The notes below the pieces were generated by a model. That model was not told the DNA's origin. It did no database searches and saw only the letters and a program-made list of their open reading frames with translations. DNA of 64,000 nt from Acholoe squamosa (taxonomy: Eukaryota > Annelida > Polychaeta > Phyllodocida > Polynoidae): contig OX439035.1 in the NCBI GenBank assembly GCA_949317995.1, positions 3,524,181-3,588,180 on the forward strand, written 5' to 3'. The translations under genes and the position numbers were made by a program. This document shows positions 1 to 64,000 of this stretch, piece after piece (position 1 is the first letter of the stretch; each line of letters begins with the position of its first letter).

Positions 1-2470
1 AAAAGGATAAAAGCTTTACCCATTTGTTTTTGAGCGCAGGAATGGAAGGACTGAAGGGCTGAGAAGATGGAGATTAAGCAACATACTGAACACCAGGAGT
101 GTGTTTATATACCCCTTGTCTATGTAGAACGCACAACTAAGGTGTCCAACGACAAAGTGTGAAAATAAAAAGCGCATAATCTGTCTTGTTTTGTCAAATT
201 TAGTCTATTGCTACAAATTTAAAGAGTTGTGATTTTCATTTGAAACCGAAAACAGGGTCTGTGCGGCGCTTTTTTTTCAGTTTTTTCTTTAAAAAAAAAA
301 CAGAAGTAGAGACACTATGGGAAATGCAAACGCACTCATGTTGTTTGCGCAGAGGCGGTGGCGGCGGTGGTGGTGGCAACAGTTTACAGCTTGCTGAGCT
401 CCTACGTCGTTGTTCCAGGGCAAAAATCCTTGCGCCGCATTGCAAAACCGTGAAATTCATTACTCTGCCACCGATTTACACAAGGTTAGAGCGCAATTCA
501 TAAACAGCACTGCACAAGTTTGAGTAAAGGTGGTAAGACTTTCGCTACTTGTTTTGTTTTTAACCACAAAAAATTGTTGACTAAGTGCAGCTATAAGCAG
601 TTCCAATAATATCCACTAGGCGTCAGGTGTGAAGAAAAACACTATGTCTTTTTTTTACCACAAAAAAAGCGCAGGCAGCTAAAAGCATTTGCAATAATAT
701 CCCCTAGGTGTCAGGGCGCTCCACTAAACGTAGCTATAAGTAATTGCAATAATTTTCACTGCAGATGAAATGAGGCCAATATTTCATCTTTAGGGCTAAA
801 TAGATGATGGGGATAGCCTATAGTAGGGTGTAACCTGGCCTAAACAGGCCTATACTCAGTGGGATAACCAAAAAAGTCCTTCTGTTGCCAATACAAGCCT
901 ATTCCTTTCTCTCTGGAACCTCCATCCCCCAACCATCTCATCTCTCATTGGGGTTGTAGCCCTTGCTACTGGCCCAACTTTGCACCTCCCCAACAATCAG
1001 AAGGTGTAACCCCCTTAAGAGATTCTAAGATTTCTGTCCAATTATTGTCATACAACAAATTTGCACTCTTTTGACAAATCTCTTAGTGTCTGAGCAATCA
1101 ATTGAGTGAGGATTTGGTGTACATGTATTTGAAAGGGAAGAAAGTGTAAAGTCTTGATGATTCTCAAGGTAGGTTCTGGTGAAGAATGGCAATTTCCGGC
1201 AATCTGAGAGCCTGTTTTTAGGTGCTACAGTTATAAAAAATAGTCTCAAATGAAGCGGAATTGTGTTTTACAACTTCTGTAGACTTCCTATGTACACAGA
1301 CAAATATGTTTCTTTTCAATGGGAGTGATGAAAGGTAGCAAAAACCTTAAAGATTTCAGAAAACTTTTACCATGATTTCATGGCAACTGGTCACATGATT
1401 TTTAAGATATTGAGGAAATGATCCTACATTAAGGTAGCCATTTATCTTAGATTTAACCTGATATCTAGATCACTTTAAAGTTTTCAGGCCCATACTTGAC
1501 CCATACTTGGTCAAAAAAGGGCGTTGTCAAGGTCTAGGTTGCCACAACAATAACATATTTGTTTATATTTTTGTTGTCATGGCAACCGTCTCTCGCGCTT
1601 TCAATTGAAAAATTCAAATTTCCCGCCTTCAAAACTAGGTCACTTCCGGTTCATAAGTAGGTCAAATCGATTTCAGTAGCTGTTCCTATGCACTAAGTTT
1701 ACCCCTATATACTTCTATTAAACAGGCAGTGTAATCAATAGATGGAATCACATAGAGTTGGCAAGAAAACAATCATTAGTCATCAATACATCATATCAGT
1801 AAATATTCATAAATACTCGTACATAAATCTATATTTTATTCATCTAGGTATTGACAACATTGGCCATGGTTTCCTCCTCATTAAGTCTCAGATTAAAACT
1901 TTTCAATAAGGCTGTATTGTTGAGCTTCAGTCAACATAATTCTTGGGAGATTCTGTATAAAGGACTTTTGTAATAAATGTCCTTTTTAGGACGGCTACAT
2001 TTGAATTTGATCTTACTTGAGCAGCTCAGATTCCTGACTGGCTATTATTAGATCAGGATTTTTTGACAGACCATAGAAGAAGCACAAGTTGTGTGCCTTT
2101 CTGCGTACCTCCAGTTTGTCAATTTCACAGTTCTCCAGATCACCATGTATTTTTTCTTAAATATGTAAACTGTTGCCATGGTTACCAATGCAGTATGGTA
2201 TAATTGCTCGGTTGCTGTACCTACTTGCAGCACAGGTATGATTCTGTTTTCAAACTATCTACTGTCCATTTTGCGCACCCACATACCCCCTATGTACAGC
2301 CCTAATTTAACAGTTGTGCCATGAACAGAGCTACAGGGGGAAACAATGTCCTGGACAATTGTTGACATGATGATTATTTTTGTAGCACAGGTGCATTTAT
2401 GGTATTTGACTATCTATTGTATTTTTTCCCTAAAAACAGTCAGTATTTGATAAGTTGACTTATTTCACAG
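1..2470. other. Upstream non-coding sequence
   Basis: I see no supported gene here. Short open frames exist, but one covers a G-rich run (about 355-375) and none shows a recognisable domain or splice-site pattern. A 5' untranslated exon of the gene that starts at 2483 may lie here, because ttatttcacag just before 2471 looks like a 3' splice site. I could not place the exon itself or a promoter. Confidence 0.5.
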
Positions 2471-2482
2471 GTAGAGCGGACC

Positions 2483-2561
2483 ATGGCCCGCATCACTAGT
2501 CATTATGGTTACATTGTTTGTGTATATCTGATGCTCCTTCTGATACATGGTATCTATACAG
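2483..2561 (+). CDS. Exon 1 (coding): signal peptide
   Basis: The exon encodes about 26 residues: a short polar start with Arg, then a hydrophobic core (IVCVYLMLLLI) and a small-residue end (HGIYTG), a typical secretory signal peptide. The ATG is in good Kozak context (gaccATGG). The donor is G|gtatgt and leaves phase 1, matching all later exons. A 3' splice-like site ending at 2470 suggests that the exon begins in the 5' UTR. Confidence 0.75.
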
Positions 2562-2825
2562 GTATGTATACATCAGGAAAGCTAATAGTGCATTAGTATA
2601 TTATCTGAATTGGCTGGCATGATATTTGTGCTGATTTGTGTAGGTAATATTTAGTTATGTAACCGGCCGCTAGGGGTCAGCAATGGCACCACACTGAGCG
2701 TTCCAGCCCATATGGATATCATATGCATTAGAACAATCAATTTTTCATCAAGGACACTGTAGGTGTGATGGAATCCAGGTATTGAGCATTGAAAACAAAT
2801 CTACTGATTGATTTCTCTTAAATAG

Positions 2826-2936
2826 GACCAACACCCACTGAAGATTGTGATGGACAAAGTTGTGTAAACGGAGTATGTGACTTTAAGGTTGATGAATGTG
2901 TTTGTGACCCGGGATACGTCGGACAACAATGCTCCA
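2826..2936 (+). CDS. EGF-like exon C1
   Basis: This 111-bp exon follows tctcttaaatag and ends at A|gtaagt in phase 1-1. It encodes a 37-residue EGF-like module with Cys spacing C-x4-C-x4-C-x6-C-x-C-x8-C, preceded by GPTPTED. It is the first module after the signal peptide. Near-identical copies are C2 and C3. This copy has Lys (DFKVDEC) where the other two have Asn (DFNVDEC). Confidence 0.8.
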
Positions 2937-3455
2937 GTAAGTCAACTACAGTATTAACCCTTAGTGGTCACTGAATTATCAATGCATCATTTCCACTTAA
3001 CAAAAAATATTTTTAATGGTAAAAAATGTTCTTTTGAGGTTCATAAGTTGTCCAAATATTTCTTTTAAACATAAAAGAAAGTCAAATATACATGTACTCA
3101 GAGAAAAGGAACAATTTTGTAAATTTTTTATCAAAACATCTTTATTTGTAAGTTAGAAAAGCCCCAAAATTTTTCATATGAATATAAAAAAAACTAAAAT
3201 ACATTTTTATTACAATAAAATGAAGCTGAAAAATGTCAATGAAACAAACACATTTCTATACTAACCTAATGCTTAAATTCACTAAAGCCAGCATCTAGAT
3301 ATTCATGTGATCAAGGGTACGGTGTAAAGTAAAACAGTACACTACATTTATATCACTGTATTATGAAAAGCTAGAGATATAGTTAATAATATATACATAT
3401 ATATATATATATATATACATGTATATATATATATATGTATGTATATATATATATG

Positions 3456-3534
<79 letters not shown>
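2937..3534. repeat. Intron with (TA)n microsatellite
   Basis: The intron after C1 shares sequence with the introns after C2 and C3. From about 3390 to 3534 it is a (TA)n tract with interspersed TG/CA steps. The Gypsy element at 3535 inserted directly into this tract. Minus-strand Tyr/Ile-rich open frames across it are only the microsatellite. Confidence 0.85.
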
Positions 3535-3537
<3 letters not shown>

Positions 3538-3872
3538 GGTGTAGACAGAGGGTGAGGCGGTGGAAGTGAAACCATCCTGGCATGGGGGCATGGAAGGTGC
3601 CGAACCTGGAGTCACGATAGGAGCGAACATCGCCCATCGTTGTACAGGGGAACAGTTCACCGATGCCAGCACCGTGCCAACTGTGTCAGCGTCGGGGGAA
3701 CAGCCAACATATAAATATAGTTGTTGTGTTTCTCTGACAGTCAGTCTGGGTTACGTGCTGGTCGAGACTCATAACAAGGAATGCCCTAGTCATTGAAAGG
3801 TATCAGCGATATTCACTGACGGATTAGATGGTGTGGCCTGAAGCCAGGAAATAAACAGTGTTGAACAATACA
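3535..3872 (+). repeat. 5' LTR of the Gypsy fossil
   Basis: The segment starting TGTGGTGTAGAC and ending CAATACA is repeated at 7618-7799 plus 9252-9454, the interrupted 3' LTR. A shared landmark is GAAACCATCCTGGCATGGGG. The two LTR copies differ in length near their right ends. Confidence 0.8.
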
Positions 3873-5014
3873 GGTGGCCCTGGAAAATGGCTGGGGCAAG
3901 GCCTAAGCTGAAAAAAGGGACGATCTTCCACACGGAGAAGCAGCAGAGAGAGAGCAAGGGGACGGTGAAACACCCAGAGGAGAGAAAAGCTGCGGTGCTT
4001 TCGGCTTGCAAAAATAGGGGCAGTGCAGGTAAGGCCAAGAGTATGGAGAGCTCGGGAGTTTCCACTTTTCCTCCTGCAATTCTGACCATCGGAGGCGGGG
4101 ATGTTCCTGGGGTTGAGCTTGACGGGTGCAGCTCAGAGATTGCTAATGGGAAGGAAACCCCCTACGGAGAAGGGGTATGTTGAGCTCCATAGGGCCCTGA
4201 TAGAAAGATTTGAACCGTCTAACCAAGCCGTCCTCCAAACCAGAACCCACAAACCAGGGGAGGGACTGCAGGAGCTGCAGGAGGGCTTGATGAAGTACAC
4301 AAGGTTAGCCTACCCGGAGGCAGATGCAAGAACCACCGATACCCTGGCCCTGGATCAGTTCCTGTTATGTCTGAGTAACCCTCTGCGACAGTGGGTATAT
4401 CAGTCCCAGCCCAAGGACCTGCAGGCGGTGATGACGGCGGTGGGGGCTGAGGCCTACTTGATAGTGGAGCAGGTAAGCCAGAGCAAGATAAGGGCAGCAG
4501 ACATCTAGGTGAATGATCACTTGAAGGCTAACACCGACAAGATGGATAAGATGGACAAGATGGCGGAGTTGGTGGAGCTCTTGGAAAAGAGGTTCAGAGA
4601 ACCTGCCCTGGAGGAAAGGAAGAAGAAAAGTAGTATGGCATGCTTCGGTCCCTTGAGGAAGGGTAAGGAAGCGGAGAGGCTGCCTAAGCAGGGAGGTAGC
4701 GCATTGGCGGAAAACTAGACACAACCTCTACCCAGGGCCAGGTAAAGGGGATCATGGCCCCCGAAATAAATGGCCTGCCCATGGTGCTGAAGGGGGAGAT
4801 GGAGGCTCGACTAGTACTAGGGAGTAGATCGGTAGAGGTCGTCTTTGTGATAAGGGACATGGGCACCAAGGGTATATTAGGTGCGGCTTGCCTGAGAAAC
4901 AATGGTCTGGTTATCGATGTGGCTAGAGAGAGACTAGTCTGGACCGGCGATGAAAAGATCTGCAGGATATTGAGCGTGAGATCCACGGTGCTGGCCACCA
5001 GTGAAGAGACCCCA

Positions 5015-5345
5015 CTTGGCAAAAAACATGTTTATAACATGTGCAAACGTTTTTATTTGGTTTGGGTAAAAAACGTTTTTAAAAAACGTTATTTTGATGT
5101 TGAAAAAACGTTTTTAAACGTTTTTTTTCAACCAATTTTCAACCAAATAAAAATGTTTGCTTTTTCAACCAATTTTCAACCAAATAAAAACGTTTTTTAT
5201 TTACGTTTCTTTTACGTTAATAAAACGTTTTTTTAACCTGATATAAAAATGTTTTTATAAAAATGTCAAAATAACTTTTTTTTTGTATATGTAAAAACGT
5301 TATTTTGACGTTGAAAAAAAAACGTTTTGCAAACTTAGGAACCAA
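5015..5345. mobile_element. AT-rich insert with AAACGTTT palindromes inside the Gypsy fossil
   Basis: Base composition changes abruptly from GC-balanced Gypsy sequence to an AT-rich segment that repeats AAACGTTT-type palindromes about ten times. It also holds two copies of TTTCAACCAATTTTCAACCA. The ends look weakly inverted (cttggcaaaa at left, ttttgcaaacttagg at right), which suggests a small non-autonomous DNA element. No clear target duplication is seen, so the borders are approximate. Confidence 0.5.
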
Positions 5346-7617
5346 AATAAAATGGAAGGCTCGGTGGACGGACCGTGGAGTGATGGTGAGGAAGGACTGG
5401 TAGAGGGTCTTGCGGGCCATAAGGGTGAACCACCTTTTCTCATAGGGCAAAGCTTGCTGTTGCCCATACGGGGAGAGGTGTGGGTATGCGTTTTAAACCC
5501 TGGGCGGGAGCTGGTGATAATATACCGAGAGATGATGTCCTGAGCTCTGCAGCAGGTGGAGGCCATAAATGCGGCGGAGGGGCAGACGGAAGAACAATGG
5601 TGCAGGATGGTGGAGGGGCCCGCAGAGATGGAGCAGAAGGCGGTTATTGCTGACCTGGTAGCGGGCACTAAATCTCATCGGCGGAAGGAGCTGGCTGAAC
5701 TCCTTAGGAAACACTTAGTGGCCTTCCAAGTGTGTAAGGAGGAAAAAAGCCACTCTACCCTGGCAAAACACCGGATCGACACAGGTGCTCACCCCCTGAT
5801 TAAGCAACCTCCCGACGGTTGGAATTGCACAGGTGTCAGATGGTCGGAATAGAGGTTGATAAGATGCTGGAAGCGGGAGTGACTGAAGAGTCGCCAAGTC
5901 CCTGGGCTTCCCCTGTGGTGTTAGTGAAAAAGAAGGATGGGACCAAACGCTTCTGCATCGACTACAGGAAGTTGAATGCCACCACGGTGAAGGACGCCTA
6001 CCCTCTCCCCTGAGTAAAGGATTGTCTCGATACAATGGCTGGGGCTACCTGGTTTTCCTCTATGGATCTGGCGAATGGCTATTGGAAGCTGGATATAGAG
6101 GAGGGGAACCAGGAGAAGACGGGGTTTACCACACATAGAGGCCTGTATTAGTTCAGACTTTCGGTTTATGTAATGCCCCAGTCACGTTCGAGCGAGTTAT
6201 GGAGGTGGCCATGAGGGGCCTCCAATGGAGAACCTGTCTAGTATACCTGGATGATATCGCAGTGTTCTTCGGCACCTTTGGGGAGCACCTCGATCGGCTG
6301 GGGGAGGTGTTGGAACAACTAGAAGGGACGGGACTGAATAACAAACCTTCTAAATGCCAGCTAGCCAGGAGGAGGGTGCTGTTCCTGGGGCACCTCTTCA
6401 GTCAAGCGGGAGTGGGCACCGACCCCGAGAAGATAAAAACCGTGGAATCTTGGCCTACACCAAAGAACATATCGGAGGTGTGCAGTTTCCTGGGGCTAAC
6501 AGGATATTACAGAAACTTTGTGCCAGATTTCTCCACAGAGGCTTAGCCCCTCAATGCACTGGCAGAAAAAGGGAGGACCTTTTAGTGGACTTCTGAATGT
6601 GACACCGCGTTTCTTGGACTGAAGAGTTGTCTGACAAGGGCCCCCATCCTTGCTTTCCCATGCCCCGAGGGTCAACGCTAGTGATACTGGGTTGGGAGTT
6701 GTGCTCAGTTAGGAGCAGGAGGGGGGAGAAAGGGTGGTAGCCTACGGGAGCCGCACCCTGAGTAAACCAGAAAAGAACCATTGTGTAAGCAGGAGGGAAC
6801 TATTGGCTATAGTGTTCGGCCTCCGGAAGTTCCGCCACTACTTGGTGGGGCGGCCGGTGGTCGTGCACACCGACCATGCGTCCCTGCAGTGGCTTCTTGA
6901 TTTCAAGGAACCCAAAGGACAGCTGGCCAGATGGCTACAAATCATAAGCACCTACGATATCATCATCCACCACCGGCCGGGGTAGAACCATGGCAATGCA
7001 GATGGGTTGTCTAGACGTCCATGCTCGCAGTGTGGGAGAGAGGAGGGGGGGACGTATCCCACTGTCAGGTAGTTACTCGGGCACAACGCAATATCCTTCA
7101 AGGTGCCGGGCAACAGAGGTAGGAGGGCCCCGATGTGCCGACGGTGGAGTCCTAGGAGGATCTGCAAAAAAAAGACGATATGATGATTAGATTGGGAGAA
7201 TGGATGGAAGGAAACGACTTACCTGATGAGAGTGCCCAGCAAGGCTGGGGCTGTGAAACCAAGGTGTGGTTTGCGCAGCTGGGAAGGTTGGTGCGGGAAA
7301 AACGAGTCATCTTTCAGTGGTGGGAGGCGCATGCCGGGCAGAAGCATTTCCAGATAGCCGTCCCAGTCAGGGAAAGGGAGGAGGTCTTGCGTACGGTTCA
7401 TGGAGAACCCCTGGCGGGCCACTTAGGCAGGAATAAGACTCTGAGGTGCTTACAAGGAGGCTACTACTGGCCCGATTTCTGGCGGGATGTAACCCTAAAG
7501 TAAAGGCGGTGGTGCAGAAGGGTGGTGTTGAAGAAGAGTTTCAGAGAAGAGAAGATGGAATTCAGGAGGGTAATATAACATTTCTACCCCGTAAGTTGTT
7601 AATTAGTTGGGGAGAGT

Positions 7618-9454
7618 ATGGCATAGACCAAGGGTGAGGCGATGGAAGCGAAACCATCCTGGCATGGGGGCGTGGAAGCTGCCGATTAGGAGCGAACATT
7701 GCCCATCAATGTTTGGGGGAACGGTTCATCGATGCTGGCACCGTGCCAACTGTGTCAGCATCGGGTGAACAGCCAGAGTATAGATAGTTCTTGTGTTTCG
7801 GGGCTGTGTACAAATGACGTCATGCAGGAGGGGGGGAGGGGGGTCCCACTCCCCATGACCAAGCATGACAAGGGGGGGAGGGGGGGTCATGGGCTGCATG
7901 ACATCATGTCATGAAAAAAAACTGCAAGTTGCTTCAGTTTTGGCAAGAAAAAAATGATTTGTAAAGGTAGGGAAGTTTAATGCATTCATCTGTTATGAAA
8001 TATATATTACCTATACAGGCATGCATTCCTCAGACATCCCACTCAATGATTGTCACTGCTATCAGTGTCAGTGTTGGTCCACTACTCTATCCTACCTCTA
8101 ACCCAGGCCCCATACCACTTTGAAATGCCCTTTTAGTTGGACTCATTTAACCAAAGGACCCCATATATAGGTTGATCTATGTGGGTAAGAAGTACCCTGG
8201 CATTGAGAATTCAGTAGAAAGATTCAAATGACCCAACTTCTATTCTATTTGATAAATTTCACAATTCAAAAACCCATTGGTAATTTAGGGATTGCTCATT
8301 ACTCATCAACAGGCCTGAGGGGTGGGATAGATTGCCATACAGACGTGCAGAAATCTGAAAATTTTATGACCCCCTCCCCCTCGGACAGATTGCCCTGGGC
8401 ATCCCTCCTGTTCTACAGTAGTTCACAGAAAAGGCATAACATTTTTCTCTGCCCGCTTCCCCACTTTGAGGTGTCAAAAATTTTTTCCTCCCTCCCCCCT
8501 CAATCTGCATCCTGCTCCCCCTGTTGATGAATCACAAACTGTCCCATGGAAACAAACAGCTTATTCTCTCCTTTTTCTGAATGGGACTCTAGGGGTTATG
8601 CCTTATATTATGCCTTACAGTGAAATGATTGTTTTGTAAGTTTGACCTTAATTATATATGTGTAATCATATTACCACACTTGTAATGTTACACTTGTAAT
8701 TCAGTGAAGCCACTGTAACTGTCGGCTAGATCTGATTTCTTCTCTTATTTCCTTTCCTTTACCTCTCATGAGGATGTGAGGTAAAAGGACCTTTACCCCC
8801 ATGGACATTTACCCCCAGACATCTACCCCAAACCATTTACCCCCATGGATATAATAAAGGTCGAAAAAATTAGGGTAGGTAGTGGGTAGGTTTTTTTTTT
8901 AGGTTGGCACTTCTAGAACTTCTAATTTTTTTTTTGACTGATTACCTGAACACAACAATATTTTTTAGGCCTTACCAATTCACACCCATTATTAGCCCAG
9001 CACAGTTTTGGACCAGGGACGGTGGAAAAAGCCCCACCTGTATCCAGCACCATTAAGTTAACCCAATATATACATGTCCCTTTGAACCATCTCAATTTGC
9101 TCTTCATGTACTTTGGGCCGGGGGGGGGGGGTATCTCTGCATGACGTCATGTTAAGGGGGGGGGTCAAGCATTGTATGACGAAACATGACAAGGGGGGAG
9201 GGGGGGTCAAAAATGGCCAAAAAAAGCATGACGTCATTTGTACACAGCCCCTTCTCCAACAGTCAGTCTGGGTTAGGTGTTGGTGGAGACTCATAACAAG
9301 GAATACCCTAGTTGTTGAAAGGTATCAGAGATATTCACTGACGGATTAGATGGTGTGGCCTGAAGCCAGGAAACAGACAGTGTTGATACTTAAGTTGACG
9401 GAGTTGTCGTAATCCTTTCTCCCAGCGGTAACATAGAATAATCGGAACGCTACA
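7618..9454 (+). repeat. 3' LTR of the Gypsy fossil, split by a DNA element
   Basis: 7618-7799 matches the left half of the 5' LTR and 9252-9454 matches the right half (TCAGTCTGGGTTA, then GGATTAGATGGTGTGGCC). The interruption at 7800-9251 is a separate TIR element. Confidence 0.8.
7800..9251. mobile_element. Non-autonomous DNA transposon with perfect 26-bp TIRs
   Basis: The ends are exact inverted repeats of 26 bp (7800-7825 and 9226-9251), starting GGGGCTGTGTACAAATGAC and containing the palindrome TGACGTCA. The flanking TTC on both sides is a 3-bp target duplication, shown by comparison with the uninterrupted 5' LTR. G-rich tracts and more TGACGTCA/TGACATCA copies lie just inside each end. 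No transposase frame is present. A 3-bp duplication and a GGG start would fit PIF/Harbinger-like elements, but the superfamily is not proven. Confidence 0.85.
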
Positions 9455-10314
9455 ATATATATATAGCATTATATCAAAAAGCAACAGGTTTATCTGAATC
9501 ATGCCTCCCATCAATGTATGTGCAGCACAATCAGATTTCCCCTTGACATAATGGTCTCAAAGAAGATGGTATTTTAACATAATATAGTATATCATAGGAT
9601 TGATGTAAACATACATATTACCAATCAAAATTCCAGGGAAAAATTCTCTTTTGTAGAATGATTTCGATGAGCCAATGACCCAAAAGGATGTCCCTGACAA
9701 ATATCAATGAGTTCTTTGCCTCAATGGGTGGACATACCTATTTAAAGAACATGACTTTAAAAAGGCATTAACCATGTCATTCTGCTACAAAAAATCCCAT
9801 TCCTGGGGGTTATAATCTTCTCAAATAATTCTATACATGTAGTTACCATACCTAAAAGATTGGAAGCAAGAGGTCAACCAACTGTCCAAAACATTGGACA
9901 TACAGGATGTCATACCACAAGGTAGTACTTTAGGCCCCCTTCATTTCTAGATCTTTGTAAATGACTCCACTACAGCATCCCAAACAAGATTACAACTAAC
10001 GTAAGGTCAATGAACGTCTGGAGGGTTTAATTGATGTCACCCTTCACCTTTTACTGCCACTAATGTAGGAGTGCATCATGGTAGGTAGGATGAACACATT
10101 AAGTGCTGGTGACATTAGACCATCATGCTGTACCACTGCAGTGTATCGGCATGATGTATGAATGCACTGATGCATCATGATGGCCAATGGCCATGATGCA
10201 TTATCAGGCTTTAAAGGGTTAAAGAATAAGTACTAAGCAATGCCATGGTTAATCCTGTAGAATTACAAACCTTACAGAATCATATATGTAACCTACTTTA
10301 TGATTCTCCATCAG
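9455..10314. other. Intron before A1, part of the repeated unit
   Basis: After the Gypsy element the host intron resumes with atatatatagcattatatc, which recurs after the (TA)n tracts near 11213, 13778, 15355 and 24590. The rest matches the sequence upstream of the other A exons. It includes a hyphenated palindrome around gatggccaatggccatgatgc (about 10180-10202). No gene is seen. Confidence 0.7.
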
Positions 10315-10449
10315 TGAAAATAACTTGCAATGGACAGAACCCTTGCAACAACGGTGGTACATGCATTCCGACAACAGATCCACCAGGACAAAACCAGGGA
10401 CCTGATAGTTGTGACTGTGATAATGGCTATACAGGGTCTACATGTGAAA
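10315..10449 (+). CDS. EGF-like exon A1
   Basis: A 135-bp phase 1-1 exon between gattctccatcag and A|gtaagt. It encodes a 45-residue EGF-like module with Cys spacing C-x5-C-x5-C-x15-C-x-C-x8-C, with a long TDPPGQNQGPD loop between Cys 3 and 4. It differs from A2 to A6 by Ser (DSCDC) in place of Thr before Cys 4. The open frame continues upstream of the splice site but has no EGF features there. Confidence 0.8.
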
Positions 10450-11145
10450 GTAAGTGAGGCACTGGTAGCATTTTACATTCTATGGTACATAGGAGTCTGC
10501 ACATTCAGGAACAAAAGACATACCATAATGCACTGTCATATTCATAAAAGAATTTGATGGATGTCTATAGAGGAAAAACTGCCAATCACTCTGCAATCTG
10601 AAACCTCCCTGTATGCATGTTTGTTTCAATGTCTCTAGTTTAAACAAATCAATAATCAGTATAGAATTAAATCTCCTCAGGGTTGTTATTTTTTCTAGTC
10701 TAGCTCTATTCGAGTTGGAGTATGTTAAAAACAAGGCTGATGTAGAGATGGAGAAATCCAATCTTTTAAAAATGTTCTTTTGAGGTTCAGAAGTTGTCCA
10801 AATAATTCTTTTAAACATAAAAGAAATTCAAAATTTACATGAACTCAGAGAAAAGGAACAATTTTGTTAAATGTTCTATCAAAACATTTTTAATTGTAAG
10901 TTAGAAAAGCCCCATAATTTTTCATATGAAAATGAAAATAACTAAGATACATTTTTATTACAATAAAATAAAGCTGAAAAATGTCAATAAAACAAATATA
11001 TTTCTATACTAACCTAATGCTTAAATTCACTAAAGCCAGCATCTAGATATTCATGTGATCAAGGGTACGGTTTCAAGTAAAACAGTACACTACATTAATA
11101 TCACTGTATTATGATAGCCTTAGTATCAAACAATAGGTTGGAGAT

Positions 11146-11214
<69 letters not shown>

Positions 11215-12076
11215 CATTATATCAAAAAGCAACAGGATTATCTGAATCATGCCTCCCATTAGTGTATACAATCAGATTTCCCCTTAACATATAGTCTTAA
11301 ACAAGATTGTATTTTAACATAATATGGTATATCATATGATTGATGTAAACATACATATTACCAATAAAAATTCCAGGGAAAAATCTCTTTTGTAGAATAA
11401 TCTCGATAAGCAAATGACCCCAAAGGATGTCCCTGACAAATATCAATGACGTCTTTGCCTCAATGGGTGCCAAGCTTGACACCCACGCCCACTCGTAGAC
11501 ATACCAATTTAAAGAACATGACTTTAAAAATGCATTAACCATGTCATTCTGCTACAAAAAAATCCCATTCATTGGGGTTAAAATGTTCTCAAATGATTCA
11601 ATAGTTACCATACCTAAAAGTTTGGAAGCAAGAGGTCAACCAACTGTCCAAAACTTTAGACCTACAGGATGTCATACCACAAGGTAGTACTTTAGGCCCC
11701 CACCATTTCTTAATCTTTGTAAATGGCTCCACTACAGCATCCCTAACAAGATTACAACTAACGTAAGGTCAATGAACGTCTGGAGGGTTTAATTGATGTC
11801 ACCCTTCACCTTTTACTGCCACTAATGTAGGAGTGCATCATGGTAGGTAGGATGAACACATTAAGTGCTGGTGACATTAGAGCATCATGCTGTACCACTG
11901 CAGTGTATCGGCATGACATATGAATGCACTGATGCATCATGATGGCCAATGGCCATGATGCATTATCAGGCTTTAAAGGGTTAAAGAATAAGTACTAAGC
12001 AATGCCATGGTTAATCCTGTAGAATTACAAACCTTACAGAATCATATATGTAACCTACTTTATGATTCTCCATCAG
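10450..12076. other. Intron A1-A2, with B and C exons lost
   Basis: The intron starts with the sequence that normally precedes a B exon and jumps at about 10770 (gaaatccaatcttttaaaaatg) straight into the sequence that normally follows a C exon. B and C were therefore deleted from this unit. A pure (TA)n tract lies at about 11150-11212. No other gene is seen. Confidence 0.7.
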
Positions 12077-12211
12077 TGAAAATAACTTGCAATGGACAGA
12101 ACCCTTGCAACAACGGTGGAACATGCATTCCGACAACAGATCCACCAGGACAAAACCAGGGACCTGATACTTGTGACTGTGATAATGGCTATACAGGGTC
12201 TACATGTGAAA
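12077..12211 (+). CDS. EGF-like exon A2
   Basis: The exon lies 1762 bp downstream of A1 and is nearly identical to it, with Thr before Cys 4 (DTCDC). Splice signals are the same (ctccatcag at the left, A|gtaagt at the right). It is followed by B1 and C2, so this unit keeps the full A-B-C order. Confidence 0.8.
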
Positions 12212-12577
12212 GTAAGTGAGGCTCTGGTAGCATTTTACATTCTATGGTGCATAGGATTCTGCACATTCAGGAACAAAAGACATAACATAATGCACTGTCA
12301 TATTCATAAAAGAATTTGATGGATGTCTATAGAGGAAAAACTGCCAATCACTCTGCAATCTGAAACCTCCCTGTATGCATGTTTGTTTCAATGTCTCTAG
12401 TTTAAACAAATCAATAATCAGTATAGAATTAAATCTCCTCAGGGTTGTTATTTGTTCCAGTCTAGCTCTATTAGAGTTGGAGTATGTTAAAAACAAGGCT
12501 GATGTAAAGATGGAGAAACCCCAATCTTTTGCATTACATCATAAATAGCGAATACTCTCTGTAATTGCTTATTCCAG

Positions 12578-12691
12578 CGGATATTATTGAGTGTGCCTCA
12601 AGCCCATGTGAAAATGGAGGAACCTGTATGGATGAGGTCAATATGTATACCTGCACATGTCCCGATGGATTTCCAGGAGACCAATGTCAGG
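12578..12691 (+). CDS. Calcium-binding EGF exon B1
   Basis: A 114-bp phase 1-1 exon (attccag at the left, G|gtcagt at the right) coding for a module with Cys spacing C-x4-C-x5-C-x8-C-x-C-x8-C. It reads CENGGTC and GFPGDQC, unlike most array copies (CGIGGTC, GFTGNQC). The Ca-binding start is DIIEC rather than DIDEC, so one acidic ligand is missing here. Confidence 0.8.
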
Positions 12692-13124
12692 GTCAGTAAG
12701 CTTCATTTATATTACCGTAAATCTGTGTGTACAGAACGCCCCTCACATATAGAATGCACCTCAAATATGGGACGCAGATAATGTAAATCAGCTGTGTTAG
12801 CTGCGTCTTATACATGAGGACTATGGTACTTAAATTGTGGTTAGAGTTTCCAGTATATTCCTGGAATGCAAGCTAATAGTGCATTAGTGTATCATCTGAA
12901 TTGGCTGGCATGATATTTGTGCTGATTTGTGAGGTGTTGTAGGTAATATTTAGTTATGTAACCGGCTGCTAGGGGTCAGCAATGGCACCACACTGAGTGT
13001 TCCCGCCCATATGGATATCATATGCATTAGAACAATCAAGTTTTCATCAAGGACACTGTAGGTGTGATAGAATCCAAGTATTCAGCATTGAAAACAAATC
13101 TACTGATTGATTTCTCTTAAATAG

Positions 13125-13235
13125 GACCAACACCCATTGAAGATTGTGATGGACAAAGTTGTGTAAACGGAGTATGTGACTTTAATGTTGATGAATGTGT
13201 TTGTGACCCGGGATACGTCGGACAACAATGCTCCA
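13125..13235 (+). CDS. EGF-like exon C2
   Basis: A second type C exon, preceded by tctcttaaatag and followed by A|gtaagt. It encodes GPTPIED and then the same six-Cys module as C1, with DFNVDEC. It lies 433 bp after B1. Confidence 0.8.
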
Positions 13236-13697
13236 GTAAGTCAACTACAGTATTAACCCTTAGTGGTCACTAATATATCAATGCATCATACCCACTTAGC
13301 AAAAAATATTTTTAATGGTAAAAAATGTTCTTTTGAGGTTCAGAAGTTGTCCAAATATTTCTTTTAAACATAAAAGAAAGTCAAATATACATGAACTCAG
13401 AGAAAAGGAACAATTTTGTTAAATGTTCTATCAAAACATTTTTAATTGTAAGTTAGAAAGGCCCCATAATTTTTCATATGAAAATGAAAATAACTAAGAT
13501 ACATTTTTATTACAATAAAATGAAGCTGAAAAATGTCAATAAAACAAATATATTTCTATACTAACCTAATGCTTAAATTCACTAAAGCCAGCATCTAGAT
13601 ATTCATGTAATCAAGGGTACGGTTTGAAGTAAAACAGTACACTACATTAATATCACTGTATTATGATAGCCTTAGTATCAAACAATAGGTTGGAGAT

Positions 13698-13754
<57 letters not shown>

Positions 13755-14456
13755 ATATATATATATATATATATATAGCATTATATCAAAAAGCAACAGG
13801 ATTATCTGAATCATGCCTCCCATTAGTGTATACAATCAGATTTCCCCTGAAATCCCCTTGACACCCACGCCCACTCGTAGACATACCAATTTAAAGAACA
13901 TGACTTTAAAAAGGCATTAACATGTCATTCTGCTACAAAAAATCCCATTCATGGCGGTTAAAATGTTCTCAAATGATTCAATAGTTACCATACCTAAAAG
14001 TTTGGAAGCAAGAGGTCAACCAACTGTCCAAAACTTTAGACCTACAGGATGTCATACCAAAAGGTAGTACTTTAGGCCCCCACCATTTCTTAATCTTTGT
14101 AAATGACTCCACTACAGCATCCCAAACAAGATTACAACTAACGTAAGGTCAATGAACGTCTGGAGGGTTTAATTGATGTCACCCTTCACCTTTTACTGCC
14201 ACTAATGTAGGAGTGCATCATGGTAGGTAGGATGAACACATTAAGTGCTGGTGACATTAGAGCATCATGCTGTACCACTGCAGTGTATCGGCATGATGTA
14301 TGAATGCACTGATGCATCATGATGGCCAATGGCCATGATGCATTATCAGGCTTTAAAGGGTTAAAGAATAAGTACTAAGCAATGCCATGGTTAATCCTGT
14401 AGAATTACAAACCTTACAGAATCATATATGTAACCTACTTTATGATTCTCCATCAG
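13236..14456. repeat. Intron C2-A3 with (TA)n tract
   Basis: The intron matches the post-C1 and post-C3 introns. It carries a (TA)n tract at about 13703-13778 and then the standard pre-A sequence, with a short internal deletion around 13850 relative to the A2 and A4 units. No gene is seen. Confidence 0.75.
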
Positions 14457-14591
14457 TGAAAATAACTTGCAATGGACAGAACCCTTGCAACAACGGTGGT
14501 ACATGCATTCCGACAACAGATCCACCAGGACAAAACCAGGGACCTGATACTTGTGACTGTGATAATGGCTATACAGGGTCTACATGCGAAA
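14457..14591 (+). CDS. EGF-like exon A3
   Basis: The exon lies exactly 4142 bp downstream of A1 and begins the second copy of the A-A-B-C block. The encoded module is the same as A2. The last Cys-Glu codons (TGCGAA) carry a silent change from the usual TGTGAA. Confidence 0.8.
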
Positions 14592-15287
14592 GTAAGTGAG
14601 GCACTGGTAGCATTTTACATTCTATGGTGCATAGGATTCTGCACATTCAGGAACAAAAGACATAACATAATGCACTGTCATATTCATAAAAGAATTTGAT
14701 GGATGTCTATAGAGGAAAAACTGCCAATCACTCTGCAATCTGAAACCTCCCTGTATGCATGTTTGTTTCAATGTCTCTAGTTTAAACAAATCAATAATCA
14801 GTATAGAATTAAATCTCCTCAGGGTTGTTATTTTTTCTAGTCTAGCTCTATTCGAGTTGGAGTATGTTAAAAACAAGGCTGATGTAGAGATGGAGAAATC
14901 CAATCTTTTAAAAATGTTCTTTTCAGGTTCAGAAGTTGTCCAAATATTTCTTTTAAACATAAAAGAAAGTCAAAATTTACATGAACTCAGAGAAAAGGAA
15001 CAATTTTGTTAAATGTTCTATCAAAACATTTTTAATTGTAAGTTAGAAAAGCCCCATAATTTTTCATATGAAAATGAAAATAACTAAGATACATTTTTAT
15101 TACAATAAAATGAAGCTGAAAAATGTCAATAAAACAAATATATTTCTATACTAACCTAATGCTTAAATTCACTAAAGCCAGCATCTAGATATTCATGTGA
15201 TCAAGGGTACGGTTTGAAGTAAAACAGTACACTACATTAATATCACTGTATTATGATAGGCTTAGTATCAAACAATAGGTTGGAGAT

Positions 15288-15356
<69 letters not shown>

Positions 15357-16218
15357 CATTATATCAAAAAGCAACAGGATTATCTGAATCATGCCTCCCA
15401 TTAGTGTATACAATCAGATTTCCCCTTAACATATAGTCTTAAACAAGATTGTATTTTAACATAATATAGTATATCATATGATTGATGTAAACATACATAT
15501 TACCAATAAAAATTCCAGGGAAAAATCTCTTTTGTAGAATAATCTCGATAAGCCAATGACCCCAAAGGATGTCCCTGACAAATATCAATGACGTCTTTGC
15601 CTCAATGGGTGCCAAGCTTGACACCCACGCCCACTCGTAGACATACCAATTTAAAGAACATGACTTTAAAAATGCATTAACCATGTCATTCTGCTACAAA
15701 AAAATCCCATTCATGGCGGTTAAAATGTTCTCAAATGATTCAATAGTTACCATACCTAAAAGTTTGGAAGCAAGAGGTCAACCAACTGTCCAAAACTTTA
15801 GACCTACAGGATGTCATACCACAAGGTAGTACTTTAGGCCCCCACCATTTCTTAATCTTTGTAAATGGCTCCACTACAGCATCCCAAACAAGAATACAAC
15901 TAACATAAGGTCGATGAACGTCTGGAGGGTTTAATTGATGTCACCCTTCACCTTTTACTGCCACTAATGTAGGAGTGCATCATGGTAGGTAGGATGAACA
16001 CATTAAGTGCTGGTGACATTAGAGCATCATGTTGTACCACTGCAGTGTATCGGCATGATGTATGAATGCACTGATGCATCATGATGGCTAATGGCCATGA
16101 TGCATTATCAGGCTTTAAAGGGTTAAAGAATAAGTACTAAGCAATGCCATGGTTAATCCTGTAGAATTACAAACCTTACAGAATCATATATGTAACCTAC
16201 TTTATGATTCTCCATCAG
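14592..16218. other. Intron A3-A4, second copy of the shortened unit
   Basis: The same B+C loss junction seen after A1 appears at about 14912, and a (TA)n tract lies at about 15294-15354. The shared junction shows that the deletion came before the 4.14-kb block duplication. No gene is seen. Confidence 0.7.
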
Positions 16219-16353
16219 TGAAAATAACTTGCAATGGACAGAACCCTTGCAACAACGGTGGAACATGCATTCCGACAACAGATCCACCAGGACAAAACCA
16301 GGGACCTGATACTTGTGACTGTGATAATGGCTATACAGGGTCTACATGTGAAA
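16219..16353 (+). CDS. EGF-like exon A4
   Basis: The exon lies 4142 bp downstream of A2 with the same module and splice sites. It precedes B2 by 360 bp. Confidence 0.8.
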
Positions 16354-16713
16354 GTAAGTGAGGCACTGGTAGCATTTTACATTCTATGGTACATAGGAGT
16401 CTGCACATTCAGGAACAAAAGACATACCATAATGCACTGTCATATTCATAAAAGAATTTGATGGATGTCTATAGAGGAAAAACTGCCAATCACTCTGCAA
16501 TCTGAAACCTCCCTGTATGCATGTTTGTTTCAATGTCTCTAGTTTAAACAAATCAATAATCAGTATAGAATTAAATCTCCTCAGGGTTGTTATTTTTTAT
16601 AGTCTAGCTCTATTAGAGTATGTTAAAAACAAGGCTGATGTAGAGATGGAGAAACCCCAATCTTTTGCATTACATCATAGATAGTGAATACTTTCTGGAA
16701 TTGCTTATTACAG

Positions 16714-16827
16714 CGAATATTGATGAGTGTGCCTCAAGCCCGTGTGAAAATGGAGGAACCTGCATGGATGAGGTCAATATGTATACCTGCACATGTCCCG
16801 ATGGATTTCCAGGAGACCAATGTCAGG
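16714..16827 (+). CDS. Calcium-binding EGF exon B2
   Basis: The counterpart of B1 in the second block. It starts NIDEC, a complete Ca-binding start, and keeps CENGGTC, YTCTC and GFPGDQC. The acceptor ends attacag and the donor is G|gtcagt. Confidence 0.8.
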
Positions 16828-17260
16828 GTCAGTGAGCTTCATTTATATTACCGTAAATCTGTGTGTACAGAATGCCCCTCACATATAGAATGCACCTCAC
16901 ATATGGAACGCAGATGATGTAAATCAAGTGTGTTAGCTGCGTCTTATACATGAGGACTATGGTACTAAAATTGTGGTTAAAGTTTCCAGTATATTCCTGG
17001 AATGCAAGCTAATAGTGCATTAGTGTATCATCTGAATTGGCTGGCATGTTATTCGTGCTGATTTGTGAGGTGTTGTAGGTAATATTTAGTTATGTAACCG
17101 GCTGCTAGGGGTCAGTAATGGTGCCACACTGAGTGTTCCCGCCCATATGGATATCATATGCATTAAAACAATCAATTTTTCATCAAGGACACTGCAGGTG
17201 TGATAGAATCCAAGTATTCAGCATTGAAAACAAATCTACTGATTGATTTCTCTTAAATAG

Positions 17261-17371
17261 GACCAACACCCATTGAAGATTGTGATGGAAAAAATTGTGT
17301 AAACGGAGTATGTGACTTTAATGTTGATGAATGTGTTTGTGACCCGGGATACGTCGGACAACAATGCTCCA
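17261..17371 (+). CDS. EGF-like exon C3
   Basis: The third type C exon. It differs from C2 by CDGKNC in place of CDGQSC between Cys 1 and 2. It is the last C exon in the window. Confidence 0.8.
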
Positions 17372-19381
17372 GTAAGTCAACTACAGTATTAACCCTTAGT
17401 GGTCACTAATATATCAATGCATCATACCCACTTAGCAAAAAATATTTTTAATGGTAAAAAATGTTCTTCTGAGGTTCATAAGTTATCCAAATTTTTCTTT
17501 TAAACATAAGAGAAAGTCAAATATACATGAACTCAGAGAAAAGGAACAATTTTGTTAAATGTTCTATCAAAACATTTTTATTTGTAAGTTAGAAAAGCCC
17601 CATAATTTTTCATATGAAAATGAAAATAACTAAGATACATTTTTATTACAATAAAATGAAGCTGAAAAATGTCAATAAAACAAATATATTTCTATACTAA
17701 CCTAATGCTTAAATTCACTAAAGCCAGCATCTAGATATTCATGTGATCAAGGTTACGGTTTGAAGTAAAACAGTACACTACATTAATATCACTGTATTAT
17801 GATAGCCTTAGTATCAAACAAAAAGTTGGAGATATAGTTTATATATATATGGGTCATTCCAAGATTTACTGGACATGTGGTTCCTTTGGAATATAATAGC
17901 AAGGGAAATACCTCTACATCACCGATAATAATTTTATTCCTTAGTTGAGGGTCATAGCTAAGATTTCCATATGGTTTGGGTGGGTCTTGGGGCATAATTT
18001 ATCTTCTATGTGCATTCAAACATGAATTTTACACGATGAGGCGTGAGTGAATTTTTTTTCAAAGTGACCATCCAGACCCTCACAACAGAGCACAATTTTC
18101 CTTATTATATACAATCAAGAGGTACCCTAGGGGGGTAACCTCCATAGAATTTTTTTTGATGTACTTCGAGAATTACCTAAGCCAGGTAGATAATAGTGAT
18201 TTTCAATGCACACCGAATTCACTCATGCCTCACGGTCTTTTACCTCTAAACAGAAGTAAATTTCGTCACTACATACAGTTTCTGTACTCTGTACACACTT
18301 TTAGCCTGTATGGATCATGTATGAAAAAGAATTACGGTCATATGCCCCCTGGTTGGGCTGTATGGGATGTCTCATCACAAAGTGAGGCATGAGTGAAGCG
18401 CAGCGGGAAAAACAGCCCGGGAGAAAGAAGACGACTTCCTGTTGCCCAGCAGAAATGACCCACATCCGGGTCTCGTAAAAAATAACTCAGAGGATCTCGC
18501 ACGAAACTCAACACAACTTCCAAGCAGTAATTTTCTGCAAAATCTCCAAGACTTTCATCTAAAAGGTAAGGAAATTTGATGAAAATCTGATGAGATATTG
18601 TTAAAAATGTGTGTGGGTGCCCGTAGATGACATATTGTGTACCGAAACAATGTATTTTGGGCACTAGGGGTAAAATCTACCAACGGGGGATGCTTGGGTT
18701 GCGGCCCGGCCCATTTTGGATGCATCAGGGGCAACATTTTTCCTTTTGCCGAAAAGTGGGGCGTGAGTGAAGGTTATAATCCTTTTCCTACCTCCATTTG
18801 ATCATTTTAGTGTATTAATCCTCCTGTTGGAGTGAAAACATAGCCATATTCGCCACTTTTAGGGAGTAGTGTTCACTCACACCTCACGCATTCACTTACA
18901 CCTCACATAGGGCAAGATGGCCATGCAGTGGTCGCCATGTTGATTTGGGGGAAACTTTTTTTGTTTGGTATGTTAGATATGACCTACCTCTATCATATTA
19001 ACCATGTGAGCTTACCCTTGCACTATGGCCACAGTAAACCTGCGCTTTATTTCTTGAATTTACTCACGCCTCATTTCCTGTATTTTCCTGTATTTTGACC
19101 AGGATTGGCACATCCAATGCACACAGCTCCATTATATTCCACCATGATATGCCCCTATGCCCTCTAACTCACACAATTGTCAATGGTTAGATTCTGGTTG
19201 ATTTTTTTTTTCAAAGAATTTTTGTGGTGGCTGAAATTTTATGTTTTTGATATATTTGGTCACTAAAAATTTCTATAATATCCTAATTTATTCTGATTTT
19301 TTTGTGGGGGTTATTGACCATCATCATTAAGTATATGGGAACATTATTCATAACTATTTACTAATTTCTTTCTTTTTTGTA

Positions 19382-19708
19382 GATGGCTGACATAGCCAGC
19401 AGCGGCAGTGGCAGAGAGCCACCAAAGCGCCCACAGCAGACAACAAAGAACCGGCCTGTTGATGCCCCTGATGCCCCTGACCAGGAGGACTAGAATTCCA
19501 ATGTCAAGTCCCATGCACCATCACAGGCACGTTACCATGAGAAACTGTTCGCCACAAAAGGTAAGGATCAGTACGACAAGGACCACGCTGCCGAAATGAG
19601 GGCCAGTCTCGAGCATCGTAAGGAGCTGGACTCGACGAGAGACGCCGCAAGCAGGAATTGTCCAACCTGCGGACCAAAGCTAGCCGGGAACGTCAGGCCG
19701 AAAACAAG
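19382..19708 (+). pseudogene. Transposon gene, exon 1 (Lys/Arg-rich, coiled-coil-like)
   Basis: The ATG follows ttcttttttgtag directly and opens MADIASSGSG. The same frame resumes after one TAG (19490-19492) with a charged stretch (KGKDQYDKDHAAEMRASL). A one-base shift near 19645 then gives RRKQELSNLRTKASRERQ, a helical basic region. The donor is AAG|gtatga. The product looks like the N-terminal part of a DNA-binding or accessory protein, and I do not recognise the family. Confidence 0.5.
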
Positions 19709-19895
19709 GTATGATATATTTAAGAGATTAGATATAGAGCTGCAATATTATTTATATTGTACTTACCTAATTGCATCACTTTAAGATTAAAAATTTCAAT
19801 AAGTATACAAAATCAAGGGTCAAATACATTTTGTCAGGCACTGCTGCAAGTAACTCGCAATTAACTTAATGTGTGTTTCCTTTTTCTGAATTCAG

Positions 19896-20194
19896 AAGCG
19901 CGTGAAGTTGGGACTTCCACCCATCCCCACCGCCCAGAGGCAAGAAGGCCAAGCAGCAGCTGAAGAACAGCGCTGGAGAGGGCACATCGGCCGGACCCAC
20001 TGCTGCTGTGTCGGTGCCAGAGCAGGCAGCTGCACGTCTGGCTGCATCCTCCGCACTGGCACCCGCGGCAGTGGGAAGGGACACCCGCAGGGGGCTGGGG
20101 TAAGGGGCATGGCAAGCTGACTGTCCGCCTCCCCTTTGCCCCTCGCCCCAGGTACCAGTGGGTGTCCTTCTCGTCCCCTGATGAGAGTGACGTG
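19896..20194 (+). pseudogene. Transposon gene, exon 2
   Basis: The acceptor is ttctgaattcag, and the frame opens KRVKLGLPPIPTAQRQEGQA, rich in Ala, Gln and Pro. The right edge is placed at GACGTG|gtaggg, after a stretch that in another frame reads WVSFSSPDESDV. The frame is therefore probably shifted inside the exon. GC is well above that of the flanking introns. Confidence 0.4.
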
Positions 20195-20428
20195 GTAGGG
20201 GCAATGACTGTTGATTTTCTTTTCAAAGATGTGGATAGTATATGATGTTGTATACCCGAGTTGTGGTCAAACATCTCTACTGTTGCATAGAAATTAATTT
20301 GAGTTAAATGAATGTACTTATTGGTATATGCTAATGTAAAGCTGACTTGTGGCTATTCTGGTAAAGGTTGTTCAACAACGTGGAGCGTGTGCCTTGTATA
20401 ATACTAATGGACTTGCTCTACTTTTAAG

Positions 20429-20787
20429 GAGACTGGTGAGCAGGAGAACCGCCCCATCGTCATATCGTCAGGGGATGAGAGCCTGGCCAGCAGGTCCTCC
20501 CAGAGGCCCACCGCAGCCACGGTAGTAGACACAGTACCACCCGGGAAGGGCAAGGCGGGAGGCCAAGGTGGCCGGGCCAAGACCAGTGCCCCTGCACCAG
20601 CAGCAGCGCCAACCGTGCAGCAGGCAGCACCGACCAGTGCCCGTGCACCAGCAGCAGTGCCATCCCTGCAGCAGGCAGCACCGACCAGTGCCAGTGCCCA
20701 GTGGAGGCGCAGCCAGCGCTCGACTGGCCCACCAGCCGACTCTTCACCGCCACCACCGGGCTACCTGGGCCTTGCAGAGGATTATGT
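20429..20787 (+). pseudogene. Transposon gene, exon 3 (acidic then Ala/Pro-rich linker)
   Basis: The acceptor is cttttaag and the donor is TATGT|gtaagt. The frame reads ETGEQENRPIVISSGDES and then an Ala/Pro/Gln-rich low-complexity linker, with an internal direct repeat of about 60 bp around 20585-20700. It joins in frame to the exon at 21870 (EDYV then TSLRTP). It could also join a short exon at 21417-21453 that reads ATLRRSLEEKE and stops, which would give a separate small protein. Confidence 0.45.
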
Positions 20788-21031
20788 GTAAGTATTATGA
20801 TGTAACATGTAACTTGTATGTGTGTTTTGTGGATCCAGCCTCTGTTAGTAGAATTTTCCAAAATTGAATCCTTAAATGTAACTTCACTAATGCATTTGTG
20901 TGTAAATATTGTGTTATGTGTGCATCCATGCTCTCTGAGTAGCACTTTTAGAATCGATACAGTCTCTGTGATGATGTATGTCTCCTATAGAATATCAGTT
21001 CTTTGTTTTTGAAACAAAAAATCACAAAATT

Positions 21032-21395
21032 TCTACATTATACACGCGCTTCACTTACGCCTCACATATCATCAACCTTTACGAGAATGGCCACAGCTCA
21101 GCCAAACATCATCATATACCCATAAATACACTCAGGCAATAAGTTAAGAGGTTGTACTACCTATCTAGAGTCTACATTATACACGCACTTCACTCACGCC
21201 TCACGTATCATCAACCTTTACGAGAATGGCCACAGCTCAGCCAAACATCATCATATACCCATAAATACACTCAGGCAATAAGTTAAGAGGTTGTACTACC
21301 TATCTAGAGTCTACATTATACACGCGCTTCACTCACGCCTCATGTATCATCAACCTTTACAAGAATGGTCAGCCATACATCATCATGTTAACTCT
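21032..21395 (+). repeat. Two and a half direct repeats of about 139 bp in the transposon
   Basis: The segment from tctacattatacacgc to ctacctatctagag occurs at about 21032-21170 and 21171-21310, and in part at 21311-21390. Each copy contains the CTCACGCCTCA motif. An inverted copy follows the transposase exon at about 23911-24030, so the transposase region is framed by inverted repeats inside the element. Confidence 0.8.
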
Positions 21396-21869
21396 ATAAT
21401 TGCCATTGATTTTCAGTGCTACCTTGAGACGCTCCCTTGAGGAGAAGGAGTAGCATAATGTAATTATATAGTAGAATGCTATATTATAATAGAATAGTTG
21501 TACTGCATGTTGAGTTGTTCCTTGCTTTATTTTTTGTTGTTATTGGTTATTTGACTATACATGTATTTCCACAATATTGAAATTACCTCATATACATGAC
21601 ATTATATTGTTATTGCAATTACCACAAAAGTATCAGCTACTTAGATTTTAATTTACCTTATGTATTGACATTACAATTACCAATATGATATAATATCACA
21701 TGTAAAGCATGAATAAGAGACCTTTCAAATTAGTATTTGAGTATTTGTAGTAATATTAGCTCTTGTTGTGACTTAAAATTTGCTATGCAGCATGATATCG
21801 ACTAATGCCTCGATTGAATATGTGTAGAGAGAAATACCAATTTGTTAATGATTTCTTATTAATTTCCAG

Positions 21870-23902
21870 CACCTCCCTGCGGACACCACAGACAACGACC
21901 CCTGCAAACCGGCTCCCGACTATGACACCGAACACCCGACTAAACATGACGAACCAGACAAGGAACACAACAACACCCAAAACTAACCGCATCACGTACC
22001 TAGAGAGGACACTGGCTGCAACGCAGTCACATCTACAATTGGATTTGGAACAGGCGGCCGGTCCAGCTGCTCCACCACACAAGCAGCAACAGTGTAAAGA
22101 CCTTATCTACAAGGGGGTGGCTGCTCTCAACAGCAAGGACACACTGGTCTTCGTGCGAAAGGCCTTCCCTGAAACCAACCTTAAAGCAAAGGGTCTCACC
22201 ACCCAGATGTCTAAGGACATTAATGTAAACCGCAAGTACCTGGCATCACCCCCTTCAAATGAGCCCCACAAAAGCACTGTCAACGCAAAGGCACGCGAGG
22301 CAGCAGTCATCGAGTTCCTGTACCTACCGGAAAACTCCACCATGATGCCAGGCAAAGGTGACTCGAACCTTTTTGAGTTGGATGGTGTTAAGGTTCGACA
22401 ACAGAAAAGGAACCTGGTGGAGTTTGTCTACGTGCTCCACCAGGGCTACCTTGACACCAATCCTGCTTGGCTGGTGGAGTCCACCACATTCTATAACATC
22501 AGGCAAAAATACACTTATCTGATTCCGGTAGAGCTGTAGAATGAGAAGATCTGCCTCTGCCAGAAGCATCAGAACTTTGCTCTGATGCTGAAGGCAGCTA
22601 ACATCAAGACTTCAGTGGACATCCTGGTCCAGAACACCACTGCTGACCAGTTCGAACAACAACTGAACCAGTCGGACCACGTAGACTATCTGACTTGGAA
22701 GTACATTCCGGTAAGCTACGGGAAGCCCAAGGAGAAGAAGACGGTGATGAAGCTCCACCCCACTTTGGTATCTGGAAAGCCGAAAAAGGAGTTCATCACG
22801 TTGGCCAAGGACGAGTTCCTGTCCATGGCTGACCATGTCGATTGGGCCCATAGCCAACACAGAATCGTCCGTGAGCTGAGGAGTTCACTGTCAGCGTACG
22901 AGACAGTCATTTAGATGGACTTCGCCGAGAATTGGCTCGTCTCGTATCCTGATGGGCTACAGAGTGTCTATTACGCCAAAAAACCGGTTACGCTCCACCC
23001 TGCAGTCCTTCACTACCGGCATGGAGCAACCGTGGAAATCCGACACCACTCTGTGGCCCTCATCACCGACGACAGGAAGCATGACACGGGCGCGATCTTG
23101 GCATTCATCAAAGTACTGGCAGCGTTCCTGCATAAGAACGGCATGCAGAGCTCGTCAGTGGTCTACAAGCGACATGGACCTACTTCCCAGCTAGAACAAC
23201 TCATGCAATTTACGTCATTCTTACGTGAAAACTCGTGTGATTTACGTAAAAAAGACATCATTCAGATGAGTAGTGCTAGCAGGGTTTGAGGCGGGTCATG
23301 GAAAAGGCCTGTGTGACGGCTTTGGAGCTGCAGCAAAACGCAACACAGAAAACCTCGTCAGCAAGGGCACCCTCATCGAGAATGCAGAGCACTTCGCGGC
23401 TGAAGGCAACCAACTCGAAGGCTGCATCTGCGTTCTGGTGGCGGCCATCACCAAAGCCCGCCTCACAGTCGGCACAGTAGTAGCGGACCAGTCCATCAAG
23501 GGCACCCAGAAAGTCCATGCTGCGGTGCCTGCCGAACCTGGGAAGTCTCTCGCTGTACGCGACAAATCCTGCTTCAGCGAGTGCTGCTGGGCCGCCTGTA
23601 GGTCCATTCACGGGTGTCCAGACTGGATCACTCACGAAATGAACTTTACCAACAAAAAGGCTCCTCCCCCGCCACGGCAGACGCGACAGAGGACTGTCCC
23701 TGCAGCGGTCGACGCAGATGTCGATGCGGATGTCCCACCTCCCCCGCCACAGAAAAGGTGTGCAGGCCGGCCCAAGAAAGATCAGTGTGCCACTGCCCCT
23801 ACTGTGTCGGTGAACACTCTCCCTGCTCCTGTCACTAGCACCTCTGCCTGCAAGCGCCAAGGGGGTCGCTCACCCGTCGTGATGGTCCTTATATATGTTT
23901 AA
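21870..23902 (+). pseudogene. DDE-transposase-like protein, decayed
   Basis: The acceptor is aatttccag. The first part (to 22539) is a basic N-terminal region ending in SPP/FLYLPENST-like sequence. After in-frame TAGs at 22537 and 22912 the frame continues with KYIPVSYG, then MDFAENW, ALITDDRKHD and, after a frame shift around 23200-23275, GFEAGHGKGLCDGFGAAAKR. The blocks MDFAEN...FEAGHGKGxCDG look like the catalytic core of a DDE-type transposase family that I have seen in many marine invertebrates but cannot name with confidence. A Pro-rich and then basic tail follows to 23902. An AT-rich stretch of repeated ttacgt around 23210-23255 looks like a small insertion. Confidence 0.6.
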
Positions 23903-24653
23903 ATGACCCTAGATAGGTAGTACAACCTCTTAACTTATTGTCTGAGTGTATTTATGGGTATATATATGATGATGTATGGCTGAGCTGTGGCCATTCTCGT
24001 AAAGGTTGATGAGATGTGAGGCGTGAGTAAATTCCGTGGAATATATAAGTCTCAACGCAGGCACTGAAGACACAGTACTGGTATTATATAGCAGGCAAAC
24101 TGCCATTGTTATATAAAGTACACATATTGGAGACAATGGAGAGCTATTATAATGATTGTATAAGTGTTCATTACTGAGCTAGGCTGAAGTTAGGAAATTG
24201 GAGAAATAATTCCTAATTTTTCAGCATTTCCAATATTTTCATCAATGCGTCATTTCAAGAGTTTCCGACCCTTACTTTAGCCTCTTGGTATACATAAAGA
24301 TATATATTGTACCAGTTTGTACACAGAATTTGGTGCAGCTAGATCTATATTTAGTAGTTATAATCATGCTGCAACTGTTTTTGTTCACTCACGCCTCATG
24401 TTTTTGGAAGGTTTTACTGCGTCTGTGATAAAAACTGACATGTTAGGAGTTTGATCCTTGAATGAAACTTTTTAATAAGCCAAGATATAGGGCTATCAAT
24501 AAAAAATAATGTTATTAAGAAATACTGAGTTTGTTAATTCCAGACCCAGGCCCCCCCTGTCCAGTAAATCTTGGAATTGGAATATATATATATAGCATTA
24601 TATCAAAAAGCAACAGGATTATCTGAATCATGCCTCCCATTAGTGTATACAAT

Positions 24654-25232
24654 CAGATTTCCCCCTTAACAAATTGGTCTTAAACAAGATAGTATTTTAA
24701 CATAATATAGTATGACACCCATGCCCACTCGTAGACATACCAATTTAAAGAACATGACTTTAAAAAGACATTAACCATGTATTCAGCTACAAAAAATCCC
24801 ATTCCTTCTGTACCACTGCAGTGTATCGGCATGATGTATGAATGCACTGATGCATCATGATGGCTAATGGCCATGATGCATTAGACGCCTTTAAAGGGTT
24901 AAAGAATAAGCATTCAGCAATGCCATGGTTAATCCTGTAGAATTACTAACCTTACAGAATCATATATGTAACCTACTTTATGATTCTCCATCAGTGAAGA
25001 TAACTTGCAATGGACAGAACCCTTGCAACAACGGTGGAACATGCATTCCGACAACAGATCCACCAGGACAAAACCAGGGACCTGATACTTGTGACTGTGA
25101 TAATGGCTATACAGGGTCTACATGTGAAAGTAAGTGAGGCACTGGTAGCATTTTACATTCTATGGTGCATAGGAGTCTGCACATTCAGGATCAAAAGACA
25201 TAACATAATCCACTGTCATATTCATAAAAGAA
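24654..25232 (+). repeat. Left copy of 580-bp direct repeat flanking the LINE
   Basis: The segment starts cagatttccc and ends cataaaagaa, just where the LINE 3' end begins. The right copy at 33964-34544 has the same start and end, abutting the LINE 5' end. Both copies share deletions that set them apart from the A1 to A4 units. They differ at only a handful of positions. Confidence 0.8.
24995..25129 (+). CDS. EGF-like exon A5
   Basis: The exon follows the 6.7-kb transposon. It has the same module and splice sites as A2. It lies inside the left copy of the approximately 580-bp direct repeat that flanks the LINE, so it may be the original of A6 or its duplicate. Confidence 0.75.
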
Positions 25233-25809
25233 CTTTTTTGAGGTTTGAAAATGTTTTATTGTCAAGTCACTATTCATACAGAAAGTGGTAAAATTAGACA
25301 ATAATGTGAATCCTCGTTCAGTTATTACATTAAGTGGTTGTTTGCACATAGATCAATGAATAAAGATGGGAATTTATACAATGAAGAATGAGAACAATAA
25401 TATAAACAGAAAAAATAAAATCTATATAACAAACAGTATATACTATGTACACAAATAGCAACCTCTATAATCGTACAATAAAAGTTCAAAAAGAAGGGCA
25501 GCAGGCATGGTACACCAGTTTGTTACTATCAACAAGTTTTATACTAGCATGTATTACACTATACCAATAGGATATATATGGACAGATCAGTAGGTACAAA
25601 ACATATCTTAAACAGATGATCAGCAGATATACAGTATGAGAGTATAGTCACTGTGAGCTCATGGATATAATTTATGCGGTGTAGTCTTTCAACAGCTCCA
25701 CATGAATAAATTCTAATAGAGGGTGTAGTCAGCAAACAACAGCTCCCTCTACTCAATCAGGATAAGGTGTAGTCTTTCAACAGCTCCCTAACCTGTATCT
25801 TTTTTCATA
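25233..25809 (-). other. LINE 3' UTR
   Basis: The 577 bp after the ORF2 stop contain two copies of ggtgtagtctttcaacagct and a partial third. On the minus strand they end with AATAAAACATTTTC and a short A-rich run that abuts host sequence. Confidence 0.7.
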
Positions 25810-28731
25810 TTACTCATCCAGCTCATTCAGCTCATCACCCATTAACATCATCTTGGACAAGTCTTGTATCTGCCTAATTCTTGCTTTAAATTTAAGTTTA
25901 CTTTCACTGTGTTGGACATCAGCTCGGAGATTGTTCCATAACTCAACTCCTCTATATAGCGGCGAGTTGTTGAATCCCATGTTACGTGCTCTGGGAATGA
26001 CTATCTTGAACTTTGATTCTGACCTCATACCTGGCCTTCTGATTTCCTCATCGACCCAATCTGGATTTCTTGATAATTTGTACATGAAGCTAAGCTATAA
26101 TTCTTGTCGTCTCCTCATCAGGAGTGGGATATTAGCCCGTTCATGGAGCTCTTCTTCATTAAGATCCAAACCTCTGAAACAAATTTTCAGGCCTCTCTTC
26201 TGCATTCTGTCTAACTTTTTTAACAGGCCTTCATTAGCCCCCTCGTAGGCAAAACAAGCGTAATCAAAAACAGACATTATGGTGGTTTTATAGACTGTTA
26301 CAGCAACTTTTTCAGATAACATGTTTCTGAATTTACTGAATCTAAAAAGACGGTGGTTAATTTTACTATTTAAATCCTTTAGTGCAGGTTCAAAACTCAA
26401 TAGACTGTCTAACTTTAATCCTAAGTAGCAGTAGTTATTTAGAGTTTCAAGTTCTTTGTTATACAAATATAGTTTTTGGCCCCTGGACTTTGGTAACTTT
26501 TTGCATGAACCATACCACACAACTTTGGATTTATCCGTGTTAGCAGTAAGCCTCTTGGTTACAAACCAGGATTGTAATCGATTTAATGCCGTTTGTAACC
26601 TATTGGTTATAGTTTCAATTTTGTTGTTTGAGCTGTATATTACCAAGTTGTCTGCATAAAGATAATGTTTACAATCAGCAAGAACATCACTGACATCATT
26701 TATATATAGCATGAACAAGAGCGGTCCCAATACAGACCCTTGCGGGACACCAAATCATACTGGGGCTTCATTAGAAACAAAGGAACCAATTTTAGTATAC
26801 TGGCTTCTCCCAGTTAAGTAACTCATTAGCCAATTGAGTGTTGTGTCATGTAAACCAAGTTGTCCTAAAATTTCAACAAGATAGGCGTGATTAACACAAT
26901 CGAACGCCTTACGTAGGTCAAGATAACAAACTCCAGTCAAATGGCCTCTATCTCTATTTTCATAGATATCGCTCAGGAGTCTGAAGACTGCATCTGCAGT
27001 CCCCAGTCCTGATCGATAACCAAATTGTTTTGCAGAAATAACATTTTTCTTATTTAGAATTTCATTTAGATGGCAATACATTATTTTTTCCGCAATTTTG
27101 GAAGGTACAGGTAATAGTGATATCGGCCGCCAATTGGTGATTAACTTTAGATTACCGGGCTTGGGTATTGGATTCACCCTTGCCCTTTTCCATTTTTCAG
27201 GAAATATGCCACTGGTTAAGCTCAGTTCGTACAACCTAGTAACAGGATCTAACAAAAATAACAGTGCTGTTTTCAAAATATCACATCTAATACCATCAAT
27301 TCCGGAAGTTTTGTTGACATTTATTTCTTTTATGAGCATCTCAACAAAGCCTTTCTCAACTCGCACAGGAATTTCAGCTGGATCAACAGGTTCAGTCATT
27401 AATACACGCCCAGGATAACCATTATCTGTGAAAACTGAAGATAGTTTAGCACCAATATTTGAGAAATAATCATTTAAATAATTTACAGATTCATGCTCTG
27501 ACTTGATAAAACCATCATCACCTATCAATTCTGGAGGGGCAATTTGCACCTCTGGTTTCAAAACTCCATTTAAAACTCTCCAGAATCGCTTTGGGTCAGA
27601 CTTAGCCTCCTCCAGTGCAGACTTGACCTGGTTGGCTTTTGAGTACCTGATAGCCTTATTAATTCTACAACTTAGCTGCCTGGCTTTATTGAGATAATAA
27701 TCATCCTTAATTTTCGAAAACATTTCCACATTGTCCTCGCGTTCATTTATCATTGACAAGATGTCATGTGTCATCCATTTATTTCTTCTGTCCACAATCT
27801 CAATTTCAGACCAAGGACAGTACTCATCTAAGTATTCAATTATCAAGTTTTCAATGAATGACCAAGCACCATCAGGGTCGTGCAGTTCATAAAAAACATC
27901 CCAGTCTGCCATTATTAGCCACTCTTTGAAAGTTTCTTCATCATAACCTTTGTACTTTCTCACCCAAACTTTCTTTTTAATATAGTCAACCTTCTCTCTT
28001 GTTTTTACAGCAAACACAGGCAGATGATCACTTACTAAAAAATTCAAGACACCAGATGTAATAGACTCATTGTAATTAGTCAATATATTATCTAAACATG
28101 ATACAATAATCTTATAAGGTCTAGTGCACTGATTAATGAGTTTATGATAGCCGTTAAATCGGCAAGCATCGATTAGCTTTACAGTACTAGGTAGTTTTTC
28201 ACGCAAGGTATTTATATTTATGTCCCCCATAATCCATTGTTCAAGCCCTTCTTTATCTGCAATTTCCATAACACGAGACAAATGTAGAAAAAACTTATCT
28301 ATCTTGCCAGAAGGAGGTCTATATAGAGTGACCAATTGTAAAGTATGTGTCTTCAAGACTAGATCTAATACTAGACATTCAATATCCTTGCTACTACAAC
28401 TAATGTCATTGCGTATCTTAACATCAAGATTAATGTCATCTCGAATGTAAACTGCTAAACCTCCGCCTTTCTTTCTATTTTGGTCCAGCCTGAACAAATT
28501 CATGCCTTCCCAGTTTATTAAGTCATCATCATAGTCTTCATGTAACCAAGTTTCACTCATTCCAACTATATCAGCACCATCTAAATGGTCAAATATTTCC
28601 TGCCTTTTGTTAAACATACTTCGCGTATTTAGATGTACCATTTTCAAGCCCTTCATATTTAGAAAATCGTTTAATCGTGTAGTTGTTGCCATTACATAAA
28701 CAAATACAAGTAGACAATAGTTTATATACAA
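25810..28731 (-). pseudogene. LINE ORF2: endonuclease and reverse transcriptase
   Basis: About 970 codons lie in one frame. The endonuclease is at residues about 30-245, with NTRS (35-38), SETW (59-62), YRPPS (127-131), GDIN (169-172) and SDHLP (234-238). Reverse transcriptase starts at about 470 (TSGIDGI), with WRPISLLPV, DLRKAFDCVNH and GVPQGSVLGPLLF boxes and a C-terminal LWNNLRADVQ-type tail. The catalytic box reads YADN (26647-26658) where YADD is expected. In-frame stops are TGA at 26755-26757 and TAG at 26095-26097. The start could be the ATG at 28731 or the in-frame MATTTRLND (about 28692). The protein would copy the element RNA at a nicked target, but this copy is unlikely to be active. 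Confidence 0.85.
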
Positions 28732-28739
28732 AAAATAAA

Positions 28740-29910
28740 GAATTATAAATTAAAAATAAAGGAGCCCCTGACTAAATTCTAGCCAGAGGCTCAGATATCC
28801 ACCAACAGAAATAACCAACTTAATGTTCTGTGGGTGGAATACAACAAGAGAGAGGGAGCTAATACCAAGTTACTTATAAGATAATCTCAGCTCCGTGACA
28901 AAAGATAAAAAACCACGCATATGCAATATTGTGTTGTGTCAATGAGTAAGTAAACTCTGAGTTTTTAACTTAAATTTATATATATTATTGCATCTTATCA
29001 AATCAGTAAATTAGTTAAATAAATTACAAATAAGCACCTAAAGAAGGAGGGAAATAAAGTTAAAGTTAGAGGTTCAAAAAGGTTGTAAGCCCTTGGTTAT
29101 TTTGATTCTAGTATAGAATATTTTCTTAGTCATGTAGAATCACATGAAAAGTTAGGGATTAATATTGATAAATTAATTATTAAGTTACTACTAATGAAGG
29201 GTTAGTTAGCTCACCCAGTGTTACCGGACCTTGTACTAGTTTGGTCATAGATCTTATCTATGTATTCGTAGCTCTCTGAGACACCACAATGCACCCACTG
29301 TAATCATTCCACCGTCACCAGTAGTAATGTTCTTACCTACAAATAGAATAGAACAAAAATTACAATACATCAATAACAGTGACACATTTTTCAATTATGA
29401 AACGATTAGCTATTTAATTAGCATTTCATTGTATCATGCCATTCAAGTGACAAAAAACTGTAGACAAAAATAATACAGAAGTAGTACACGAGTAAATATA
29501 TGTAACCATGCATTACTTAACACTAAGCGACCAAGAACATAGACCACCCTTTGTATAATCATCAATGTACCAACACCAGCTTGACTAAGCTTACAATGAG
29601 TGAAGCATGCATTTCTTTTATCGAAAGTTCCACTCTAAAATTTGGATGTGCTCTGTGCATAAATTGCAACATGTTGCCTGGGGTAGAATAACAGGTCATT
29701 TTTAGAAAGTTCAGATATTTTATGAACTTATCAAGTGGTCATAATAGTCATAGTAGGTGCAATCCTCACGAATTGCTCCCAAGACAACCAGTCAGGTATC
29801 CCTTGGCTTTGTCAGTTATAGAAAAGGTGTATTAGGTGCAATCCTCACGAAATGCTCCCAAGACAACCAGTCAGTCAATGAACTTGTGTTATAATCTTAT
29901 GGACAAATGC
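28740..29910. other. Spacer between SGNH ORF and ORF2 of the LINE
   Basis: No open frame of note is present. A 41-bp segment beginning aggtgcaatcctcacgaa is repeated in tandem at about 29757 and 29834. The length (1.2 kb) is unusual for the space before a LINE ORF2. Confidence 0.6.
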
Positions 29911-30713
29911 TCAGCCTAAGCATATTTTATTTATCTGAGCAGTCACCTCGTCCCATTCATACTCATCATCTTCTTCATCTTCCATTACATCATCAGCTCC
30001 AGCAACATTCTCAACCTTCTCAGGCGGCAGGATTTTCTTGACTACCTGGGCAATACGTGCTGCTAGTTCCTTCTTAACATCATCTGTGGCATGTAGGCCA
30101 TCTCTCATTTTTTTAGGGCCATATTGGCATGAGAATTTCGGGGCTTTGCCAACCTTTCTCCCTTTCTTGCCCCGATTCCACCTGTTTTTGTGGAATACAG
30201 TGTGCAGCTTGATGGTGGACATTTTATAGATGGTGTTGAGATATTGCACATCTCCCTTTAGGAGTTTGATGCTCCTATTCAATGCAGGCTGATTGGGATC
30301 TGGCAAGCTCTTGCGGTTGAATTTCTGAAGGTCCATGCCGAATATTGTACAAATAACATATTTGGTTTCAGGATGTTGTTTATTCAACACCTGTAGCATC
30401 CGGCTTAGCCTGACTGAGACTACCGCCCTACAAGTGGCAGCATCAATGTGAGGGAAGTAGATGTCACGTTTCCCGTGAATATAGTGCCGCGCTGTAACAT
30501 CGCAGGCTCCGGCCATGAACACGACCAGGTCATAAGCCTCAGTGTCAAGGTTTTTTTCAGCACTTTATCCTGAATTGTAGCAATGGGCCATGATTTATGA
30601 GCACACTCACCACCTTCATAATTTTCAGCATCATCTAGAGTGTCAGCTACCAGAACCCCCATTCCTTCACCACGAGAGTCCCCGGACAATAGAACCAACA
30701 TTTCGACCTTCAC
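29911..30713 (-). pseudogene. SGNH/GDSL-hydrolase-like ORF in the LINE
   Basis: The frame from 30713 begins VKVEMLVLLSGDSRGEG, where GDS matches block I with the Ser nucleophile. A shift at a run of seven A (about 30555) moves the frame to one reading EAYDLVVFMAGACDVT (block III, GxCD where GxND is usual). The C-terminal part holds DGLHATDD, matching the block V D-x-x-H pair. After that it is basic and then acidic, and ends at 29911. CR1-type LINEs are known to carry such esterase domains in ORF1. Here it is a separate frame after the NADAR ORF. No ATG suits the start, but a 3' splice-like site (cactacagtttcag) precedes it and a donor-like CGT|gtaaga lies in the end of the NADAR ORF, so splicing between them would stay in frame. 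Confidence 0.65.
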
Positions 30714-30797
30714 CTGAAACTGTAGTGACAGATTATTGCATTCAAGATAGAAGCAACACTAAACAGTAGTTAGTTGATACACACTAAATTATTAACT

Positions 30798-31868
30798 TCA
30801 GGTCTGACTATAGAGTTCTCTTACACGCATCACGATCTTCCCGTGCAAGTTCTTTCCCAGGAACTTATCTTCAGTTTCATACTTTGCATTGTTTAAAGTG
30901 CTCCACGGCCAACCTGAAGCCCACTTGTCCGAGCCAGTTCCCTCTATTAATAGCCTCAACCCAATATTTAATAAGTCTTGCATAATTTCTTTATTCTGCC
31001 CATATTTAGCTTTGATCAGGTCCTCCATAAGGGAGGGTTCGAGATCCAGAAACGGGTGATTCATTGGGATTTTTTTGGAGTCACCTTTCAACTTGATCAA
31101 ACGTGGATCTGTCATTGAGAGCACTTCTCGGGCTTCAGCCGGATGACCTAGCTCTAACAATCTGACATGGAAATACCCTTGTTCTACGCTATTGTAGGTG
31201 TATTTGATGCCTTTGTGAATAAACTCAAGTTTGCATGGGAACCAATTTGAAAAGTGCGCATTAACACCTTGGTAAACTATGCCCATTTTGGTGTGTAGTA
31301 TGCGAGTTTCACCATCTGTTTTGTTTGCCCGCCTCTTAGCAGGTTTTCCCTTGATTGGGGGTTCATAAGGGGTGTGTGCAACTTTGTGCTCATCCGGGAT
31401 ACCAGAGAGAGATGTGTAGTCGTAGGATGTACCTTCAATATTTATACCATCCTTGTCAGTACCTGCAGTAAGACCCTTTTTTTTGGCAGCTGCTACAATA
31501 GCTCTGCCATGCTTTTTAGCATCTCGCATCTCTCTTGACTCATCCAAGGCAAAGCCAATCTTTGTTTTCATTTGCTTCCCTATTTCATTCAACTGCCATC
31601 TTTTTGCCAGTATGGCTGACTTGATGGCAATGTTACTACAACACACCATTATGGGCACCTTTTCTTTTGGTGGTTCCTCACCTTCTTGGATCTCAATGGG
31701 TTTTTTCATCCTAACAATCTCCACAAAATCTCCATCATTACAACGGATGTCTAGTTTTCTGAATAGGTCATACAGAACAGGCAATAGTTTCTGATTTTGT
31801 CTTGACCATAAGCCATATATGACAACATTCCTTTCAGGGGAGCTGGTGGCATGCTTAACAGTTCTCAT
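30798..31868 (-). CDS. LINE ORF1 C-terminal part: RRM-like and NADAR domains
   Basis: Residues about 14-115 (NVVIYGLW... to GFALDESREMRDAKK) resemble the RRM-like RNA-binding domain of LINE ORF1 proteins. Residues about 196-352 match the NADAR (YbiA/DUF1768) fold family: HFSNWFPCKLEF, TYNSVEQGYFH, MTDPRLIKLKGD, LIKAKYGQN, GSDKWASGWPW and FLGKNLHGKIVMRVREL line up in order with the family's FSNF, S-x-E-x-x-Y, W-G and G-x-N-x-L-G-x-x-L-M-x-x-R blocks. NADAR proteins known elsewhere cleave N-glycosidic or ADP-ribose bonds, and the activity here is unknown. The frame is open upstream of the first Met to about 32220, adding some 115 coiled-coil residues. No stop or obvious damage is seen in the NADAR part. 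Confidence 0.75.
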   Translation of the reverse strand: MRTVKHATSSPERNVVIYGLWSRQNQKLLPVLYDLFRKLDIRCNDGDFVEIVRMKKPIEIQEGEEPPKEKVPIMVCCSNIAIKSAILAKRWQLNEIGKQMKTKIGFALDESREMRDAKKHGRAIVAAAKKKGLTAGTDKDGINIEGTSYDYTSLSGIPDEHKVAHTPYEPPIKGKPAKRRANKTDGETRILHTKMGIVYQGVNAHFSNWFPCKLEFIHKGIKYTYNSVEQGYFHVRLLELGHPAEAREVLSMTDPRLIKLKGDSKKIPMNHPFLDLEPSLMEDLIKAKYGQNKEIMQDLLNIGLRLLIEGTGSDKWASGWPWSTLNNAKYETEDKFLGKNLHGKIVMRVRELYSQT

Positions 31869-32211
31869 ATTTGTCAGGACTTGGCTGTAGCTTGATTGTC
31901 CAATTGTCTTCCCACTGACTAAAAGTTCACCAGTCTGTCTTGTTAACTCGTTGAGATTTTTCTCATTTCGATTGACCTTGCCCTTTATCTCATTTTCTAC
32001 ACTGTTTAAGGAGTCTCCAATCTTTTTGACCTCTTGGGTAATTCTGTTGTGAACATTGGTACTAGCAGTGCCAACAGAATTTTGAATTGTTTTGATTTCT
32101 TGATTTAGTTTCGAGTCAAGGCTGTCAACCCTGAGGTCAACTTTATTTACTAACTCTCTAAGAGTTTCTTCTAGTCTTTTGAATCTACCATCATTGTCTT
32201 CATGTTTGTCA

Positions 32212-33039
32212 TCAATCTCCTTCTAACCTGATTATATCCTTCCGTCTGTCTAATAGCAGTTGCTCATGTCTGGTCGAGTCAGCTTCGAGTCCCGTCACTT
32301 TGGTCTCTAAGTCAGAGTGAGATTGTTCAATATTTTCTAATCTGTCAAGCAAGCCAGTGTTGTGGACCTCTAGGAGTTTTGCCATTTGCTGCAGCATGTC
32401 TGTTTTGAAGTCATTCATTTGGTTTCGTTGCTCCCTGACTAGTTCTACTTTCAATTCATTCATTTGCTCCTTTTCTATTACAACCGATATTCCCAGTGTT
32501 TCAGATACTTTTCCATCAACATTTTGATTATTTCCCGCCTCAAGTTGGAACATTTTACCAGAATCCAGTTTTGGTTCATTTAGATTCTTACTCACATTCA
32601 CAATATTGGCAAGCGGATTGCTGCCATTGATGTTTACATTTCTAGAGTTATGCTCTGCATTAACTGCACTCTCCCCCTCTGCATCACCCATATCAGGCTG
32701 ATTCCCAATATCCCTTACCGGCTCCGAATAGCCATCTCCCCCACTTTGAGGTATCCCCCGTGATGTCAGAGGATTCCCCACCACATGTGACACAATGTTA
32801 TTCCCCGCCTCTTGGGAACTCCCAGTGGCTTCACCAGTGTTTTCCGATAGACCTTCCATCCCTGGAATAAACTCCACTACCCTACGTAGTATGCTACTCT
32901 CACTCAAATCAAGTAGGATTTTCTTATTTCCTGGGGATATTGAATTTGTGTCAGGGGATTGACTTGAATCTCCGCGACTGCGGGGTCTCTTTTGTGCTGG
33001 CGTAGTATTATCAACCGTCGTCATGACGCCCAGGCCCAA
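32212..33039 (-). pseudogene. LINE ORF1 N-terminal part: low-complexity and coiled coil
   Basis: The frame starts MGLGVMTTVDN. It has a basic/Ser-rich start (QKRPRSRGDSSQSPD) and an Asn/Gly/Glu-rich middle, and ends in a heptad-rich coiled coil (ENIEQSHSDLETKVTGLEAD). A single-base shift near 32220 (RLEGD then stop, versus EIDDKHEDNDG in the next frame) separates it from the coiled coil that leads into the RRM-NADAR part. Coiled coils in LINE ORF1 proteins drive trimer assembly on RNA. Confidence 0.7.
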
Positions 33040-33963
33040 TGTTATAAATCAAGTATGCTCTGAGACTACACTGTCCCACGTTAAACAAGCAAGTTAGACA
33101 ATTTGCCAAAAATCAGTTCTGACAGCTCTAAGTTGTAAAATTTACATCTTTATATTTCTGCATGAAACTCATTAAATAGACCAATCCACCCTGTAGATGA
33201 TGAAAATAAGGGTTAATTGTTTGCCTAAATTCAGGACCTGAGACTACACTGTCCCAAGATAAACGTTCGGTAGACCGCCGTATGTGCGCGGTCTGAGACC
33301 ACACTGTCCCAAGTTAAACAACTTGCCAAAAAATCAGTTCTGACAGCTCTAAGTTGTCGTAAAATTTACATCTTTAATTTCTGCACCAAACTCGTTAAAT
33401 AGACCAAATCCGCCCTGTAGATGATGAAAATAAGGGTTAATTGCTTGTCAAAATTCAGGAAAAGGTCTAAATAATACTCGTTCACTCGCGCGAAGACCGT
33501 ATTTGCGTGGCCTGAGACTACACTGTCCCAAGTTAAACGTTCGGTACACCGCCGTATGTGCGCGGTCTGAGACTACACTGTCCCAAGTTAAACAACTTGC
33601 CAAAAATCAGTTCTGACAGCTCTAGGTTGTCGTAAAATTTACATCTTTAATTTCTGCACCAAACTCGTTAAATAGTCCAAATCCGCCCTGTAGATGATGA
33701 AAATAAGGGTTAATTGTTTGTCAAAATTCAGGAAAAGGTCTAAATAATACTCGTTCACTCGCGCGAAGACCAAGAAATGTCACGAGCGAGTGAGCGATAA
33801 AAGGGGATTTGGTAGATTAACGGTCTTGTCTTCTTTCAAAAACAGATGATTTATCCAGAATTTCCTAAATCAAATACAGCCCCTCTTAATTTAACGAATT
33901 TTACCGATCGCCACGGAGCGAGTACGCGTACACGCTCATGCTGGCATAGCTCGCTCTCTCTCT
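33040..33963 (-). repeat. LINE 5' UTR with tandem monomers
   Basis: Three units begin with gagactacactgtcccaagt-type sequence (about 33060, 33298, 33568), followed by cagttctgacagctctaagt and tgatgaaaataagggttaat. Shorter partial copies of the ctgtccca segment lie at about 33240 and 33510. The outer part carries CG-rich gcgcgaagacc and gtatgtgcgcggtctgag repeats. Monomer-type 5' UTRs act as promoters in some LINEs, and that is inferred here. Confidence 0.7.
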
Positions 33964-34544
33964 CAGATTTCCCCCCTTAACAAATTGGTCTTAAACAAGA
34001 TAGTATTTTAACATAATATAGTATGACACCCATGCCCACTCGTAGACATACCAATTTAAAGAACATGACTTTAAAAAGACATTAACCATGTCATTCGGCT
34101 ACAAAAAATCCCATTCCTTCTGTACCACTGCAGTGTATCGGCATGATGTATGAATGCACTGATGCATCATGATGGCTAATGGCCATGATGCATTAGACGC
34201 CTTTAAAGGGTTAAAGAATAAGCATTCAGCAATGCCATGGTTAATCCTGTAGAATTACTAACCTTACAGAATCATATATGTAACCTACTTTATGATTCTC
34301 CATCAGGGAAGATAACTTGCAATGGACAGAACCCTTGCAACAACGGTGGAACATGCATTCCGACAACAGATCCACCAGGACCAAACCAGGGACCTGATAC
34401 TTGTGACTGTGATAATGGCTATACAGGGTCTGCATGTGAAAGTAAGTGAGGCACTGGTAGCATTTTATATTCTATGGTGCATAGGAGTCTGCACATTCAG
34501 GATCAAAAGACATAACATAATGCACTGTCATATTCATAAAAGAA
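33964..34544 (+). repeat. Right copy of 580-bp direct repeat flanking the LINE
   Basis: The segment starts cagatttccc directly after the LINE 5' end and ends cataaaagaa. It contains exon A6. After it the unit continues normally (tttgatggatgtc), which the left copy lacks because the LINE follows. Confidence 0.8.
34307..34441 (+). CDS. EGF-like exon A6
   Basis: The last type A exon. It has three replacements relative to A5: the split first codon reads Arg rather than Met, PPGPNQ replaces PPGQNQ, and GSACE replaces GSTCE. All six Cys are kept. Acceptor ctccatcag and donor A|gtaagt are intact. Confidence 0.75.
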
Positions 34545-34801
34545 TTTGATGGATGTCTATAGAGGAAAAACTGCCAATCCCTCTGCAATCTGAAACCTCC
34601 CTGTATGCATGTTCGTTTCAATGTCTCTAGTTTAAACAAATCAATAATCAGTATAGAATTAAATCTCCTCAGGGTTGTTATTTTTCTAGCTCTATTAGAG
34701 TTGGAGTATGTTAAAAACAAGGCCGATGTAGAGATGGAGAAACCCCAATCTTTTGCATTACATCATAAATAGTGAATACTTTCTGTAATTGCTTATTACA
34801 G

Positions 34802-34915
34802 CAAATATTGATGAGTGTGCCTCAAGCCCGTGTGGAATTGGAGGAACCTGCATGGATGAGGTCAATATGTATAGCTGCACATGTCCCGATGGATTTACAG
34901 GAGACCAATGTCAGG
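34802..34915 (+). CDS. Calcium-binding EGF exon B3
   Basis: This exon links the A-type region to the B array. It starts NIDEC, has CGIGGTC and YSCTC like the array, but ends GFTGDQC like B1 and B2. It is therefore intermediate in sequence between the early B exons and the amplified ones. Confidence 0.8.
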
Positions 34916-35369
34916 GTCAGTTGGCTTCATTTATATTACAGTAAATCTGTGTGTACAGAACGCCCCTCACATATAGAATGCACCTCAGGTATGGGATGCA
35001 GATGATGTAAATCAGGTGTGTTAGCTGCATCTTATACATGAGGACTATGGTACTTAAATTGTGGTTAAAGTTTCCAGTATAGTCCTGGAATGAAAATGCA
35101 ATCTTTTTCATTTCTTTTTTTTATAAAGAGCTGCATGTCCTGATTACACTTAAATGTTTGGCAACTAATCTTGTAGTCATCATCTGGAGCCTTTTTTTGT
35201 TGAGATTCTAATAATCAAGCTCTCAATAGCATCTAAAAGTTGCCTAGTCGATGAAGAAGAAGGTTCATAACAAAGGGGTGAAAAATTGATGGAACATTGG
35301 TTGCTAATCATCTTGCATGTTTTCGGAGATATTCCAATCTGATGAGGCTCTTTGTAGTGAATAGGAAAA

Positions 35370-36080
35370 ATTTTCTTTTCGGGTCATGCAACTTAGTATC
35401 ACATATAATTACACACATGGTATATCGTTATTTAACATACACTTAAAATACTCTAAGACGGTCTCGAACATGTTCTTCCGAACTTGTTTCGACCCATATC
35501 TCTCCTTAATCCTATTCCATAGTGTATATGTATGTTTATTTTATTTAAAATATTTATATGTGGTCGACTCCTATTATCAAGACGTCACACAAATAACATA
35601 TCACGTTCTACTTCGAACTCTCGGTTATAACTTCGAGCCCTAATTTCCTTAGAATAACGAAATGTTACTCTGTTAAAACTATGTTATTTTTGCACACCCC
35701 TTTCCTTATTCTGGTGGGGGTAGTGTAGGGGCTCGTAGATCGTGATATAGTGTGAGCGTCTCCCTCGAGAGGGCGTTTCGAGCGGTGCGCCCATCACCGG
35801 TAGTCACTAGAGGTCTCTTCGACCACTGGTCTCTGCAGGGTGGTGGCAGCACTGTTCGCCTCGCCCCAACTCCTACCTGGGGCCGGGGAAGACGTTAGTC
35901 TGGCTCTGCCTGCCAACGGAGTCGGACCACCCTTACCTGAGCTTGCACATAGCTAAGCAGTACACTTCGAGGTGGATGTAAAACATATACCGTAATAAAT
36001 ATGTGCCGGTTGCACTAACCCGAGATACCTTGTCTGGTTTTGACTTCGAACTAGTCGAGACCTTAATCCAAACCATTACA
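35370..36080. mobile_element. Unclassified 0.7-kb insert, possibly a solo LTR fossil
   Basis: Unit sequence stops at about 35370 and resumes at gaaacaaattcttgag (about 36081), and roughly 80 bp of the normal unit is missing. The insert is partly GC-rich (about 35700-35940), contains no coding frame of note and has AATAAA near its right end. It could run from TGCAAC to TTACA, which would suit a solo LTR, but no target duplication is visible. It looks damaged and undatable. Confidence 0.35.
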
Positions 36081-36292
36081 GAAACAAATTCTTGAGATTC
36101 TACCCTTTCTTTCAATGTCTCTAGTTTAAACAAATCACTAATAATCAGTATAGAATTAAATCTCCTCAGGGTTGTTATTTTTCTATTAGAGTTGGAGTAT
36201 GTTAAAAACAAGGCCGATGTAGAGACGGAGAAAACACAATCTTTTGCATTACATCATAGATAGTGAATACTTTCTGTAATTGCTTATTACAG

Positions 36293-36406
36293 TGGATATT
36301 GATGAGTGTGCCTCAAGCCCGTGTGGAATTGGAGGAACCTGCATGGATGAGGTCAATATGTATAGCTGCACATGTCCCGATGGGTTTACAGGAAACCAAT
36401 GTCAGG
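36293..36406 (+). CDS. cbEGF exon B4 (V-type)
   Basis: First exon of the regular array. The split first codon reads Val (VDIDEC). It carries a silent GGG in the DGF codons. Donor G|gtcagt. Confidence 0.8.
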
Positions 36407-37153
36407 GTCAGTTAGCTTTATTAATATTACTGTAAATCTGTGTGTACAGAACCCCCCTCACATATAGAATGCACCTCACGTATGGGATGCATATGATGTA
36501 AATCAGGTGTGTTAACTGTGTCTTATACATGAGGACTATGGTACTTAAATTGTGGTTAAAGTTTCCTGTATAGTCCTGGAATGAAAATGCAAACTTTTCC
36601 ATTTCTTTCTTTTTTTTTTATAAACAGCCGCATGTCCTGATTACACTTAAATGTTTGGCAACTAATCTTGAAGTCATCATCTGGAGTCATTTTTTGTTGA
36701 GATTCTAATAATCAAGCTCTCAATAGCATCTAAAAGTTGCCTAATTGATGAAGAAGAAGGTTCATAACAAAGAGGTGAAAAATGGGTGGAACATTGGTTG
36801 CTAATTTTCTTGCATGTTTTCGGAGATATTCCAATCTGATGAGGCTCTTTGTAGTGAATGGGAAAATGTTTTGTCCCATTCACATCCTACAAGAATCATA
36901 TTCTGATATATTGGAATAAATTTGAAAGAAGGGATTCAAAAGAAACAAATTCTTGAGATTCTACCCTTTCTTTCAATATCTCTAGTTTAAACAAATCACT
37001 AATAATCAGTATAGAATTAAATCTGCTCAGGGTTGTTATTTTTCTATTAGAGTTGGAGTATGTTAAAAACAAGGCCGATGTAGAGACGGAGAAAACACAA
37101 TCTTTTACATTACATCATAGATAGTGAATACTTTCTGTAATTGCTTATTACAG

Positions 37154-37267
37154 TGGATATTGATGAGTGTGCCTCAAGCCCATGTGGAATTGGAGGAACC
37201 TGCATGGATGAGGTCAATATGTATAGCTGCACATGTCCCGATGGATTTACAGGAAACCAATGTCAGG
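37154..37267 (+). CDS. cbEGF exon B5 (V-type)
   Basis: VDIDEC start, CGIGGTC, GFTGNQC. It uses CCA for the Pro before Cys 2. Confidence 0.8.
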
Positions 37268-38016
37268 GTCAGTTAGCTTTATTAATATTACTGTAAATCT
37301 GTGTGTACAGAAGCCCCTCACATATAGAATGCACCTCACGTATGGGATGCAGATGATGTAAATCAGGTGTGTTAGCTGTGTCTTCTACATGAGGACTATG
37401 GTACTTAAATTGTGGTTAAAGTTTCCTGTATAGTCCTGGAATGAAAATGCAAACTTTTTCATTTCTTTTTTTTTTTATAAATAGCCGCATGTCCTGATTA
37501 CACTTAAATGTTTGGCAACTAATCTTGAAGTCATCATATGGAGCCATTTTTTGTTGAGATTCTAATAATTAAGCTCTCAATAGCATCTAAAAGTTGCCTA
37601 ATTGATGGAGAAGAAGGTTCATAACAAAGGGGTGAAAAATGGGTGGAACATTGGTTGCTAATCATCTTGCATGTTTCCTGAGATATTCCAATCTGATGAG
37701 GCTCTTTGTAGCAAATAGGAACATGTTTAGTCCCATTCACATCCTACAAGAATCATATTCTGATATATTGGAATAAATTTGTAAGAAGGGATTCAAAAGA
37801 AACAAATTCTTGAGATACTACCCTTTCTTTCAATGTCTCTAGTTTAAACAAATCACTAATAATCAGTATAGAATTAAATCTCCTCAGGGTTGTTATTTTT
37901 CCCGCTCTATTAGAGTTGGAGTATGTTAAAAACAAGGACGATGTAGAGATGGAGAAAACCCAATCTTTTGCATTACATCATAAATAGTGAATACTTTCTG
38001 TAATTGTTTATTACAG

Positions 38017-38130
38017 AGGATATTGATGAGTGTGCCTCAAGCCCGTGTGGAATTGGAGGAACCTGCATGGATGAGGTCAATATGTATAGCTGCACATGTC
38101 CCGATGGATTTACAGGAAACCAATGTCAGG
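38017..38130 (+). CDS. cbEGF exon B6 (E-type)
   Basis: EDIDEC start. Acceptor gtttattacag. It uses CCG for the Pro before Cys 2. Confidence 0.8.
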
Positions 38131-38874
38131 GTCAGTTAGCTTTATTAATATTACTGTAAATCTGTGTGTACAGAACCCCCCTCACATATAGAATGCACCT
38201 CACGTATGGGATGCAGATGATGTAAATCAGGTGTGTTAGCTGCGTCTTATACATGAGGACTATGGTACTTAAATTGTGGTTAAAGTTTCCTGTATAGTCC
38301 TGGAATGAAAATGCAAACTTTTTTTTTCTTTTTTTTTTTTATAAATAGCCGCATGTCCTGATTACACTTAAATGTTTGGCAACTAATCTTGAAGTCATCA
38401 TCTGGAGCCATTTTTTGTTGAGATTCTAATAATCAAGCTCTCAATAGTATCTAAAAGTTGCCTAGTCGATGAAGAAGAAGGTTCATAACAAAGGGGTGAA
38501 AAATCGATGGAACATTGGTTGCTAATCATCTTGCATGTTTTCGGAGATATTCCAATCTGATGAGGCTCTTTGTAGCAAATAGGAACATGTTTAGTCCCAT
38601 TCACATCCTACAAGAATCATATTCTGATATATTGGAATAAATTTGAAAGAAGGGATTCAAAAGAAACAAATTCTTGAGATTCTACCCTTTCTTTCAATAT
38701 CTCTAGTTTAAACAAATCACTAATAATCAGTATAGAATTAAATCTGCTCAGGGTTGTTATTTTTCTATTAGAGTTGGAGTATGTTAAAAACAAGGCCGAT
38801 GTAGAGACGGAGAAAACACAATCTTTTGCATCACATCATAGATAGTGAATACTTTCTGTAATTGCTTATTACAG

Positions 38875-38988
38875 TGGATATTGATGAGTGTGCCTCAAGC
38901 CCATGTGGAATTGGAGGAACCTGCATGGATGAGGTCAATATGTATAGCTGCACATGTCCCGATGGATTTACAGGAAACCAATGTCAGG
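38875..38988 (+). CDS. cbEGF exon B7 (V-type)
   Basis: VDIDEC start. The unit downstream is nearly the same as that of B4, 2582 bp upstream, pointing to a three-unit duplication. Confidence 0.8.
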
Positions 38989-39741
38989 GTCAGTTAGCTT
39001 TATTAATATTACTGTAAATCTGTGTGTACAGAACCCCCCTCACATATAGAATGCACCTCACATATGGGATGCAGATGATGTAAATCAGGTGTGTTAGCTG
39101 CGTCTTATACATGAGGACTATGGTACTTAAATTGTGGTTAAAGTTTCCTGTATAGTCCTGGAATGAAAATGCAAACTTTTCCATTTCTTTCTTTTTTTTT
39201 TATAAACAGCCGCATGTCCTGATTACACTTAAATGTTTGGCAACTAATCTTGAAGTCATCATCTGGAGTCATTTTTTGTTGAGATTCTAATAATCAAGCT
39301 CTCAATAGCATCTAAAAGTTGCCTAATTGATGAAGAAGAAGGTTCATAACAAAGAGGTGAAAAATGGGTGGAACATTGGTTGCTAATTTTCTTGCATGTT
39401 TTCGGAGATATTCCAATCTGATGAGGCTCTTTGTAGTGAATAGGAAAATGTTTTGTCCCATTCACATCCTACACGAATCATATTCTGATACATTGGAATA
39501 AATTTGAAAGAAGGGATTCAAAAGAAACAAATTCTTGAGATTCTACTACTTCTTTCAATGTCTCTAGTTTAAACAAATCACTAATAATCATTATAGAATT
39601 AAATCTCCTCAGGGTTGTTATTTTTCTCACTCTATTAGAGTTGGAGTATGTTAAAAACAAGGCCGATGTAGAGATGGAGAAAACCCAATCTTTTGCATTA
39701 CATCATAAATAGTGAATACTTTCTGTAATTGTTTATTACAG

Positions 39742-39855
39742 AGGATATTGATGAGTGTGCCTCAAGCCCGTGTGGAATTGGAGGAACCTGCATGGATGAG
39801 GTCAATACGTATAGCTGCACATGTCCCGATGGATTTACAGGAAACCAATGTCAGG
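39742..39855 (+). CDS. cbEGF exon B8 (E-type)
   Basis: EDIDEC start. The only copy reading VNTYSC, with Thr replacing the Met two residues before Cys 4. The Asp and Tyr of the hydroxylation pattern are kept. Confidence 0.8.
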
Positions 39856-40604
39856 GTCAGTGAGCTTCATTTATATTACAGTAAATCTGTGTGTACAGAA
39901 CCCCCCTCACATATAGAATGCACCTCACGTATGGGATGCAGATGATGTAAATCAGGTGTGTTAGCTGTGTCTTCTACATGAGGACTATGGTACTTAAATT
40001 GTGGTTAAAGTTTCCTGTATAGTCCTGGAATGAAAATGCAAACTTTTTCATTTCTTTTTTTTTTATAAATAGCCGCATGTCCTGATTACACTTAAATGTT
40101 TGGCAACTAATCTTGAAGTCATCATATGGAGCCATTTTTTGTTGAGATTCTAATAATTAAGCTCTCAATAGCATCTAAAAGTTGCCTAATTGATTGAGAA
40201 GAAGGTTCATAACAAAGGGGTGAAAAATGGGTGGAACATTGGTTGCTAATCATCTTGCATGTTTCCTGAGATATTCCAATCTGATGAGGCTCTTTGTAGC
40301 AAATAGGAACATGTTTAGTCCCATTCACATCCTACAAGAATCATATTCTGATATATTGGAATAAATTTGTAAGAAGGGATTCAAAAGAAACAAATTCTTG
40401 AGATTCTACTCTTTCTTTCAATGTCTCTAGTTTAAACAAATCACTAATAATCAGTATAGAATTAAATCTCCTCAGGGTTGTTATTTTTCCCGCTCTATTA
40501 GCGTTGGAGTATGTTAAAAACAAGGACGATGTAGAGATGGAGAAAACCCAATCTTTTGCATTACATCATAAATAGTGAATACTTTCTGTAATTGTTTATT
40601 ACAG

Positions 40605-40718
40605 AGGATATTGATGAGTGTGCCTCAAGCCCGTGTGGAATTGGAGGAACCTGCATGGATGAGGTCAATATGTATAGCTGCACATGTCCCGATGGATTTA
40701 CAGGAAACCAATGTCAGG
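40605..40718 (+). CDS. cbEGF exon B9 (E-type)
   Basis: EDIDEC start with the standard module. The following intron is the one broken by the 2.15-kb TIR element, so the next exon is 3017 bp away rather than about 860. Confidence 0.8.
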
Positions 40719-41395
40719 GTCAGTTAGCTTTATTAATATTACTGTAAATCTGTGTGTACAGAACCCCCCTCACATATAGAATGCACCTCACGTATGGGAT
40801 GCAGATGATGTAAATCAGGTGTGTTAGCTGCGTCTTATACATGAGGACTATGGTACTTAAATCGTTGTTAAAGTTTCCTGTATAGTCCTGGAATGAAAAT
40901 GCAAACTTTTTTTTTCTTTTTTTTTTTATAAATAGCCGCATGTCCTGATTACACTTAAATGTTTGGCAACTAATCTTGAAGTCATCATCTGGAGCCATTT
41001 ATTGTTGAGATTCTAATAATCAAGCTCTCAATAGTATCTAAAAGTTGCCTAGTCGATGAAGAAGAAGGTTCATAACAAAGGGGTGAAAAATCGATGGAAC
41101 ATTGGTTGCTAATCATCTTGCATGTTTTCGGAGATATTCCAATCTGATGAGGCTCTTTGTAGCAAATAGGAACATGTTTAGTCCCATTCACATCCTACAA
41201 GAATCATATTCTGATATATTGGAATAGATTTGTAAGAAGGGATTCAAAAGAAACAAATTCTTGAGATTCTACCCTTTCTTTCAATGTCTCTAGTTTAAAC
41301 AAATCACTAATAATCAGTATAGAATTAAATCTCCTCAGGGTTGTTATTTTTCCCGCTCTATTAGCGTTGGAGTATGTTAAAAACAAGGACTGAGG

Positions 41396-43544
41396 GTCAC
41401 TCTCACCAGATTGGTGCAGGTCTGATATGAGATAGTGAAAAATGATATTTAGGAGTTCAGTGTAATCCTTTGGCACATGGAAAATATATGTATAGATGGA
41501 TCTTGTTACACATTCCTTTTTCCTTAAATATATGATTAAATATTATTAACAATGGAGTCTTTTTGCCATGTGTGGTTTATAGGTGGCTCTTTGGCCACCT
41601 AGGAGGCCTACTGATTATATTTTTTTTTGCCATTTTTCCTTCAACAAAGAGTTTACTATTTTACACCATAGAAAAGGTTATGGTAAGTTCTATAATATTA
41701 TTTAAAAAGATTTGTATTTTAATGACTTATAAAAAATTGATGGGTCTCCTAATTATTTTTTCTGCCCTTTTTCTAGGACTTTGCCTTTTATAAACTTTGC
41801 AGTTTTTGTGTATGTACCTGGGGTCACTTATGTGGGTTTAAGCACTTTTCACATTTTGCTTAAAGCCTATTGTTTGCAAAGATGTACAATACCCTGGGTA
41901 AATTTTCAAATATTGTTATAGTTATATTGGTTTACATTCATGCCACAGGTGGTGGTCAAAGAGCCACCCTAAGTGGTCAAAGAGCCACCCAAATGGCCAA
42001 AAAAAGGCCCCCAATAGTCTTGAAATTGTTTCAAAATATTTTCAAACGGTCAGGGTATAGTTCATAGGCTATACACATCATTATGCATCTAATTTGTATT
42101 TGTAATTATTCACGATTATAGTAAAGTCATGGCATTATCTCAGCTGGTCAAAGAGCCACCCCAAGTGGTCAAAGAGCCACCTATTGGTTAAATAGCCACC
42201 AAAATACCCTAAAAAATGTTCAAAAGATATTGTTTTAGATGTCAGAATAGAGGGCATGGGATCTGTACATCATTATACATTCAATTTGCATTTGTAATTA
42301 CTCATAATTATGGTGAAGTCATGCCATTATCATAGCTGGCCTCAGGTGGTCAAAGAGCCACCTAAATAATCAAATAGGCTCCCAGTAGTCCAAAAGAAAG
42401 TCTCAAAATAAATTTTTAAAATCAAAATAGAGTGCAAAGGCTGTACATTTCCTTACACATCTAATTTGCATTCTCAATCATTTATGATTATTGTAAATTC
42501 ATGGATTTATATCAGCTGGTCAAATAGCCACCCCAGGTGGTCAAAGAGCCACCTCAGCTGGTCAAAGAGCCATCCAAATGGCCAAATAGGCCCCATTAAT
42601 CTTTAAAAACTCTCAAAATGTATTTTTCAAAAGTCAGAATGGTCTGTGTAAGCTGTACACATCATTGAATATCGAACTGGTGTTCTTAATAATTCATGAT
42701 TATAGTAATTTCATGCATTTATATCAGGTGGTCAAAGAGCCACCCAAGTGGTCAAAGAGCCACCCAAGTGGTCAAAAAAACACCTCTTCTTTGGACCTTG
42801 TTAATTTCCATAATATTTCTCAGTTTCGTATGATTGACCAACAGACAGGACCTATCATCGTTATCATAATGAACATAAAGGTTGTAGTTAAATACCAAGT
42901 GTATCAGAAATATAGAGCAAACTGTCCAAGTGGTCAAAGAGCCACCCATCTAAATGAAGAAGGTAAAACTAGACTTTGGAAGGCCATGGAAAAAAAATAT
43001 CACCTTCAACACTAATTAAAAAGATGAGCTTAACTAGCTGAGTGTCCCCTTTCTTTGGGAAAAATATAGGATAATATGAGAATATTCAAAATCAAGATAT
43101 TAAAAATGTGAAAAGAAATCAAACAGAGTAAGTGGTCAAAGAGCCACCCAAGGGCGGCTCTTTGACCATTTGCTATTTGTAGCAAGAAATAAAAAAGAGA
43201 AGACTTAAGAGGTGATAAAAATGTTCAGGGGGTGGGGAAGAGAGGTATTTGTACACATGTACACATTATTAATACATGATATTACAATAAAAAATAATAT
43301 TGTGAGATTTCAGTGGCTTGGAGAAGGCTTATTGTGAAAAAAGGGCATTTTAGGCCTTTCTGACCTTAGGTAACAAAAAAATATGACCTGTTTTACAATG
43401 AAATTATTTTTGCCATGTAGGTGTAAGCCTATCTGACATGGGAAAAATAACAAATGTACAAATATGATACAAAATAATTTTACACAAGTCTTCAAAATGA
43501 ATAACCCCCTATTTTCAGACCTGCACCAATCTGGTGAGAGTGAC
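41396..43544. mobile_element. 2.15-kb DNA element with perfect 30-bp TIRs and internal 200-bp repeats
   Basis: The TIRs are exact over 30 bp (41396-41425 and 43515-43544), beginning GTCACTCTCACCAGATTGG. The interior has about five tandem units of 190-205 bp (starts near 41947, 42140, 42340, 42515 and 42720), each led by one to three copies of GGTGGTCAAAGAGCCACC or a variant. Two reverse copies lie near the ends (about 41578 and 43155). There is no transposase and no large frame. The left flank carries a few extra bases, so a target duplication cannot be read with certainty. It splits one array intron. Confidence 0.85.
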
Positions 43545-43621
43545 AATGTAGAGATGGAGAAAACCCAATCTTTTGCATTACATCATAAATAGTGAATACT
43601 TTCTGTAATTGTTTATTACAG

Positions 43622-43735
43622 AGGATATTGATGAGTGTGCCTCAAGCCCGTGTGGAATTGGAGGAACCTGCATGGATGAGGTCAATATGTATAGCTGCAC
43701 ATGTCCCGATGGATTTACAGGAAACCAATGTCAGG
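43622..43735 (+). CDS. cbEGF exon B10 (E-type)
   Basis: EDIDEC start. It lies 77 bp after the right TIR of the inserted element. All intron signals up to the acceptor are intact, so splicing need not be affected. Confidence 0.8.
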
Positions 43736-44478
43736 GTCAGTGAGCTTAATTTATATTACTGTAAATCTGTGTGTACAGAACGCCCCTCACATATAGAATG
43801 CACCTCACATATGGGATGCAGATGATGTAGATCAGGTGTGTTAGCTGCGTCTTATACATGAGGACTATGGTACTTAAATCGTTGTTAAAGTTTCCTGTAT
43901 AGTCCTGGAATGAAAATGCAAACTTTTTTTTTCTTTTTTTTTTTATAAATAGCCGCATGTCCTGATTACACTTAAATGTTTGGCAACTAATCTTGAAGTC
44001 ATCATCTGGAGCCATTTTTTGTTGAGATTCTAATAATCAAGCTCTCAATAGTATCTAAAAGTTGCCTAGTCGATGAAGAAGAAGGTTCATAACAAAGGGG
44101 TGAAAAATCGATGGAACATTGGTTGCTAATCATCTTGCATGTTTTCGGAGATATTCCAATCTGATGAGGCTCTTTGTAGCAAATAGGAACATGTTTAGTC
44201 CCATTCACATCCTACAAGAATCATATTCTGATATATTGGAATGAATTTGAAAGAAGGGATTCAAAAGAAACAAATTCTTGAGATTCTACCCTTTCTTTCA
44301 ATATCTCTAGTTTAAACAAATCACTAATAATCAGTATAGAATTAAATCTGCTCAGGGTTGTTATTTTTCTATTAGAGTTGGAGTATGTTAAAAACAAGGC
44401 CGATGTAGAGACGGAGAAAACACAATCTTTTGCATTACATCATAGATAGTGAATACTTTCTGTAATTGCTTATTACAG

Positions 44479-44592
44479 TGGATATTGATGAGTGTGCCTC
44501 AAGCCCATGTGGAATTGGAGGAACCTGCATGGATGAGGTCAATATGTATAGCTGCACATGTCCTGATGGATTTACAGGAAACCAATGTCAGG
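44479..44592 (+). CDS. cbEGF exon B11 (V-type)
   Basis: VDIDEC start. It uses CCT rather than CCC in the CPDG codons, a variant shared with B14. Confidence 0.8.
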
Positions 44593-45336
44593 GTCAGTGA
44601 GCTTCATTTATATTACTGTAAATCTGTGTGTACAGAACCCCCCTCACATATAGAATGCACCTCACGTATGGGATGCAGATGATGTAAATCAGGTGTGTTA
44701 GCTGCGTCTTATACATGAGGACTATGGTACTTAAATTGTGGTTAAAGTTTCCTGTATAGTCCTGGAATGAAAATGCAAACTTTTCCATTTCTTTTTTTTT
44801 TATAAACAGCCGCATGTCCTGATTACACTTGAATGTTTGGCAACTAATCTTGAAGTCATCATCTGGAGTCATTTTTTTGTTGAGATTCTAATAATCAAGC
44901 TCTCAATAGCATCTAAAAGTTGCCTAATTGATGGAGAAGAAGGTTCATAACAAAGGGGTGAAAAATCGGTGGAACATTGGTTGCTAATCTTCTTGCATGT
45001 TTTCGGAGATATTCCAATCTGATGAGGCTCTTTGTAGTGAATGGGAAAATGTTTTGTCCCATTCACATCCTACAAGAATCATATTCTGATATATTGGAAT
45101 AAATTTGAAAGAAGGGATTCAAAAGAAACAAATTCTTGAGATTCTACCCTTTCTTTCAATGTCTCTAGTTTAAACAAATCACTAATAATCAGTATAGAAT
45201 TAAATCTCCTCAGGGTTGTTATTTTTCTATTAGAGTTGGAGTATGTTAAAAACAAGGCCGATGTAGAGACAGAGAAAACACAATCTTTTGCATTACATCA
45301 TAGATAGTGAATACTTTCTGTAATTGCTTATTACAG

Positions 45337-45450
45337 TGGATATTGATGAGTGTGCCTCAAGCCCATGTGGAATTGGAGGAACCTGCATGGATGAGGTCAA
45401 TATGTATAGCTGCACATGTCCCGATGGATTTACAGGAAACCAATGTCAGG
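45337..45450 (+). CDS. cbEGF exon B12 (V-type)
   Basis: VDIDEC start and standard module. It follows another V-type unit directly. Confidence 0.8.
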
Positions 45451-46200
45451 GTCAGTTAGCTTTATTAATATTACTGTAAATCTGTGTGTACAGAACCCCC
45501 CTCACATATAGACTGCACCTCACGTATGGGATGCAGATGATGTAAATCAGGTGTGTTAGCTGCGTCTTATACATGAGGACTATGGTACTTAAATTGTGGT
45601 TAAAGTTTCCTGTATAGTCCTGGAATGAAAATGCAAACTTTTTCATTTCTTTTTTTTTTTATAAATAGCCGCATGTCCTGAGTACACTTAAATCTTTGGC
45701 AACTAATCTTGAAGTCATCATCTGGAGTCATTTTTTGTTGAGATTCTAATAATCAAGCTCTCAATAGCATCTAAAAGTTGCCTAATTGATGGAGAAGAAG
45801 GTTCATAACAAAGGGGTGAAAAATGGGTGGAACATTGGTTGCTAATCATCTTACATGTTTTCGGAGATATTCCAATCTGATGAGGCTCTTTGTAGTGAAT
45901 AGGAAAATGTTTTGTCGCATTCACACCCTACAAGAATCATATTCTGATATATTGGAATAAATTTGAAAGAAGGGATTCAAAAGTAACAAATTCTTGAGAT
46001 TCTACCCTTTCTTTCAATGTCTCTAGTTTAAACAAATCACTAATAATCAGTATAGAATTAAATCTCCTCAGGGTTGTTATTTTTCTCGCTCTATTAGAGT
46101 TGGAGTATGTTAAAAACAAGGCCGATGTAGAGATGGAGAAAACCCAATCTTTTGCATTACATCATAAATAGTGAATACTTTCTGTAATTGTTTATTACAG

Positions 46201-46314
46201 AGGATATTGATGAGTGTGCCTCAAGCCCGTGTGGAATTGGAGGAACCTGCATGGATGAGGTCAATATGTATAGCTGCACATGTCCCGATGGATTTACAGG
46301 AAACCAATGTCAGG
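46201..46314 (+). CDS. cbEGF exon B13 (E-type)
   Basis: EDIDEC start and standard module. The downstream intron resembles that of B11 and B14. Confidence 0.8.
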
Positions 46315-47057
46315 GTCAGTGAGCTTCATTTATATTACTGTAAATCTGTGTGTACAGAACCCCCCTCACATATAGAATGCACCTCACGTATGGGATGCAG
46401 ATGATGTAAATCAGGTGTGTTAGCTGCGTCTTATACATGAGGACTATGGTACTTAAATTGTGGTTAAAGTTTCCTCTATAGTCCTGGAATGAAAATGCAA
46501 ACTTTTCCATTTCTTTTTTTTTTATAAACAGCCGCATGTCCTGATTACACTTAAATGTTTGGCAACTAATCTTGAAGTCATCATCTGGAGTCATTTTTTG
46601 TTGAGATTCTAATAATCAAGCTCTCAATAGCATCTAAAAGTTGCCTAATTGATGGAGAAGAAGGTTCATAACAAAGTGGTGAAAAATGGGTGGAACATTG
46701 GTTGCTAATCTTCTTGCATGTTTTCGGAGATATTCCAATCTGATGAGGCTCTTTGTAGTGAATAGGAACATGTTTTGTCCCATTCACATCCTACAAGAAT
46801 CATATTCTGATATATTGGAATAAATTTGAAAGAAGGGATTCAAAAGAAACAAATTCTTGAGATTCTACCCTTTCTTTCAATGTCTCTAGTTTAAACAAAT
46901 CACTAATAATCAGTATAGAATTAGATCTCCTCAGGTTTGTTATTTTTCTATTAGAGTTGGAGTATGTTAAAAACAAGGCCGATGTAGAGACGGAGAAAAC
47001 ACAATCTTTTACATCACATCATAGATAGTGAATACTTTCTGTAATTGCTTATTACAG

Positions 47058-47171
47058 TGGATATTGATGAGTGTGCCTCAAGCCCATGTGAAAATGGAGG
47101 AACCTGCATGGATGAGGTCAATATGTATAGCTGCACATGTCCTGATGGATTTACAGGAAACCAATGTCAGG
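47058..47171 (+). CDS. cbEGF exon B14 (V-type, with CENGGTC)
   Basis: VDIDEC start. The only exon in the array reading CENGGTC, as in B1 and B2, while the rest (YSCTC, GFTGNQC) is array-like. The exon therefore looks like a mosaic. Confidence 0.8.
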
Positions 47172-47916
47172 GTCAGTGAGCTTCATTTATATTACTGTAA
47201 ATCTGTGTGTACAGAACCCCCCTCACATATAGAATGCACCTCACGTATGGGATGCAGATGATGTAAATCAGGTGTGTTAGCTGCGTCTTATACATGAGGA
47301 CTATGGTACTTAAATTGTGGTTAAAGTTTCCTCTATAGTCCTGGAATGAAAATGCAAACTTTTCCATTTCTTTTTTTTTTTTATAAACAGCCGCATGTCC
47401 TGATTACACTTAAATGTTTGGCAACTAATCTTGAAGTTATCATCTGGAGTCATTTTTTGTTGAGATTCTAATAATCAAGCTCTCAATAGCATCTAAAAGT
47501 TGCCTAATTGATGGAGAAGAAGGTTCATAACAAAGGGGTGAAAAATGGGTGGAACATTGGTTGCTAATCTTCTTGCATGTTTTCGGAGATATTCCAATCT
47601 GATGAGGCTCTTTGTAGTGAATAGGAAAATGTTTTGTCCCATTCACATCCTACAAGAATCATATTCTGATATATTGGAATAAATTTGAAAGAAGGGATTC
47701 AAAAGAAACAAATTCTTGAGATTCTACCCTTTCTTTCAATATCTCTAGTTTAAACAAATCACTAATAATCAGTATAGAATTAAATCTGCTCAGGGTTGTT
47801 ATTTTTCTATTAGAGTTGGAGTATGTTAAAAACAAGGCCGATGTAGAGACGGAGAAAACACAATCTTTTGCATTACATCATAGATAGTGAATACTTTCTG
47901 TAATTGCTTATTACAG

Positions 47917-48030
47917 TGGATATTGATGAGTGTGCCTCAAGCCCTTGTGGAATTGGAGGAACCTGCATGGATGAGGTCAATATGTATAGCTGCACATGTC
48001 CCGATGGATTTACAGGAAACCAATGTCAGG
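47917..48030 (+). CDS. cbEGF exon B15 (V-type)
   Basis: VDIDEC start. It has a silent CCT before Cys 2 that is shared only with B17, 1724 bp downstream. Confidence 0.8.
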
Positions 48031-48782
48031 GTCAGTTAGCTTTATTAATATTACTGTAAATCTGTGTGTACAGAACCCCCCTCACATATAGAATGCACCT
48101 CACATATGGGATGCAGATGATGTAAATCAGGTGTGTTAGCTGCGTCTTATACATGAGGACTATGGTACTTAAATTGTGGTTAAAGTTTCCTGTATAGTCC
48201 TGGAATGAAAATGCAAACTTTTCCATTTCTTTCTTTTTTTTTATAAATAGCCGCATGTCCTGATTACACTTAAATGTTTGGCAACTAATCTTGAAGTCAT
48301 CATCTGGAGTCATTTTTTGTTGAGATTCTAATAATCAAGCTCTCAATAGCATCTAAAAGTTGCCTAATTGATGAAGAAGAAGGTTCATAACAAAGAGGTG
48401 AAAAATGGGTGGAACATTGGTTGCTAATCATCTTGCATGTTTCCTGAGATATTCCAATCTGATGAGGCTCTTTGTAGCAAATAGGAACATGTTTAGTCCC
48501 ATTCACATCCTACAAGAATCATATTCTGATATATTGGAATAAATTTGTGAGAAGGGATTCAAAAGAAACAAATTCTTGAGATTCTACCCTTTCTTTCAAT
48601 GTCTCTAGTTTAAACAAATCACTAATAATCAGTATAGAATTAAATCTCCTCAGGGTTGTTATTTTTCCCGCTCTATTAGCGTTGGAGTATGTTAAAAACA
48701 AGGACGATGTAGAGATGGAGAAAACCCAATCTTTTGCATTACATCATAAATAGTGAATACTTTCTGTAATTGTTTATTACAG

Positions 48783-48896
48783 AGGATATTGATGAGTGTG
48801 CCTCAAGCCCGTGTGGAATTGGAGGAACCTGCATGGATGAGGTCAATATGTATAGCTGCACATGTCCCGATGGATTTACAGGAAACCAATGTCAGG
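48783..48896 (+). CDS. cbEGF exon B16 (E-type)
   Basis: EDIDEC start. Exon and intron nearly match B18, 1724 bp downstream. Confidence 0.8.
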
Positions 48897-49640
48897 GTCA
48901 GTGAGCTTCATTTATATTACTGTAAATCTGTGTGTACAGAACGCCCCTCACATATAGAATGCACCTCACATATGGGATGCAGATGATGTAGATCAGGTGT
49001 GTTAGCTGCGTCTTATACATGAGGACTATGGTACTTAAATCGTTGTTAAAGTTTCCTGTATAGTCCTGGAATGAAAATGCAAACTTTTTTTTTCTTTTTT
49101 TTTTTTATAAATAGCCGCATGTCCTGATTACACTTAAATGTTTGGCAACTAATCTTGAAGTCATCATCTGGAGTCATTTTTTGTTGAGATTCTAATAATC
49201 AAGCTCTCAATAGCATCTAAAAGTTGCCTAATTGATGGAGAAGAAGGTTCATAACAAAGGGGTGAAAAATGGGTGGAACATTGGTTGCTAATCTTCTTGC
49301 ATGTTTTCGGAGATATTCCAATCTGATGAGGCTCTTTGTAGTGAATAGGAAAATGTTTTGTCCCATTCACATCCTACAAGAATCATATTCTGATATATTG
49401 GAATAAATTTGAAAGAAGGGATTCAAAAGAAACAAATTCTTGAGATTCTACCCTTTCTTTCAATATCTCTAGTTTAAACAAATCACTAATAATCAGTATA
49501 GAATTAAATCTGCTCAGGGTTGTTATTTTTCTATTAGAGTTGGAGTATGTTAAAAACAAGGCCGATGTAGAGACGGAGAAAACACAATCTTTTGCATTAC
49601 ATCATAGATAGTGAATACTTTCTGTAATTGCTTATTACAG

Positions 49641-49754
49641 TGGATATTGATGAGTGTGCCTCAAGCCCTTGTGGAATTGGAGGAACCTGCATGGATGAGG
49701 TCAATATGTATAGCTGCACATGTCCCGATGGATTTACAGGAAACCAATGTCAGG
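49641..49754 (+). CDS. cbEGF exon B17 (V-type)
   Basis: VDIDEC start. The twin of B15 within the two-unit duplication. Confidence 0.8.
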
Positions 49755-50506
49755 GTCAGTTAGCTTTATTAATATTACTGTAAATCTGTGTGTACAGAAC
49801 CCCCCTCACATATAGAATGCACCTCACATATGGGATGCAGATGATGTAAATCAGGTGTGTTAGCTGCGTCTTATACATGAGGACTATGGTACTTAAATTG
49901 TGGTTAAAGTTTCCTGTATAGTCCTGGAATGAAAATGCAAACTTTTCCATTTCTTTCTTTTTTTTTATAAATAGCCGCATGTCCTGATTACACTTAAATG
50001 TTTGGCAACTAATCTTGAAGTCATCATCTGGAGTCATTTTTTGTTGAGATTCTAATAATCAAGCTCTCAATAGCATCTAAAAGTTGCCTAATTGATGAAG
50101 AAGAAGGTTCATAACAAAGAGGTGAAAAATGGGTGGAACATTGGTTGCTAATCATCTTGCATGTTTCCTGAGATATTCCAATCTGATGAGGCTCTTTGTA
50201 GCAAATAGGAACATGTTTAGTCCCATTCACATCCTACAAGAATCATATTCTGATATATTGGAATAAATTTGTGAGAAGGGATTCAAAAGAAACAAATTCT
50301 TGAGATTCTACCCTTTCTTTCAATGTCTCTAGTTTAAACAAATCACTAATAATCAGTATAGAATTAAATCTCCTCAGGGTTGTTATTTTTCCCGCTCTAT
50401 TAGCGTTGGAGTATGTTAAAAACAAGGACGATGTAGAGATGGAGAAAACCCAATCTTTTGCATTACATCATAAATAGTGAATACTTTCTGTAATTGTTTA
50501 TTACAG

Positions 50507-50620
50507 AGGATATTGATGAGTGTGCCTCAAGCCCGTGTGGAATTGGAGGAACCTGCATGGATGAGGTCAATATGTATAGCTGCACATGTCCCGATGGATT
50601 TACGGGAAACCAATGTCAGG
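50507..50620 (+). CDS. cbEGF exon B18 (E-type)
   Basis: EDIDEC start. The twin of B16, with one silent change (ACG for ACA in GFTGN). Confidence 0.8.
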
Positions 50621-51370
50621 GTCAGTGAGCTTCATTTATATTACTGTAAATCTGTGTGTACAGAACGCCCCTCACATATAGAATGCACCTCACATATGGG
50701 ATGCAGATGATGTAGATCAGGTGTGTTAGCTGCGTCTTATACATGAGGACTATGGTACTTAAATCGTTGTTAAAGTTTCCTGTATAGTCCTGGAATGAAA
50801 ATGCAAACTTTTTTTTTCTTTTTTTTTTTTATAAATAGCCGCATGTCCTGATTACACTTAAATGTTTGGCAACTAATCTTGAAGTCATCATCTGGAGCCA
50901 TTTTTTGTTGAGATTCTAATAATCAAGCTCTCAATAGTATCTAAAAGTTGCCTAGTCGAAGAAGAAGAAGGTTCATAACAAAGGGGTGAAAAATGGATGG
51001 AACATTGGTTGCTAATCATCTTGCATGTTTTCGGAGATATTCCAATCTGATGAGGCTCTTTGTAACAAATAGGAACATGTTTAGTCCCATTCACATCCTA
51101 CAAGAATCATATTCTGATATATTGGAATAAATTTGAAAGAAGGGATTCAAAAGAAACAAATTCTTGAGATTCTACCCTTTCTTTCAATATCTCTAGTTTA
51201 AACAAATCGCTAATAATCAGTATAGAATTAAATCTCCTCAGGGTTGTTATTTTTCTCGCTCTATTACAGTTGGAGTATGTTAAAAACAAGGCCGATGTAG
51301 AGATGGAGAAAACCCAATCTTTTGCATTGCATCATAAATAGTGAATACTTTCTGTAATTGTTTATTACAG

Positions 51371-51484
51371 AGGATATTGATGAGTGTGCCTCAAGCCCAT
51401 GTGGAATTGGAGGAACCTGCATGGATGAGGTCAATATGTATAGCTGCACATGTCCCGATGGATTTACAGGAAACCAATGTCAGG
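51371..51484 (+). CDS. cbEGF exon B19 (E-type)
   Basis: EDIDEC start, with CCA before Cys 2, a codon otherwise common in V-type exons. Confidence 0.8.
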
Positions 51485-52228
51485 GTCAGTGAGCTTCATT
51501 TATATTACTGTAAATCTGTGTGTACAGAACCGCCCTCACATATAGAATGCACCTCACGTATGGGATGCAGATGATGTAAATCAGGTGTGTTAGCTGTGTC
51601 TTATACATGAGGACTATGGTACTTAAATCGTTGTTAAAGTTTCCTGTATAGTCCTGGAATGAAGATGCAAACTTTTTCATTTCTTTTTTTTTTTATAAAT
51701 ACCTGCATGTCCTGATTACACTTAAATGTTTGGCAACTAATCTTGAAGTCATCATATGGAGCCATTTTTTGTTGAGATTCTAATAATCAAGCTCTCAATA
51801 GCATCTAAAAGTTGCCTAGTCGATGAAGAAGAAGGTTCATAACAAAGGGGTGAAAAATGGATGGAACATTGGTTGCTAATCATCTTGCATGTTTTCGGAG
51901 ATATTCCAATCTGATGAGGCTCTTTGTAGTGAATAGGAAAATGTTTTGTCCCATTCACATCCTACAAGAATCATATTCTGATATATTGGAATAAATTTGA
52001 AAGAAGGGATTCAAAAGAAACAAATTCTTGAGATTCTACCCTTTCTTTCAATATCTCTAGTTTAAACAAATCACTAATAATCAGTATAGAATTAAATCTG
52101 CTCAGGGTTGTTATTTTTCTATTAGAGTTGGAGTATGTTAAAAACAAGGCCGATGTAGAGACGGAGAAAACACAATCTTTTGCATTACATCATAGATAGT
52201 GAATACTTTCTGTAATTCCTTATTACAG

Positions 52229-52342
52229 TGGATATTGATGAGTGTGCCTCAAGCCCATGTGGAATTGGAGGAACCTGCATGGATGAGGTCAATATGTATA
52301 GCTGCACATGTCCCGATGGATTTACAGGAAACCAATGTCAGG
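52229..52342 (+). CDS. cbEGF exon B20 (V-type)
   Basis: VDIDEC start. The acceptor tract reads attccttattacag, slightly different from the other V-type units. Confidence 0.8.
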
Positions 52343-53093
52343 GTCAGTTAGCTTTATTAATATTGCTGTAAATCTGTGTGTACAGAACCCTCTCACATAT
52401 AGAATGCACCTCACATATGGGATGCAGATGATGTAAATCAGGTGTGTTAGCTGCGTCTTATACATGAGGACTATGGTACTTAAATTGTGGTTAAAGTTTC
52501 CTGTATAGTCCTGGAATGAAAATGCAAACTTTTCCATTTCTTTTTTTTTTTTTATAAACAGCCGCATGTCCTGATTACACTTAAATGTTTGGCAACTAAT
52601 CTTGAAGTCATCATCTGGAGTCATTTTTTGTTGAGATTCTAATAATCAAGCTCTCAATAGCATCTAAAAGTTGCCTAATTGATGAAGAAGAAGGTTCATA
52701 ACAAAGAGGTGAAAAATGGGTGGAACATTGGTTGCTAATTTTCTTGCATGTTTTCGGAGATATTCCAATCTGATGAGGCTCTTTGTAGCAAATAGGAACA
52801 TGTTTAGTCCCATTCACATCCTACAAGAATCATATTCTGATATATTGGAATAAATTTGTAAGAAGGGATTCAAAAGAAACAAATTCTTGAGATTCTACCC
52901 TTTCTTTCAATGTCTCTAGTTTAAACAAATCACTAATAATCAGTATAGAATTAAATCTCCTCAGGGTTGTTATTTTTCCCGCTCTATTAGCGTTGGAGTA
53001 TGTTAAAAACAAGGACGATGTAGAGATGGAGAAAACCCAATCTTTTGCATTACATCATAAATAGTGAATACTTTCTGTAATTGTTTATTACAG

Positions 53094-53207
53094 AGGATAT
53101 TGATGAGTGTGCCTCAAGCCCATGTGGAATTGGAGGAACCTGCATGGATGAGGTCAATATGTATAGCTGCACATGTCCCAATGGATTTACAGGAAACCAA
53201 TGTCAGG
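53094..53207 (+). CDS. cbEGF exon B21 (E-type)
   Basis: EDIDEC start. It reads CPNGFTG, with Asn replacing the Asp after Cys 5, shared only with B23. Confidence 0.8.
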
Positions 53208-53957
53208 GTCAGTGAGCTTAATTTATATTACTGTAAATCTGTGTGTACAGAACGCCCCTCACATATAGAATGCACCTCACATATGGGATGCAGATGATGT
53301 AGATCAGGTGTGTTAGCTGCGTCTTATACATGAGGACTATGGTACTTAAATCGTTGTTAAAGTTTCCTGTATAGTCCTGGAATGAAAATGCAAACTTTTT
53401 TTTTCTTTTTTTTTTTTATAAATAGCCGCATGTCCTGATTACACTTAAATGTTTGGCAACTAATCTTGAAGTCATCATCTGGAGCCATTTTTTGTTGAGA
53501 TTCTAATAATCAAGCTCTCAATAGTATCTAAAAGTTGCCTAGTCGATGAAGAAGAAGGTTCATAACAAAGGGGTGAAAAATCGATGGAACATTGGTTGCT
53601 AATCATCTTGCATGTTTTCGGAGATATTCCAATCTGATGAGGCTCTTTGTAACAAATAGGAACATGTTTAGTCCCATTCACATCCTACAAGAATCATATT
53701 CTGATATATTGGAATAAATTTGAAAGAAGGGATTCAAAAGAAACAAATTCTTGAGATTCTACCCCTTCTTTCAATGTCTCTAGTTTAAACAAATCACTAA
53801 TAATCAGTATAGAATTAAATCTCCTCAGGGTTGTTATTTTTCTCACTCTATTAGAGTTGGAGTATGTTAAAAACAGGGCCGATGTAGAGATGGAGAAAAC
53901 CCAATCTTTTGCATTACATCATAAATAGTGTATACTTTCTGTAATTGTTTATTACAG

Positions 53958-54071
53958 AGGATATTGATGAGTGTGCCTCAAGCCCGTGTGGAATTGGAGG
54001 AACCTGCATGGATGAGGTCAATATGTATAGCTGCACATGTCCCGATGGATTTACAGGAAACCAATGTCAGG
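53958..54071 (+). CDS. cbEGF exon B22 (E-type)
   Basis: EDIDEC start and standard module. The downstream intron resembles that after B8. Confidence 0.8.
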
Positions 54072-54820
54072 GTCAGTGAGCTTCATTTATATTACAGTAA
54101 ATCTGTGTGTACAGAACCCCCCTCACATATAGAATGCACCTCACGTATGGGATGCAGATGATGTAAATCAGGTGTGTTAGCTGTGTCTTCTACATGAGGA
54201 CTATGGTACTTAAATTGTGGTTAAAGTTTCCTGTATAGTCCTGGAATGAAAATGCAAACTTTTTCATTTTTTTTTTTTTTATAAATAGCCGCATGTCCTG
54301 ATTACACTTAAATGTTTGGCAACTAATCTTGAAGTCATCATATGGAGCCATTTTTTGTTGAGATTCTAATAATTAAGCTCTCAATAGCATCTAAAAGTTG
54401 CCTAATTGATGGAGAAGAAGGTTCATAACAAAGGGGTGAAAAATGGGTGGAACATTGGTTGCTAATCATCTTGCATGTTTCCTGAGATATTCCAATCTGA
54501 TGAGGCTCTTTGTAGCAAATAGGAACATGTTTAGTCCCATTCACATCCTACAAGAATCATATTCTGATATATTGGAATAAATTTGAAAGAAGGGATTCAA
54601 AAGAAACAAATTCTTGAGATTCTACCCTTTCTTTCAATGTCTCTAGTTTAAACAAATCACTAATAATCAGTATAGAATTAAATCTCCTCAGGGTTGTTAT
54701 TTTTCCCGCTCTATTAGCGTTGGAGTATGTTAAAAACAAGGACGATGTAGAGATGGAGAAAACCCAATCTTTTGCATTACATCATAAATAGTGAATACTT
54801 TCTGTAATTGTTTATTACAG

Positions 54821-54934
54821 AGGATATTGATGAGTGTGCCTCAAGCCCGTGTGGAATTGGAGGAACCTGCATGGATGAGGTCAATATGTATAGCTGCACA
54901 TGTCCCAATGGATTTACAGGAAACCAATGTCAGG
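54821..54934 (+). CDS. cbEGF exon B23 (E-type), last EGF exon
   Basis: EDIDEC start and CPNGFTG. The last unit: the repeat similarity fades downstream, from about 55130 to 55480, with more differences than between any two inner units, as expected for the edge of a conversion tract. Confidence 0.8.
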
Positions 54935-55568
54935 GTCAGTGAGCTTAATTTATATTACTGTAAATCTGTGTGTACAGAATGCCCCTCACATATAGAATGC
55001 ACCTCACATATGGGATGCAGATGATGTAAATCAGGTGTGTTAGCTGTGTCTTATACATGAGGACTATGGTACTTAAATTGTGGTTAAAGTTTCCTGTATA
55101 GTCCTGGAATGAAAATGCATACCTTTTCATTTGTCTTTTTTTATAAATAGCCTGATGTGCTGATTACACTTAAATGTTTGGCAACTAATCTTTAAGTCAT
55201 CATCTTGAGCCATTTTTGTTGATATTCTAATAATCAAGCTCTCAATAGCGTCTAAAAGTTGCCTAGTTGATGTAGAAAAAGGTTAATAACAATGGGGTAA
55301 AAAATGGGTAGAACATGTTTTTGGAGATATTCCAATCTAATCAGGCTCTTTATAGCAAATAGGAACATGTTTTGTCCCGTTCACATCCTACAAGAATCGT
55401 ATTCTGATATATTGGAATAAATATGAAAGAAGGGATTCAAAAGAAACAAATTCTTGAGATTCTACCCTTTCATGAGCCATCAAGTCAATAATAAGGATTC
55501 AATAGATTTATTGTTGATGCTTCTGGTTGCAAGCTGTTACTGATATGAGTCTGGAATTTCATTTGCAG
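54935..55568. other. Intron from B23 to the mucin-like exon
   Basis: The first 550 bp are a diverged copy of the array intron. The last 90 bp are unique and end with the acceptor catttgcag. No other gene is seen. Confidence 0.7.
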
Positions 55569-56159
55569 ATGAAATCACCACAACTACCATGAAAACCACA
55601 ACAACTACCCCGACAACCACAACAAGCACCCCGACAACCACAACAACCACCAAGACAACCACAGCAACCACCCAGACAAGCACGACAACTACCACAACAA
55701 CCACCCCGACAACTACAACAACCACCCCAACAACCATAACAACCACCCCGGAAACCACAACTACAACCCTGACAACAACAACTACCCCAACAACCACAAC
55801 AACTACCCCAACAACCACAACAACTACCCCAACAACAACAACCACCCCGACAACAACAACCACTCCAACCACAACAACCACCCCGACCACCACAACAACC
55901 ACCCCAATGACAACCACAACAACCACCCTGGCAACCATAATACCTAACCCGACAACAACAACAACCCCAACAACCACAACCACCCCAAAAACAACAACCA
56001 CCCCAACAACCACAACAACCACCCCAATGACAACCACAACAACCCCATCAACCACCCAAATAACCACAACAACCTCCCTAGCAATGAAAATAACCACCCT
56101 GGCAACCACTTCTACAAAGCCAACAACCACCAATACCACAACAGCCACAACAACCCGAG
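55569..56159 (+). CDS. Thr/Pro-rich mucin-like exon
   Basis: A 591-bp phase 1-1 exon (acceptor catttgcag, donor G|gtaggt) coding for 197 residues, nearly all Thr with regular Pro (TTTTTPTTTT-like blocks) and scattered Met, Lys, Ile and Ala. Such stretches are typical O-glycosylated stalks in secreted or membrane mucins. It is built from ACAACC/ACAACA repeats, so length polymorphism is likely. The long Val-rich frame on the other strand is a by-product of the repeat. Confidence 0.75.
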
Positions 56160-56310
56160 GTAGGTATTGAACATTAAATGGAGTAGATAACATATACAGG
56201 TAGATGGAACAGTCTCATTTTCAGGTGTCAGAAACAGAACCGGCATGATAAATCAAAGTATTAAAATGAATTTTGTACTGAATGCATACAATACTACTTT
56301 TCACCCACAG

Positions 56311-56378
56311 AATTCAAAGTTAAGTGTGTTTTGTCATACCATGAACCTACGAATCCACATAAACTAATTGCACCCTGA
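56311..56378 (+). CDS. Possible last exon
   Basis: The acceptor tcacccacag precedes a frame that, in phase 1, reads EFKVKCVLSYHEPTNP and stops at TGA (56376-56378) after 22 codons. This closes the gene at an exact codon count. There is no membrane anchor. The exon could be wrong if the real 3' end lies further on. Confidence 0.35.
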
Positions 56379-56640
56379 CAACAACATCAACTACCCGACA
56401 ACCACAACAACAACAACCACCCTGACAACCACAACAACAACCACAACAACCACCCCAATGACAATGGGGGTGAGTGCTAGGGGGGGGCTTGGAGATAGGG
56501 GGTGCTATGGGTTGGGTGGGCAAGGGCCCTTCACCGTATTTTATGGAGGCCCAGGGGCAGATACTAACTATTTTAACCAAGGGCCACCCGGGCCCGTAGC
56601 TCCAGATTTCTACGGGCCAGCAGATAATTCTGTGGACCAA
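56379..56640. repeat. Degenerate ACAACC-type repeat and G-rich tract
   Basis: About 56380-56460 repeats the ACAACCACC theme of the mucin exon but without a usable acceptor in frame. It is followed by a G-rich stretch. It may be a decayed second mucin exon. Nothing else is supported. Confidence 0.4.
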
Positions 56641-57476
56641 GATATATATTATTCATATATGAATTACATCAAACCCTAATCAGAATGTTCAAATTCCCTG
56701 AAATCTTATCTTTCCAACGATATATAACATGACTATAATACTGGGTGATTATTTTTCCAAAACTTTCCTCACCACTAAGATCACTGTGATCTTAGTGAAA
56801 GAAATGCATAGTGGTTTCACCAGGGTACAAGAGCACTTACAGGGAACACTCCTGACTGAAAGAGTGAATAGCCTGCTGCATACATAAAGAGGGGAGGGAG
56901 GATGTTTGAGGGCTCTGCTGATGTTGCAATCCCAGGATCTTTTGAATTAACCTCCAGAGGCCTATAATTGTTGGCATGGGTATAATGGGCTTTCCGCTTT
57001 CCAGCCATAAAAGTACCTTTTCTTTACAGCTCTCTTAAAAGCCTCTTTGGACTTTGCCTGCTGGGTGGCAAGGTCAAGGGAGTCCCAGAGTTTCATACCC
57101 CTATACATGGGTGATTTAGAGTACATTTTAGTTCGGTGTCTTCTAGGGGGGAAGGAGAATTTGAGACTGGCTCTTGTAATCCTAGCCCTTATGCAGGGGG
57201 GGGGAGCTTTTTGGATTTTCTCAACATCATACTGCAGAGCAGCTCCTTTCTTCTGTCCAACAGTTTTGGGACCTCAGTCTTGGCATGTAAATGATGAGTG
57301 GAAACATCTTGGATTTTGGCTTTTAAGCAGATCCTAAGGGCCTGGTTTTGGACGGTCTGGAGCTGCTTTGTAGCATTCCTCCTAGTGGAGTCAGACAAGT
57401 GTAATGGTTTTAGTCTTACGGACCTGGTGGCTCGGGCCTTACTATTCGGGAAAGAAGGAGTAAGATGGTGATTCAA
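56640..57476 (-). mobile_element. LINE fragment, 3' end of ORF2
   Basis: The minus-strand frame from 57476 reads LQTVQNQALRICLKA, LHAKTEVPKLLDRRKELLC and, after a shift at a G run near 57200, RARITRASLKFSFPPRRHRT, MYRGMKLWDSLDLA and AFKRAVKKRYFYG. This is the typical C-terminal tail of a jockey/CR1-group ORF2. It differs from the 25-34 kb LINE, so it is another family. The upstream part is cut off where the next retroelement begins. Confidence 0.65.
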
Positions 57477-57479
57477 GTG

Positions 57480-59285
57480 TATGCCAACGGATAGTTTATT
57501 ATATACACACTCACGGCTACCCGGTAGTTGGTGATAGGGCAGCTATTAGCTATTAGAAAATGGTCTTACATGATCGGAGGCCAGAAGGGCCTCTGACGTA
57601 GCAGCTGAGCCCTGGTCTTTATATAAGAACCTAGGTGTTCGCCGTCAGATGTCCCCACAGACCCGGATCGGTGCTGCCACCTATCCGGAACCTGAGGAAC
57701 ATCCGACGATTCGACTCACCCGCCACGCCAGACGGTACCCAACGCTATGGTTATGTATAAACGTACCTCTACACCACTCCCCCAGACATTTAGGAAGGAG
57801 TTATAACTATTGTATTATTATAGGGATAACATTACGATATGTCAGGTACATGTCATGTCATCATTACGATAAACGAGGTACAACCATAGATATAATGTTA
57901 ACATTATGTATAGTATCATTCAAATGTCAATTTCATATATGTGATAGTATTTATAGTTACAGTATAACAACCCGAATGTTAAAGTACAATGCAAATATGT
58001 TGAAAGAGTAACAGTTATGTGTAACGGAACTGTTAATTAACATTTTATACCACATAGTAACAATCTATATTTACGGTATAAGTATCAGGATAAGTATTAT
58101 AATTTGCATATGTGTGAAGATAACAGTTATATGTAACGAAACTGTATTGAATAAATCACATAATAACATCCTAATAGGTTTGTAATTATTAATATCACAA
58201 ATGATTATGTAGTCTTGAGAAAGACTTTTAAAGTGACTATACTATCTAATGACATTTTTATATGATATGACCAACAAATCTGTTAAAGGTTCGTGAGTTT
58301 AGAAATGGAACCGTTATGAATTATACACTTGAAAAGAAAAAGATTTTTAGTAGAATATGACACCATCATGTACCAAATAACCATTATAGCACCAGATAAT
58401 TATATTTATACAAGAATATGTCTCGCAGGACAGTTAAGATAATCTGGTGAATATACACTATGAAGTTACCGGATCATGTTAAGTAATATGAATAGTAACA
58501 AGAGATCCGTATTGATATGAACCCGTATGAAAATATATAATAGTCTATCATCATAGTGTAACTATGCACATAGAAATAATATTAGCAAAAATAGTTATAT
58601 ATTATATACATGACAATATTAAATGCTGGTGAAGTCTTGCGCTGCAGTCTGCCGAATGCCAGGTAGTAGTTAAGGTGGTCAGCTAACCACGGGATGGACA
58701 TGCTAAAGTCTTTTTATGATCCAAGGTAATATATATAAACACGGGAGTTGAATTAGGGGCAGCTACCCACAATCCTCTAGAAGTGCTATTGTTCATAGGT
58801 AAATCCGAATGGTGTAGAATAACAGTCCGGTAGTCAACAGGTACAAGCGTAATCCTTTTAGATGTGGTTGACATAGTGTAAGTCCAAAACGGGTTGATCC
58901 GGAAGTAATATAGTAGTGTAGAGTAATCCATTCGGAACATTAGTAGAGAATCGTATAAGTCCATCCTATATAGTGGTCAGCAACGGGTAATAGCAGCAGT
59001 CAGGAGAAGTCAGGTACCAGCATCCGGATACGAATAGCAGCAGCAAATCTACTATCGGATTTTTTATAAGTGTAGATCCTAATCCGAATAGACTATTCAG
59101 GATATAATAAAAGTTATATGTCCTGAATTACACAGTTAACTGGTTATAAAAGAACCCGGAACACATAGAATAATAAGTGTTCATTTTCTTTTTAAGACAT
59201 TTGCAGATATATATTTTCTGCAATAGCTAAATCTGGTTATCATGGGAGAGAGAAAGAAAATATAGTAGAATAACCCGGAACACAC
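57480..59285. other. Non-coding 3' part of the gag-like fossil
   Basis: A GC-rich 300 bp (57480-57800) and then AT-rich sequence with many tatat/cataatg steps. acccggaacaca occurs twice (about 59153 and 59273). No gene is seen. It may include an LTR, but the partner copy is outside the window. Confidence 0.4.
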
Positions 59286-61438
59286 TTAAGTAGACTTCTT
59301 AGTGTGCTTCTTCCTAAGAAGATCTAGAGCCGACTCGGGAGTGCCATCCCACTCGTCGATATCGACTCCGAATACCCTCATAAACTTGGTGTTTAGATTC
59401 GTATTCCGGGTAATCTCTTCTTTTACACGTTTCTCTAGAACATGTATGTCCATGGCTGCCTGTTCCTTGGCAGCTGCGGCTTCCTCCTCCCGAGCTTTGA
59501 CCTCGTCTCGGATAAGAGTCTCGAGGCGCTCCTTTTCGACATCGACCACCTCCTTCATGCACAACAGGGTATCGTTTAGGAGACCCTGATGGAATTCGGT
59601 CGCTCTGTCGCGAACACACTTCTCCCAGTGGGTGTAGATGGCCTTCTGGACATCTGCTTCCCCCTGGCGAGACTTCTCGAACCAAATCTCTGCGTTACCG
59701 GTCTTGATGGTAATCGCATCCTTTGGTTTCACAGGTGGTGCAACAACCTTGGGGGGTGTCGACACTGCCTGAGGGCCACTTCCGGATGTAGGGCTTCCGG
59801 ACACTCCTGCTGTTGGGAGACAGTAGGTGGGTGGTGGGTTCTGCTTCATCCCCATCTGCATGTACAGTTGTACCTGCTCTGGGGTGAAATTTACCGGCAG
59901 GGCGGCTGCAGCAGTTGCAGATCCGGCAGCAGCAGGTGCTGAGGTCTTCTTAGGAACAAGCCGACCTCCTTTACCTACGACCAAGGTCTGGCTCTCAGGT
60001 CCAGGTCCCTGGGTCATAGACGGAAAGTTACGGGTGTTAACTTTCCCCGGCTTGGATACAGCACCTGCGTATCCTGCAGGTTCGGGTCTCTTGAAGACAG
60101 GAGTACCCTGGGCCTGCTCGTGTGGGTGACGTGCCAGGGGGGATCTGGAACGATCCTCTACCCTGGCCTTGGGAACAGTGGTGGACTGACCATTGCCGTT
60201 ACCACCACGGTTCTGGTCCCTTCTGACTCTCTCACGAGCTCTCTTTCCCTCCTTTCCGGATTCCTCGCACTTCTGCCAGAGAGACTCATGCATGTCTAGT
60301 TTACCCTTGCCAGGAGTCAAGACGATCTTGGCGCGGAGTTTTGAATCCTTGGTCTTCGGAACTTCACAGAGGACTTGGTCCCCTGGTCGGATCTTTGACC
60401 AAGTATCCTCACTCAGGCTATCAAACTCCTTCATGAGTTCCTGATGAAGCTCCATAATGCGCTAAGGAGCTCCATCTAACCCCTCTGCGTGGCACTTCTT
60501 CTGGTGTCTAGCCAGATCACTACGTCGGTTGTACTGTACCTTCGTAGTACACTTCTTCCTCTTCTTACCATAACTCGGATCACAAATGTAAACCGGGTGA
60601 TGGTGGAAGTGGGCCTCTACGAGATGCCTCTGGAACCGGGCTGAAGTGCTCCAGGTCCGGACCGAAACATCACTAGCATCCTGGCAGATGGAGAAGGGAC
60701 AGGACTTTTGATCGTCACCGTACCACTTCTCAAGTGCCCAACGCAGCTTACGCCTCTGGGTATAGGTATAATACCCTTCGGTATGGTTAAGCATAAGCCA
60801 CATCTTTCGATAGGCCTTGCTCGGATTGGGATCTTCGTCCGAGAGACGCATCCAATCCTCATCATCTGACTCGTTGTTCTTATTCACTGTATCCGGGCAG
60901 GCGTACAGTGTCGAACCATTTTTCTTTACTCCGTACGCACAGTCGGAGAAACACGTTGGGATCCGGGTTTTGAATCCAGATTTGGCGTTAGCCTCGGTCT
61001 GAGTGGATGAAGTTGCCTTCTCATCATACTCCACCGAGGACTCGTGTACCGATTCCTCGTCTGAGGAAACAACCTCCATGGCAGTACTACCAGTGGCTGA
61101 GGTGCTGGCTTGCGGGTCGGCTCTAGCAGAATCTAGAAGATTCTTGAGCTTCCGAGCAGCAGACCTCCTGTTCTTGCTTACCTTCCAGTCTTCCGGATCC
61201 TTGGTTCCAGACTCAATGGAGGTTGATGCTTCTACCGGACTTGATTCGGTAGTACTGCCGGTGGCTGTTCCAGAACCGGCTGTGCTCCTAGCGCCTAGTT
61301 TCAGATCCGGGATTGGAGGTGCGGGTACCTCCGCTTCCCTTCTCGCTTTCTCCAGGGCTTCCTGTTCTGCAGTCAGGCGACGGACGAGAACCGTCCGAAG
61401 GGCTGCACTTCTGTCCATTCCTGTTAGAGACTTATTTT

Positions 61439-62879
61439 GCAGGATACAACTTGTGTACTTGGACTATGCCCCCAGGGCATCCCGCGCGCTGCTGCACGCG
61501 TCACAGTGGTGCCTGCTGCGCCGTGCTGTGTCCACACTGCATCCTTCCGCCAGAGCAACATAGTCCTTTTGTTTCGGTACACATTACAAGCGTATGTTGC
61601 ATAACAGGACCAGGCATATGTACAGATGGGTTTTTCTATTATTTATAAATGTAAATACCATGTCTATGTAAAAACTAATGGCCTAAGTTACTGCTTGATT
61701 CAAACACAAACATTACAGTCTGCTGACCTAGTTTCACGCACATGGCCAGGGAAAGTTGTTGGGGTTGGATGATGCCCCCGGGGCATGCTTTGGTTCCTTA
61801 TAACCTAGAGGAGTAAGGAAGAGGCCCTGGGGGCATTGACAGCGCCGGTGATGCCCCCGGGGCATGCTGTCCCCCGGGGCATGCTGTAGTCTTTATGTCT
61901 TATATGAGCAGGGAAGATGCCCTGGGGGCATTGTCGGGCAACAGTACGCAAGTTGTTCTTGTGAATGCCCTGGGGGTATTTTCCTACCTCCTGTACATGA
62001 CCCTATCTATACATGCCCTTGGGGCATTGTCCTCAGTGTTAATAGTCTGGGAGCATCTATGATAAATAGAATGCCCCCAGGGCATCTAGGGGATGATCTA
62101 GGGGATGATTATCATTTAATAGTGTGACATGTGTCATGGGTGGATGATGCCCTGGGGCATACACCGACAGCCTTACATGTTGAGTTTCAAAGCCCCCAGG
62201 GCATCTGTGGTATAGACTATGCCTCAAGGGCATACAGTTAAAGGTTTATATGAGTTGAGACAGTTGGTCAATGCCCCCGGGGAATACACCAATAGACACA
62301 CAAGTTAAGATGGTTGGTCAATGCCCCCAGGGCATCCAGGTTACGGAAGATACTCCCGGGGACATACACTGCCATTTTGTTGGTCAACATCAGTGATGCC
62401 CCCGGGGCATGTCATGGTCGTATATAGCCTAGAGGAGCAGGGAGAAGGCCCCGGGGGCATTGACGGCATCGGGAATGCCCCTGGGGCATGTGGTACCATA
62501 GTGATATCTAACTTGGAGTTAGCAGAGTGTAGGAATATGCCCCGGGGGCATTGACGGCATTGGGAATGCCCCTGGGGCATGTGGTACCATAGTGATATCT
62601 AACTTGGAGTGAGCAGAGTGTAGGAATATGCCCCGGGGGCATTGACAGCATCGGGAATGCCCTCGGGGCATGATGCAGTTGTGTCATAGAGTAGAGGTTG
62701 CTCAGTGTGCAAAGTGCAAAACATCTGCTTGGAAAGTAGTCTCTAGCTCTATCCTATGTTGGGAGAGTGATGCGGAATTTACGCGTCAGGCCGCGTCGGG
62801 TAGTACTACTTTATAATCCATACGCACAACATGCGGTATGCCCCGGGGGCATAGTCCAAGTACACAAGTTGTATCCTGC
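61439..62879. mobile_element. 1441-bp DNA element with 9-bp target duplication and palindrome array
   Basis: The ends are inverted repeats of about 35 bp, beginning gcaggatacaacttgtgtac (61439 onward; reverse complement ending at 62879). Both flanks read acttatttt (61430-61438 and 62880-62888), a 9-bp target duplication. The interior holds about 23 copies of ATGCCCCCGGGGCAT or near variants. A 9-bp duplication would suit a Mutator-like element. There is no transposase, so it is non-autonomous. It interrupts the gag-like fossil. Confidence 0.85.
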
Positions 62880-63675
62880 ACTTATTTTGGACGTCTACTA
62901 ACTCGGCTTCGGTTATGTAATAACCGTCATCCCACTGTTCAAAATTAGCAGCGGCTTCGCAGAACTCCTTCATGGTCCGGTACTGGGGCCGGGTAGCACA
63001 AGGACGTGGGTAAGTCTGTCCCTCGGATTCCGAGACGCAGCCTACCCAATCTATGTTGGTCTGTGTAACATTCCACAGAGACCTGTCCGGCTTCGGATAA
63101 GCTCCTAGCAGGAAGGCTCTGTTTGCCTCGTACACTACCTGTCGGAAGGCAATGTCCACCATGAGTCCTCGTTGGAACCAAGGCCAGTCTCAGAGCCATT
63201 CGGGTGGCGTCCTCTCCAGCTGATCGGGGACCATGACGCCCTCGATAGCCATCCTCACCTTCGGGTCCAACTTGATAGGAGTACCGTCCGGGTTTGTCAC
63301 CTGTGCATGTAAGTCCGGATGGACATACAGGTACCGACCGTCGTAGACCGCTGGGAACAGGTCGGCCATTGCTGGCTTCCATTGGTCCTTCGATCCGTCG
63401 ACTTGTGCAGTCTCGGACCCAGTTGCTGCTGCTTCAGGATTCGCAGCGTCTCCAGATCCTTCGGTTGGAAGTGGTGACAACATCTTCTCTGGCTCATTCA
63501 GCAAGAATGAAGCCAGCTTTTCCTCGAAAGAGCAATCCGTGGGTTCCTCCACTTCCATCATCTCACTCTCCGCCTGTGTAAAAGGTGACAAAGCTTCCGG
63601 AAAAGCTTCTGCGGACGGAGTCAGCTTATCTGGGTCACCGGATAGCTTGGCTGCAGCTATGGATTCCTCAGCCAT

Positions 63676-64000
63676 GACTGGGGAATCGCCTTGGGAGTCT
63701 AGATACTCCTTTTTCCAGCTTTTACGGCGCCGGGGCCGACACAGACGGAGTCTGTCTGCTGAGAGGCCGACTCTGAGGGCGCACCAGGGCTTGTTAGATG
63801 GTAGAAATTCAAGAAGAAGAGATCACCCGTCCATCTCGAATTCTACCGAAAAACAATATGGCGACAAGCCAGCTTTCGTCATTTCCCCGCGTACTCGCGG
63901 GGTCACAAGAGGTCAGCCGAGACTGGACATGGTGACGTCATGCGGAAACGCATGTGCTACAAGCGGAACATCAACAAACTGATTGTTTTTAGGTAATTAT
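63676..64000. other. Window end, upstream of the gag-like frame
   Basis: The minus-strand frame stays open for some way upstream of 63675 (RRRKSWKKEYLDSQGDSP), so the true start of that protein may lie near 63800 or beyond the window. Nothing else is supported. Confidence 0.4.

Follow-up and report, generated by a model that had tools for sequence, protein, structure and literature searches.

A NADAR domain in the ORF1 protein of a LINE retrotransposon family of the annelid Acholoe squamosa, with sequence evidence for purifying selection

LINE retrotransposons encode ORF1 proteins that are described as little understood, particularly where these seem to include an enzyme (PMC3905857). The closest published counterparts of the element reported here come from the Pacific oyster Crassostrea gigas, where divergent YbiA-type NADAR matches lie in ORF1 of several Tx1 LINEs, and from a Gypsy lineage of the brown alga Ectocarpus, where a NADAR domain lies at the N-terminus of Pol (PMC12477816). 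Among other LINEs, CR1/L2-type elements such as ZfL2-1 have an SGNH esterase ORF1 (PMC3905857), and L2/CR1 elements with an L1-like ORF1 have a coiled coil and an RRM-like region there (PMC4120745). NADAR is not mentioned in the excerpted text of PMC3905857, and the word is absent from PMC4120745 and PMC11203168. In animals, NADARs have been reported from molluscs and other groups in a paper in which the word stem 'transpos' does not occur (PMC11125620), and the protein SNA-3, said to be nematode-specific, carries three NADAR domains and takes part in SL1 trans-splicing (PMC9303266). A search of published papers returned no title on NADAR in a LINE beyond PMC12477816 among the papers listed.

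The element described here lies in a 64,000-nucleotide stretch of contig OX439035.1 (assembly GCA_949317995.1), hereafter the window. It shares with the oyster Tx1 LINEs a NADAR domain in ORF1, and another LINE of the same genome, L051, is of L1/Tx1 type like them; unlike them, the LINE in the window falls outside L1/Tx1 by its reverse transcriptase and has a separate SGNH-like ORF, and a selection analysis, of which the excerpted oyster report gives none, is provided here (PMC12477816). In Ectocarpus a retrotransposon has likewise captured a NADAR, but that element is an LTR retrotransposon with the domain in Pol rather than in a LINE ORF1 (PMC12477816). Our element resembles the CR1/L2-type LINEs in having an SGNH-like esterase in the first-ORF region (PMC3905857) and the L2/CR1 LINEs in its coiled coil and RRM-like ORF1 (PMC4120745), and differs from both, as far as they are described there, in joining the esterase-like and RRM-like parts in separate ORFs and in adding a NADAR. 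SNA-3 offers a parallel as a case of animal NADARs in an RNA-protein complex that are needed for function, but it is the product of a host gene and not of a transposon (PMC9303266). As far as the literature searched extends, what is added here is a NADAR in a non-L1/Tx1 LINE adjoining a separate esterase-like ORF, together with purifying selection on the domain, a pocket altered throughout the family, and the occurrence of five LINE types with a NADAR in a single genome. A preliminary description of this DNA had known of no LINE with such a layout; this is only partly right, given the NADARs in oyster Tx1 ORF1s (PMC12477816).

The LINE occupies positions 25233-33962 of the minus strand (8,730 bp), with its 5' end at 33962 and an AATAAA signal and A-run at its 3' end. 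Its 5' UTR holds tandem monomers (33090-33771, minus strand), with a 273-bp unit repeated over 33237-33771 and accompanied by partial units. ORF1 comes next in the 5' to 3' direction, then an esterase-like ORF, then some 1.1 kb devoid of long frames, and finally ORF2. The coiled-coil, NADAR and endonuclease-reverse transcriptase (EN-RT) frames follow one another in that order on its minus strand, in agreement with the original placement of the NADAR frame between the 5' tandem repeats and the EN-RT ORF. An EN-RT ORF2, many copies, 5' truncation, an A-rich 3' end and a target-site duplication together identify the element as a LINE. Two further copies are about 98.7% identical to it along most of its length, and the arrangement of the 5' monomers varies among other copies.

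The NADAR domain (30816-31259, minus strand) corresponds to residues 204-351 of a 356-aa frame at 30798-31868 on the minus strand. Over these residues it matches PF08719 (E = 6e-15) with 56.3 bits, above the curated cut-off of 35.1; TIGR02464 matches residues 203-351 (1.4e-10, 41.7 bits) under its own cut-off of 73.7. The ORF1s of L020, L023 and L032, three other members of the family, reach 59.5, 58.3 and 49.9 bits to PF08719, and tblastn extends to plasmid NADAR genes (E down to 1e-8) and phage NADAR genes (E = 1e-6). Among 53 other NADARs, 35 columns reach a conservation of 90% or more; the window sequence keeps 18 of these, set against a mean identity of 26% over all columns and 14% over the variable ones. 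An AlphaFold2 model of the domain built from 54 sequences (pLDDT 81.5) superposes with a TM-score of 0.73 on both the YbiA structure 2b3w (Foldseek E = 5.6e-06) and the ADP-ribose-bound Phytophthora structure 8bau (E = 1.3e-05); next in the PDB comes another NADAR, at TM 0.36, and the remainder are lower. The claim that this ORF1 carries a NADAR-family domain was thus borne out by the profile search and by the comparison with YbiA that had been proposed as checks. The domain has in common with the NADAR/YbiA superfamily its profile, its fold, the residues E43 and E125 (8bau numbering) and a G-x-N-x-x-G motif; it differs in being only 19-33% identical to 64 aligned bacterial and phage rows, in having its pyrophosphate contacts replaced, and in being fused to a LINE ORF1.

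Sequence searches of other collections returned little. A phmmer search of the PDB with the window frame gave no match up to E = 1, and pattern scans of IMG/VR (ORF1 and ORF2) and of GTDB genomes (ORF1) gave no relatives. Nor did a protein database search with the 356-aa frame and the isolated domain, which covered lengths up to 1.75 times the query; since this length window leaves out full-length ORF1s (670-760 aa), its result says nothing about other animals. Among defence-system profiles, the PADLOC candidate anti-phage model PDC-M42C matches the LINE NADARs in all three scanned (E of about 1e-10 to 3e-11), and the NCBIfam NADAR anti-phage protein NF053876 matches a LINE NADAR weakly (E = 0.0077), far under its cut-off.

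In the window copy, a frameshift divides ORF1 into an N-terminal part, disordered and coiled coil (32212-33039, minus strand), and a C-terminal part with coiled coil, RRM-like segment and NADAR (30798-32222, minus strand; a 474-aa open frame), which in other copies are joined in a single 750-aa frame. The frame first singled out is accordingly part of a LINE ORF1, as had been proposed, but represents only its C-terminal half, which stays open up to 32222. The candidate RRM-like or L1-ORF1-like segment (31359-31868, minus strand) is recognised by pattern only. It is conserved across the LINE subfamilies; it has no Pfam match in the window frame or in the nine members scanned, a profile search of the PDB gave nothing better than E = 0.4, and a single-sequence fold model reached a pLDDT of only 36. 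Because these three approaches gave no support, the pattern noted in the preliminary description stands while the RRM label itself is a pattern-level guess.

Between ORF1 and ORF2 lies an SGNH-esterase-like ORF (29911-30713, minus strand) that the initial account of the layout had overlooked, and which is frameshifted in the window copy (30713-30420 and 30522-29911). In four subfamily representatives it measures 281-325 aa, and all four carry, by eye, GDSR, G-x-C-D-x-T and DG-x-H. SGNH esterases are marked by the blocks GDS, G-x-N-D and D-x-x-H; set against these by eye, the ORF has GDSR and DGxH, and its third block reads G-x-C-D. Weak, sub-cut-off Pfam matches to Lipase_GDSL_2 (E = 0.006-0.15) and DUF459 (E = 0.001-0.14) were obtained for all three representatives scanned, and none of these for the window's own pieces. 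The stretch without a long frame that follows contains a 45-bp direct repeat with copies 79 bp apart (29751-29874). ORF2, with endonuclease and reverse transcriptase (25810-28731, minus strand), matches PF00078 above the cut-off and PF03372 slightly under it. The genome search showed the two in-frame stops of the window copy to be one TGA and one TAG, and ORF2 is open for 979 aa in other copies.

The assembly searched for relatives comprises 1.48 Gb in 63 contigs, with positions tens of Mb into each of contigs C1 to C18. The 356-aa frame gave at least 126 match rows between 99% and about 40% identity; a broken copy may be represented twice among them, and some end before the NADAR. Counted by hand, 29 rows span approximately residues 1-350 without a stop, from 100% down to 42% identity: 10 at 97-100% (the window included), one at 56%, 13 at 51-54%, two at 47-49% and three at 42-43%. 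We took 16 loci of up to 9.9 kb each across this identity range. All 16 carry the NADAR, and all have the order ORF1 with NADAR, esterase-like ORF, ORF2, with at least one part broken in many; one locus, L026, has no match to the C-terminal ORF2 piece. Stop-free frames for ORF1, esterase-like ORF and ORF2 measure 750, 281 and 979 aa in L020, 674, 291 and 1021 aa in L023, and 695, 325 and 1001 aa in L032. Identity among four subfamilies, A to D (L020, L023, L025 and L032, respectively), amounts to 50-60% for ORF2 (where C is represented by a partial frame), 43-57% for the esterase-like ORF and 31-41% for ORF1. The window's subfamily is represented by 30 ORF2 rows of near full length, of which, by hand comparison, 16 adjoin an ORF1 row and 14 do not; the three of these 14 that were examined (L048-L050) are 5'-truncated between ORF2 and ORF1, and no full-length copy without a NADAR was found among those examined. 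Further copies with an intact domain had been sought as a test of the initial proposal, and the NADAR is not the peculiarity of one copy with relatives lacking it.

Selection on the NADAR was assessed by pairwise codon-model fits to residues 200-352 in 12 hand-picked pairs. In all eight deep pairs, between subfamilies, omega lies between 0.018 and 0.118 and omega = 1 is rejected (2dlnL 46.8-102.2), so that dN/dS across copies, also proposed at the outset, indicates purifying selection between subfamilies. Because dS is saturated in these pairs (2.96-13.5), their omega values are rough, and the likelihood-ratio tests and the excess of third-position changes are the safer evidence. Third codon positions are the most divergent in eight of eight pairs compared; between L013 and L023, for example, the proportions of differences at positions 1, 2 and 3 are 0.37, 0.29 and 0.63. 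Among four shallow pairs, neutrality is rejected for L025-L033 (omega 0.24, dS 0.10) and L023-L035 (0.20, dS 0.13), and unrejected for L026-L032 (omega 0.39) and L031-L032 (0.45). Fitted in the same way, the esterase-like ORF has omegas of 0.026-0.046 (six pairs), ORF2 of 0.021-0.030 (three pairs) and the ORF1 N-terminus of 0.086-0.149 (three pairs). Eight young copies have 17 synonymous and 12 non-synonymous NADAR variants, and among the variants common to at least two copies these numbers are 11 and three. Taken together, the omegas, codon positions and young-copy variants place the constraint on the NADAR near that of the enzymatic ORFs and above that of the coiled-coil half. On the sequence evidence, the NADAR is an old component of this LINE lineage held by purifying selection.

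The window's family is not the only LINE in this genome to carry the domain. Of the 3,224 first-look candidates of a PF08719 search of the genome, 150 were scored; all 150 exceed the family cut-off and all outscore the window's domain. The two best, at 183.8 and 169.3 bits, are host-type NADAR genes (C17:9901769 and C14:682108), which keep E43, K50, R79, W89, E125, D130 and W133 and have C at position 93. In the extracted loci (L046:855-1520 and L047:744-1484) these genes share 63% identity across 172 residues, each with its domain in one open frame. Four repeats picked for long open frames from the other 148 scored (L045, L051, L052 and L053) all proved to be LINE ORF1s with an endonuclease or reverse transcriptase frame downstream, which brings the NADAR-bearing LINE types of this genome to five. 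L051 is of L1/Tx1 type: its ORF2 aligns with human L1 ORF2p across some 880 residues at 353 bits, and a match to its endonuclease is found in the solved LTX endonuclease, which we take to be that of Xenopus Tx1. L045 scores 95 bits against L1 and 70 against R2, and L053, in one broken piece, 50.8 and 46.9. The reverse transcriptase of the window's family scores nearly equally against human L1 ORF2p (55.8 bits) and R2 (52.2); measured against the 353 bits of L051, the window's LINE lies outside L1/Tx1 on this sequence comparison, and its motifs would suggest a CR1/L2-like element.

In L045 a single ORF1 (L045:867-3137) contains both a NADAR and an SGNH-like stretch (by eye; weak SASA match, E = 0.07), so that NADAR and SGNH-like parts are paired in two LINE types, within one ORF in L045 and in two ORFs in the window's LINE. 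In L052 a 240-aa frame (L052:3302-4021) lies between the NADAR-bearing ORF1 and ORF2, and its sole Pfam match is a weak, sub-cut-off one to NarE (E = 0.0011).

In phylogenetic trees, the NADARs of the window's family group together on a single branch, separate from the host genes (100/99 support), and stand beside the L045 NADAR with weak support (69/76). A single origin of all LINE NADARs is neither shown nor rejected (AU p = 0.41). All three NADAR trees were flagged for long branches, and the long phage row L010 was omitted from the last two.

These results bear on two readings in which the domain would not be serving the element. The genome does contain host-type NADAR genes, from which one might suppose that the domain was captured by chance, or that a host gene next to the LINE was misread as part of it. 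However, the domain sits in the same ORF and at the same place in all 16 loci, it is under purifying selection, the family's NADARs branch apart from the host genes, and the ORF2 copies lacking ORF1 that were checked proved truncated rather than devoid of NADAR; on the grounds of conservation, selection and tree we reject this reading and leave it next to no probability. Alternatively, the LINE NADAR might serve the host and be tolerated as a shield of host nucleic acids from toxic guanine ADP-ribosylation, a role to which the sheer number of first-look NADAR candidates would lend itself. We regard this as very improbable, since two host-type genes with canonical catalytic residues are already present and selection within LINE subfamilies is the expectation of a function at the level of the element.

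What the domain might do for the element can be approached from its active site. The 8bau positions named in PMC11543638 were read from 22 aligned LINE segments, among which are several near-copies. E43 and E125 are each kept in 21 of the 22 (R in L028 and K in L031, respectively), and K75 and W133 in all; position 50 is basic throughout (R in 20, K in two), and W89 is replaced by F and R93 by E in every segment. In place of R79, a second alignment has D in all six family members, and the column of the first has K, N or H. For D130, the state is uncertain because the two alignments disagree, the first showing D in six of 22 segments and the second S. Across rows from the five LINE types, E125 is kept in 10 of 10, E43 in nine and R79 in none. 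The pyrophosphate contact set K50, R79, W89 and R93 is therefore not found in the window's family; the last three bind the pyrophosphate of ADP-ribose in 8bau (PMC11543638). The change from K50 to R corresponds to K95R of the E. coli C7 NADAR, a mutant reported to hydrolyse in vitro without rescuing cells from the toxin (PMC11543638). The glutamate pair that holds the distal ribose is thus retained and the pyrophosphate side is altered alike across the family, a pattern in the aligned residues that simple decay would explain less well than a substrate that is conserved yet shifted, or than a role in binding.

A binding role would make the NADAR a non-catalytic module for nucleic acid or ADP-ribose that aids RNA binding or multimerisation by ORF1p. 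The drift of site residues (R93E, W89F, K50R) agrees with this, and LINE-1-type ORF1p is described as having a C-terminal domain besides its RRM, the end that the NADAR takes here (PMC3905857). Retention of E43 and E125 in nearly every segment and in nearly all rows of the five LINE types, where binding does not obviously need them, argues against it, and we consider it rather unlikely.

Another possibility is a catalytic NADAR acting on some other small substrate, such as a phosphoribosyl or nucleotide adduct or a damaged nucleotide, which would clean nucleotide pools or RNA ends for reverse transcription. Kept catalytic glutamates beside changed R79, W89 and R93 would suit this, as would the N-glycosidase activity of E. 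coli YbiA on riboflavin intermediates (PMC11543638). A domain tied to ORF1 would, however, be oddly located for small-molecule metabolism, and all NADARs tested, YbiA included, took ADP-ribose off RNA guanosine (PMC11833690), so we think this reading unlikely.

The explanation we favour, tentatively and at somewhat less than an even chance, is that the domain is an ADP-ribosyl- or N-glycosyl-hydrolase tethered by ORF1p and acting on the RNA or cDNA of the element. Its retention by selection suggests that these jumping genes may need the domain to process or protect their genetic material. ORF1p would multimerise on the element RNA and thereby bring the NADAR to that RNA and, later, to the complex of cDNA and target. 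Acting there as a hydrolase of an N-glycosidic bond, it would most probably free guanines of ADP-ribose, or of a related ribosyl adduct, in the element RNA, the first-strand cDNA or the nicked target; an adduct left in place would stand in the way of reverse transcription or single out the RNP for destruction, and its writer would be a host or environmental ADP-ribosyltransferase. With ORF1p presumed to sit on element RNA, clearing such or related adducts from RNA, cDNA or nicked target would be the simplest use of the domain. NADARs have been found to remove ADP-ribose from DNA guanines (PMC11543638) and are the only hydrolase family found active on ADP-ribosylated guanosine bases of RNA (PMC11833690). 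The initial proposal of a counter to host ADP-ribosylation may be said to fit this published activity together with the retained catalytic glutamates, and the replaced pyrophosphate-binding residues may allow for another substrate.

Guanosine ADP-ribosyltransferases include CARP-1, a clam protein. Bearers of such enzymes (pierisins, ScARP, CARP-1) may use NADARs for protection (PMC11543638). A search with PF22596, the Scabin-like family and the one ADP-ribosyltransferase family covered, gave no match in the Acholoe genome and none in 14 control genomes, and is uninformative because no control genome matched either.

That selection keeps a NADAR in one LINE lineage, and that other LINE types of the same genome have one too, points to the removal of ribosyl adducts, from nucleic acid or from nucleotides, as a step in the retrotransposition cycle. 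Through one small domain it becomes testable whether animal cells ADP-ribosylate the nucleic acid of retroelements, and what invertebrate NADARs act on. A bolder and doubtful extension is that several LINE clades of this animal lineage depend on an ORF1p NADAR that erases guanine ADP-ribose from retroelement RNA or cDNA, and that the pairing of NADAR and esterase is an accessory module common to them; if true, ADP-ribosylation of nucleic acids would be an invertebrate defence against retrotransposons to which LINEs carry the counter-measure.

The insertion itself is recent. Direct repeats adjoin both ends of the LINE, as a target-site duplication whose left copy (24653-25232) aligns to the right copy (33963-34544), neither being assigned a strand, with 574 of 580 aligned columns identical and two one-base gaps. 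As the two copies differ at 1% of sites, the insertion is young, and the few lesions of the window copy in about 6 kb of coding sequence (one frameshift each in ORF1 and the esterase-like ORF and two in-frame stops in ORF2) could have arisen by post-insertion decay. The LINE sits inserted in a tandem array of approximately 860-bp units (34643-55019), in which its flank encodes, by eye, an EGF-like exon; the other array units in the window match the duplication piecewise only, at about 96% over the longest piece. An Rfam search of the window gave no match.

The duplications are unusually long: that of the window copy has about 580 bp, and that of a copy on C16 (L041/L039 and L040/L042), which extends some 490 bp further at its 5' end than the window copy, about 1.2 kb. 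About 3 kb of flank around the C8 copy revealed no duplication, nor did the shorter flanks of the C12 copy and L021, and the duplication of L035 measures at least 83 bp (L035:886-968). Further along the window, positions 55576-56458 hold a tandem repeat of ACAACAACCACCCC-like units which, if translated, would be mucin-like (Thr/Pro-rich, by eye).
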